Shown: positions 1-42,568 of the stretch, in pieces
How positions within the stretch are numbered: position 1 is the first letter of the stretch
Layout of the letters: each line of letters opens with the position of its first letter
DNA from: Streptacidiphilus carbonis
GTDB taxonomy: Bacteria > Actinomycetota > Actinomycetes > Streptomycetales > Streptomycetaceae
Direction: 5' to 3'
DNA length: 42,568 bases
Assembly (NCBI RefSeq): GCF_000787775.1
Contig: NZ_BBPM01000002.1
Location: 165,480-208,047 of the forward strand
The notes under the pieces: generated by a model
What the model saw: only the letters and a program-made list of their open reading frames with translations
The model's database searches: none
What the model was told of the DNA's origin: nothing
Made by a program: the position numbers and the translations under genes

Positions 1-1
1 G

Positions 2-2278
2 GTAGCACCGGGACAGCAGGCCCCGCCGGCGGAGCGGCTGCCGGCCGCCGGGGCGCCGGCCGGCGCGACCCGGCCGGCCGAGGCGTGGCCGGGGAGCTGG
101 CAGCCGCTGGGGGCCCGCTTCCACATCGGCCCGGACGGCCGCCCCGGCACCAACTTCGCCCTCTGGGCGGCCGGGGCCGAGGCGGTGGAGCTCTGCCTCT
201 TCGACGAGGAGGACCGGGAGACCCGCTACCCGCTGCACGAGCAGACCTTCCAGACCTGGCACGGCCACCTGCCCGGGGTGCTGCCGGGACAGCGCTACGG
301 CTTCCGGGTGCACGGCCGCTGGGACCCCTGGACCGGCGCCCGCTGGAACCCGGCGAAGCTGCTGCTGGACCCGTACGCCCGAGCGGTCGACGGCACGTTC
401 CGGCTGCACGACGCCATGTACGGGCACGTCCGCGGCTGGCCCGAGCGCGAGGTCGCCGACACGGTCAGGGACAACCGCGACTCGGCCCCGTACATGCCCA
501 AGTCCGTGGTGGTCCACGATGACGACGACTGGTCCGACGACCGCCGGCCGAAGACCGCGTGGGCCGACACCGTCCTCTACGAACTGCACGTCAAGGGCTT
601 CACCCAGCGGCATCCCGGCATCCCCGAGGAGCTCCGGGGCACCTACGCGGGCCTGGCCCACCCGGCCGCGATCGAGCACCTGACCCGGCTCGGGGTGACC
701 GCCGTCGAACTGCTGCCGGTGCACCAGTTCGCCGACGAGGAGCATCTGCAGCGGCGCGGCGCCGGGAACTACTGGGGCTACAACTCCATCGCCTTCTTCG
801 CCCCGCACGCCGGCTACTCCGCGTCCGGCAGCAGGGGCCAGCAGGTCACCGAGTTCAAGCGGATGGTGCGGGCGCTGCACGCGGCCGGGATCGAGGTGAT
901 CCTGGACGTGGTCTACAACCACACCGCCGAGGGCGGCGAGGGCGGTCCCACCCTGTCGCTGCGCGGTGTCGACAACGCCGGCTACTACCGGCTGCAGCCG
1001 CACAACCGCCGGGCCTACGCCGACTTCACCGGCTGCGGCAACACCCTGGACAGCAACCAGCCGCAAGTGCTGCGGTTGATCACGGACTCGCTGCGGTACT
1101 GGGTGGCCGAGATGGGCGTGGACGGCTTCCGGTTCGACCTGGCCGCCGCGCTGGCCCGCTACCCGTTCGAGGTGTCGATGCTGGCGCCGTTCCTGTCCGC
1201 GGTGTCGCAGGACCCCCTGCTGAGCCGGGTGAAGCTGATCGCCGAGCCCTGGGACGTGGGTCTGGGCGGCTACCAGGTCGGCGGCTTCCCACCGCTGTGG
1301 ACGGAGTGGAACGACCGCTTCCGGGACACCGTCCGCGACTACTGGCGCGGCGCCCGGCCGGACGTCCGGGAGCTGGGCTACCGGCTGGCCGGCTCGTCCG
1401 ACCTCTACCAGCAGGGTGGGCGCCGGCCCTACGCCTCGGTGAACTTCGTCACCGCGCACGACGGCTTCACCCTCCGCGACCTGGTCTCCTACAACGGCAA
1501 GCACAACCAGGCCAACGGCGAGGACAACCGGGACGGCACCGACGACAACCGCTCCTGGAACTGCGGAGTGGAGGGCGAGACGGAATCGCCGCAGGTCAAC
1601 GCGTTGCGCCGACGGCAGCTGCGGAATCTCACGGCGACCCTGCTGCTCTCCACCGGGGTGCCCATGCTGGTGGCCGGCGACGAGATGGGGCGCACCCAGG
1701 GGGGCAACAACAACGCCTACTGCCAGGACAACCCGACCAGCTGGATGGACTGGTCGCTGCTGCGGGACCGCCCGGAGGGGACCGTGCCCGCCGGGGAGGC
1801 GGGCTGGCGGCCGCTGACCGATCTCACCGCGCGGTTGATCCGGCTGCGCCGGTCGCATCCGGTGCTGCGCCAGCGCGCGTTCTTCTCCGGGCGCCCGGCG
1901 CATCCCGGCGGGCTGCGCGACCTCACCTGGTTCACCGCGCGGGGGCGCGAGATGACCGAGGCCGACTGGTACACCCCCGGCGCCACCCTGGGGATGTACC
2001 TGGCCGGGGACGAGATGTCCGAGCGCGACCAGCTCGGCCGCGAGCTGACCGACGACAGCTTTCTGCTGCTGCTGCACGCCGACCACCGGCCGACCAAGTT
2101 CCTGCTGCCGGGGCCGCCCTGGGGCGAGGCGTACGAGGCGGTGGTCGACACCTCGCTGGAGGACCAGGCCGAGGCGCCCGGCCACCGCTACGAGGCGGGC
2201 ACCGGGCTCACCGTCCCCGGGCGGACACTGCTGCTGCTGCGGATCTGCGGGCCGTCCGAGCGGTCCGGAACGGATTGA
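2..2278 (+). CDS. glgX: Glycogen debranching enzyme GlgX, 5' end outside the window
   Basis: Isoamylase-type GH13 enzyme that hydrolyses alpha-1,6 branches of glycogen, probably acting on limit dextrins left by the phosphorylase GlgP encoded nearby. The frame is open from base 2, and residues such as GTNFALWA (N-terminal CBM48-like domain) are encoded before the first GTG at 185, so that GTG is an internal valine and the real start lies left of the window. Catalytic regions visible: DVVYNHTAEG, GFRFDLAAAL with the nucleophile Asp codon at 1136-1138, LIAEPWDVG with the acid/base Glu codon at 1244-1246, and FVTAHDGFTL with the third Asp. About 758 residues are visible, close to full length for the family. 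The stop codon sits inside the first of three 11-bp repeats at 2274-2306. Confidence 0.93.
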   Translation, partial: VAPGQQAPPAERLPAAGAPAGATRPAEAWPGSWQPLGARFHIGPDGRPGTNFALWAAGAEAVELCLFDEEDRETRYPLHEQTFQTWHGHLPGVLPGQRYGFRVHGRWDPWTGARWNPAKLLLDPYARAVDGTFRLHDAMYGHVRGWPEREVADTVRDNRDSAPYMPKSVVVHDDDDWSDDRRPKTAWADTVLYELHVKGFTQRHPGIPEELRGTYAGLAHPAAIEHLTRLGVTAVELLPVHQFADEEHLQRRGAGNYWGYNSIAFFAPHAGYSASGSRGQQVTEFKRMVRALHAAGIEVILDVVYNHTAEGGEGGPTLSLRGVDNAGYYRLQPHNRRAYADFTGCGNTLDSNQPQVLRLITDSLRYWVAEMGVDGFRFDLAAALARYPFEVSMLAPFLSAVSQDPLLSRVKLIAEPWDVGLGGYQVGGFPPLWTEWNDRFRDTVRDYWRGARPDVRELGYRLAGSSDLYQQGGRRPYASVNFVTAHDGFTLRDLVSYNGKHNQANGEDNRDGTDDNRSWNCGVEGETESPQVNALRRRQLRNLTATLLLSTGVPMLVAGDEMGRTQGGNNNAYCQDNPTSWMDWSLLRDRPEGTVPAGEAGWRPLTDLTARLIRLRRSHPVLRQRAFFSGRPAHPGGLRDLTWFTARGREMTEADWYTPGATLGMYLAGDEMSERDQLGRELTDDSFLLLLHADHRPTKFLLPGPPWGEAYEAVVDTSLEDQAEAPGHRYEAGTGLTVPGRTLLLLRICGPSERSGTD

Positions 2279-2306
2279 TCCCGCACTGATCCCGTATTGA
2301 TCCTGC
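2274..2306. repeat. Three tandem 11-bp direct repeats in front of the sigma gene
   Basis: The units are attgatcccgc (2274-2284), actgatcccgt (2285-2295) and attgatcctgc (2296-2306). They start across the glgX stop codon and end just upstream of the sigma factor. An 11-bp period places each copy on nearly the same face of the helix, so a regulator-binding role is possible, but no known motif was recognised. Confidence 0.6.
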
Positions 2307-2348
2307 CGGAGCTTGAACCCTTCCCGCAGGTGGTGCGTACTGGAAGGC

Positions 2349-2882
2349 GTGGACCACTCGCAGGCGCGCGACTCGGAGTTCGTGCGCTCCCTCTACTCCC
2401 GGTACGGGCGCTCGGTGCTCGGCCGGGTGCTGGGGCTGGTCCACGGCGACTACCAGCGGGCGGAGGACATCGTGCAGGAGACCTTCCTGCGCGCCTGGCA
2501 GCACCAGGACTCGCTCGACCCGGACCGGGCCGGGCCCTGGCTGCACACCGTCGCCCACAACCTGGTGGTCTCCGCCTACCGGAAGATCAAGGCCCGGCCG
2601 GCCGAGTCGCCCTTACCTGAGGACGAGGGCGGCGAGTGGGCCAAGGGCGACGGGGACCTGGAACTCGACCGGATGCTGGAGCGCTGGCAGATGCTGGAGG
2701 CCATGCGCGGTCTGCGTCCCGAGCACCGGGCCGTGCTCATCGAGGTCTACTACCTGCGCCGCACCGTGGCTGAGACGGCGGAGCACCTGGGGGTGCCGGT
2801 CGGCACCGTCAAATCGCGCTGTTACTACGGGCTGCGGGCCCTGCGGAACGTACTGGAGGAGAGAGGGGTGACATCCCGATGA
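2349..2882 (+). CDS. Sigma-70 family (ECF-type) RNA polymerase sigma factor
   Basis: Directs RNA polymerase to a small regulon and is presumably held inactive by the anti-sigma factor encoded by the next gene. About 177 residues from this start, the usual size for a two-domain sigma. Region 2 is seen as YGRSVLGRVLG...RAEDIVQETFLRAW, followed by GPWLHTVAHNLVVSAYRK; region 4 as LRPEHRAVLIEVYYL...ETAEHLGVPVGTVKSRCYYGLRALR with a helix-turn-helix. The start is uncertain: GTG at 2349 gives the typical short N-terminus, while TTG at 2313 would add 12 residues; neither has a good ribosome-binding site. The stop overlaps the start of the anti-sigma gene (ATGA), so the pair is translationally coupled. 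The signal sensed cannot be read from the sequence. Confidence 0.88.
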   Translation: MDHSQARDSEFVRSLYSRYGRSVLGRVLGLVHGDYQRAEDIVQETFLRAWQHQDSLDPDRAGPWLHTVAHNLVVSAYRKIKARPAESPLPEDEGGEWAKGDGDLELDRMLERWQMLEAMRGLRPEHRAVLIEVYYLRRTVAETAEHLGVPVGTVKSRCYYGLRALRNVLEERGVTSR

Positions 2883-3595
2883 CGACGCCGTGTCAGGAGA
2901 GCGTCTCGCTCGGCGCTTATCTGCTCGGGGCCCTCGAACCCGAGGAGCGCAGGGCGCTGGAGCAGCACATCGCCGGCTGCGAGCACTGCCGTGCCGAACT
3001 GGTGGAGCTGGCCCCGCTGCCGGGGCTGATGCGGCACACCGCGTTCGACGAACTGCCGGAGTCGGCGCAGGTCGCCGAGTCGCTGAGCCCGGCGCGGGAG
3101 CAGCGGGAGCCGCACGGGCAGACCGGTTCGGCGGAGTTGCGGCCGCTGCCGGTCCCGGCCCAGCACCGCCGGCGCAACCGGGGGCGTGCGGCCCTGGCCG
3201 CAGGCCTCGCGCTGGCGGCGTGCGCCGCGGGCGTGGGTGTGTACGCGGCGGTGGACCACGGCAGCGGCGGCAGGGCGACGCCGACCGTGCAGGCCGCGGC
3301 GACCTGGGGCGCGACCGACCCGACCACGCATGTGTCGGCGACCGCCGCGCTCTTCCCGGAGGCCTGGGGCACCCAGTTCGAGCTGAAGCTGGGCGGGCTG
3401 CCGACCGACATCACCTGCCACCTGGTGGTGCACGGGAAGGGCGGGCTCAGCGAGACCGCCGGCACCTGGGGTTCGGGCTACGCGCCGGCGGCCCAGGTAC
3501 CCGCGTCCACCTCGATCAGCCCCGCGCAGATAACCGGCCTGGACGTGGTGGACGGAACCGGGACGCTGCTGGTGCACCTGCCCGCCGGGCAGTGA
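2879..3595 (+). CDS. Membrane-anchored zinc-finger anti-sigma factor
   Basis: Likely sequesters the sigma factor encoded just upstream at the membrane. The N-terminal ~40 residues hold the ZAS motif His30-x3-Cys34-x2-Cys37 (HIAGCEHC), the hallmark of zinc-binding anti-sigma domains. A Pro/Arg-rich stretch follows, then one hydrophobic segment at about residues 103-125 (AALAAGLALAACAAGVGVYAAV), and a ~110-residue outer domain that resembles the extracytoplasmic part of other streptomycete anti-sigma proteins (EAWGTQFELKLGGLP...CHLVVHGKGG). The 4-bp ATGA overlap with the sigma gene implies tightly matched synthesis. A strong hairpin follows 10 bp after the stop. Whether the zinc site is redox-active, as in RsrA, or structural is unknown. 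Confidence 0.88.
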   Translation: MTTPCQESVSLGAYLLGALEPEERRALEQHIAGCEHCRAELVELAPLPGLMRHTAFDELPESAQVAESLSPAREQREPHGQTGSAELRPLPVPAQHRRRNRGRAALAAGLALAACAAGVGVYAAVDHGSGGRATPTVQAAATWGATDPTTHVSATAALFPEAWGTQFELKLGGLPTDITCHLVVHGKGGLSETAGTWGSGYAPAAQVPASTSISPAQITGLDVVDGTGTLLVHLPAGQ

Positions 3596-3604
3596 CCTGA
3601 AGGG

Positions 3605-3640
3605 CCGTCGAACTCCCCTGGCGGCAGGGGAGTTCGACGG
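3605..3640 (+). terminator. Perfect 16-bp hairpin terminator after the anti-sigma gene
   Basis: Arms 3605-3620 and 3625-3640 are perfectly complementary around a gcgg loop. There is no T-run, as is common for terminators in high-G+C actinobacteria. It closes the sigma/anti-sigma unit and insulates the following ABC promoter. Confidence 0.85.
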
Positions 3641-3713
3641 CTGTCCGGACGGCGCGGCGGACCGGTGGGCGACCGGGCGGGCCCGGCGTACCCCGGTAAA
3701 AACCAGATGAGGA

Positions 3714-3736
3714 TTGTCAGTGGTGGGCCGTACGCT
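3714..3736 (+). promoter_or_regulatory. RecA-NDp (PafBC-type) DNA-damage promoter for the ABC exporter
   Basis: The sequence reads TTGTCAGTG (3714-3722), 8 bp (3723-3730), then TACGCT (3731-3736). This matches the mycobacterial RecA/LexA-independent damage promoter consensus TTGTCRGTG-N8-TAnnnT, recognised with the help of PafBC. The gap between the TTGTCA element and the -10 is too short for an ordinary sigma-70 promoter, which argues for the special class. The -10 ends 8 bp before the ATG at 3745, so the transcript may be leaderless. The motif match is seen directly; damage induction is inferred. Confidence 0.72.
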
Positions 3737-3744
3737 CACACACG

Positions 3745-5652
3745 ATGTCCAGTGCCTCCTCCCCCGTGCCCCAACCGCAGGCGCCACCAGCGCCGTCGCT
3801 ACCGGAATCCACAGCTCCGGCCACCCCGGACGCCGACAGACCGGACCCTGCCGCCATGACCGAGCCGCCCACGCCCGCCCACTCACCCAAGCGTTCGACC
3901 GTGCGCTCACTGCTGCGCATCTGGCCGTACGCCCGCCCGATCCGCTGGTACCTGGCCGGCTCGACCGCCTCGGCGATGGTGGCCTCACTGGCCGGCCTGC
4001 TGATCCCGCTCGTACTGAAGCAGATCGTGGACGGACCGGTGTCGAAGCACGACTCGTCCGGACTGTGGTGGCCCGCCGCGCTGCTGCTGGTCCTCGGGCT
4101 GGCCGAGGCGCTGTTCTTCGGGCTGCGCCGGTGGATGCTGGCCAGGCCGCTCTCCGGGGTCGAGCGCACCATGCGGGCCGACCTCTACGCCCGGCTGCAG
4201 CGGCTGCCGGTGACCTTCCACGACCGCTGGGCCTCCGGGCAGCTGCTGTCCAGGGCCACCTCGGACATGTTCACCATCCGGCTCTTCCTGGCCTTCCCGC
4301 TGGTGTTCCTGATCGTCAACTCGATGGTCTTCCTGGTCGGGATCGCCATCATGTTCGCCCTCGACTGGCAGCTCGCGGTGATCGCGGTGCTTCCGGCCGC
4401 ACCGCTGATCATGCTGTGCTCCTACTTCGAGCGGCGCTACTCGGCCGCGGCCCGGCTCGCCCAGGACCAGAACGGCGACCTGGCCACCATCGTCGAGGAG
4501 TCGGTGCTGGGCATCCGCATCCTCAAGGCCTTCGGCCGGCACCGGACCATGGCCCAGCGCTTCCGCGCCCAGGCCCGTGAGCTCCGGGGCACCGAGCTGA
4601 ACAAGGCCCGGCTGCTGGCCAACCTGTGGGCGGTCATCGTCGGCCTGCCCGAGCTGGCGCTGGGCACCGCGCTGGCGGTGGGCGTGGTCCAGGTCGCCCA
4701 CGACACCACCACGGCGGGGACGCTGGTGGCCTTCCTCTCCACCGCGCTGGCGCTGCGCTGGCCGGTGGAGTCGCTGGGCTGGCTGCTGGCCTACAGCAAC
4801 GAGGCGGCGACGGCCACGGACCGCTTCTTCGAGGTGCTGGACGCCCCGCTCGCCGATGCGGACGACGTCGTCACGGCCACCGGTCCCGACTCCCGTCCCG
4901 ACTCCGACATACGCGACGGCATCCGCTTCGAGGGCGTGCGCTTCCGCTACCCGGACGCGCCGGCCGACACCCCGGACCTGCTCCAGGGCGTGGACCTGCA
5001 CATCCGCCACGGCGAGACGATGGCGCTGGTGGGCACTACCGGCAGCGGCAAGACCAGCATGACGGCGCTGCTCCCCCGGCTCTACGACCCGAGCGCCGGC
5101 CGGATCACCCTGGACGGCGCCGACATCACCGCGCTGTCCAGGGGCAGGCTGCGCGAGCTGGTCTCGGTGGCGTTCGAGGAGCCCACCCTGTTCTCCGCCT
5201 CGGTGCGGGAGAACGTGCTGATGGGAGCCCCGGACGCGGACGACGCGGCGCTGCAGCGGGCGCTGGACGTCGCCCAGGCGCAGTTCGTCAGAGCGCTCCC
5301 GCAGGGTGTCGACACCCAGGTCGGCGAGCAGGGACTGAGCCTGTCCGGCGGCCAGCGGCAGCGGCTGGCGCTGGCGCGCGCGGTGGTCGGCGCACCCGAC
5401 TTCCTGGTGCTGGACGACCCGCTGTCGGCGCTGGACGTGCACACCGAGGCACTGGTGGAGCAGGCCCTGCGGCGGGTGCTGGCCGGCACCACGGCCCTGG
5501 TCGTGGCCCACCGGCCGAGCACGGTGCTGCTCGCCGACCGGGTCGCGATGCTGGTCGACGGGCGGATCGCGGCCGTCGGCACGCACCACGAGCTGCTGGA
5601 GACCTCGCCCGCCTACCGCGAGCTGATGTCCGGTGAGCGGGTGCCGGCATGA
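3745..5652 (+). CDS. ABC exporter subunit with degenerate ATP site (TMD-NBD fusion)
   Basis: First half of a predicted heterodimeric type IV ABC exporter; 635 residues. A Pro/Ala-rich ~55-residue cytoplasmic tail precedes a six-helix transmembrane domain (about residues 60-350) and a nucleotide-binding domain (about 395-630). Walker A is GTTGSGKTS with Lys436, signature LSGGQ is intact at 533-537, and the H-loop is VVAHRPS. Two key residues are altered: the Q-loop position is Glu478 (AFEEPTLF) and the catalytic glutamate after Walker B is Asp558 (FLVLDDPLSALD). Its partner has the complementary pattern. The start ATG has no good ribosome-binding site but lies 8 bp after a -10 element. The last 4 bp overlap the next gene (ATGA). 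The substrate is unknown; lipids, peptides or drugs are all possible. Confidence 0.9.
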   Translation: MSSASSPVPQPQAPPAPSLPESTAPATPDADRPDPAAMTEPPTPAHSPKRSTVRSLLRIWPYARPIRWYLAGSTASAMVASLAGLLIPLVLKQIVDGPVSKHDSSGLWWPAALLLVLGLAEALFFGLRRWMLARPLSGVERTMRADLYARLQRLPVTFHDRWASGQLLSRATSDMFTIRLFLAFPLVFLIVNSMVFLVGIAIMFALDWQLAVIAVLPAAPLIMLCSYFERRYSAAARLAQDQNGDLATIVEESVLGIRILKAFGRHRTMAQRFRAQARELRGTELNKARLLANLWAVIVGLPELALGTALAVGVVQVAHDTTTAGTLVAFLSTALALRWPVESLGWLLAYSNEAATATDRFFEVLDAPLADADDVVTATGPDSRPDSDIRDGIRFEGVRFRYPDAPADTPDLLQGVDLHIRHGETMALVGTTGSGKTSMTALLPRLYDPSAGRITLDGADITALSRGRLRELVSVAFEEPTLFSASVRENVLMGAPDADDAALQRALDVAQAQFVRALPQGVDTQVGEQGLSLSGGQRQRLALARAVVGAPDFLVLDDPLSALDVHTEALVEQALRRVLAGTTALVVAHRPSTVLLADRVAMLVDGRIAAVGTHHELLETSPAYRELMSGERVPA

Positions 5653-7622
5653 ACGACACCGGCACCGTCCTCGCCGGACCCCGACCGACCGCCCGCCATT
5701 CCAACGATCCGGAGGCCGCAGTGGAAGCGGAGACGCTCGACGAAGCCACCCTCGTCGAGGAGCAGGAGCAGCTGTCGGGCGCGGACCAGCCCCTGACCGA
5801 GCCCGAGCCGCCCGCGGCCGTCGCCGAGGGCGAGGACATCCCGGTCCCGCCGGGCGCGCCCCGGGCGCTGCTGCGCTCGCTGATGGGTCCGCACCGCAAG
5901 CGGATCGTGCTCGCGGTGCTGATGATCGTGTTCCAGCAGGCCGCCCTGCAGGTGGGTCCGCTGCTGGTGTCCGTCGCCATCGACCGGGGCATCCCGGCAC
6001 TGCGCGGCCACGACGCCGGGCCGCTGATCGCCGTCACCGCCGGGTACCTGGGCTGCGCCGCCGTGGCGACGCTGCTGCAGCGCTGGTTCATCAGGCTGTC
6101 CGGGCTGATCAACCAGGACATCCTGCTGGACATGCGCCGGCGCATCTTCCGCCATGCCCAGCTGCTCAGCCTGGACTTCCACGAGCGCTACACCTCGGGC
6201 CGGATCATCTCCCGGGCCACCAGCGATGTGGACGCCGTGCGGGAGCTGCTCAACGAGGGCCTGCAGGAACTGCTCTCGGTGGCCCTGCAGATCGTCTACA
6301 TCAGCGGCCTGCTGCTGGTCCTCGACTGGCGGCTGGGGCTGGTGTCGGTCGCCTCGGCCGTCCCGGTCTTCCTGCTGCAGCGCTCCTACCGGCTCCGTTC
6401 CAAGAACATCTACCGGCGCTCCAGGACCGCCGTGGCCACGGTGATCGTCCGCTTCACCGAGACCATGAACGGCATCCGCCCGGTCCAGGCGTTCCGCCGC
6501 GAGGAGGCCAACGACGCCTCCTTCGGCGTGCCCAACGCCGAGTACGCGAAGTCCAACGCCGACAGCATGATCTCGATGGCGCGCTTCGTCTGCTCGGCCC
6601 GGGTCACCGCCAATGTGTGGATCATCGGTGTGGTGCTCTGGGGCGCCTACCTGGTCGCCGGCCGGGAGCTGGAACTCGGTGTGCTGGCCGCCTTCGTGCT
6701 GTACCTGCGGCGGCTGTTCGACCCGATCGACCAGCTGGCGATGTTCGTCAACGGCTACCAGTCGGCGGCGGCGGCCCTGGAGAAGATCGCGGGCCTGCTG
6801 GCCCATGAGCCCTCGGTGCCGGAGCCGGTCGAGGCGGTTCCGCTGCCGGAGACTCCGGAGCACGCCCGCCCGGGCGCCACCACCGGCGGCCGCGAGATCC
6901 TCTTCGACCGGGTCGGCTTCTCCTACCGGACCGGCAAGCAGGTGCTCCCGGAGTTCTCGCTGCGGATACCGGCCGGCCAGAGCGTCGCCGTCGTCGGTGC
7001 CACCGGCGCCGGCAAGTCGACGCTGGCCAAACTGCTGGCCCGGTTCTACGACCCGACCGGCGGCCGGGTGCTGCTGGACGGCGTGGACCTGCGCGAGCTG
7101 GCCACGGCGGAGCTGCGCAAGGGCGTGGTGATGGTGACTCAGGAATCCTTCCTGTTCTCCGGGACGGTCGCCGACAACATCGCCGTCGGACGCCCCGGCG
7201 CCGGTCGCGAGGAGGTCGAGGCGGCGGCCAGGGCGATCGGCGCGCACGGCTTCATCAGCGAGCTGCCCGAGGGGTACGACACCGACGTGCGCAAGCGCGG
7301 CGGCCGCATCTCGGCAGGCCAGCGCCAGTTGGTGGCCTTCGCCCGGGCCCTGCTCGCCGACCCGGCGGTGCTGATCCTGGACGAGGCGACCTCCTCCCTG
7401 GACGTCCCCGGCGAACGCGCCGTCCAGGAGGCCATGCGCACCGTGCTGGCCGGCCGCACCGCCGTGATCATCGCCCACCGGCTCTCCACCGTGGAGATCG
7501 CCGACCGGGTCCTGGTCATGGAACAGGGCCGCATCGTCGAGGACGGCACCCCCACCGACCTCATCGCCGGCACCGGCCGCTTCAGCCGACTCCACGAGGC
7601 CTGGCGCGACAGTCTGGTCTGA
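5649..7622 (+). CDS. ABC exporter subunit with catalytic glutamate but altered signature motif
   Basis: Second half of the exporter, 657 residues, translationally coupled to the first gene. An acidic ~75-residue N-terminal tail comes before the six-helix membrane domain and a nucleotide-binding domain starting near residue 415. Walker A GATGAGKST has Lys456, the Q-loop is normal (VMVTQESFLFSG), Walker B keeps the catalytic glutamate (LILDEATSSLD, Glu579), the H-loop is IIAHRLS, but the signature is ISAGQ (554-558) instead of LSGGQ. Pairing this Walker site with the intact LSGGQ of the partner gives one competent ATPase site; the reverse pairing gives a degenerate site, as in BmrCD or TM287/288. 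A 15-bp hairpin follows the stop. Confidence 0.9.
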   Translation: MNDTGTVLAGPRPTARHSNDPEAAVEAETLDEATLVEEQEQLSGADQPLTEPEPPAAVAEGEDIPVPPGAPRALLRSLMGPHRKRIVLAVLMIVFQQAALQVGPLLVSVAIDRGIPALRGHDAGPLIAVTAGYLGCAAVATLLQRWFIRLSGLINQDILLDMRRRIFRHAQLLSLDFHERYTSGRIISRATSDVDAVRELLNEGLQELLSVALQIVYISGLLLVLDWRLGLVSVASAVPVFLLQRSYRLRSKNIYRRSRTAVATVIVRFTETMNGIRPVQAFRREEANDASFGVPNAEYAKSNADSMISMARFVCSARVTANVWIIGVVLWGAYLVAGRELELGVLAAFVLYLRRLFDPIDQLAMFVNGYQSAAAALEKIAGLLAHEPSVPEPVEAVPLPETPEHARPGATTGGREILFDRVGFSYRTGKQVLPEFSLRIPAGQSVAVVGATGAGKSTLAKLLARFYDPTGGRVLLDGVDLRELATAELRKGVVMVTQESFLFSGTVADNIAVGRPGAGREEVEAAARAIGAHGFISELPEGYDTDVRKRGGRISAGQRQLVAFARALLADPAVLILDEATSSLDVPGERAVQEAMRTVLAGRTAVIIAHRLSTVEIADRVLVMEQGRIVEDGTPTDLIAGTGRFSRLHEAWRDSLV

Positions 7623-7648
7623 CCGGTCCCGTGATCGCGGCAAGCAGT

Positions 7649-7682
7649 GCGCACCCCCCGGCCGAACGGCCGGGGGGTGCGC
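7649..7682. terminator. Bidirectional terminator between the ABC genes and glgP
   Basis: A perfect 15-bp inverted repeat (7649-7663 and 7668-7682) with a gaac loop lies between the convergent ABC gene (stop at 7622) and glgP (stop at 7741). It can act on transcripts from both sides. Confidence 0.85.
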
Positions 7683-7740
7683 TTCGGGCCCCCGGCTCGG
7701 CGCGCACCCGCGCCGGAGGCCCGTACCTGCTGACGTCCGA

Positions 7741-10455
7741 TCAGCGCAGCAGCCCCGAGTCCATCCCGCCGGTCTCGGCCGGGACGGCGATCAGGCCCAG
7801 CTCCGCGCTGGAGGCGAGCAGCCGGTGCGCGGGGAGGATGCGGACGGTGTAGCCGAAGGGTCCGGTGCGGCCCAGCTCCAGCGGTCCCTCGTAGCGCCAG
7901 CGGCCGTCCACGTCGGCGCGGTCGGCGGCCTTCAGCGAGACCGCGGTGGCGTCCGTGATCCGGTCGGCGTCGTCCACCCGTCCCGACACGACCTGGACGT
8001 CGACGTCGGAGGGGTCCAGGCCGTCGAGGGACACATGCACCCGCAGCGCCAGGGTCGTCCCCAGCTCCGCGGAGTCGGCGCTGTCGGCGGTCTCGCCGTG
8101 GTCGACGCCCACGCCCGGCCAGGCCGCCCTGACCCGGGCCTTCCACGCCGCCAGCTCCCGCGCGCCCTCGTAGCTGCCGTCCTGGGCCAGCATCCGCCTG
8201 GCCTCGGCGGCCGGGGTGTAGAGCCGCTCGACGTACTCGCGGACCATCCGCCCGGCCAGCACCTTGGGGCCGAGGGTGATCAGGGTGTGCCGGACCATCT
8301 CGATCCAGCGGGACGGCAGGCCGTCCCCGCCCCGGTCGTAGTAGCGCTGGGCCACCTGGTGCTCGATCAGGTCGTAGAGCCCGGCGGCCTCGATGTCGTC
8401 CCGGCGGTCCGCCTCCGGCCCGTCCGGGTCCATGCTCCCACTGTGCAGATCCCCGTTGGCCTCGGCGGTGGGGATCGCCCACCCGTTGGAGCCGTCGTAC
8501 CACTCGTCCCACCAGCCGTCGAGCACCGAGAGGTTCAGCCCGCCGTTGAGCGCGGACTTCATCCCCGAGGTGCCGCAGGCCTCCAGCGGGCGCAGCGGGT
8601 TGTTCAGCCAGACGTCGCAGCCCGGGTAGAGCGCTGAAGCCATGTCCATGTCGTAGTCCGGCAGGAAGACGATCCGGTGCCGCACCGCCGGGTCGTCGGC
8701 GAACTGCACCATCTTCTGGATCAGCCGCTTGCCCCCGTCGTCGGCGGGGTGCGCCTTGCCGGCCACCACGATCTGGATCGGGTGGGTCGGGTGCAGCAGC
8801 AGCGCCCGCAGCCGCTGCGGGTCGCGCAGCATCAGCGTCAGCCGCTTGTACGAGGGCACCCGGCGGGCGAAGCCGATGGTCAGCACGTCCGGATCGAGTA
8901 TTCCGGCGACCCAACCGAGCTCCGCCTCGGAGGCGCCGCGCTGCCGCCAGGAGGCGCGGACCCGCTCGCGCGCCTCGTCCACCAGCTGCTCCCGGAGCCG
9001 GCGCCGCAGCTCCCAGATCTCCTGGTCGGTGATGCGCTCGATGCCGTGCCAGCGGCGCGACTCGCCGACCATCATGGCTTCCTCGGTGCGTTCGGCGCCG
9101 ATCTCCTTCGAGCCCAGCCGCACCACCTCGGGGTCGATCCAGGTGGGGGCGTGCACGCCGTTGGTGACCGAGGTGATCGGCACCTCCTCGGCGTCGAATC
9201 CCGGCCAGAGTCCGTTGAACATCTCCCGGCTGACCTTGCCATGCAGGGTGCTGACGCCGTTGGCCCGCTGGGCCAGGCGCAGCCCCATCGCGGCCATGTT
9301 GAACAGGGCGGGGTCGCCGCCCGGCCAGCCCTCGGTGCCGAGCGCGAGCACCCGCTCGACCGGCACCCCTTCCAGCTGGGCGTCACCGCTGAAGTGACGT
9401 TGCACCAGCTGGCGGTCGAAGCGGTCGATCCCGGCCGGGACCGGGGTGTGGGTGGTGAACAGGGTGCCCGCGCGGACGGCCTCCAGCGCGGTGTCGAAGT
9501 CCAGCGCCCCGGCCTTCCCGGGGGCCCAGTCGGCGCCTGCCGCCCCGACCGTCACCAGCTCCCGGATCCGCTCCACCCCGAGGAAGCCGGCGTGGCCCTC
9601 GTTGGTGTGGAACACCTCGGGCTCGACGTGCCCGGTGAGCCGGCAGAAGGCGCGGACCGCCCGCACCCCGCCGATGCCGAGCAGCATCTCCTGGAGCAGC
9701 CGGTGCTCGCTCCCGCCCCCGTAGAGCCGGTCGGTGACGTCGCGTTCGGAGGCGGCGTTCTCCTCGATGTCGGAGTCGAGCATCAGCAGCGGCACCCGCC
9801 CCACCTGGGCCTTCCAGATGCGGGCGTGCAGCCGCCGGCCGCCGGGCAGGTCCAGGGTGACGGTGGCGGGGCTGCCGTCGGCCTCACGCAGTTGGCTGAC
9901 GGCGAGTTCATTGGGGTCCAGCAGCGGGTAGCGCTCCTGCTGCCAGCCGTCCTTGGACAGCGACTGGCGGAAGTAGCCGTGGCGGTAGAGCAGGCCCACC
10001 CCGATGACGGGGACGCCCAGGTCGCTGGCGGCCTTGAGGTGGTCGCCGGCCAGGATGCCGAGGCCGCCGGAGTACTGCGGGAGGGTCGCGGTGATGCCGA
10101 ACTCGGGCGAGAAGTAGGCGATGGCGGCGGGCAGGCCGGGCGGGTTCGGCAGGGCGAGCTGCTGCTGGTACCAGCGCGGTTCGTTCAGGTAGTCGTTCAG
10201 GTCGGCGGCGGCGTCGCCGAGTCGGCGGCAGAAGCGCCGGTCGGCGGCGAGGGCGCTGAGTCGCTGCGGGGACACCTGGCCCAGCAACCGCACCGGGTCG
10301 CGGCCTGCGGCCTCCCAGGTCTCCGGGTCCACCTCGCGAAACAGCTCGCGGGTGTCCGGATGCCAGGACCAGCGCAGATTGAGCGCCAATTCGCCGAGGG
10401 CTCGGAGGGGTTCGGGCAGGACGGTGCGGACTGTGAAACGTCGGATTGCCTTCAC
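7741..10455 (-). CDS. glgP: Alpha-glucan (maltodextrin/glycogen) phosphorylase GlgP
   Basis: Releases glucose-1-phosphate from alpha-1,4-glucan chains using pyridoxal phosphate; cytoplasmic. 904 residues from the GTG at 10455 (protein begins with KAIRRFTVRTVLPEPLRALGEL after the initiator), the length of the actinobacterial/archaeal-type phosphorylase family. Landmarks: YFSPEFGITATLPQYSGGLGILAGDHLKAASDLG near the N-terminal third, HTNEGHAGF, and CGTSGMKSALNGG with the PLP-binding lysine, about Lys633. The same frame stays open for hundreds of bases upstream but codes for unrelated composition, so the internal GTG, which lies 7 bp after a TATCTT -10 element, is chosen; this also implies a leaderless transcript. 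It stands divergent to glgE and opposes the polymer-building genes. Confidence 0.93.
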   Translation of the reverse strand: MKAIRRFTVRTVLPEPLRALGELALNLRWSWHPDTRELFREVDPETWEAAGRDPVRLLGQVSPQRLSALAADRRFCRRLGDAAADLNDYLNEPRWYQQQLALPNPPGLPAAIAYFSPEFGITATLPQYSGGLGILAGDHLKAASDLGVPVIGVGLLYRHGYFRQSLSKDGWQQERYPLLDPNELAVSQLREADGSPATVTLDLPGGRRLHARIWKAQVGRVPLLMLDSDIEENAASERDVTDRLYGGGSEHRLLQEMLLGIGGVRAVRAFCRLTGHVEPEVFHTNEGHAGFLGVERIRELVTVGAAGADWAPGKAGALDFDTALEAVRAGTLFTTHTPVPAGIDRFDRQLVQRHFSGDAQLEGVPVERVLALGTEGWPGGDPALFNMAAMGLRLAQRANGVSTLHGKVSREMFNGLWPGFDAEEVPITSVTNGVHAPTWIDPEVVRLGSKEIGAERTEEAMMVGESRRWHGIERITDQEIWELRRRLREQLVDEARERVRASWRQRGASEAELGWVAGILDPDVLTIGFARRVPSYKRLTLMLRDPQRLRALLLHPTHPIQIVVAGKAHPADDGGKRLIQKMVQFADDPAVRHRIVFLPDYDMDMASALYPGCDVWLNNPLRPLEACGTSGMKSALNGGLNLSVLDGWWDEWYDGSNGWAIPTAEANGDLHSGSMDPDGPEADRRDDIEAAGLYDLIEHQVAQRYYDRGGDGLPSRWIEMVRHTLITLGPKVLAGRMVREYVERLYTPAAEARRMLAQDGSYEGARELAAWKARVRAAWPGVGVDHGETADSADSAELGTTLALRVHVSLDGLDPSDVDVQVVSGRVDDADRITDATAVSLKAADRADVDGRWRYEGPLELGRTGPFGYTVRILPAHRLLASSAELGLIAVPAETGGMDSGLLR

Positions 10456-10462
10456 CCAAGCG

Positions 10463-10497
10463 AAGATAGCGCGAGGCGGGGTGGCTTGCGAAGCCAC
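10463..10497 (-). promoter_or_regulatory. glgP promoter with overlapping 17-bp palindrome
   Basis: On the minus strand TATCTT (10468-10463) lies 7 bp before the glgP GTG, with TTCGCA about 18 bp further upstream as a possible -35. The perfect palindrome GTGGCTT-gcg-AAGCCAC (10481-10497) covers the -35 region, a position suited to a repressor. The regulator is unknown. Confidence 0.5.
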
Positions 10498-11186
10498 TCC
10501 CGGAGGCCGCGGAACGCGCTCGGCGCGCTCCGGTGGAGTAATCGGGCCGGAGTTCACCCGGACGGCGGATTGGCGCACAACGGCGCAGGTGAGCGCACGG
10601 GGGCGCGCGTTCACACAGCCGAAATCCCTTGGTCGCACGGCCGTCGCACGCACGACCCGCAACCGCCCTCGGACCTGACGAACTGTCGTTCCATCTGGCT
10701 GAAAGCTGTGGATACCCGTGCGCAATGGGCCAAGACGGTGCGAGGATCGAGGCAGGTCGAGAGAGTTGACGCAGGGTGCGGCCGGTTCTCTGCGTTTTCC
10801 AGCCACAGCTTGTACTCCGCCCTCCGCGTGTCCCCTCCCCCACCTGCTCGTTGTAGGCAGCGGGCCACAAAACCCGTGACGGAACGGGGTGCGTGCGCGC
10901 CGGTGCGCGCCCCGGCGCGTACCGGCCGCGGCTGCGGTTACTACCGCATGCCAGGTTGACGGAGAGGACCGGGGGAAGGCTCTCGGGGTCACTCCTTCGG
11001 GTCTGGGTCGGGTCAACAATGACGCCGGGTCAACACGACACGCGTCAGCAGCGCCGCCGTCGGCCGTACCAAGGCCGGGGGCGTCCTCGGTGACCCTCCC
11101 GACCGGCACAGCCCTCCGGCGCCGACCGGACGCACCCTCCCCTCGGAACCGGGTGCTGATCCGGACGGTCGCCGCCGATCGTGGTC

Positions 11187-11191
11187 AGGAG
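11187..11191 (+). promoter_or_regulatory. Ribosome-binding site that fixes the glgE start
   Basis: AGGAG at 11187-11191 is 6 bp before the ATG at 11198, the best-placed Shine-Dalgarno sequence in this open frame. It favours a long N-terminal tail on GlgE over the internal ATG at 11537. Confidence 0.7.
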
Positions 11192-11197
11192 CGGGAC

Positions 11198-13494
<2,297 letters not shown>

Positions 13495-13498
<4 letters not shown>

Positions 13499-15207
13499 TC
13501 GTCAACGAACCCGTACCCGACACCTTCACCGACACCCCGCAGAAGGACCGCGACCCCGACTGGTTCAAGCGTGCGGTGTTCTACGAGGTGCTGGTCCGCT
13601 CCTTCCAGGACAGCAACGGGGACGGCGTCGGCGACCTCCGCGGCCTCACCGCCAAGCTGGACTACCTCCAGTGGCTCGGCGTGGACTGCCTGTGGCTGCC
13701 GCCCTTCTTCGCCTCGCCGCTGCGCGACGGCGGCTACGACGTGGCGGACTACACCGCCGTGCTGCCCGAGTTCGGCGACCTCGCGGACTTCGTGGAGTTC
13801 GTCGACTCCGCGCACCAGCGCGGCATGCGCGTGGTCATCGACTTCGTGATGAACCACACCAGCGACCAGCACCCCTGGTTCCAGGCCTCCCGCAACGACC
13901 CGGACGGTCCGTACGGGGACTACTACATGTGGGCGGACGACGACAAGGCCTACGCCGACGCCCGGGTGATCTTCGTCGACACCGAGACCTCCAACTGGAC
14001 CTTCGACCCGGTCCGCAAGCAGTACTTCTGGCACCGCTTCTTCTCGCACCAGCCCGACCTCAACTTCGAGAACCCGGCCGTCCAGGAGGAGATCCTGGCC
14101 GCGCTGCGGTTCTGGCTGGACCTGGGCATCGACGGCTACCGGCTGGACGCCGTACCCTACCTCTACGCCGAGGAGGGCACCAACAGCGAGAACCTGCCCA
14201 GGACCCACGAGTTCCTGAGGCGGGTGCGGGCCGAGATCGACGCCAGCTACCCGGACACGGTGCTGCTGGCCGAGGCCAACCAGTGGCCCGAGGACGTCGT
14301 CGACTACTTCGGCGACTACTCCAAGGGCGGCGACGAGTGCCACATGGCCTTCCACTTCCCGGTGATGCCGCGGATCTTCATGGCGGTGCGGCGCGAGTCC
14401 CGCTACCCGGTCGCGGAGATCCTGGCGAAGACCCCGAAGATCCCCGACAACTGCCAGTGGGGCATCTTCCTGCGCAACCACGACGAGCTGACCCTGGAGA
14501 TGGTCACCGACGAGGAGCGCGACTACATGTACGCGGAGTACGCCAAGGACCCGCGGATGCGGGCGAACGTGGGCATCCGCCGCCGGCTCGCTCCGCTGCT
14601 GGACAACGACCGCAACCAGATCGAGCTGTTCACCGCCCTGCTGCTGTCCCTGCCGGGTTCCCCCGTCCTCTACTACGGGGACGAGATCGGCATGGGCGAC
14701 AACATCTGGCTCGGCGACCGGGACGGGGTCCGCACCCCGATGCAGTGGACCCCGGACCGCAACGCCGGTTTCTCCTCCGCGGACCCGGGCAGGCTCAATC
14801 TGCCGACCATCATGGATCCGGTCTACGGCTACCAGGTGACCAATGTCGAGGCGCAGATGAGCAGCACCAGCTCACTGCTCCACTGGACCCGCCGCATGAT
14901 CGAGATCCGCAAGCTCAACCCGGCTTTCGGCCTGGGCTCGTACGCGGAGCTGCCCTCCAGCAACCCCGCCGTGCTGGCCTTCGTCCGCAAGCTCTCACTG
15001 CCCGACGGCGGGGACGACATCGTGATGTGCGTCAACAATTTCTCCCGCTTCGCCCAGCCCACCGAGCTGGACCTGCGGGAGTTCGAGGGACGGCACCCGG
15101 TTGAGCTGATCGGCGGGGTCCGCTTCCCCGCGATCGGCCAGCTGCCGTACCTGCTCACGCTGGCCGGCCACGGCTTCTACTGGTTCCGGCTCCGGCGGGC
15201 CGAGTAG
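13495..15207 (+). CDS. treS: Trehalose synthase TreS (maltose alpha-D-glucosyltransferase)
   Basis: Interconverts trehalose and maltose and so feeds maltose to the kinase Mak for the GlgE pathway; GH13_16, cytoplasmic. 570 residues, the normal length for the stand-alone enzyme. N-terminal [24 protein letters not shown] is diagnostic. Catalytic residues are Asp218 ([12 protein letters not shown]), Glu260 ([13 protein letters not shown]) and Asp330 ([11 protein letters not shown]), with 42- and 70-residue spacings equal to those of the mycobacterial enzyme (Asp230, Glu272, Asp342). GTG start overlaps the glgE stop by 4 bp, so the two are translationally coupled. No fused maltokinase domain; the kinase is a separate gene 237 bp downstream. 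Confidence 0.95.
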
Positions 15208-15287
15208 CCGCCGGAAACCCGTCCCCCCCGACCCTCCTGAGGAGCAGCGCGACCCACAACACACTCGAACGGCGTACTCCGGCACAC

Positions 15288-15310
15288 CGGGGGCGGCCTC
15301 CTCGCCCCCG
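15288..15310 (+). terminator. Hairpin in the treS-mak gap (terminator or attenuator)
   Basis: An 8-bp stem cgggggcg/cgcccccg (15288-15295 and 15303-15310) with a 7-base loop lies 80 bp after treS. The treS-mak gap of 237 bp is the longest in the operon, so this hairpin may lower expression of mak and glgB relative to glgE-treS or mark a separate promoter. Confidence 0.5.
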
Positions 15311-15444
15311 AAAGGCGGTCGGTCCCCGCGTGCCGAAGGCTTCACGCCGTCAGAATCCGGGAGACTGGCAGACCCGGCGGCAGGGCCGCTCCGCTTTCGG
15401 CCCGGGTGCCGCCGGGGTTGCCGCGCCCCCGGGGAAAGGGAGAT

Positions 15445-17097
15445 ATGTCCGAGACCTCCCGTCCGCGTACGCTCGCCGCCACGACCACCACCACGGCCGC
15501 ATCCGCCACGGCCGCATCCGCAGCGACCGCATCCGCGGCGACCGCATCCGCAAAGGCCTCCTCGACCGGAGCCCCGGCCGGCACCGGTACGGTCCGCGGC
15601 ACCGACCTCGACGCCCTGCTCCGCGATGTGCTGCCGCTGCTGCACGACTGGCTGCCGCGGCAGCGCTGGTTCGCCGGCAAGCACCGGCCCATCACCGGCA
15701 TCTCGCCGGCGACGGTCACCCTGCTCCCCGGCGGCCCCGACGAGCCGCTGCTGCTGCACCTGCTGCTGAGGATCGAGTACTCCTCGGACGAGTCCGACCT
15801 CTACCAGCTGCTGCTCGGGGCGGCCCCGAACACCCCGACCGCGGTCGGGGCCGGCTCCGAGCGGGCCCGCGCCGCCGTCATCGGCCGGATCGGCGGCGGC
15901 CCCCATGACGGCCTGCTGACCTACGACGCCACCCACCACCCGGCGCTGGCGCTGCGGTTGCTGCGCACCCTGATCGGCGCCGGCGCCACCCGGAGCAACC
16001 GGATCGGGCCGCTGGTCTTCCACGCCCCGCACGGCCCCGAACTCACCGATCTGGCCGAGCCCGGCAGCTCGGCCCGGGTCGGCACAGCCGAGCAGAGCAA
16101 CACCTCGATCGTCTTCGGCGACAGCGCCATCCTCAAGCTGTTCCGCCGGATCACCCCGGGCCTCAACCCCGACCTGGAGCTCTCGCTGGCGCTCAGCCGG
16201 GCCGGGTCCGGGCGGGTGCCCACCCCCCTGGCCTGGTTCGAAGGGGACATTCCGAACCTCCCCGGCGAGACCGCCACCCTCGGCCTGCTGCAGCGCTACC
16301 TGCTCGGCGGCAAGGACGGCTGGGAGTTCGCCCTCGCCCATGTCAACCGGCTGCGCACCGACCCGGAGTGGCAGGGCAGCCGCGACGGCCACCCCAGCGA
16401 CCACATCACCGGCAACTTCTCCGCGGAGTCGTTCCTGCTCGGCCGCACCACCGCGGAGGTGCACCTGGCGCTGGCCCGCACCCTGCCGGTGACCGTGCTG
16501 GACCGCTCGCAGATCGAGGCGACGGCGGAGGCGATGGCCCTGCGGCTGGACGCCGCCTCACTGGCCGTCCCCGCGCTCGCCCCCTACCGGCTCCCGCTGC
16601 GGCGGATCTTCCAGGAGCTGGCCAGGTCGGCCCGCGACGGCAGACTGCTGCGGGCCCAGCGGATCCACGGCGACCTGCACCTGGGCCAGTCGATGCGCAC
16701 CGCGCGCGGCTGGGCGCTGCTGGACTTCGAGGGCGAGCCGGCCAAGCCGCTGGAGGAGCGGCGCCGGGTCCAGCCCGCGGTCCGCGATGTCGCGGCGATG
16801 CTGAGGTCCTTCGACTACGCCGCGGCCCACCTGCTGACCGAGCTCCCCCCGGACGACCCGGAGCTGCCCCGGCTCAGCTCGCTGGCCTCGACCTGGGCGC
16901 TGCGCAACCGCGCCGCCTTCTGCGCGGGGTACGCGGCGGCCGGCGCGGAGGACCCCACCGCGGACCCGGTGCTGCTGCAGGCGATGGAGACCGACAAGGC
17001 CGTCTACGAGGTGGTCTACGAGGCCGGGAACCGGCCCGAATGGCTGGCCATCCCGATGTCGGCGATCATCCGCCTCGCGCAGGCCGCCCAGAAGTAA
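15445..17097 (+). CDS. mak: Maltokinase Mak (Pep2), ATP-dependent maltose 1-kinase
   Basis: Phosphorylates maltose at C1 to give the GlgE substrate; aminoglycoside-phosphotransferase-like fold. 550 residues from the ATG at 15445, which follows AAAGGGAG. Residues about 55-70 carry LLHDWLPRQRWFAGKHRPI, typical of the Mak cap domain; NTSIVFGDSAILKLFRRI holds the nucleotide-binding lysine; HGDLHLGQ has catalytic Asp410 and LLDFEGEP the metal ligand Asp427. Before the cap domain there is a Thr/Ala/Ser tail of about 45 residues encoded by four 15-bp tandem repeats. Followed 85 bp downstream by glgB. The order glgE-treS-mak-glgB is the known streptomycete arrangement. Confidence 0.93.
   Translation: MSETSRPRTLAATTTTTAASATAASAATASAATASAKASSTGAPAGTGTVRGTDLDALLRDVLPLLHDWLPRQRWFAGKHRPITGISPATVTLLPGGPDEPLLLHLLLRIEYSSDESDLYQLLLGAAPNTPTAVGAGSERARAAVIGRIGGGPHDGLLTYDATHHPALALRLLRTLIGAGATRSNRIGPLVFHAPHGPELTDLAEPGSSARVGTAEQSNTSIVFGDSAILKLFRRITPGLNPDLELSLALSRAGSGRVPTPLAWFEGDIPNLPGETATLGLLQRYLLGGKDGWEFALAHVNRLRTDPEWQGSRDGHPSDHITGNFSAESFLLGRTTAEVHLALARTLPVTVLDRSQIEATAEAMALRLDAASLAVPALAPYRLPLRRIFQELARSARDGRLLRAQRIHGDLHLGQSMRTARGWALLDFEGEPAKPLEERRRVQPAVRDVAAMLRSFDYAAAHLLTELPPDDPELPRLSSLASTWALRNRAAFCAGYAAAGAEDPTADPVLLQAMETDKAVYEVVYEAGNRPEWLAIPMSAIIRLAQAAQK
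15493..15552 (+). repeat. Four 15-bp tandem repeats in the 5' end of mak
   Basis: Units at 15493-15507, 15508-15522, 15523-15537 and 15538-15552 share the core c-cgcatccgc (acggccgcatccgcc, gcgaccgcatccgca). They encode pentapeptides of the form TAASA/ATASA. The 15-bp period preserves frame. Confidence 0.85.
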
Positions 17098-17182
17098 CAG
17101 TCCGTTGATCCCGCTCCCCTAACGTCCCATCAGACCGCCCGCCCACCACCACCGACCCGTCATCCACAGGGAGGAACCGGCC

Positions 17183-19498
17183 GTGACCAAGTTCGACCCG
17201 CCCCGTCCCATCGCCGCCGCCGCAGTCGTCGAGCCGCGAACGGAGGTCGTCCATCAGAGCGGCGCCGCCCAGCAGAGCAGCGCCGTCCACGGGGACGTCC
17301 CGCTGCGGGTGACGGACGCGTCGCTGCCCCCCGGGGAGGTGGCGCGGCTGGTGGGCGGTTGGCACCACGACCCGCACGGGGTGCTGGGCGCGCATCCGGT
17401 GCCCGGCGGCACCGCGGTGCGGGTGCTGCGGCCGTTGGCGAAGTCGGTGCTGCTGGAGACCGGCGAGGGCGAGCAGTATGCGCTGACGCACCAGCAGGAC
17501 GGCCTGTTCACGGTGCTGGTGCCGGCCACCGGGCTCGGGGCCTATCGGCTGCGGGTGGCCTACGACGGGGTGGAGGCGGTGCAGGAGGACGGCTACCGGC
17601 TGCTGCCCACACTGGGCGAGACGGACCTGCACCTGATCGGCGAGGGCCGGCACGAGCAGTTGTGGGACGTGCTGGGCGCTCATCCGCGCACCGTGCAGGG
17701 CGTGGTCGGGACGGCGTTCGCGGTGTGGGCGCCGAACGCGTCGGGGGTGCGGATCATCGGGGACTTCAACGGCTGGAACGGCACCGCGCATCCGATGCGG
17801 TCGCTGGGCGGGGCCGGGGTGTGGGAGCTGTTCGTGCCCGGCATCGGGACGGGTACCCGCTACAAGTACGAGATCGCCACCTCCGACGGGCGGCTGCTGC
17901 AGAAGGCGGACCCGCTGGCCCAGGCCACCGAGGCGCCGCCGGCCACCGCCTCGGTGGTGCACGCCTCCACCCACACCTGGCACGACCAGGACTGGCTGGA
18001 CCGCCGCGCGAACGCCACCGTCCACGACCGGCCGATGTCGGTCTACGAGATCCACCTGGCGTCCTGGCGTCCTGGCCTGACCTACCGGCAGCTGGCCGCC
18101 GAGCTCCCGGCCTATGTGCGGGACCTGGGCTTCACCCATGTCGAGCTGATGCCGGTCATGGAGCATCCGTTCGGCGGCTCCTGGGGCTACCAGGTCTCCG
18201 GGTTCTACGCGCCCACCGCGCGCCTGGGTTCTCCCGACGACTTCAAGTACCTGGTGGACGCCCTGCACGCGGCCGGGGTCGGGGTGATCGTGGACTGGGT
18301 GCCGGCGCACTTCCCCAAGGACGACTTCGCGTTGCGCGAGTTCGACGGGCGGCCGCTGTACGAGCCGGCCGACCCGCTGCGCGCCGAGCACCCGGACTGG
18401 GGCACCCTGGAGTTCGACTACGGCCGTACCGAGGTGCGCAACTTCCTGGTCGCCAACGCCGTGTTCTGGTGCCAGGAGTACCACGTGGACGGGCTGCGGG
18501 TGGACGCGGTGGCCAGCATGCTCTACCTGGACTACTCCCGTGAGGGCGACGCTTGGAGCCCCAACGCGGACGGCGGCCGGGAGAACTGGGACGCGGTGCG
18601 GTTCCTGCAGGAGATGAACGCCACCGTCTACCGCCGCTGCCCCGGGGTGGTCACCGTCGCCGAGGAGTCCACCGCCTGGCCCGGCGTCACCCGCGCCACC
18701 GAGCACTCCGGGCTGGGGTTCGGGCTGAAGTGGAACATGGGCTGGATGCACGACTCGCTGCAGTACATGAGCCATGAGCCGGTGCACCGCAAGTACCACC
18801 ACAACGAGATGACCTTCTCGATGGTGTACGCGTACTCGGAGAACTACCTGCTGCCGATCTCCCACGACGAGGTGGTCCACGGCAAGGGGTCGCTGGTGTC
18901 CAAGATGCCCGGCGACTGGTGGCAGCAGCGCGCCAACGTGCGCGCCTACCTGGCGTTCATGTGGGCGCATCCGGGCAAGAAACTGGTCTTCATGGGCACC
19001 GAGTTCGCCCAGGGCGCCGAGTGGGACCACGACCACGGCCCGCAGTGGTGGGTGCTGGGCGAGGACTGGCCCGCGGCCGCGGACCACCGCGGGGTCCAGG
19101 ACCTGGTGCGGGACCTGAACCGGATCTACCGCGACGTCCCGGCGATGTGGCAGCTGGACACCGCCCCGGCCGGCTTCTCCTGGATCGACGGCGGCGCCGC
19201 CGAGGACAACGTCTTCAGCTTCATCCGCAGCGACACCAGCGGCCGCCCGCTGATCAGCGTCACCAACCTCTCCCCCGTGGTCCGCCACGACTACCGCATC
19301 GGCCTGCCCACCGTGCGCGCCGACGTCCGCGACTCGATCTGGCTGGAGGTGCTCAACACCGACGCCGAGGTGTACGGCGGCAGCGGCATCGGCAACCCCG
19401 ACCCGGTCAAGGCCGAACCCGTCTCCTGGAACGGCCGCGACACCAGCGCCCAGCTCACCCTGCCGCCGCTGGCCACCATCTGGCTCAGCCCGGCCTAG
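17183..19498 (+). CDS. glgB: 1,4-alpha-glucan branching enzyme GlgB
   Basis: Cuts alpha-1,4 chains and rejoins them through alpha-1,6 links, completing the GlgE polymer. 771 residues with GTG start preceded by AGGGAGGA (17168-17175). Order: short variable tail, an extra N1 module (about residues 45-150, [13 protein letters not shown]...), a CBM48 module ([10 protein letters not shown]...[20 protein letters not shown]), the GH13_9 barrel from [12 protein letters not shown], and a C-terminal beta domain. Catalytic Asp441 ([19 protein letters not shown]) and Glu494 (VTVAEEST) are 53 residues apart, as Asp405 and Glu458 in E. coli; the third Asp is in [13 protein letters not shown]. Last gene of the glucan operon; a 14-bp hairpin follows. 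Confidence 0.95.
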
Positions 19499-19516
19499 GT
19501 GTTGCCCGAGGGGCAC

Positions 19517-19549
19517 GGCCGCCGCGTCCGGTGTGCGGACGCGGCGGCC
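19517..19549 (+). terminator. 14-bp hairpin terminator after glgB
   Basis: Perfect arms at 19517-19530 and 19536-19549 around gtgtg, 18 bp after the glgB stop. Separates the glucan operon from the aroA-like gene. Confidence 0.8.
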
Positions 19550-19580
19550 CGGCCCTCCGCCGTCGATCTAGGCTCTCCCC

Positions 19581-20834
19581 ATGACCGCCGTCCAGATCCC
19601 CGGCTCGAAGTCCGTCACCGCCCGCGCGCTGTTCCTGGCCGCGGCCGCCGAAGGCACCACCGTGCTGCGCCGTCCACTGCTGTCGGACGACAGCGAGGGC
19701 TTCGCCGAGGGTCTGAGCACGCTCGGCTACCGGCTGGACCGGCAGCCCGAGCGCTGGACCGTCGAGGGCCGCCCGGCCGGACCCGCCGTCGACGAGGCGG
19801 ACGTCTACTGCCGCGACGGCGCCACCACCGCGCGCTTCCTTCCCACCCTCGCCGCCGCCGGACGGGGCACCTTCCGCTTCGACGCCTCCGAGCAGATGCG
19901 CCGCCGCCCGCTCGGCCCGCTCACCGGGGCGCTGCGCGAACTGGGCGTCGACCTCACCCATGAGCTGACCGAGGGCCACCACCCGCTGACCGTGCGCGCG
20001 GACGGCATCAAGGGCGGCGCGCTGACCCTGGACGCCGGGCTCTCCTCGCAGTTCCTCACCGCACTGCTGCTGGTGGGGCCGCTGACCGCCGAAGGCCTCG
20101 ACATCACTGTCTCCGACCTGGTCTCGGTCCCCTACGTGGAGATGACGCTGGCGATGATGCGGCGCTTCGGCAGCGACGCGCGCCGGGTCGGCGACACCTT
20201 CCGGGTACCGCCGCGGCCCTACCGGGCCACCGACTACCTGATCGAGCCGGACGCCTCCACCGCCAGCTACTTCCTCGCCGCCGCCGCAGTCACCGGACGC
20301 ACCGTCACCGTCCCGGGCCTGGGCTCGGACTCGCTGCAGGGCGACATCCGCTTCGCCGAGGTGCTCCGGCGGATGGGCGCCGAGGTCGAGCTGACGCCCG
20401 ACTCGGTCACCGTCACCGGCCCGGAACGGCTCCAGGGCATCACCGTGAACATGCGCGACATCTCCGACACGGTCCCCACCCTGGCCGCGATCGCCCCCTT
20501 CGCCGAGGGCCCGGTCCGGATCGAGGACGTCTACAACACCCGGGTCAAGGAGTGCGACCGGCTGGCCGCGTGCGAGCAGAACCTCACCGCGATGGGGGTG
20601 CCGGTCAGCACCGGCCGCGACTGGATCGAGATCCACCCGGCCCGCCCGACCCCGGCACACATCGCCTGCCACGGCGACCACCGCATCGCCATGTCCTTCA
20701 GCGTTACGGCCTTCGGCCTGGCGAAGAACGGCATCCCGGGCGGCGTCACGCTCGACGACCCGGGCTGCGTCCGCAAGACGTTCCCGGGGTTCCATGAGGC
20801 ACTGGCTGCGGTACGCGGAGAGTGGCAGCTGTGA
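19581..20834 (+). CDS. aroA: EPSP synthase family protein (3-phosphoshikimate 1-carboxyvinyltransferase, divergent)
   Basis: Expected to transfer enolpyruvyl from PEP to shikimate-3-phosphate (chorismate pathway), or a related acceptor. 417 residues, full length. Landmarks: PGSKSVTARALFLAAA at the N-terminus, KGGALTLDAGLSSQFLTALLL, EPDASTASYFLAAAAVTG, NMRDISDTVPTLAAIAPF with the catalytic Asp, VKECDRLAACEQNL with Lys-Glu-x-Asp-Arg, and DHRIAMSFSVTAFGL. Unusual is CRDGATTARF (77-86): the position of E. coli Gly96 is Ala81 and Asn94 is Asp79. Such genes occur in streptomycetes as a second aroA copy, so this may not be the housekeeping enzyme. The ATG lies 6 bp after TAGGCT with only a minimal ribosome-binding site, consistent with a leaderless mRNA. 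Confidence 0.85.
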   Translation: MTAVQIPGSKSVTARALFLAAAAEGTTVLRRPLLSDDSEGFAEGLSTLGYRLDRQPERWTVEGRPAGPAVDEADVYCRDGATTARFLPTLAAAGRGTFRFDASEQMRRRPLGPLTGALRELGVDLTHELTEGHHPLTVRADGIKGGALTLDAGLSSQFLTALLLVGPLTAEGLDITVSDLVSVPYVEMTLAMMRRFGSDARRVGDTFRVPPRPYRATDYLIEPDASTASYFLAAAAVTGRTVTVPGLGSDSLQGDIRFAEVLRRMGAEVELTPDSVTVTGPERLQGITVNMRDISDTVPTLAAIAPFAEGPVRIEDVYNTRVKECDRLAACEQNLTAMGVPVSTGRDWIEIHPARPTPAHIACHGDHRIAMSFSVTAFGLAKNGIPGGVTLDDPGCVRKTFPGFHEALAAVRGEWQL

Positions 20835-20835
20835 G

Positions 20836-20929
20836 GGTGGCTTGTCGCGCAGTTCCCCGCGCCCCTATGGGTCTGCAACTGGCTCAGTTGCACAAGCCAG
20901 GGGCGCGGGGAACTGCGCGACAAGCCACC
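20836..20929. repeat. 31-bp perfect inverted repeat hairpin of a common streptomycete type
   Basis: Arms 20836-20866 and 20899-20929 are exact reverse complements; the 32-bp loop itself contains a 7-bp hairpin (tgcaact/agttgca at 20874-20880 and 20886-20892). The arm contains gcgcagttccccgcgcccct, which from memory occurs many times between convergent genes in streptomycete genomes. It begins 2 bp after the aroA stop and ends 23 bp before the stop of the convergent PPOX gene, so it probably serves as a bidirectional terminator. Confidence 0.85.
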
Positions 20930-20952
20930 TCCGGCCTGCACCCGACCACAGA

Positions 20953-21624
20953 TCAGACCGCACCCACCCGCGCAACGACGTGCGACGGCGCCGCGACGCC
21001 CGCGGCCAGCGCCGGGTCGGCAACGGGCTCGCCCCAGACCTGGTGCAGCGGCAGCACCCCCGCCCACAGCCCCAGTTCCGCGTCCGGCCCGTCCCCGTCC
21101 TCCGGCGGCCCCGCGCTGACCTTGACCGAGGCCTCGTCCAGGCCGATGGCCAACAGGCTGGTCGCGGCAAGCTCCTTGCGGTTGGGGCGGCGGGCGTAGT
21201 CCCACTGCCCGGGAGCCGACTGCTCGCTCAGCACCCGCAACCCCTCCAGCTTCTCCTCCGCGTCGGTGACCAGCCTGGGGACGCCGTAGACCATGGCGCA
21301 GCGGTAGTTGACGCTGTGTTCGAACACGGACCGGGCCAGCACCAGGCCGTCGACATGGGTGATGGTCACGCAGACGGTCGCCCCGGGCGAGGCGAGCAGG
21401 CTGCGGCTGGCGGCCGAGCCGTGGAAGTAGAGGGTGTCCGCGGTGGCCCCGTAGACGGTGGGGACGACCATCGGCGTCCCGTCGACCAGGACGCCCAGGT
21501 GGCAGAGGAACCCCGCGGCGAGCACGGCGTCCAACTCGGAACGCTCCGTGCGCCCGTTCTCCCGCAGCCGACGGAGCCGGGTGCGGTCGGTTCCGGACAG
21601 GACAGCTCGTGAAGTTTCAGGCAT
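20953..21624 (-). CDS. Pyridoxamine 5'-phosphate oxidase (PPOX) fold, NimA-like flavin protein
   Basis: Split-barrel flavin-binding family protein of 223 residues from the ATG at 21624 (MPETSRAV); a TTG at 21642 would add six residues. Visible family features: ELDAVLAAGFLCHLGVLVDGTPMVVPTVYG, typical of the first strands in the Nim/PPOX group, then LYFHGSAASRSLL, VCVTITHVDGLVLARS and HSVNYRCAMVYG. FMN is the likely cofactor; the substrate is unknown, and NimA-type nitroreductase activity is only one option. No strong ribosome-binding site is visible. Convergent with the aroA-like gene; the region upstream of it is unusually A+T-rich for this window. Confidence 0.82.
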   Translation of the reverse strand: MPETSRAVLSGTDRTRLRRLRENGRTERSELDAVLAAGFLCHLGVLVDGTPMVVPTVYGATADTLYFHGSAASRSLLASPGATVCVTITHVDGLVLARSVFEHSVNYRCAMVYGVPRLVTDAEEKLEGLRVLSEQSAPGQWDYARRPNRKELAATSLLAIGLDEASVKVSAGPPEDGDGPDAELGLWAGVLPLHQVWGEPVADPALAAGVAAPSHVVARVGAV

Positions 21625-21642
21625 TTGACATCCATAGGTCAA

Positions 21643-21967
21643 CGAAATCAGTTGCGATCATCGAATTCTTGCATGGATTCCGCAGTTGTGAAGGACCAGT
21701 AAACGAAATCCGCCAAAGCATTGCCAGAAGGGCGAAGGGACGGGCACCATATGGCACGCATTGAAGCCACTGGTGCCGAAGCGGCAATCCCGCCTCCGGA
21801 AACCCCTTGGACACACTCCCGTTGAGCGATCGTTCGACGGATCTGCTTGAGTTCCCGCGGCACCATCTGCTCCCTCAGCACCCGCACGTACCCCTTGCCG
21901 TACGCACCCCCCGCCGTGAGTCCCCGTTGCCGCGCCCCCGCGTGCCGCATCCTCCGGCGGCGGCCCC
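21643..21967. other. Intergenic region with a locally low G+C stretch
   Basis: About 325 bp between the divergent PPOX and permease genes. Bases 21640-21790 are clearly poorer in G+C than the surroundings. A 100-codon minus-strand frame (21950-21648) crosses it, but its codons lack the strong G/C third-position bias of real genes here and I recognise no family, so it is not called. It should contain both divergent promoters. Confidence 0.4.
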
Positions 21968-21982
21968 AGGAGAGGCACCACT

Positions 21983-23488
21983 TTGTCCAACGACATATCT
22001 GTCGAGAGCAGGGGCGGCCTGCGGGCCAATGTGCTCAGCGGCTTCGACACCGTCATCATGGCCCTGGCAGGCAGTGCCCCTGCCTACTCACTGGCCTCGA
22101 CCACCGCGGTCCTGGTCGGCGCGGCCGGGCTGGTCAGCCCGGCGGCCCTGCTCTGGTGCGCGATCCCGATGCTCGGCATCGCCTGGGCCTTCAACTACCT
22201 GGGCCGGCTGGACGTGAACGCCGGCGCCAGCTACTCCTGGGTCGGCCGCGCACTGCACCCCGCGCTGGGCTTTCTGAGCGGCTGGTCGCTGGTGGTCTCC
22301 GCGACCATCTTCATGGTGGCCGGCTCCCTGCCCGCCGGGCAGTACACCCTCTCGCTGTTCAGCGACAGCGCCGCGAGCAACACCTGGGCCTGCATCGGGG
22401 TCGGCGCGGTGGCCTTCCTGGTGATGGCGCTGCTGGTGCTGCTGGGCGCGCGGATCACCGCGCACGCCCAGTGGATCATGACCGGTATCGAGGTCGCCAT
22501 CCTGGTGGTCTTCGGCGTCGCGGCCCTGGTGCACGGCGGCACGGCGGCCACCTTCTCCTGGTCCTGGCTGTGGGGCTTCGGCCACTTCGGCGGGATCTCC
22601 GGCTTCGCCGGCGCGGCCCTGATCGCCGCCTTCTACTTCTGGGGCTGGGACGTCACCGCCAACCTCAGCGAGGAGACCAGCAACAGCAAGAAGAACTCCG
22701 GCCTCGGCGGCCTGGTCGGCGTCGTCGCCGTGTTCGCGCTGTTCGAGGTGGTCACCATCGCGGTGAACATGATCATCAGTCAGAAGGAGATCCTGGACGC
22801 GAACTCGGCGCCGCTGCTGACCACCCTCGGCAATGTGGTCTGGCCCGGCGCCGGCGGCAAGGTGCTGGTGATCGCGGTGGTGCTGTCCACCATCGCCACC
22901 CTGGAGACCACGCTGATCCAGGTCACCCGCTCGCTGTTCGCGATGGGCCGGGACAAGACCATCCCCGCCGTCTTCGGCAAGTCCCACTCGCGTTGGCAGA
23001 CCCCCTGGGTCGCCATCCTGGTGGTCGTCGTGGTCTCGCTGGGCCTGTTCGTCGCCTCCAACTCACTGGGCAGCGTCACCAAGATCATGGGCTATGCCGT
23101 CGCCGCCATCGGCCTGCAGATCTCCGTCTACTACGCGCTGGCCGGGCTGGCTGTCGTGGTGGCCTACCGCAAGCTGGTGCTGAAGTCCTTCTCCAACGCC
23201 ATCTTCGTCGGCCTCTGGCCGCTGGCCGGCGCCGTCTTCATGGGCTTCCTCTTCGTCGAGAACTGCATGACCCTCGACCTCACCACCATCCTGATCGGCC
23301 TGGGCGCGCTGGCCATCGGCATCATCCCGATGGCGTACTACTGGGCCAACGGCAGCGACTACTACCGCCCCGGAGCGGTCCGTCTGGACGCCACCGCCGC
23401 CGACCAGGTCGACGCGATGTACGGGAAGAGCACCCTGACCGCCGCGGGCACCGGGAGCAGCGGAGCCGGTCTGGCGACCGATATCTGA
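21983..23488 (+). CDS. APC-superfamily amino acid/amine permease
   Basis: Integral membrane transporter, 501 residues, with about 12 hydrophobic segments. The N-terminal segment NVLSGFDTVIMALAGSAPAYSLA is typical of APC helix 1 with its broken, glycine-containing centre; later landmarks are NAGASYSWVGRAL, FYFWGWDVTANLSEETSNSKKN and TRSLFAMGRDKTIPAVFGK, the last matching the cytoplasmic loop between helices 8 and 9 of amino acid transporters. The TTG start at 21983 is set by the strong AGGAGAGG at 21968-21975. The substrate cannot be named from sequence. The stop codon sits inside an inverted repeat (23481-23518), and a strong hairpin follows. Confidence 0.88.
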   Translation: MSNDISVESRGGLRANVLSGFDTVIMALAGSAPAYSLASTTAVLVGAAGLVSPAALLWCAIPMLGIAWAFNYLGRLDVNAGASYSWVGRALHPALGFLSGWSLVVSATIFMVAGSLPAGQYTLSLFSDSAASNTWACIGVGAVAFLVMALLVLLGARITAHAQWIMTGIEVAILVVFGVAALVHGGTAATFSWSWLWGFGHFGGISGFAGAALIAAFYFWGWDVTANLSEETSNSKKNSGLGGLVGVVAVFALFEVVTIAVNMIISQKEILDANSAPLLTTLGNVVWPGAGGKVLVIAVVLSTIATLETTLIQVTRSLFAMGRDKTIPAVFGKSHSRWQTPWVAILVVVVVSLGLFVASNSLGSVTKIMGYAVAAIGLQISVYYALAGLAVVVAYRKLVLKSFSNAIFVGLWPLAGAVFMGFLFVENCMTLDLTTILIGLGALAIGIIPMAYYWANGSDYYRPGAVRLDATAADQVDAMYGKSTLTAAGTGSSGAGLATDI

Positions 23489-23518
23489 CCGCACTTCAGC
23501 TGACATAGCGTCAGATAT
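23481..23518. promoter_or_regulatory. Inverted repeat spanning the permease stop codon
   Basis: ATATCTGAC (23481-23489) and GTCAGATAT (23510-23518) are exact inverted copies; a shorter CTGAC/GTCAG pair (23500-23504 and 23510-23514) shares the right arm. Two alternative pairings are therefore possible, which suits either an operator for the downstream gene or an RNA switch-like hairpin. No known regulator assigned. Confidence 0.45.
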
Positions 23519-23557
23519 GGGCAGTAACGAGACATTTACAGACAGCCAGTAGCATCT

Positions 23558-23596
23558 GCGGGTGTCGGCTCCGGTTCGTCCGGATCCGACACCCGC
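23558..23596 (+). terminator. Strong compound hairpin between permease and downstream gene
   Basis: An 11-bp outer stem (23558-23568 and 23586-23596) continues, after a c/t mismatch, into a 5-bp inner stem (23570-23574 and 23580-23584) with a ttcgt loop. It is 70 bp after the permease stop and 48 bp before the next start, and probably terminates permease mRNA. Confidence 0.7.
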
Positions 23597-23643
23597 TGTC
23601 GGCACTTCCGCTCCACTTACTCCGGACGAGAAGCGGTCCTCCC

Positions 23644-24618
23644 ATGGCCAGATCAAGACGACGCACCACCACCGCCGTTAGATTCGATCCCACCTTCGGC
23701 GACGTTGCGCTCGCCACCGCCCGGCAGGACCTCGTGGTGGGCCGCTGGCAGGGGGCCCGCGACCTGCTCAGGGAGACCGGCAGGGACTGGGACCGACGCA
23801 CCCACCGGCTACGACTGCTGGCGGACGCGGCGGCCGGCATACGCACGGTGGAGACCTGGCAGTCCGCCGAGCCGGACAACCCGGACGCGCTGGTGCTGCG
23901 CGCCGAGACCGAGGTGATGCGGATCTTCGCGGCGGTCGCCGAGGCCAACCGGAGCTCGGGAGCGCCGCCCGCCTCGCAGGACAGCCTGGACCGGGGCCAC
24001 CTGGACCGCGCCGCCCGGATCTGCCTGCAGGCCTCCGAGCGCAATCCCGCCGACCCGCTGCCCTGGGTCTCCCTGATGACCCTGGCCCGCCTGTACGGCC
24101 AGGGCCATCCCCATGTCTGGCACTGGTGGCGCGAGCTGCAGGCCCGGGACCCCTACAGCCGCGAGGGCCACCACCAGGTGCTGCGGCACCTCTCCGCGCG
24201 CTGGCACGGCTCGCACGGCGAGATGTACAACTTCGCCCGCGACAGCGCCGCCTTCGCCCCGCACGGCTCCCCGCTGGCCGCGCTCACCCAGGCCGCCCGG
24301 GCGGAGCACTACCGCCAGCGGGTGGAGACCGAGGGCGCCGCCGCGGTGGGCCTGACCTACCACTGGAACCACGAGGTCGCGGTGCAGGCCCTGCACAGCA
24401 CCATGCGGCAGTGGATCGACCACCGCAGCGGCATGGAGTACGCCCAGGACGTGGCCGACCTGAACACGCTGGCGCACGGCCTGGTCCATGCGGGCCTGAC
24501 CACCGAGGCCGCCGAGGTGTTCCGCCAGTTGGGCGACCGCCCCACCCGGGCGCCCTGGTCATACACCGGCAACGCGGAATCCGTGTTCGACCACTGGCGG
24601 GCCCAGTTGGCCCGCTGA
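23644..24618 (+). CDS. Conserved hypothetical, TPR-like helical protein
   Basis: 324 residues, soluble, no signal peptide. The first ~10 residues are basic (ARSRRRTTT); the rest is predominantly helical and rich in Ala, Leu, Arg, Trp and His, with segments such as LVLRAETEVMRIFAAVAEANR and DRAARICLQASERNPADPLPWVSLMTLARL that look like degenerate TPR helices. HHQVLRHLSARWHGSHGEMYNFARDSA and LTYHWNHEVAVQAL are conserved-looking central motifs. I do not recognise a characterised family; similar proteins are, from memory, annotated as hypothetical in other streptomycetes. It stands alone between the permease hairpin and pta. A scaffolding or protein-interaction role is a guess from the repeat character only. 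Confidence 0.78.
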   Translation: MARSRRRTTTAVRFDPTFGDVALATARQDLVVGRWQGARDLLRETGRDWDRRTHRLRLLADAAAGIRTVETWQSAEPDNPDALVLRAETEVMRIFAAVAEANRSSGAPPASQDSLDRGHLDRAARICLQASERNPADPLPWVSLMTLARLYGQGHPHVWHWWRELQARDPYSREGHHQVLRHLSARWHGSHGEMYNFARDSAAFAPHGSPLAALTQAARAEHYRQRVETEGAAAVGLTYHWNHEVAVQALHSTMRQWIDHRSGMEYAQDVADLNTLAHGLVHAGLTTEAAEVFRQLGDRPTRAPWSYTGNAESVFDHWRAQLAR

Positions 24619-24776
24619 GCCCTGGCCCCGCACCGGGAATCCACCGCGATCCCACCGGGCGCGCCCGGACCGCCGGTGCGAAGGTAGGGTCGTTGATCGG
24701 GGCTGGCAGGAGGCATCGTCCGCGCCGGGCCCTTCCACAAGTGGCAGTGGCCAGGCAGAGCGAACGGAGTGCCCCC

Positions 24777-26924
24777 GTGGCGCGCAGTGTCTATGTGACC
24801 GGGATCGGCAGGGGGGACGGCCGGCAGGTCGTCGAGCTGGGGGTCATGGAACTGCTGACCCGTCAGGTCGACCGGGTCGGGGTGTTCCGTCCGCTGATGC
24901 ACTCGCGCACCGACCACGTGGTGGAGCTGCTCCGTGGCCGCTACCGGATCGACCTCGCCTCCGAGGAGATGTACGGGCTCAGCTACGACGAGGCCGCCGC
25001 GCTGCAGGCCGAGCGCGGGCCGGACGAGCTGATCGGGATGCTGGTGGACCGGTTCCGGGCGCTGGAGCGCCAGTGCCAGGCGGTGCTGGTGCTCGGCACC
25101 GACTTCGCCGCCACCAACATCCCGGACGAGCTGGCCGTCAACGCCCGGCTGGCCAACGAGTTCGGCGCCTGGGTGCTGCCGGTGGTCGGCGGCCACCGGG
25201 AGAGCGCCGACACCGTGGTCGCCGAGGTGCGCAACGCCCATCGCGCCTACTCCGACCTGGGCTGCAGCATTCTGGCCATGATCGCCAACCGGGTCGCGGG
25301 ACGGGACAAGCAGGAGGTCCACCGCCGACTGGCCGCCCGTCCGGACGAACCGGTCTACGTCATCCCGGACGAGCCCGCGCTCTCCGCGCCGACGGTGGCC
25401 CAGGTCGTCGACACCACCGGCGCGGAGGTGCTGCTCGGCGACGCCTCCGGGCTGGCCAGGGACGTCCGCCGGTTCGTGTTCGGCGGGGCGATGCTGCCCA
25501 ACTTCCTCGGCGCGCTCTCCGAGGGCTGCCTGGTGATCACCCCGGGCGACCGGGCCGACCTGCTGATCGGCTCGCTGGCCGCCCATGCGGCGGGCTCCCC
25601 GCCGATCGCCGGGGTGCTGCTGACCATGGGCGCGAGCCCCGGCGCCGATGTGATGCGGCTGGCCGCACGGCTGGCTCCGGGCATCCCGGTCGCGGTGGTC
25701 CCCGAAGGCAGCTTCTCCACCGCGACGGGCCTGTCCACGCTGGAGGGCCGGCTCACCGCCGCCAGCCCGCGCAAGGCCGAGACCGCGCTGGGCCTGTTCG
25801 AGCTGCATGTCGACACCACCGAGCTGACCAGCCGGATCGAGCTGAGTCGCTCCGAGCGGGTCACCCCGATGATGTTCGAGCACGAGCTGCTGGAACGGGC
25901 CAGGGGCTCCCGCCTTCGCGAGGTGGTGCTTCCCGAGGGCACCGAGGAGCGGGTGCTGCGCGCCGCCGAGGTGCTGCTGCGCCGCAATGTCTGCCACCTC
26001 ACCCTGCTCGGCAGCGAGGACGCGATCCGCAAGCGCCTCGCCGAACTCGGCATCGACCTGGGCCTCGACCGCGCCGACGACGAACCCGGCCACGGCGCCC
26101 GGGCCGGGGTGGTCGACCCGGCCACCTCGCCGCTGCGGGACCGCTTCGCCGAGCGCTACGCCGAGATCCGCCGGCACAAGGGCATGACCGTGGAGGCCGC
26201 CCAGGACGTGGTCACCGACGTCAGCTACTTCGGCACCCTGATGGTCCAGGAGGGCCTCGCCGACGGCATGGTCAGCGGCGCCGTCCACTCCACGGCTGCG
26301 ACCGTCCGCCCGGCCTTCGAGATCATCAAGACCTCGCCGGGGGCCGCGATCGTCTCCTCGGTCTTCTTCATGTGCCTGGCCGACCGGGTGCTGGTGTACG
26401 GCGACTGCGCGGTCAACCCCGACCCGGACGCCGAGCAGCTCGCCGACATCGCCATCCAGTCCGCGGAGACCGCCGCCCGCTTCGGCGTCGAGCCGCGGAT
26501 CGCCCTGCTCTCCTACTCAACCGGCACCTCCGGCAGCGGCGTGGACGTCGACAAGGTCCGCAAGGCCACCGAGATCGTCCGCAGGCTCCGCCCCGACCTG
26601 CTGGTCGAGGGCCCGATCCAGTACGACGCCGCGGTGGAGCCCAAGGTCGCCGCGACCAAGCTGCCCGGCTCCGCGGTGGCCGGCCGGGCCACCGTGCTGA
26701 TCTTCCCGGACCTGAACACCGGCAACAACACCTACAAGGCCGTGCAGCGCTCGGCCGGCGCGGTCGCGGTCGGCCCGGTGCTCCAGGGGCTGCGCAAGCC
26801 GGTGAACGACCTGTCCCGGGGCGCGCTGGTCCAGGACATCGTCAACACCGTCGCCATCACCGCGATCCAGGCCCAGCAGGCAGCAGCCGCGACCGCCGCC
26901 GCGACCAAGGAGCAGCAGTCATGA
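24777..26924 (+). CDS. pta: Phosphate acetyltransferase, long form with N-terminal regulatory domain
   Basis: Interconverts acetyl-CoA plus phosphate with acetyl phosphate plus CoA; cytoplasmic. 715 residues from the GTG at 24777, which has GGAG 7 bp upstream; the frame is open further upstream but there it only shadows the previous gene. Domain order: a BioD/P-loop-like domain (about 1-200), a DRTGG domain (about 215-330), and the PTA_PTB catalytic domain from about residue 365 (LLERARGSRLREVVLPEGTEERVLRAAEVLLRRN). Active-site motifs near the end include LLSYSTGTSGSGVDVDKV and IFPDLNTGNNTYKAVQRSAGA. The stop overlaps the ackA start (ATGA), giving coupled synthesis of the acetate pathway. Confidence 0.95.
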   Translation: MARSVYVTGIGRGDGRQVVELGVMELLTRQVDRVGVFRPLMHSRTDHVVELLRGRYRIDLASEEMYGLSYDEAAALQAERGPDELIGMLVDRFRALERQCQAVLVLGTDFAATNIPDELAVNARLANEFGAWVLPVVGGHRESADTVVAEVRNAHRAYSDLGCSILAMIANRVAGRDKQEVHRRLAARPDEPVYVIPDEPALSAPTVAQVVDTTGAEVLLGDASGLARDVRRFVFGGAMLPNFLGALSEGCLVITPGDRADLLIGSLAAHAAGSPPIAGVLLTMGASPGADVMRLAARLAPGIPVAVVPEGSFSTATGLSTLEGRLTAASPRKAETALGLFELHVDTTELTSRIELSRSERVTPMMFEHELLERARGSRLREVVLPEGTEERVLRAAEVLLRRNVCHLTLLGSEDAIRKRLAELGIDLGLDRADDEPGHGARAGVVDPATSPLRDRFAERYAEIRRHKGMTVEAAQDVVTDVSYFGTLMVQEGLADGMVSGAVHSTAATVRPAFEIIKTSPGAAIVSSVFFMCLADRVLVYGDCAVNPDPDAEQLADIAIQSAETAARFGVEPRIALLSYSTGTSGSGVDVDKVRKATEIVRRLRPDLLVEGPIQYDAAVEPKVAATKLPGSAVAGRATVLIFPDLNTGNNTYKAVQRSAGAVAVGPVLQGLRKPVNDLSRGALVQDIVNTVAITAIQAQQAAAATAAATKEQQS

Positions 26925-28075
26925 CCGCGGCCTCCCGCGTCCTCGTCCTCAACTCCGGTTCCTCCTCGGTCAAGTACCAGCTGATCGAGATGACCGACGC
27001 CAGCCGGCTCGCCTCCGGCCTGGTCGAACGAATCGGCGAGCGGGACTGCCCCGACCATGCCACCGCCCTGGCCCGGATCGCCGACGAGCTGGCCCACCGG
27101 GGCCTCGGCGTGGACTCCCCCGGGCTCGCCGCCATCGGCCACCGCGTGGTGCACGGCGGCAGCCGCTTCACCGCTCCCACCCTCATCACCGACGAGGTGC
27201 TGGACGCGGTCAGGGAACTGGTCCCGCTCGCGCCGCTGCACAACCCCGCCAACATCACCGGCATCGAGGTCGCCCGCAAACTGCGGCCCGACCTGCCCCA
27301 GGTCGCGGTCTTCGACACCGCCTTCCACACCACCATGCCGGAGAGCGCCGCCCGCTACGCCATCGACACGGAGACCGCGGACCGCTACGCGGTGCGCCGC
27401 TACGGCTTCCACGGCACATCCCACCAGTACGTGTCACGCCGTGTCGCCCGACTCCTGGGAAAGTCACCCGAAGCGGTGAATGTGATCGTGCTGCACCTGG
27501 GCAACGGCGCCAGCGCCTCCGCGGTGGCCGGCGGCGTCTGCGTCGACACCTCGATGGGGCTCACCCCGTTGGAGGGCCTGGTCATGGGCACCCGCTCGGG
27601 CGATCTGGACCCCGCCGTACTGCTGCACCTGCACCGGGTCGGCGGGCTGTCCGTGGACGAGATCGACACCCTGCTGAACCGCCGCAGCGGCATGCTCGGC
27701 CTGTGCGGCGACAACGACATGCGCGAGGTCGGCCGACGGGTGGCGGAAGGCGACCCGGAGGCGAAGCTGGCCTTCGACATCTACATCCACCGGCTGCGCA
27801 AGTACATCGGCGGCTACTACGCGGTGCTGGGACGGGTGGACGCGATCGCCTTCACCGCCGGCGTCGGCGAGAACGCGGCCGATGTCCGCGAGGCCGCCGT
27901 GGCCGGCCTGGAGGCGCTGGGCATCGACCTGGACCCGGCGCTGAACTCGGTGCGCTCGGCCGAGCCCCGGGTGGTCTCCAGGGCGGACTCGCGGGTGGCG
28001 GTCGCGGTGGTGCCCACCGACGAGGAGCTGGAGATCGCCCAGCAGGCATTCGGCCTGGTCGGCAAGGCCGAGTAG
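26921..28075 (+). CDS. ackA: Acetate kinase AckA
   Basis: Converts acetyl phosphate and ADP to acetate and ATP, or the reverse during acetate uptake. 384 residues, slightly short of the usual ~400. Family signatures: VLNSGSSSVKYQL near the N-terminus, YGFHGTSHQYVSRR, VIVLHLGNGASASAV, DTSMGLTPLEGLVMGTRSGDLDP, and AFTAGVGENAADVREAA. Translationally coupled to pta by a 4-bp overlap. Pyruvate kinase follows 90 bp later but appears to have its own promoter. Confidence 0.96.
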   Translation: MTAASRVLVLNSGSSSVKYQLIEMTDASRLASGLVERIGERDCPDHATALARIADELAHRGLGVDSPGLAAIGHRVVHGGSRFTAPTLITDEVLDAVRELVPLAPLHNPANITGIEVARKLRPDLPQVAVFDTAFHTTMPESAARYAIDTETADRYAVRRYGFHGTSHQYVSRRVARLLGKSPEAVNVIVLHLGNGASASAVAGGVCVDTSMGLTPLEGLVMGTRSGDLDPAVLLHLHRVGGLSVDEIDTLLNRRSGMLGLCGDNDMREVGRRVAEGDPEAKLAFDIYIHRLRKYIGGYYAVLGRVDAIAFTAGVGENAADVREAAVAGLEALGIDLDPALNSVRSAEPRVVSRADSRVAVAVVPTDEELEIAQQAFGLVGKAE

Positions 28076-28152
28076 GCCGGATGGAGCCGCAGGGCCGTGC
28101 CGCCCGACCGACTGTGCTATTTGACCGAATATGTACCCGAAAGGCGACCCGA

Positions 28153-28158
28153 TAGAAT
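28153..28158 (+). promoter_or_regulatory. -10 element placing the pyk transcript start at its ATG
   Basis: TAGAAT at 28153-28158 is followed by 7 bp and then the ATG at 28166. There is no good ribosome-binding site before this ATG, so a leaderless mRNA is likely. No clear -35 is at the ideal distance; TTGACC at 28121-28126 is too far upstream. Confidence 0.5.
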
Positions 28159-28165
28159 GAGCCAT

Positions 28166-29605
28166 ATGCGCCGAGCCAAGATCGTCTGCACCCTGGGTCC
28201 CGCGACGGACAACTTCGAACAGTTGAAAGCACTGATCGAAGCTGGAATGAACGTCGCCCGTCTGAACATGAGTCACGGCGTCCACGCCGACCACGAGGGG
28301 CGCTACAGGAACGTACGCGCCGCCGCCGAGTCGACCGGACGCGCCGTCGGCGTCCTCGCCGACCTGCAAGGCCCGAAGATCCGTCTGGCCACCTTCGCCA
28401 ACGGCCCGGTCACGGTGGAGAACGGTGACACCTTCACCATCACCACCGAGGACGTCCCGGGCGACCAGCACATCTGCGGTACCACCTACAAGGGCCTGCC
28501 CGGCGATGTGAAGCCCGGCGACCCGGTCCTGATCAACGACGGCGTGGTCGCCCTGGAGGTCGTCAGCGTCGACGGCCCCCGCGTGGTCACCCGCGTCGTC
28601 GAAGGCGGCGTCCTCTCCAACAACAAGGGCATCAACCTGCCCGGAGCAGCCGTCAACGTCCCCGCCCTGTCCGAGAAGGACAAGGAGGACCTGCGCTTCG
28701 CGCTGGCCCTCGGCGTCGACATGGTCGCCCTCTCCTTCGTCCGCAACGCCGCCGACATCAAGGACGTCCACGAGGTCATGGACGAGGTCGGGATCCGCGT
28801 CCCGGTCATCGCCAAGGTCGAGAAGCCGCAGGCGGTGGAGGCCATGGAGGAGATCGTCCTGGCCTTCGACGCGGTGATGGTGGCCCGCGGCGACCTCGCC
28901 GTCGAGTATCCGCTGGAGCGGGTGCCGCTGGTGCAGAAGCGCCTGATCACCCTGTGCCGCCGGAACGCCAAGCCGGTCATCGTCGCCACCCAGATGATGG
29001 AGTCGATGATCACCGCCTCGCGCCCCACCCGCGCCGAGGCCTCCGACTGCGCCAACGCCATCCTGGACGGCGCGGACGCGGTCATGCTCTCCGCCGAGTC
29101 CAGCGTGGGCAAGTACCCGATCGAGACCGTGCAGACCATGTCGCGGATCATCGAGGCGGCCGAGGAGGAACTGCTGTCGCAGGGCCTCCAGCCGCTGAAC
29201 CCGGGCCGCAAGCCGCGCACCCAGGGCGGCGCCGTCGCCCGCGCCGCCTGCGAGCTGGGCGACTTCCTCGGCGCCGAGGCGCTGGTGGCCTTCACCAAGT
29301 CCGGTGACACCGCCCGCCGGCTGTCCCGCTACCGTTCCCCGATCCCGGTGCTGGCCTTCACCCCCGACGCCTGCACCCGCAACCAGCTGGCCCTGAGCTG
29401 GGGCGTGGAGACCTTTGTGACCCCGCAGGTCGGCAACACCGACGCGATGGTCGACCAGGTCGACGAGGCGGTCCGCGGACTGGGCCGCTACACCGACGGC
29501 GACACCCTGATCGTGACCGCGGGTTCGCCCCCCGGCGTGGTCGGCACCACCAACATGCTCCGGGTGCACCACCTGGGCGAGAGCGGCAACGGCGGCAAGC
29601 GCTGA
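28166..29605 (+). CDS. pyk: Pyruvate kinase
   Basis: Makes pyruvate and ATP from PEP and ADP, the last step of glycolysis. 479 residues from the ATG at 28166 (protein starts RRAKIVCTLGPATDN after Met), which matches the normal N-terminus; an ATG at 28157 would add three residues. Landmarks: GMNVARLNMSHG, GVLADLQGPKIRLATF, the family signature VIAKVEKPQAVEAM with the catalytic Lys, DAVMVARGDLAVE, and VATQMMESMITASRPTRAEASDCANAILDGADAVMLSAES. The C-terminal regulatory domain is complete (TKSGDTARRLSRYRSPIPVLAFTPD). Streptomycetes often have two pyk genes. With pta-ackA just upstream it forms a carbon-overflow node. Confidence 0.96.
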   Translation: MRRAKIVCTLGPATDNFEQLKALIEAGMNVARLNMSHGVHADHEGRYRNVRAAAESTGRAVGVLADLQGPKIRLATFANGPVTVENGDTFTITTEDVPGDQHICGTTYKGLPGDVKPGDPVLINDGVVALEVVSVDGPRVVTRVVEGGVLSNNKGINLPGAAVNVPALSEKDKEDLRFALALGVDMVALSFVRNAADIKDVHEVMDEVGIRVPVIAKVEKPQAVEAMEEIVLAFDAVMVARGDLAVEYPLERVPLVQKRLITLCRRNAKPVIVATQMMESMITASRPTRAEASDCANAILDGADAVMLSAESSVGKYPIETVQTMSRIIEAAEEELLSQGLQPLNPGRKPRTQGGAVARAACELGDFLGAEALVAFTKSGDTARRLSRYRSPIPVLAFTPDACTRNQLALSWGVETFVTPQVGNTDAMVDQVDEAVRGLGRYTDGDTLIVTAGSPPGVVGTTNMLRVHHLGESGNGGKR

Positions 29606-29635
29606 CGCTGCGCGGGAGCCGCAAGCCGCCGCGGG

Positions 29636-29680
29636 ACGACGAAGGGCCTGTCCGGTCAGTCCGGACAGGCCCTTCGTCGT
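29636..29680. terminator. 20-bp perfect bidirectional terminator
   Basis: Arms 29636-29655 and 29661-29680 with a tcagt loop, between pyk (stop 29605) and the convergent secreted-protein gene (stop 29703). It is the longest simple loop-closed stem in the window and can serve both genes. Confidence 0.9.
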
Positions 29681-29702
29681 GTGCCGACCAGGGGTGGGGT
29701 GG

Positions 29703-31076
29703 TCAGCTCAGCGGGGTGTAGTACAGGTGCATGCCCGGGATGGTCAGGTTGCCGCCGGTCTGGCCCGCCTGGATCGCCGTGGCGTTGGTCAGTTCCAGCG
29801 TCAGCGGGATCGGCACCGAGCCGATCAGGTCGTACAGCCAGGCCGGCAGGGTGTCCGGGGTCAGCGTCAGGCTGACGCCCAGCCAGGCCAGCGGGATGCC
29901 CTCGGCCTTGGACAGTGTCCCGGAGAGGCTGGTCACGTACATCGTGACCGTGCCCCCGCGCATCGTGGACGTCGTGCCCGAACCGCCTTGGACGTGCAGC
30001 TTCCGGCCATCCTGCGGTGCGGACATGTCCAGGTTGTCGATGTTCACCTCCTGAGCGGTGAACTTCAGCACCCGGACGTCGCCGCCGGCCGTGTGGACCG
30101 TCTTCACGCCCCAGAACTGAGCGTTGATCAGCTCCAGCCGACTGGTCTTCAGGGTCCACGGGTCCACCGGGAAGGTCCCGGCCGGCAGGGTCTCCACCGG
30201 AGCGGCCAGCTTGCTGGCGTCACAGAGCTTGTTGGCCGCCGCGGCCGCCGAAGAGCTCGGGTTCGCCGAGGCACTGGCGGTGGGGCTCGCCGGCGCACTG
30301 GAGGAGGCGCTGCTGCTGGGCGACGCGGTCGCACCGGCCGAACTGCCGGCCGCCGGCGCCGAAGCGGAGGGAGAGGCGGCGGCAGAGGTGGCCGCGGCAC
30401 TCGGGGTCGAAGCGGTCGCGACTGCGGCGGCACGCGGGGCCGTCGTGGGGGAGGCGCTGGCGGAGGGACTGGCCGTGGCCGCACTGGCGCTCTTGCCGCT
30501 CAGCAGGCCGCCGAGGCCGTCCAGCAGGCCGGTGATCGGGTCCGTGGACTTGGTCGCGGCCTTGGTCGTGGCCGAGGCCGACGGGGTCGCCGCGGCGCCG
30601 GCCGGGGACGAGGCGCTGGGCGCGGCCGTGGCCGCGGTGGTCGCGGCGCTCTTCGTGGCCGCCCCCAACCGCTTCTGCACGGAGGCGGACGCGGACGACG
30701 CGGCGGCGCTCGGCGAGGCCGTCGCGGTCTTGGCGGCGCTCTTCGCGGCGCTGCTCGCGCTGCTGCTTGCGCTCGGCGTCGCCGCCGAGGAGGCCTGGGT
30801 GCACTCCGCGCCGGTCGCTCCCGCGCTGGGAGTCGCCTGCGCGGTGCTGGTCGAAGCGGTCTTGGACGCGTCGGCGGCGAACGCCAGCTTGGGCGCGATC
30901 GAACCCACCAGCAGCGCCGTCGGCACGGCGGTCATCGCCAGCATCCGTCCGACCGGGAGCTGCATCCGGTCGCGCACGCTCATCCTGGGGGCCGCGTGGC
31001 GCGCGCCGGAACGGGGCGGGGCGGGCTGCTCCGAGGGGATGGGACGGTCCGACCGGTTGGAGTCGGGGTCACTCAC
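29703..31076 (-). CDS. Secreted Ser/Ala/Pro-rich protein with unknown C-terminal domain
   Basis: 457 residues from the GTG at 31076, chosen because AGGAGGAG lies 8 bp upstream. A basic N-terminus is followed by a hydrophobic stretch (MLAMTAVPTALLVGSIAPKLAFA, about 50-72) ending in an AxA-like site, so it is likely exported. Next comes a linker of about 200 residues made almost only of Ala, Ser, Thr and Pro, then a ~160-residue globular domain (CDASKLAAPVETLPAGTFPV...VRVLKFTAQEVNIDNLDM...LTIPGMHLYYTPL). That domain has the strand-rich, NIDNL-type texture of the DUF6230 protein encoded two genes upstream and may be related. Start overlaps the DUF6114 gene by 8 bp, so the two are coupled. Function unknown; a wall-spanning display role is an inference from the linker. 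Confidence 0.85.
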   Translation of the reverse strand: MSDPDSNRSDRPIPSEQPAPPRSGARHAAPRMSVRDRMQLPVGRMLAMTAVPTALLVGSIAPKLAFAADASKTASTSTAQATPSAGATGAECTQASSAATPSASSSASSAAKSAAKTATASPSAAASSASASVQKRLGAATKSAATTAATAAPSASSPAGAAATPSASATTKAATKSTDPITGLLDGLGGLLSGKSASAATASPSASASPTTAPRAAAVATASTPSAAATSAAASPSASAPAAGSSAGATASPSSSASSSAPASPTASASANPSSSAAAAANKLCDASKLAAPVETLPAGTFPVDPWTLKTSRLELINAQFWGVKTVHTAGGDVRVLKFTAQEVNIDNLDMSAPQDGRKLHVQGGSGTTSTMRGGTVTMYVTSLSGTLSKAEGIPLAWLGVSLTLTPDTLPAWLYDLIGSVPIPLTLELTNATAIQAGQTGGNLTIPGMHLYYTPLS

Positions 31077-31626
31077 TTGTCGTCTCCTCCTGGGCGGGCT
31101 GGGCGGGCTCACCAGCGTGACGGCCGTTCTGGTCAGCCATCAGGTGGTTGAGCTTCACCTCTTCCTCGTCATCGGTGTCGTCACCGGTCTCGGCATCGGC
31201 CGCGGGCTTCTCCGGCTGCTCCTTGTTGGGCGCCCAGGAGCACACCAGCGCCCCGCCGATCAGCCCGGGGAACAGGCCCAGGCCGAAGCCGCCGAAGTTG
31301 GACACCGGCAGCGACACCAGCGCCAGCACGATGGCAGCGATCCCCGCGAAGGTCCGGATCAGCGGCTGGAACCACACCGAGATGCCCAGGGCGAGCAGCA
31401 GCAGCCCGATGACCGCCGCACCCGCGCCCGCGGTCGTCGCCATATGGATGCGCAGGGCGCCGACACTCAGGTCGTTGTACGGGAAGTACATGATCGGCAG
31501 GCTGGCCAGGGCCACGAGCAGTCCGCCCCAGAAAGGGCGGCTGCGGCGCCAGTTCCGGAAGGCCCGGCGTCCCTTGGCGAAGGCGTTCCCGGGCTCGGGC
31601 CGCGCCGGTACGGTCGCGCTCGTCAC
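31069..31626 (-). CDS. DUF6114 family integral membrane protein
   Basis: 185 residues; GTG start preceded by GGGAG at 7 bp. After a basic N-terminus (GRRAFRNWRRSRPFWGGLLVALASLPIMYFPYNDL) there are four hydrophobic segments within residues ~30-130, including AAVIGLLLLALGISVWFQPLIRTFAGIAAIVLALVSLPVSNFGGFGLG and LIGGALVCSW. The remaining ~55 residues form an acidic cytoplasmic tail (ETGDDTDDEEEV). From memory this architecture is DUF6114, a family usually found next to DUF6230. The middle gene of a three-gene unit and coupled to the next gene by overlap. A role as membrane partner of the two exported neighbours is an inference. Confidence 0.82.
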   Translation of the reverse strand: MTSATVPARPEPGNAFAKGRRAFRNWRRSRPFWGGLLVALASLPIMYFPYNDLSVGALRIHMATTAGAGAAVIGLLLLALGISVWFQPLIRTFAGIAAIVLALVSLPVSNFGGFGLGLFPGLIGGALVCSWAPNKEQPEKPAADAETGDDTDDEEEVKLNHLMADQNGRHAGEPAQPAQEETTSE

Positions 31627-31689
31627 GTGGCGACTCCCTGGTGGAGTAGTGCATTCGGCTGGAGTGGTGCGGAACGTTCGGGAACACAG

Positions 31690-31715
31690 CGGGGAGGGAC
31701 CTGGGCCCCTCCCCG
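31690..31715 (-). terminator. Hairpin between the DUF6230 and DUF6114 genes
   Basis: A 9-bp stem (31690-31698 and 31707-31715) with an 8-base loop in the 158-bp gap. It may partly stop transcription, so the exported DUF6230 protein would be made in excess over the two downstream products, or protect the upstream mRNA. Confidence 0.55.
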
Positions 31716-31784
31716 ACAGTGTGGTGCGGAGCCTTTCTGAGTCCTACCGGGGGGCCGGGGGGTGGACCGGCCGCACCCGGTGGG

Positions 31785-32441
31785 TCAGAAGCAGCCCTTG
31801 GAACCCGAAGCGAGAGACATGTGCAGGCCGTTCAGCGAGAACGTGGAGGCGGAGGTCGCCCACGCGGTCTGCTGGACGCCGGTCAGCGTCGCCGAGTCGG
31901 CTTCCTGAGCGAAGGCGCCCGCGCTGGTCGGGTCGCCGTTGTGGGTCCCGGCCCCGCCGAGCGCGCCGGTCGCGACACCGATGTTGATGCCGTTGAACGT
32001 CGCGGTGTCGGCCTTGAGGTCGGTCATGTCGATGTAAAGCGACTTCGCGTCGACCTCAGGACCGGTGGCCTTGCCCGTCACCGGGTCGTACGAGCCACCG
32101 GCGTTGATGGTGAGCGTGTACGACCCGAACGGGGTGGGGAAGTCCACCGACTGGCACAGCTGGTTGATGGTGGCCGAGCTGAAGCCCGAAACCGCCACCG
32201 GCACAGCCGTGTTGGAGTTGGTGGCCTGGCTGGTGTCATGCGAAAGGACGGTGCCGTACTGGGTGAAGCCCTGACCGACCAGCTTGCCGGCCGACACCTT
32301 GAACTGCTGCCCGGAGACGCTGAATGACGCTGCGAGCGCACCCTGGGCGATGCTGACGCCGACCGCAGCCGTGGCAGCGATGGTCGGAACCATGACAACG
32401 GCGAACCGCTTCCAGCGGGTCCTGCCGAAAGTCTGGGACAT
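31785..32441 (-). CDS. DUF6230 family secreted protein (annotated as cholesterol esterase in some streptomycetes)
   Basis: 218 residues from the ATG at 32441, set by a near-perfect AAGGAGG 8 bp upstream. The N-terminus RTRWKRFAVVMVPTIAATAAVGVSIAQGALAAS is a signal peptide or anchor with a likely cut after ALA. The mature part is strand-rich: FSVSGQQFKVSAGKLVGQGFTQYG, VAVSGFSSATINQLCQSV, SLYIDMTDLKADTATFNGINIGVATG, EADSATLTGVQQTAWATSASTFSLNGLHMSL, ending in KGCF. Two cysteines (NQLCQS and the C-terminal one) could form a disulfide. From memory, homologues are labelled cholesterol esterase, but no lipase GxSxG motif is visible, so I treat that name as doubtful. First gene of the three-gene unit. 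Confidence 0.85.
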   Translation of the reverse strand: MSQTFGRTRWKRFAVVMVPTIAATAAVGVSIAQGALAASFSVSGQQFKVSAGKLVGQGFTQYGTVLSHDTSQATNSNTAVPVAVSGFSSATINQLCQSVDFPTPFGSYTLTINAGGSYDPVTGKATGPEVDAKSLYIDMTDLKADTATFNGINIGVATGALGGAGTHNGDPTSAGAFAQEADSATLTGVQQTAWATSASTFSLNGLHMSLASGSKGCF

Positions 32442-33065
32442 AACGAGGTCCTCCTTCTCGGACGTACATCTCCGGCCTGCCCCGCTTGGGCCCCGGCCTG
32501 GGATGGGGAGAAGAGCTACGTCCTCGGGAAGGGGAGCGCGTCGGCTGCGGGCTTGAGCTCGTGAGCACGAATTCTCTTGATCGGCAGCATCGGCGATCAC
32601 CCCCGAGTGACAACCACATGCCGCGCTGGGTACGCGGCAGGGTGAGGACAGGCTCCACCGGACGGGGCTGGAGACCCCCCTGTCCTCAAGAGACCGGATC
32701 GCCGGCCCCTGCCCGGTGGGGATTCCGCGTCCACTCCCCCGACTGGCCGTCGAGGCGGTGGACAAGGACCGGGCGTGCCCGATGTTGGTCCAAACGGGGC
32801 CGCTGCACAAGTAGTTCATTACTGACGAGTAAGGAGTGCGTGAACCCAGAGGGGCAGATGAACGGCACCTGAACTACGGAGCGTGACATCCCGGAGGTCC
32901 AGCACCTGGGCAAAGTGCCGATACACCCATCAATCCGGCGACGATCGCCACGCACGGTGACTACCGCCGCCGGATGTCAAGATTTGGTAAACACGTGCTC
33001 TTGTCCCGACTTTGTCGCCAAATCTCCAGGATTCCCACAAACCCGCGCAGTGAACCGCAGAGCCC
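32442..33065. other. 624-bp intergenic region upstream of the DUF6230 gene
   Basis: No credible gene. It contains a nested hairpin (outer arms gaggacag/ctgtcctc at 32644-32651 and 32680-32687, inner arms ctcca/tggag at 32653-32657 and 32669-32673) and a perfect palindrome at 32819-32832. The length and these structures suggest a regulated promoter and long leader for the DUF6230 unit. A -10/-35 pair could not be fixed. Confidence 0.45.
32819..32832. promoter_or_regulatory. 14-bp palindrome TTACT-gacg-AGTAA
   Basis: Perfect 5-bp arms around four bases, in the long region between the DUF6230 and thioredoxin-like genes. The size and symmetry suit a TetR- or GntR-type regulator; the protein is unknown. 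Confidence 0.4.
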
Positions 33066-34037
33066 TCAGAACAGCTTGCGCGCCAGCGCCCCGCGCGCCT
33101 TCACCACCCGCTGGTCCTCGGCCCCGATGACCTCGAACAGACCCAGCAGGTGCTGGCGCACCCGGTCGCGGTCTTCGCCGAAGGTCCGGCCCACCAGGTC
33201 GACCAGCCGGCCGAAGGCGTCGTCCACATGACCGCCCACCAGGTCCAGGTCCGCCGCCGCCAGTTGGGCCGCGATGTCGTCGGGCTGCTCGGCCCCGGCC
33301 TTGCGCACCGCCTGCGGGTCCATGACCTGCACCCGCTGCAGCAGTTCGGCCTGCGCCAGCCCCAGCTTGGCCTCGAAGCTGCCCGGACGGTCGGACAGCA
33401 CATTGCGGTAGGCCTGGATCGCTCCGCCCAGGTCGCCCCGGTCCAGCGCCTCGTGCGCGGCGGACATCGCCGGATCGGCCGGCTCGGGCTGCTCCGCGGG
33501 CTCGCCGGCGGCACCGCCGGAACGGGCGCCGACCTCGCCGACGATGCCGAAGCGCTGCTCGGCGACGGTGATCAGCTGGTCCAGCAGCTGCCGGATCTCG
33601 GCCTCCTGGGCCGGACCCTCGAACAGCGGGACGAGCTGACCGGCGACGACCGCGAGCACCGTCGGCAGGTCCCGGATCTGGAGCTGGCGGGCCAGGTTCT
33701 GGCTGTTCCTGATGTCGACCCTGGCCAGGACGAAGCGGCCGTCGTACTCGGCCGCCAGCTTCTCCAGGACCGGGTTGAGCTCCTCGGCCGGGGCGTACCC
33801 CTCGGCCCAGAAGTTCAGTACCACCGGCACCTCGGCGGACAGCGGGACGACCTCGGCCTCGAACTCGGCCTCACTCACATCGAAGACCAGGGGCCCGGCC
33901 GAGGGGACCTCGCCGCCCTCCTGGGCCTGGCGGGCGCGGGCTGCGCGGGCCTGCTCCGCCTTCTCGGCGGCCTCCGCCGCCGCCTTCACCGCGGCGAGGT
34001 CGACCGCGCCGCGCATGGACATGTTCCGTGGCTGCAT
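33066..34037 (-). CDS. CnoX/YbbN-like thioredoxin-TPR protein without active-site cysteines
   Basis: 323 residues from the ATG at 34037, which has GGAGGA 8 bp upstream. Residues 11-45 are a charged, Ala-rich, probably coiled segment; 50-160 a thioredoxin fold (VVLNFWAEG...ELNPVLEKLAAEYDGRFVLARVDI...LQIRDLPTVLAVVAG) that keeps the cis-proline region; 195-320 a TPR-type helical domain (EALDRGDLGGAIQAYRNVLSDRPGSFEAKLGLAQAEL). The position of the redox motif CGPC reads Tyr81-Ala-Pro-Ala84, so it cannot do dithiol chemistry. The fold matches CnoX (YbbN) chaperedoxins, which hold unfolded proteins; a holdase role is inferred. Divergent from the TetR gene across a palindrome-bearing promoter region. 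Confidence 0.88.
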   Translation of the reverse strand: MQPRNMSMRGAVDLAAVKAAAEAAEKAEQARAARARQAQEGGEVPSAGPLVFDVSEAEFEAEVVPLSAEVPVVLNFWAEGYAPAEELNPVLEKLAAEYDGRFVLARVDIRNSQNLARQLQIRDLPTVLAVVAGQLVPLFEGPAQEAEIRQLLDQLITVAEQRFGIVGEVGARSGGAAGEPAEQPEPADPAMSAAHEALDRGDLGGAIQAYRNVLSDRPGSFEAKLGLAQAELLQRVQVMDPQAVRKAGAEQPDDIAAQLAAADLDLVGGHVDDAFGRLVDLVGRTFGEDRDRVRQHLLGLFEVIGAEDQRVVKARGALARKLF

Positions 34038-34137
34038 GGGCCTATCCTCCCCCGTCCAAGCGCTCCGGTGTGAATCGCCCACTGCATCAGGTGTGCGCGG
34101 ATCCCCATCCGCGCGGCAGCGTGGTTGTCACTTCTTT

Positions 34138-34154
34138 CGCTACGAGTCGTAGCG
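34138..34154. promoter_or_regulatory. 17-bp palindrome CGCTACG-agt-CGTAGCG, probable TetR operator
   Basis: Perfect 7-bp arms around three bases in the divergent region between the thioredoxin-like gene and the TetR gene. TTGTCA (34125-34130) and TAGCGT (34150-34155) form a possible promoter overlapped by the palindrome. Autoregulation by the adjacent TetR protein is the simplest reading. Confidence 0.6.
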
Positions 34155-34281
34155 TATATCCCCACCACCCCCGGGCGCACGCACTTCCGCGTGAACTGCG
34201 CCACTCCGATGCGCACGGGTGTTCCCAGCTCCGCAGTCCACTCGGATAACCTCCGTGGACCCCCCGTCGCAAGGAACCCCC

Positions 34282-34920
34282 ATGACCGAAGCCGCCGCCC
34301 CGCGCAAGGGCCGTCCCCGCAGCGCCGACGCCGATGCCGCGATCCTGGCCGCCACCAGGGAGGCCTTGGCGGAGCTGGGGTGGGGCGGGGTGACCATGGG
34401 GGACGTCGCGGTACGGGCCGGGGTGGCGAAGACGACGCTGTACCGGCGCTGGCCGTCCAAGAACGAGCTGGTGGTGGACGCCGTCGCGGTGCTGTTCGAC
34501 GAACTCCGGATGGCCGACCTCGGCAGCCTGCGGGCCGACATAGAAGCCGTGGTGCGGCAGTTCGCCGGGCTGCTGGCCCGGCCGGAGAGCCAGGCCGCCC
34601 TGCTGGCGCTGTTCGCCGAGGCCAGCCGGGACCCGGCGCTGCGGCGACGGGTCCGGGAGGCGATCATCGATCCGCAGAAGCGGCTGGTCCATCAGGGCCG
34701 CGCCGCCGCGCAGGCCCGCGGCGAGCTGGCCCCGGACGCCGGCCCCGAGGCGGCCCGCGAGGACGTCGACATCATCTTCGACACCATCGCGGGCGCCGTC
34801 GAGCACCGCATGCTGGTCAGCGGCGAGTGCGCCTCACCGGAGTGGATCAGCCGCTTCACCACCCTGCTGCTGACCCCGCTGACCTCGAAGCCGGATCAGA
34901 ACCCGGCCGGCTCCGTGTAG
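34282..34920 (+). CDS. TetR/AcrR family transcriptional regulator
   Basis: 212 residues; ATG at 34282 preceded by AAGGA at 6 bp. N-terminal helix-turn-helix is clear: GRPRSADADAAILAATREALAELGWGGVTMGDVAVRAGVAKTTLYRRWPSKNELVVDAV (about residues 9-67). The C-terminal ligand domain is helical, with FAGLLARPESQAALLALFAEASRDPALRRRVREAIIDPQ and DVDIIFDTIAGAVEHRMLVSG, typical of the TetR_C group. The ligand is unknown; acyl-CoA is a reasonable guess given the mutase next door. Its last 25 bp overlap the 3' end of the convergent mutase gene, so full transcription of either gene produces antisense RNA for the other. Confidence 0.92.
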   Translation: MTEAAAPRKGRPRSADADAAILAATREALAELGWGGVTMGDVAVRAGVAKTTLYRRWPSKNELVVDAVAVLFDELRMADLGSLRADIEAVVRQFAGLLARPESQAALLALFAEASRDPALRRRVREAIIDPQKRLVHQGRAAAQARGELAPDAGPEAAREDVDIIFDTIAGAVEHRMLVSGECASPEWISRFTTLLLTPLTSKPDQNPAGSV

Positions 34921-36554
34921 GTCCCCCACTCCGCCCGCAGCACGTCGCAGATCTCACCCAGGGTGGCCTCCGCCCGGACCGCGTCCAGCATCGGCGGGAG
35001 CATGTTGCTGCCGTCCCGTGCCGCAGCCAGCATCGCGTCCAGCCCGGCCCGCACCGCCGCCTCGTCGCGCGCGGCCCGCCGCGCGGCCAGTTCGCGGACC
35101 TGCTCGCGCTCGACCTCGTGGCTGACCCGGAGGATCTCCAGCGGCGGGGTGACGCTGCCGGTGTGGCAGTTGACGCCGACCACCCGCTTCTCGCCCTTCT
35201 CCACGGCCTGCTGGTAGACGAAGGCCGCCTCGGCGATCTCCCCGGTGAACCACCCGTTCTCGATACCGCGCAGGATGCCGGCCGTCATCGGTCCGCCCTG
35301 GTGCCCGGGTTCGCCCATGTCCTGGATCTTCTGGAAGATCGCCTCGGCCTGCGCCTCGATCCGGTCGGTCAGTGCCTCCACGTACCAGGAGCCGCCCAGC
35401 GGGTCGGCGACATTGGCGACGCCGGTCTCCTCCATCAGCACCTGCTGGGTCCGCAGCGCGATCTCCGCGGCCTGCTCGGAGGGCAGCGCCAGGGTCTCGT
35501 CCAGGGCGTTGGTGTGCAGCGAGTTGGTGCCGCCCAGCACGGCCGACAGCGCCTCCACCGCCGTGCGCACCACGTTGTTGTAGGGCTGCTGCGCGGTCAG
35601 CGAGACCCCGGCCGTCTGGGTGTGGAACCGCAGCCACTGCGCCTTGTCCGTCTTCGCCCCGTAGACGTCCCGCAGCCAGCGGGCCCAGATCCGGCGGGCC
35701 GCGCGGAACTTGGCGATCTCCTCGAAGAAGTCCAGGTGCGCGTCGAAGAAGAAGGACAGCCCCGGCGCGAAGACGTCCACGTCCAGCCCGCGCGACAGCC
35801 CCAGCTCCACATAGGCGAAGCCGTCGGCCAGGGTGAACGCCAGCTCCTGCGCGGCCGTGGAGCCGGCCTCCCGGATGTGGTAGCCGGAGACCGACAGCGG
35901 CTTGTACGCGGGGATCCGCTCGGCGCAGTACTCCATCAGGTCGCCGATCAGCCGCAGATGCGGCTCGGGGCCGAACAGCCACTCCTTCTGGGCGATGTAC
36001 TCCTTGAAGATGTCGGTCTGCAGCGTCCCGTTGAGCACACCGGGGTCCACGCCCTGCCGCTCGGCCGCGACCAGGTACATGCAGAACACCGGTACGGCGG
36101 GCCCGGAGATCGTCATCGAGGTGGTGACCTCGCCCAGCGGCAGCCCGGCGAAGAGCACCTCCATGTCCGCCGCCGAGTCGATGGCCACCCCGCAGTGCCC
36201 GACCTCGCCCTGGGCGCGCGGGTCGTCCGAGTCCCGTCCCATCAGTGTGGGCATGTCGAAGGCGACCGACAGCCCGCCCCCGCCGGCGTCCAGGATCATC
36301 CGGTAGCGCTCATTGGTCTGCTCGGCATTGCCGAACCCGGCGAACTGACGGATCGTCCAGGCCCGCCCCCGGTACCCGGTGGCGTACAGCCCGCGGGTGA
36401 ACGGGAACTCCCCCGGCCACCCGATCCGGTCCGGCGCCCCGCCGTCCTCCGGGCCGTACACCGGCTCGACCGGGTCACCGCTCAACGTACTGAAGTCGGC
36501 GTCACGCTTCCTCGCCGAGTCGTACCGCTGCTGCCACCGCTCACGTGCGTCCAC
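34896..36554 (-). CDS. icmA: B12-dependent acyl-CoA mutase large subunit, isobutyryl-CoA mutase type
   Basis: Rearranges the carbon skeleton of short acyl-CoAs (isobutyryl-CoA and n-butyryl-CoA) together with a separate cobalamin-binding small subunit. 552 residues: the TIM-barrel catalytic domain only, with no B12-binding DxHxxG domain. GTG start with GGAG 7 bp upstream. Substrate-determining residues can be aligned without gaps to methylmalonyl-CoA mutase: Tyr89 there is Phe71 here ([10 protein letters not shown]) and Arg207 is Gln189 ([10 protein letters not shown]); His244 is conserved as His226 (SGYHIREAG). Phe/Gln is the isobutyryl-CoA mutase signature. The enzyme links valine/butyrate catabolism to polyketide precursor supply. 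meaB, the mutase chaperone gene, lies 5 kb away. Confidence 0.88.
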
Positions 36555-36585
36555 CGGGCGACTCCATCGTCAGGCGCCAATTTAG

Positions 36586-36597
36586 TAGGATGTCCTA
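36586..36597. promoter_or_regulatory. Palindrome TAGGA-tg-TCCTA upstream of the mutase gene
   Basis: A perfect 12-bp palindrome, extended imperfectly on both sides (tagTAGGAtgTCCTAgta), in an A+T-rich patch (36580-36606) about 30 bp upstream of the mutase GTG. The position fits a promoter with an embedded operator. The regulator is unknown; the nearby TetR and MarR proteins are candidates. Confidence 0.55.
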
Positions 36598-36616
36598 GTA
36601 ATTCTAGCGCGCAAAA

Positions 36617-36643
36617 GAGGCGCGCCCCAGGGAGACGCGCCTC
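36617..36643 (-). terminator. Rho-independent terminator with T-tract after the DUF3817 gene
   Basis: 8-bp stem gaggcgcg/cgcgcctc (36617-36624 and 36636-36643), followed on the minus strand by CTTTTGC. It is 20 bp after the stop of the minus-strand gene ending at 36664, the only hairpin in the window with a recognisable T-run. Confidence 0.75.
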
Positions 36644-36663
36644 ACACTCGGGAGTCGACGGGC

Positions 36664-37008
36664 TCAGGCGTCGACGAGCGACACGGCTTCCTCGTCGACC
36701 TGCGCACGGATGCCCGCCATCACCTTGCGCTCGGCGATGAAGGAGCAGGTGGGCACGGTCCCGGCGAGGATGATCAGCGCCATCCGGCCCATCGGCCAGC
36801 CCAGCTTGTTGCCCAGGGTGAACGCGAGCACCACGTAGACCACATAGGCCCAGCCGTGGATGAAGCCCACGACACCCACCACGGAGGCGGCCCCGTCGAC
36901 GTTGAAGACGTACTCCGCGATGCAGGCAAGGGTCAGCACGATCAGCCCGACGCCCGTCACATACGCGAGCACCCGGTAGGCAGTCAGCAGACGATTCGAC
37001 TTGTTCAC
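36664..37008 (-). CDS. DUF3817 family integral membrane protein (copy 1)
   Basis: 114 residues with three hydrophobic segments: RVLAYVTGVGLIVLTLACIAEYVF, VVGVVGFIHGWAYVVYVVLAFTLGNKL and MGRMALIILAGTVPTCSFIAERKV. The GFIHGWAYVVYV and SFIAERKV motifs are the DUF3817 core. The GTG start at 37008 lacks a ribosome-binding site but is 6 bp after TACGCT on the minus strand, so it may be expressed from its own leaderless transcript. The tail after the last segment (RAQVDEEAVSLVDA) is acidic. Follows the MarR gene by 32 bp in the same direction. Function unknown. Confidence 0.88.
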   Translation of the reverse strand: MNKSNRLLTAYRVLAYVTGVGLIVLTLACIAEYVFNVDGAASVVGVVGFIHGWAYVVYVVLAFTLGNKLGWPMGRMALIILAGTVPTCSFIAERKVMAGIRAQVDEEAVSLVDA

Positions 37009-37040
37009 GGAACGAGCGTAGCCAGCCAAAAGTGGATCTC

Positions 37041-37571
37041 TCACACCGCCCCGGGCTCCACGGCCGGCTCGGTGAAGTCGCCCGCCGCTATCCGCAGCGG
37101 ACGCAGCAGCTCGAACATCTCCCGACAGCCGGCCTCGTCGTAGCTGCCGAGCCCGAAGTCCATCGCCACCAGGTCGCGGGTGGCGTCCTCGACGACCCTC
37201 CGCCCCCGCTCGGTGATGGCGGCCAGCACCCCCCGGCCGTCCAGCGGATTGGGCCGCCGGGCGACCAGCCCGGACCGCTCCAGCCGGTCCACCGTGTTGG
37301 TGACGCTGGTCGGATGCACCATCAGCCGCTCGCCGATCTTCGACAGCGGCAGCTCGCCGGCCTGGCTGAAGGTGAGCAGCACCAGTGCCTCGTACCGGGC
37401 GAAGGTCAGCCCGTAGGGCTTCACCACCGCGTCCACCTGCGCCAGCAGGATCTGCTGGGCCCGCATGACCGAGGTGATCGCCGCCATCGACGGCACGGCG
37501 CCCCAGCGCCGCGCCCACAGTTCGTCGGCACGGGCGATGGGGTCGAAGGAGAGGCTCAGCGGCTTGGGCAC
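37041..37571 (-). CDS. MarR family transcriptional regulator (flanked by DUF3817 genes)
   Basis: 176 residues. Winged helix-turn-helix of the MarR type: MRAQQILLAQVDAVVKPYGLTFARYEALVLLTFSQAGELPLSKIGERLMVHPTSVTNTVDRLERSGLVARRPNPLDGRGVLAAITERGR (about 35-125), with the wing motif DGRGVL where DRR is more usual. The GTG start at 37571 has AAGGG only 1 bp away, too close to act as a ribosome-binding site, but TACGGT lies 6 bp upstream, again pointing to a leaderless transcript. Stands 21 bp after one DUF3817 gene and 32 bp before another, all on the minus strand. It probably controls these neighbours; the ligand is unknown. Confidence 0.9.
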   Translation of the reverse strand: MPKPLSLSFDPIARADELWARRWGAVPSMAAITSVMRAQQILLAQVDAVVKPYGLTFARYEALVLLTFSQAGELPLSKIGERLMVHPTSVTNTVDRLERSGLVARRPNPLDGRGVLAAITERGRRVVEDATRDLVAMDFGLGSYDEAGCREMFELLRPLRIAAGDFTEPAVEPGAV

Positions 37572-37592
37572 GCCCTTACCGTACCGTCAGGA

Positions 37593-37910
37593 TCAGACCG
37601 CGACGGCGGGGGCGGTCAGGCCCTCCCGCTCCTCCCGGCCCAGCAGCCGCTCGGCGTAGAAGCCGCCGCCGGGCAGCACCGAGAGCAGCAGCACCCACGC
37701 GGCGTGCCTGAAGCTCCACTGCTGGGCGTACCAGGCCCACAGCGCGAACACCACGTAGAAGATGAACAGGATGCCGTGCAGCATCCCCAGCACCGGCACC
37801 GCGTTGAACGAGGTCGTGTACTTCAGCACCGTGCAGACCAGCAGCAGGACGAACGAGAGCCCCTCCGGCATGGACACCAGACGCAGGCGGTGGACGGCAC
37901 TGTTCTTCAC
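37593..37910 (-). CDS. DUF3817 family integral membrane protein (copy 2)
   Basis: 105 residues from the GTG at 37910, preceded by AAGGG at 7 bp; an upstream ATG at 37976 is possible but adds a non-family extension. Segments: MPEGLSFVLLLVCTVLKYTTSFNAVPVLGMLHGILFIFYVVFALWAW and FRHAAWVLLLSVLPGGGFYAERLLG. It shares the HG-hydrophobic-(F/Y)Y motif and the closing FYAER/FIAER with copy 1 but is otherwise divergent, so the two are old paralogues. Gene order DUF3817-MarR-DUF3817 is compact. Function unknown. Confidence 0.86.
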   Translation of the reverse strand: MKNSAVHRLRLVSMPEGLSFVLLLVCTVLKYTTSFNAVPVLGMLHGILFIFYVVFALWAWYAQQWSFRHAAWVLLLSVLPGGGFYAERLLGREEREGLTAPAVAV

Positions 37911-37996
37911 AGGGGAACCCTTCGGGAAGCGAACGACGTCCCCCAGTATCTCCGACCGATATTCTGCTCTCGCCATCGGCCTTCAACGGGGGACTC

Positions 37997-38767
37997 ATGA
38001 ACTGGGACTGGAACCGGCGTACCTGCTCACGGCGCGGGCACGTCACCTACGCGCCCGCCGAGCCGCACCTGCACGAGCACCTGCACGCCGACACCGCCCT
38101 CGGCGACGCCTGGCGCTGCCTGCGCTGCGGAGACTTCACCCTCGGCGAGCCGCACGGCAGCGGCAAGGCCGAGGACGCCCCGCTGGTGCTCCGCGGCAAG
38201 GCGCTGCGCGACCTGTTCATCCTCCGGGTCCTCGCCGTGGAACGGCTGATCCGCGGGGTGTTCATCGTCCTGGTGGCGATCGCCGTGTGGAAGTTCAGCA
38301 ACAGCCAGACCTCGGTGCAGCAGTTCTTCAACGACAACCTCACCCTGTTCCAGCCGATCGCCCAGCACTTCCACTACGACCTCAACAACTCCCCCATCGT
38401 GGGCACCATCCAGAAGACCTTCAGCTACAAGCACTCCACGCTGGAGATCACCGCCGCCGCGCTCCTGGTGTACGCCCTGATCGAGATCGTCGAGGGCTTC
38501 GGCCTGTGGGCCGCCAAGCGCTGGGCCGAATACCTCACCGTGGTCGCCACCGCGGCGTTCCTGCCGCTGGAGATCTACGAGCTGACCGACAAGGTCAGCT
38601 GGATCAAGATCGCCACACTGCTGATCAACGTCCTCGCGGTGGTCTACATCCTGCTGGCCAAGCGGCTGTTCGGGCTCCGCGGCGGCGCCGCCAAGTTCGA
38701 GGCGGAGCGGCACACCGCCTCGCTGCTGGAGGTGGAGACCTCGGCCGGCGAGCACGCGCGCACCTGA
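37997..38767 (+). CDS. DUF2127 membrane protein with N-terminal zinc-ribbon-like segment
   Basis: 256 residues; ATG preceded by GGGGGA. The first ~55 residues carry Cys10-x4-His15 and Cys42-x2-Cys45 (TCSRRGH and CLRCGDF) plus a His-rich stretch (HLHEHLHAD), which look like a metal-binding knuckle. Four hydrophobic segments follow: RVLAVERLIRGVFIVLVAIAVWKF, TLEITAAALLVYALIEIVEGFGLW, AEYLTVVATAAFLPLEIYELT and WIKIATLLINVLAVVYILLAKRLFGL, with the EGFGLW...RWAEY motif of DUF2127. Divergent from the DUF3817 gene and 33 bp upstream of the AIM24 genes; the AIM24 promoter begins inside its stop codon. Function unknown. Confidence 0.86.
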   Translation: MNWDWNRRTCSRRGHVTYAPAEPHLHEHLHADTALGDAWRCLRCGDFTLGEPHGSGKAEDAPLVLRGKALRDLFILRVLAVERLIRGVFIVLVAIAVWKFSNSQTSVQQFFNDNLTLFQPIAQHFHYDLNNSPIVGTIQKTFSYKHSTLEITAAALLVYALIEIVEGFGLWAAKRWAEYLTVVATAAFLPLEIYELTDKVSWIKIATLLINVLAVVYILLAKRLFGLRGGAAKFEAERHTASLLEVETSAGEHART

Positions 38768-38793
38768 CAACGCCGTACCGGCCCCATTACGGT
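38764..38793 (+). promoter_or_regulatory. Promoter of the AIM24 operon, overlapping the DUF2127 stop codon
   Basis: CTGACA (38764-38769), 18 bp, TACGGT (38788-38793): a good vegetative sigma promoter. The -10 ends 6 bp before the GTG at 38800, so the mRNA is likely leaderless. The -35 contains the TGA of the preceding gene. Confidence 0.65.
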
Positions 38794-38799
38794 GTGCGC

Positions 38800-39438
38800 G
38801 TGGCTCAGTTTCGAATGCAGGGCTCGCGGGTGCTCGCGGTGGATCTCGCCGGGGACAGCGTGAAGGCCCGTAACGGCTCCATGGTCGCCTACGACGGCCA
38901 GATGACCTTCAAGCGGATGTCCGGCGGCGGCGAGGGCCTGCGCGGCCTGGTCACCCGGCGGATCACCGGCGAGAAGATGACCGTGATGGAGGTCCAGGGC
39001 CAGGGCACCTGCTGGTTCGCCGAGCGCGCCACCGAGATCAACCTGGTCCGGCTCTCCGGCGAGCGGCTGCACGTCGAGGCGAGCAACCTGCTCTGCACCG
39101 AGGCGACGCTGCGCACCGGCACCGAGTTCACCGGGCTGCGCGGCGCCTCCGAGGGCCACGGCCTGTTCACCACCAAGGTGGAGGGCCAGGGCTGGGCCGC
39201 CGTCACCTCCGACGGCCCGGCCGTCATCCTCCGGGTCGCCCGGGGTCTGCCGCTGCGGGTCGACCCGGGCGCGTACGTCGCCCACACCGGCAACCTCAAG
39301 CAGAGCTTCCGCACCGACGTGACGTGGCGCGCGGTGGTCGGCGAGACCGGCGGCGAGAGCTTCCAGATCGAGTTCGAGGGCGACGGACTGGTCTACGTCC
39401 AACCCTCCGAACGCCGCACCTTCGCAGGTGACGCCTGA
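38800..39438 (+). CDS. AIM24 family protein, paralogue 1
   Basis: 212 residues; start GTG at 38800 (AQFRMQGSRVLAVDLAGDSVKARNGSMVAYDGQMTFKR), with another in-frame GTG six bases upstream. The family (PF01987) forms a compact beta-structured domain of unknown biochemical role, seen in mitochondria as AIM24 and in bacteria often near stress genes. Landmarks: GSMVAYDGQM, VQGQGTCWFAE, LRGASEGHGLFTTKVEGQGWAAV, RVDPGAYVAHTGNLKQSFRTDV, FQIEFEGDGLVYVQPSE. The gene ends in TGATG shared with the next gene. No signal peptide, so cytoplasmic. Confidence 0.88.
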   Translation: MAQFRMQGSRVLAVDLAGDSVKARNGSMVAYDGQMTFKRMSGGGEGLRGLVTRRITGEKMTVMEVQGQGTCWFAERATEINLVRLSGERLHVEASNLLCTEATLRTGTEFTGLRGASEGHGLFTTKVEGQGWAAVTSDGPAVILRVARGLPLRVDPGAYVAHTGNLKQSFRTDVTWRAVVGETGGESFQIEFEGDGLVYVQPSERRTFAGDA

Positions 39439-40085
39439 TGCTCACTCAGATCAACAGCAAGATGGTGGAAGCCTCCGTCGTGCCGGGCCAGCGGCTGTTC
39501 AGCCAGCGCGGGGCGATGCTCGCCTACCGCGGCGAGGTGACCTTCACCCCCAACATCATGGGCGGCCAGGGCGGCATCGGCTCCATGCTGGGGCGCCGGA
39601 TCGCCCACGAGGACACCCCGCTGATGACCGTCGAGGGCAGCGGCAGCGCGATGTTCGGCCACGGCGGCCACCACACCCACGTGATCGCGCTCGCCGGCGA
39701 CACCCTCTACGTCGAGGCCGACCGCCTGCTGGTCTTCGAGGGCTCGCTCCAGCAGTCGACCATGTTCATGGGATCCCAGGGCGGACTCCGCGGCATCATC
39801 CGCGGCCAGGCCACCGGCCAGGGCCTGTTCACCACCACCCTCACCGGCCACGGCGCCGCCGCGGTGCTGGCCCACGGCGGGGTGTTCGAGATCCCGATCA
39901 CCCCGGGCCGACCGGTCCACGTCGACCCGCAGGCCTATGTCGCCCACCGCGGCGAGGTGCGGAGCAAGGTCAGCACCTCCATCGGCTGGCGCGAGGCCGT
40001 CGGCCGCGGCTCCGGCGAGGCCTTCCAACTCGAACTGACCGGCAACGGAACGGTCTTCGTCCAGGCCAGCGAGGAGAAGCTGTGA
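39438..40085 (+). CDS. AIM24 family protein, paralogue 2
   Basis: 215 residues. Family landmarks align with paralogue 1: GAMLAYRGEVTF, MTVEGSGSAMFG, LYVEADRLLVFEG, RGQATGQGLFTTTLTGHGAAAVL, HVDPQAYVAHRGEVRSKVSTSIGW and FQLELTGNGTVFVQASEEKL. It has an insertion after the first strands (NIMGGQGGIGSMLGRRIAHEDT) and a His-rich turn GHGGHHTH not present in paralogue 1. Start ATG shares a base with the stop of paralogue 1, and its stop overlaps the GTG of paralogue 3, so all three are translationally coupled and may assemble as a hetero-oligomer (inference). Confidence 0.9.
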   Translation: MLTQINSKMVEASVVPGQRLFSQRGAMLAYRGEVTFTPNIMGGQGGIGSMLGRRIAHEDTPLMTVEGSGSAMFGHGGHHTHVIALAGDTLYVEADRLLVFEGSLQQSTMFMGSQGGLRGIIRGQATGQGLFTTTLTGHGAAAVLAHGGVFEIPITPGRPVHVDPQAYVAHRGEVRSKVSTSIGWREAVGRGSGEAFQLELTGNGTVFVQASEEKL

Positions 40086-40840
40086 CCGGCCCGGTGATCT
40101 GGGACCCCTCGACCCTCCCCGTCGACGACAACGTCAACCCCTATGCCTTCTCCGTCGCCCTCGACGGCCGCTGGTTCCTGCAGAAGGGCAAGATGGTCGC
40201 CTACTACGGCAACATCTCCTTCCACCCCATCGGCTACGGCGCGCTGGACTCGCTCATCTCCACCAGCTTCCACTCGCCCACCCACGCCGCCGACTGGGTG
40301 GTCGCCGAGGGTCGGGGCCACATGATCCTGGCCGACCGGTCCTACGACGTGAACTCGTACGACCTGGAGAACGGGAACCTCACCGTCCGCTCCGGCAACC
40401 TGCTCGCCTACGCGCCCACCCTGGCCCTGAAGCAGTCGATCATCCCCGGCTTCCTCACCCTGATCGGCTCGGGCAAGTTCGTCGCCGCGTCCAACGGCCC
40501 CGTCCACTTCGTGGAGCCACCCATTCGGGTGGACCCGCAGGCCCTGGTCGGCTGGGCCGACTGCCCCTCCCCCTGCCACCACTTCGACCACGCCTACATG
40601 CGCGGAGTCCTCGGCGGGGTGCGCCGGCTCACCGGCATCGGAGGAGCCTCCGGCGAGGAGCACCAGTTCGAGTTCGTGGGCGCGGGCCAGGTTCTACTGC
40701 AGTCCACCGAGGTCCTGATGACCGAACTCGCCACCGGTCTGGTGGCCGACGAACCCGGCATCCCCGGCCAGGCACCGCCTCAGCAGGGCGGCCAGATGCG
40801 GCCGAACCTCGGGGCGCTGGGACAGCAGCTCGGATTCTAA
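40082..40840 (+). CDS. AIM24 family protein, paralogue 3
   Basis: 252 residues; GTG start overlapping the previous stop (GTGA). Begins DPSTLPVDDNVNPYAFSVALDGRWFLQKGKMVAYYGNISFHPI, then VVAEGRGHMILADRSYDVNSYDLENGNLTVRSGNLLAYAP, GFLTLIGSGKFVAASNGPVHFVEPPIRVDPQALVGWADCPSPCHHFDH, and HQFEFVGAGQVLLQSTE. It carries a Cys/His cluster CPSPCHHFDH that the other two lack, and a Pro/Gln/Gly-rich C-terminal tail of about 35 residues. This is the most divergent of the three. Its TAA stop overlaps the palindrome upstream of the marR gene. Confidence 0.88.
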   Translation: MTGPVIWDPSTLPVDDNVNPYAFSVALDGRWFLQKGKMVAYYGNISFHPIGYGALDSLISTSFHSPTHAADWVVAEGRGHMILADRSYDVNSYDLENGNLTVRSGNLLAYAPTLALKQSIIPGFLTLIGSGKFVAASNGPVHFVEPPIRVDPQALVGWADCPSPCHHFDHAYMRGVLGGVRRLTGIGGASGEEHQFEFVGAGQVLLQSTEVLMTELATGLVADEPGIPGQAPPQQGGQMRPNLGALGQQLGF

Positions 40841-40874
40841 AAGTAGTACAACTTTAAACAATCACAGGTATCAT
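40840..40874 (+). promoter_or_regulatory. MarR-type operator and promoter between AIM24 operon and marR gene
   Basis: AAAGTAGTACAACTTT (40840-40855) is a 16-bp palindrome with one mismatched pair, a form typical of MarR operators. TATCAT (40869-40874) is followed by 7 bp and the ATG at 40882, implying a leaderless mRNA. The operator lies about where a -35 would be, so binding should repress the marR gene (autoregulation), inferred. Confidence 0.65.
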
Positions 40875-40881
40875 CTCCCCC

Positions 40882-41385
40882 ATGGACACCAGCGAGAAGA
40901 CGGCTCCGCCCCAGGCTCCGGACGAAGCCCCCTGGCTCACCGCCGAGGAGCAACGGCTCTGGCGTGCCCACCTGGAGGTCGGCCGGCTCCTCGGCTACCA
41001 GATGGAGCGCGGGCTCCAGCCGTTCGGCCTGGCCATCAACGACTACACCATCCTGGTCGAGCTCTCCGAGGCCCCCGAGCGCCGGATGCGGATGACGGAC
41101 CTGGCCGTGGCCACCCTCCAGTCCAAGAGCCGTCTCTCCCACCAGATCACCCGCATGGAGGCCGCCGGCCTGGTCACCCGCGAGGGGTGCCCCGGCGACC
41201 GGCGCGGGCTCTACGCCGTGCTCACCGAGCACGGGTGGGAGACCATGCGGCAGGTCGCCCCGCACCATGTCCGCAGTGTGCGCGAGCACTTCATCGATCG
41301 GCTCGAACCCGAGCAGATCTCCTCGATGTACGAGTCGCTCGCGCCGATCGCCGAACACCTGCGCAACCTGCGCGGACGAAGCTGA
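40882..41385 (+). CDS. MarR family transcriptional regulator (after the AIM24 genes)
   Basis: 167 residues. Winged helix-turn-helix: LQPFGLAINDYTILVELSEAPERRMRMTDLAVATLQSKSRLSHQITRMEAAGLVTREGCPGDRRGLYAVLTEHGWE (about 50-125), with the conserved wing Asp-Arg-Arg-Gly. The first 20 residues are a disordered Pro-rich tail. A single cysteine (EGCPGD) sits just before the wing, a place where oxidation could act, though this is only suggestive. No ribosome-binding site next to the ATG; the -10 spacing suggests leaderless translation. Probably autoregulated through the palindrome in front of it; whether it also controls the AIM24 genes is unclear as their promoter lies 2 kb upstream. Confidence 0.91.
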   Translation: MDTSEKTAPPQAPDEAPWLTAEEQRLWRAHLEVGRLLGYQMERGLQPFGLAINDYTILVELSEAPERRMRMTDLAVATLQSKSRLSHQITRMEAAGLVTREGCPGDRRGLYAVLTEHGWETMRQVAPHHVRSVREHFIDRLEPEQISSMYESLAPIAEHLRNLRGRS

Positions 41386-41446
41386 GCTTCGTGGTCGGCG
41401 CGGGTTGCCTGCGGCGCGGGTGGTTGCATGGCAGCGGGGGCGGGCC

Positions 41447-41564
41447 GGGGCGGGGCAGTCGCTCTGGGGCCTGCTCCAGAATGAGTCCGTAAGCGTGCTT
41501 CCGCCTTTGAGCGGCGATGACTCATTCTTCGCTTTGACGGCGCCTGCCGCGACCACCCCGCCCC
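41447..41564. terminator. Nested inverted repeats between convergent marR and meaB
   Basis: Outer arms ggggcgggg/ccccgcccc (41447-41455 and 41556-41564) enclose gaatgagtc/gactcattc (41479-41487 and 41519-41527), whose 31-bp interior has a further ccgc/gcgg hairpin. Lies between two convergent genes, so bidirectional termination is the default reading; the branched folding is more complex than other terminators here. Confidence 0.6.
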
Positions 41565-41575
41565 AGGCGGCGTCT

Positions 41576-42520
41576 TCAGATGTTGGTGATGCCGGCGATC
41601 AGCTCGTCCGCTGCCGCGTAGGGGTCCGACTGACCGTCAGCGACCTTTTGGGCCAAGGCCGGTAGGCGTTGATCGCCGTGCAGGTGGTCGAACCTGTGGC
41701 GCAGGGCGGTGAGGGCGATGGTCTCGATCTCCTGGGCCGCGCGGCGCTGCCTGCGTACGGCCAGTTCGCCGTGCTCGTCCATCCAGGCACGGTGCTTCTC
41801 CAGGGAGTCGACCAGTTCCTCGACGCCCTCGGAACGGGCTGCCACCGTCTTCACGATCGGTGGCTGCCAACTGCGGCTCTCGCCCAGGCCCAGCATGTGC
41901 CGCAGCTCGCGAGCCGTGGCGTCCGCACCGTCACGATCGGCCTTGTTGACCACATAGACGTCGCCGATCTCCAGGATGCCGGCCTTCGCGGCCTGGATCC
42001 CGTCCCCCATCCCGGGAGCCAGCAGCACGACCGTGGTGTCGGCCTGGGCGGCGATCTCGACCTCCGACTGCCCCACACCCACCGTCTCGACCAGGACGAC
42101 GTCGCACCCTGCCGCGTCCAGCACCCGGATGGCCTGGGGCGCCGCCCAGGCCAACCCGCCGAGGTGGCCCCTGGTGGCCATCGAGCGGATGTAGACGTCC
42201 GGGTCCGTCGCATGGTCCTGCATCCGCACCCGGTCACCCAGCAGCGCGCCGCCGGAGAACGGCGACGAGGGGTCGACCGCCAGCACGCCGACCCTCCGCC
42301 CCAGCCGTCGGTACGCGCTCACCAGGGCAGACGTGGTCGTGGACTTGCCGACCCCCGGCGAACCGGTCAGACCCACCACATAGGCGTTCCCCGCCAGCGG
42401 CGCCAACGCGGCCATGACCTCGCGCAGCTCCGGCGACGCGCTCTCCACCAACGAGATCAGCCGTGCGACGGCGCGGGGGCGGCCCGCCCGTGCCTGCTCG
42501 ACCAGTGTGCCGACGTCCAT
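41576..42520 (-). CDS. meaB: MeaB/ArgK-type GTPase, chaperone of B12-dependent acyl-CoA mutases
   Basis: G3E-family P-loop GTPase that loads and protects adenosylcobalamin-dependent mutases. About 314 residues from the ATG at 42520; a TTG at 42529 would add three. Motifs: Walker A GLTGSPGVGKSTTT, the conserved GVLAVDPSSPFSGGALLGDRVRM, Walker B-like CDVVLVETVGVGQSE, the base-recognition NKAD in DVYVVNKADRDGA, and GLAWAAPQAIRVLDAAG. The C-terminal dimerisation arm (HLHGDQRLPALAQKVADGQSDPYAAADELI) is complete. It likely serves the isobutyryl-CoA-type mutase in this window and methylmalonyl-CoA mutase elsewhere. Upstream sequence (42521-42568) is too short to show the next gene. Confidence 0.94.
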   Translation of the reverse strand: MDVGTLVEQARAGRPRAVARLISLVESASPELREVMAALAPLAGNAYVVGLTGSPGVGKSTTTSALVSAYRRLGRRVGVLAVDPSSPFSGGALLGDRVRMQDHATDPDVYIRSMATRGHLGGLAWAAPQAIRVLDAAGCDVVLVETVGVGQSEVEIAAQADTTVVLLAPGMGDGIQAAKAGILEIGDVYVVNKADRDGADATARELRHMLGLGESRSWQPPIVKTVAARSEGVEELVDSLEKHRAWMDEHGELAVRRQRRAAQEIETIALTALRHRFDHLHGDQRLPALAQKVADGQSDPYAAADELIAGITNI

Positions 42521-42568
42521 ACCAGCCAATCTTTCCCATGGCGTTGCCGCCTGTCTTTTCTTCCCCCT

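Follow-up and report, generated by a model that had tools for sequence, protein, structure and literature searches.

Streptomycetes widely carry a unit of three genes that encode a DUF6230 protein, a DUF6114 protein and a third protein with a DUF6230-like C-terminal domain. We tentatively read this trio as an envelope system for the handling of lipids, with its genes under RNA control, and not as a classical esterase, a reading to which we give somewhat less than an even chance. The analysed window is a stretch of 42,568 nucleotides from Streptacidiphilus carbonis, in which the minus strand carries the three genes within 29703-32441, co-directional as an earlier note on this DNA had described. 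The first (31785..32441 (-), 218 aa) is a full-length member of Pfam PF19741, whose title assigns no function (E 2.1e-50; 171.2 bits, cut-off 27.5; model positions 1-145 of 145). The second (31069..31626 (-), 185 aa) encodes a small membrane protein, the hydrophobic segments of which were read from alignment A4, and is a full-length member of PF19609 with no difference in kind (E 3.4e-33; 114.9 bits, cut-off 27.9; model positions 1-106 of 106). The product of the third (29703..31076 (-), 457 aa) comprises an N-terminal tail, a signal/anchor segment, a linker between two cysteines and the C-domain. The last two genes share the 8-bp overlap noted earlier (31069-31076). DUF6114 was also compared with the corynebacterial MusI (NCBIfam NF052431); the match was weak at 18.9 bits against a cut-off of 160, one of 22 DUF6114 members matched at E ≤ 1, and DUF6114 is not assigned to that family.

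The trio was complete in 40/40 loci picked from the top DUF6230 matches and in 80/80 loci of named genomes (the closest 80 of 373). Across 396 genomes of the phylum, DUF6230 scored over its cut-off in 34 and DUF6114 in 36, with 34 common to both (Fisher p 4e-47); genomes G174 and G243 have DUF6114 over cut-off without a DUF6230 match, which we count against the model. The relatives thus show the co-occurrence that the earlier note had proposed to check, and its description of an uncharacterised unit with exported or membrane products is supported by genes that are inherited together. Within the family of the window, DUF6230 is present in 148 of 150 sampled genomes, and despite this breadth our analysis came upon no function for the protein. 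DUF6114 and the third protein form one open reading frame in loci L061 and L062, and likewise in two paralogous loci, L066 and L067 (the C-domain of L066 matches weakly, E 0.025); this argues that the two work together. In G208 and G500, PF19741 detects further DUF6230 domains downstream of DUF6114.

The DUF6230 protein is probably exported, judging from an ALAAS motif at residues 35-39 that is present in 124/124 DUF6230 proteins. The mature protein has exactly two cysteines in all 124, here the invariant C96 and C217. Its AF2 model (pLDDT 89.7) is nearly all beta, with no helix longer than three residues. Foldseek returned no solved structure at E ≤ 0.001 (best E 1.2e-2, probability 0.08, secretin pIV), the best VIA hit was at the level of noise (4zbo, Z 3.1, rmsd 4.8, 97 aligned), as was the best hit of DUF6230 against a viral structure library (E 5.5e-3). 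PDB sequence searches gave nothing below E 0.05, and PADLOC and PHROGs gave no match at E ≤ 0.1 (the third protein entered by its C-domain).

The C-domain of the third protein (29706..30221 (-)) had been suspected of kinship with DUF6230, and the suspicion held. With hhalign, alignment A1 (64 of 66 DUF6230 stretches) matched alignment A2 (44 of 48 C-domain proteins) with a score of 38.7 over 134 columns. Among 121 controls in all, the reversed profile scored 18.2, the best of 60 column shuffles 15.9 and the best of 60 block shuffles 26.8. The whole third protein matched 0 Pfam families at E ≤ 5, so that PF19741 does not itself recognise the C-domain. The AF2 model of the C-domain (pLDDT 87.8) has strands in the same order and of similar length as that of DUF6230, as read from the two models side by side, plus one extra helix. 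The structure prediction suggested earlier gives strands in like order, and a superfamily relationship between the two domains is supported by the profile comparison and by this order. Hits of the C-domain to solved structures were again noise (Foldseek best E 4.4e-2, proaerolysin; VIA best Z 2.4, rmsd 4.8, 78 aligned). Both predicted folds are without a known match, which is no proof of a new fold.

The linker, described earlier as about 200 residues long, spans 192 residues between Cys92 (30801..30803 (-)) and Cys285 (30222..30224 (-)), and 84% of the residues from the export site to the C-domain are S, T, P, A or G. Each of the 126 third proteins, many of them close relatives, has at least two cysteines ahead of the C-domain, and 99-260 residues separate the last two, which flank the linker. 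Counted from a point 40 residues N-terminal of the first flanking cysteine up to the end of the protein, 122 have exactly two cysteines and four have three. A hydrophobic segment (TKSTDPITGLLDGLGGLL, 30501..30554 (-)) lies near the middle of the linker. Over the 126 proteins, the most hydrophobic 18-residue stretch falls at a relative linker position of 0.487 (sd 0.025); the value was 0.490 (sd 0.037) with ties averaged in 46 proteins from the 40-locus trio survey, and 0.479 (sd 0.032, against about 0.26 for random placement) in 32 less redundant proteins. Arm lengths correlate at 0.78 (n=32), or at 0.49 (n=30) without two fused proteins. The stretch exceeds that of shuffled linkers (at most 1/100 reach it) in 97/126 proteins, not in all. 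The flanking cysteines and the midpoint segment suggest a loop closed by a putative disulfide, which fits better than the straight wall-crossing spacer proposed earlier. A disordered loop closed by a disulfide into two equal arms, with a DUF6230-fold domain at its base and an amphipathic helix at its apex, as might be proposed here, is an architecture that we do not know from elsewhere, and a loop with a segment at its midpoint is an unusual protein design that can be checked. An AxA motif follows the hydrophobic segment of the third protein, which may be cleaved and released; we count this against the model.

Built on the genes, their conservation, the homology of the two beta domains and the cysteine and midpoint pattern, the lipid-handling model would work as follows. 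DUF6230 would be made in excess, exported and locked by one disulfide, and would, outside the membrane, bind or carry an apolar lipid (of the fatty-acid ester, wax or isoprenoid class) as a soluble beta-sheet protein. DUF6114 would be its small membrane partner. The third protein would hold a second DUF6230-type domain beside DUF6114 on the flexible, disulfide-closed loop, with the apex as an amphipathic helix, and would hand over or sense the lipid.

In favour of lipid as the cargo, a wax-ester/DGAT gene lies about 80 bp upstream of DUF6230 in locus L060, and a rubber-oxygenase-type gene adjoins the DUF6230/DUF6114 pair in L065. However, of 12 paralogue or outgroup loci at which some neighbours were scanned (20 proteins in all), these 2 are the ones with a clear neighbour of lipid type, which counts against the link; the other neighbours are mixed and include glutamine synthetase, signal peptidase, LPMO, pirin, PPDK and an ABC ATPase. 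No lipid-binding fold was matched by Foldseek (E ≤ 0.001) or VIA, which counts against a lipid carrier.

Foremost among the alternatives, though in our view rather unlikely, is a true enzyme: DUF6230 would be a secreted ester hydrolase of an unusual kind, assisted in secretion or folding by DUF6114 and the third protein. The earlier note had called the cholesterol-esterase label of homologues doubtful. The label has published roots in papers with titles of a biochemical kind, as Xiang et al. (2006, 2007) reportedly described Streptomyces cholesterol esterases, in 2007 under the title of a 'novel family of cholesterol esterases', and the Rfam leader itself is named che1. The gene SCO5420, which bears the label and which we equate with DUF6230 by gene order rather than sequence, was almost 37-fold up on Tween, according to passages of PMC7494193. 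In the sections of PMC5158115 consulted, the S. scabiei 'cholesterol esterase' C9Z6Y6, a putative DUF6230 protein, tops the lipid class of extracellular proteins. Against this reading, the 124 class-I DUF6230 proteins have no invariant histidine (best column 98/124) and a GxSxG motif in 1/124, so that they do not group with serine ester hydrolases by GxSxG and a Ser-His-Asp triad. Their polar residues conserved at 97% or more (Ser, Gln, Thr, Cys, two Asp, one Lys and one Tyr) include no evident catalytic triad, and the nearly all-beta model is not an alpha/beta-hydrolase fold. Through the Tween-induced SCO5420, DUF6230 thus carries the label of the family of the 2007 title, but it differs in these features. 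The idea that the system is lipid-related is made suggestive by the Tween response of SCO5420; SACTE_4612, a 'putative cholesterol esterase' and putative DUF6230 gene, was up on xylose and xylobiose and not on lipid (PMC12772271), which counts against it. The unproven enzyme label of DUF6230 is in use for the interpretation of transcriptomes.

Alternatively, the trio could form a structural system or surface coat, in which DUF6230 would be the building block outside the cell and the third protein a docking copy of it that stays bound to the cell. Strong conservation, the paralogous C-domain and the long Ser/Ala/Pro linker would suit such a structure. In addition, passages of PMC4239341 place S. 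pratensis Sfla_1909-1911 (hypothetical, hypothetical, cholesterol esterase), which we take for the trio by label and order, among highly divergent core genes, as is possible for surface genes. A coat would not foresee the response to Tween, however, and neither predicted domain matches any solved fold beyond noise. We judge this reading unlikely, and a little more so than that of a hydrolase.

The lipid-handling model places the trio under an RNA leader. Upstream of DUF6230, che1 RNA (Rfam RF02935; 32591..32686 (-)) forms two hairpins and a conserved 3' tail; it is the sole Rfam match at gathering threshold within the window and covers the model end to end (76.3 bits against 54.1, E 1.9e-10, model 1-91 of 91). 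Excerpts of PMC11678152 describe che1 as an RNA structure that is common in Streptomyces and has no function assigned to it. The tail is the last part that the Rfam model covers; the anti-SD block, the SD hairpin and the complementarity of tail and anti-SD that we describe lie beyond or across the 3' end of that model. The tail (CUCGGGGGUGAUCGCC, 32592..32607 (-)), a proposed anti-anti-Shine-Dalgarno, is complementary to a conserved anti-SD block (CUCCCCUUCCCGAG, 32523..32536 (-)) in a long-range pairing termed P4, and this block is also complementary to the DUF6230 Shine-Dalgarno (GAGAAGGAGG, 32450..32459 (-)). The ribosome-binding sites of the unit had been called strong, which is true of their letters, but that of DUF6230 sits inside a conserved predicted hairpin in which GGACGUA (32517..32523 (-)) pairs with UACGUCC (32460..32466 (-)).

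Pairing was assessed in alignment A3, which holds 37 of 44 leaders (L079, L080, L086, L099, L100, L110 and L111 were left out for length or redundancy), and by folding up to 124 known leaders. P4 pairs in 95.8% of 497 cells across the 37 leaders, compared with 46-65% when slid. In the SD hairpin, six of seven pairs are unchanged in 37/37 leaders and the seventh in 35/37. Thirteen pairs changed on both sides, a count reached by 0/500 shuffles, and all lie in the che1 hairpins; neither P4 nor the SD hairpin covaries in this alignment, because both hardly vary. The SD hairpin pairs with a probability of 0.986 in the isolated 3' part and 0.40 in the whole leader (123 of the 124 leaders entered). 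In the same 123, the unpaired probability of the SD in the 3' part was 0.234 versus 0.387 with shuffled upstream sequence, and lower in 93.5% of loci. In silico SD accessibility was 0.10 for the 3' part alone and 0.29 for the whole leader, and higher in 93.5% of 124. Counted against the model, the probability of P4 is above 0.5 in no more than 58% of the 124 leaders; in the window's own leader it is 0.08, with SD accessibility unchanged (0.166 vs 0.169). The whole leader of the window folds no better than its own shuffles (z -0.25). The complementarity of tail and anti-SD block means that the leader could be a translational switch, which may hide the ribosome-binding site. As a candidate translational riboswitch, it has conserved complementarity for competing SD and anti-SD pairings and an in silico shift in SD accessibility in most leaders, the window's own excepted, without covariation in the competing elements.

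With the covarying hairpins and the conserved complementarity as its basis, the model would have the leader set the output of the unit: base pairing of the 3' tail to the anti-SD would keep the SD open, and in the alternative state a free anti-SD would close the SD hairpin. That che1 is instead mainly a trans-acting sRNA with incidental cis complementarity, as its Rfam type 'Gene; sRNA' might imply, is highly improbable given that the che1 core with the SD block (pattern, up to three errors) precedes the same gene in 124/124 trio loci, that che1 was not found at gathering threshold in 17 paralogue or outgroup loci scanned, and that excerpts of an S. lividans paper list it as a cis element of SLIV_11405 and report that RNA-seq backs 21 of the 22 cis elements in that paper (PMC8079986). 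More speculatively, the che1 of the switch model could form the aptamer half of a translational riboswitch that has so far gone unrecognised, which would report a signal related to lipids or isoprenoids and control a new lipid-carrier system built on the looped third protein; in this specific form the proposal is unlikely, on a par with the surface coat. Tying che1 to a specific SD/anti-SD model and to a defined set of three proteins opens the roles of both the RNA and DUF6230 to testing.

The S. lividans table, as excerpted, pairs the che1 transcript with SLIV_11405 alone (PMC8079986), so joint transcription of the trio stays putative, which we count against the model. An intergenic hairpin (31683..31728 (-), -29.8 kcal/mol), in a stretch that begins 56 nt after the DUF6230 stop, would lower the output of DUF6114 and the third protein. 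The window's hairpin has no visible U tract, and the label 'terminator' is therefore not supported. In the 110 nt that follow the DUF6230 stop, the most stable local hairpin averaged -34.7 kcal/mol over 44 trio loci; a stretch of equal length taken once from within each DUF6230 coding sequence gave -22.2 kcal/mol. Stem sequences vary among loci, and a few hairpins are weak (L099, -18.7; L109, -24.7). The internal hairpin of the earlier note is thus borne out, and its predicted stability is consistent with more DUF6230 than the other two products.

The three genes lie consecutively on the minus strand, with DUF6230 (32441..31785) and DUF6114 (31626..31069) each matching its Pfam model over the whole length and a third gene (31076..29703), to which a Pfam search assigned no family, overlapping DUF6114 by 8 bp. 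These coordinates bear out the co-directional unit and overlap described in an earlier note; that observation stands, and more is present than was noted. The trio is flanked downstream by a convergent pyruvate kinase gene and upstream by a thioredoxin-TPR gene of its own orientation; farther out are genes for a TetR protein and a methylmalonyl-CoA-mutase-type protein. The window's genome carries a single DUF6230 copy. Of 150 genomes sampled from the window's family, 148 carry DUF6230, frequently in multiple copies; the sampled family would be Streptomycetaceae, judging by the 97% identity between the DUF6230 of one member and its Streptomyces humidus counterpart. Co-occurrence of the trio in relatives, the check the earlier note had proposed, was found throughout: all three genes were intact in 40/40 loci selected from the listed top DUF6230 matches of the family sample and in 80/80 further loci, the closest 80 of 373 relatives of one query (nearly all entries titled Streptomyces). 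The DUF6230–DUF6114 pair extends well beyond this family, and in a phylum sample of 396 genomes DUF6230 was detected in 34 and DUF6114 above cut-off in 36, with 34/34 in common.

The third-protein C-domain is a relative of DUF6230, as had been suspected. Alignment of the two families with hhalign spanned 137 columns, most of the length of both (E 3.8e-5, probability 71%), and in a rerun with controls the score was 38.7; reversing the profile lowered it to 18.2, and the highest scores among 60 column-shuffled and 60 block-shuffled controls were 15.9 and 26.8. Predicted models of good confidence (pLDDT 89.7 for DUF6230, 87.8 for the C-domain), compared by strand order rather than superposed, share an identical order of strands. 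Neither model matched a solved structure beyond noise.

The linker preceding this domain is composed mainly of Ser, Ala, Pro, Gly, and Thr (46 proteins). A cysteine after the export segment and a second before the C-domain were found in all 46 third proteins of an initial collection, and in 126/126 once the 80 from the second locus set were included; in 122/126 these are the only cysteines, counted from 40 residues before the first one onward. Their spacing is 99–260 residues, and one hydrophobic, helix-like segment lies between them at a relative position of 0.487 (sd 0.025, n = 126), or 0.479 (sd 0.032) in a less redundant set of 32, where random placement would give a spread of about 0.26. 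Because the arms are near-equal and cysteines stand at both feet, the sequences suggest a disulfide-closed loop with the helix at its apex. The third protein may also be released, given the AxA motif that follows its export segment.

Upstream of DUF6230, a che1 RNA (32686..32591, minus strand; 76.3 bits vs a gathering threshold of 54.1) is the sole Rfam match in the window at that threshold. A reference list credits che1 to Weinberg et al. 2017 (PMC8388888), a study of S. lividans (PMC8079986) includes it among cis elements, assigned to SLIV_11405, and another source gives its function as unknown (PMC11678152). The che1 core and a downstream block containing the Shine-Dalgarno sequence (SD) were recovered by patterns with ≤3 errors in 124/124 trio leaders (the window, the 80 of the second locus set and 43 others), and the Rfam model found che1 in the four leaders on which it was run; che1 was not detected at any of 17 scanned paralogue or outgroup loci. 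When the che1 hairpins and an SD hairpin are combined into one consensus, 96.9% of cells pair across 37 leaders, vs ≤47.1% when slid. Thirteen pairs changed on both sides, a number reached by 0/500 shuffles, and all 13 fall within the che1 hairpins. The SD hairpin, in which GGACGUA pairs with UACGUCC and an anti-SD block with the SD, pairs in 98% of cells and showed no covariation in these leaders. The anti-SD block is complementary to the che1 3' tail as well (95.8% of 497 cells; 46–65% slid), with no covariation in this proposed pairing, P4. Some shorter leaders from the window's genus have the tail and anti-SD block adjacent, making a local hairpin possible; in one of these, L096, P4 has an in silico probability of 0.93. 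The predicted unpaired probability of the SD is 0.10 in the downstream part of the leader and 0.29 in the whole leader, with accessibility higher in the whole leader in 93.5% of the 124 leaders; the window's own leader gave no difference (0.169 vs 0.166). The leader could act as a translational switch, a reading with which these folding models are consistent without amounting to proof.

We tentatively read the trio as an envelope system that handles lipids and has a leader acting as a translational switch, a reading that is possible rather than probable. Its main rival, that DUF6230 is an unusual esterase, is rather unlikely, and bears on a label the earlier note had doubted. SCO5420, annotated 'cholesterol esterase', is almost 37-fold up on Tween in PMC7494193, which also gives pyk2 as SCO5423; because loci L197 and L191 place the trio between pyruvate kinase and thioredoxin-TPR genes (by likeness to the window's proteins), SCO5420 should be DUF6230 by gene order. 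A classical serine hydrolase is not supported: in the 124 DUF6230 proteins of trio loci no His is invariant and GxSxG occurs in 1/124, and the predicted model is nearly all beta. DUF6230 could instead be a hydrolase of a new type. These proteins have exactly two cysteines in the mature part; an ALAAS motif, invariant among them, precedes the domain and looks like an export cleavage site. Sven_0933, a 'putative cholesterol esterase' among nitrogen-response genes, is probably a paralogue because it is listed without an SCO counterpart (PMC3087709), and Sfla_1909-1911 appear as highly divergent core genes in a listing in PMC4239341. Within the searched literature DUF6230 is mentioned only in a list of promoters (PMC12835213) and DUF6114 not at all.

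Several loci depart from the window's arrangement. The third gene was not detected by HMM at some second DUF6230–DUF6114 copies (L064, L070), and DUF6114 shares one ORF with the third-protein C-domain at L066 and L067. The latter (L067:5140-9819), a second locus in the same family as the window, has a tandem pair of DUF6230 genes with the fusion, an 857-aa open frame, downstream. DUF6114 and the third protein are fused in two genomes of another family of the same class (L061:7445-8983, L062:6873-8405), where the linker has only about 100 residues between cysteines and retains the hydrophobic segment; the trio may occur as separate genes at L059. Two genomes, G208 and G500, carry two successive DUF6230–DUF6114 pairs; L052 and L053 show two consecutive pairs with additional exported-looking genes, and a signal-peptidase gene adjoins the L052 cluster. 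By eye, a GRHxAG-like motif ends the DUF6114 tail at several loci (window 31072-31130), and an RHAAP motif in the third-protein N-tail resembles it (window 30960-31076). In two genomes of the same phylum and a different class, the pair adjoins a gene judged by eye to be TetR-like (L056:6859-7896, L057:6940-7902). A divergent pair (L065:5748-9652) adjoins an MPAB/Lcp-type oxygenase gene and another whose product has prenyltransferase and squalene/phytoene-synthase domains, and at L060:6465-9103 a wax-ester synthase/DGAT gene lies ~80 bp upstream of the pair on the same strand.
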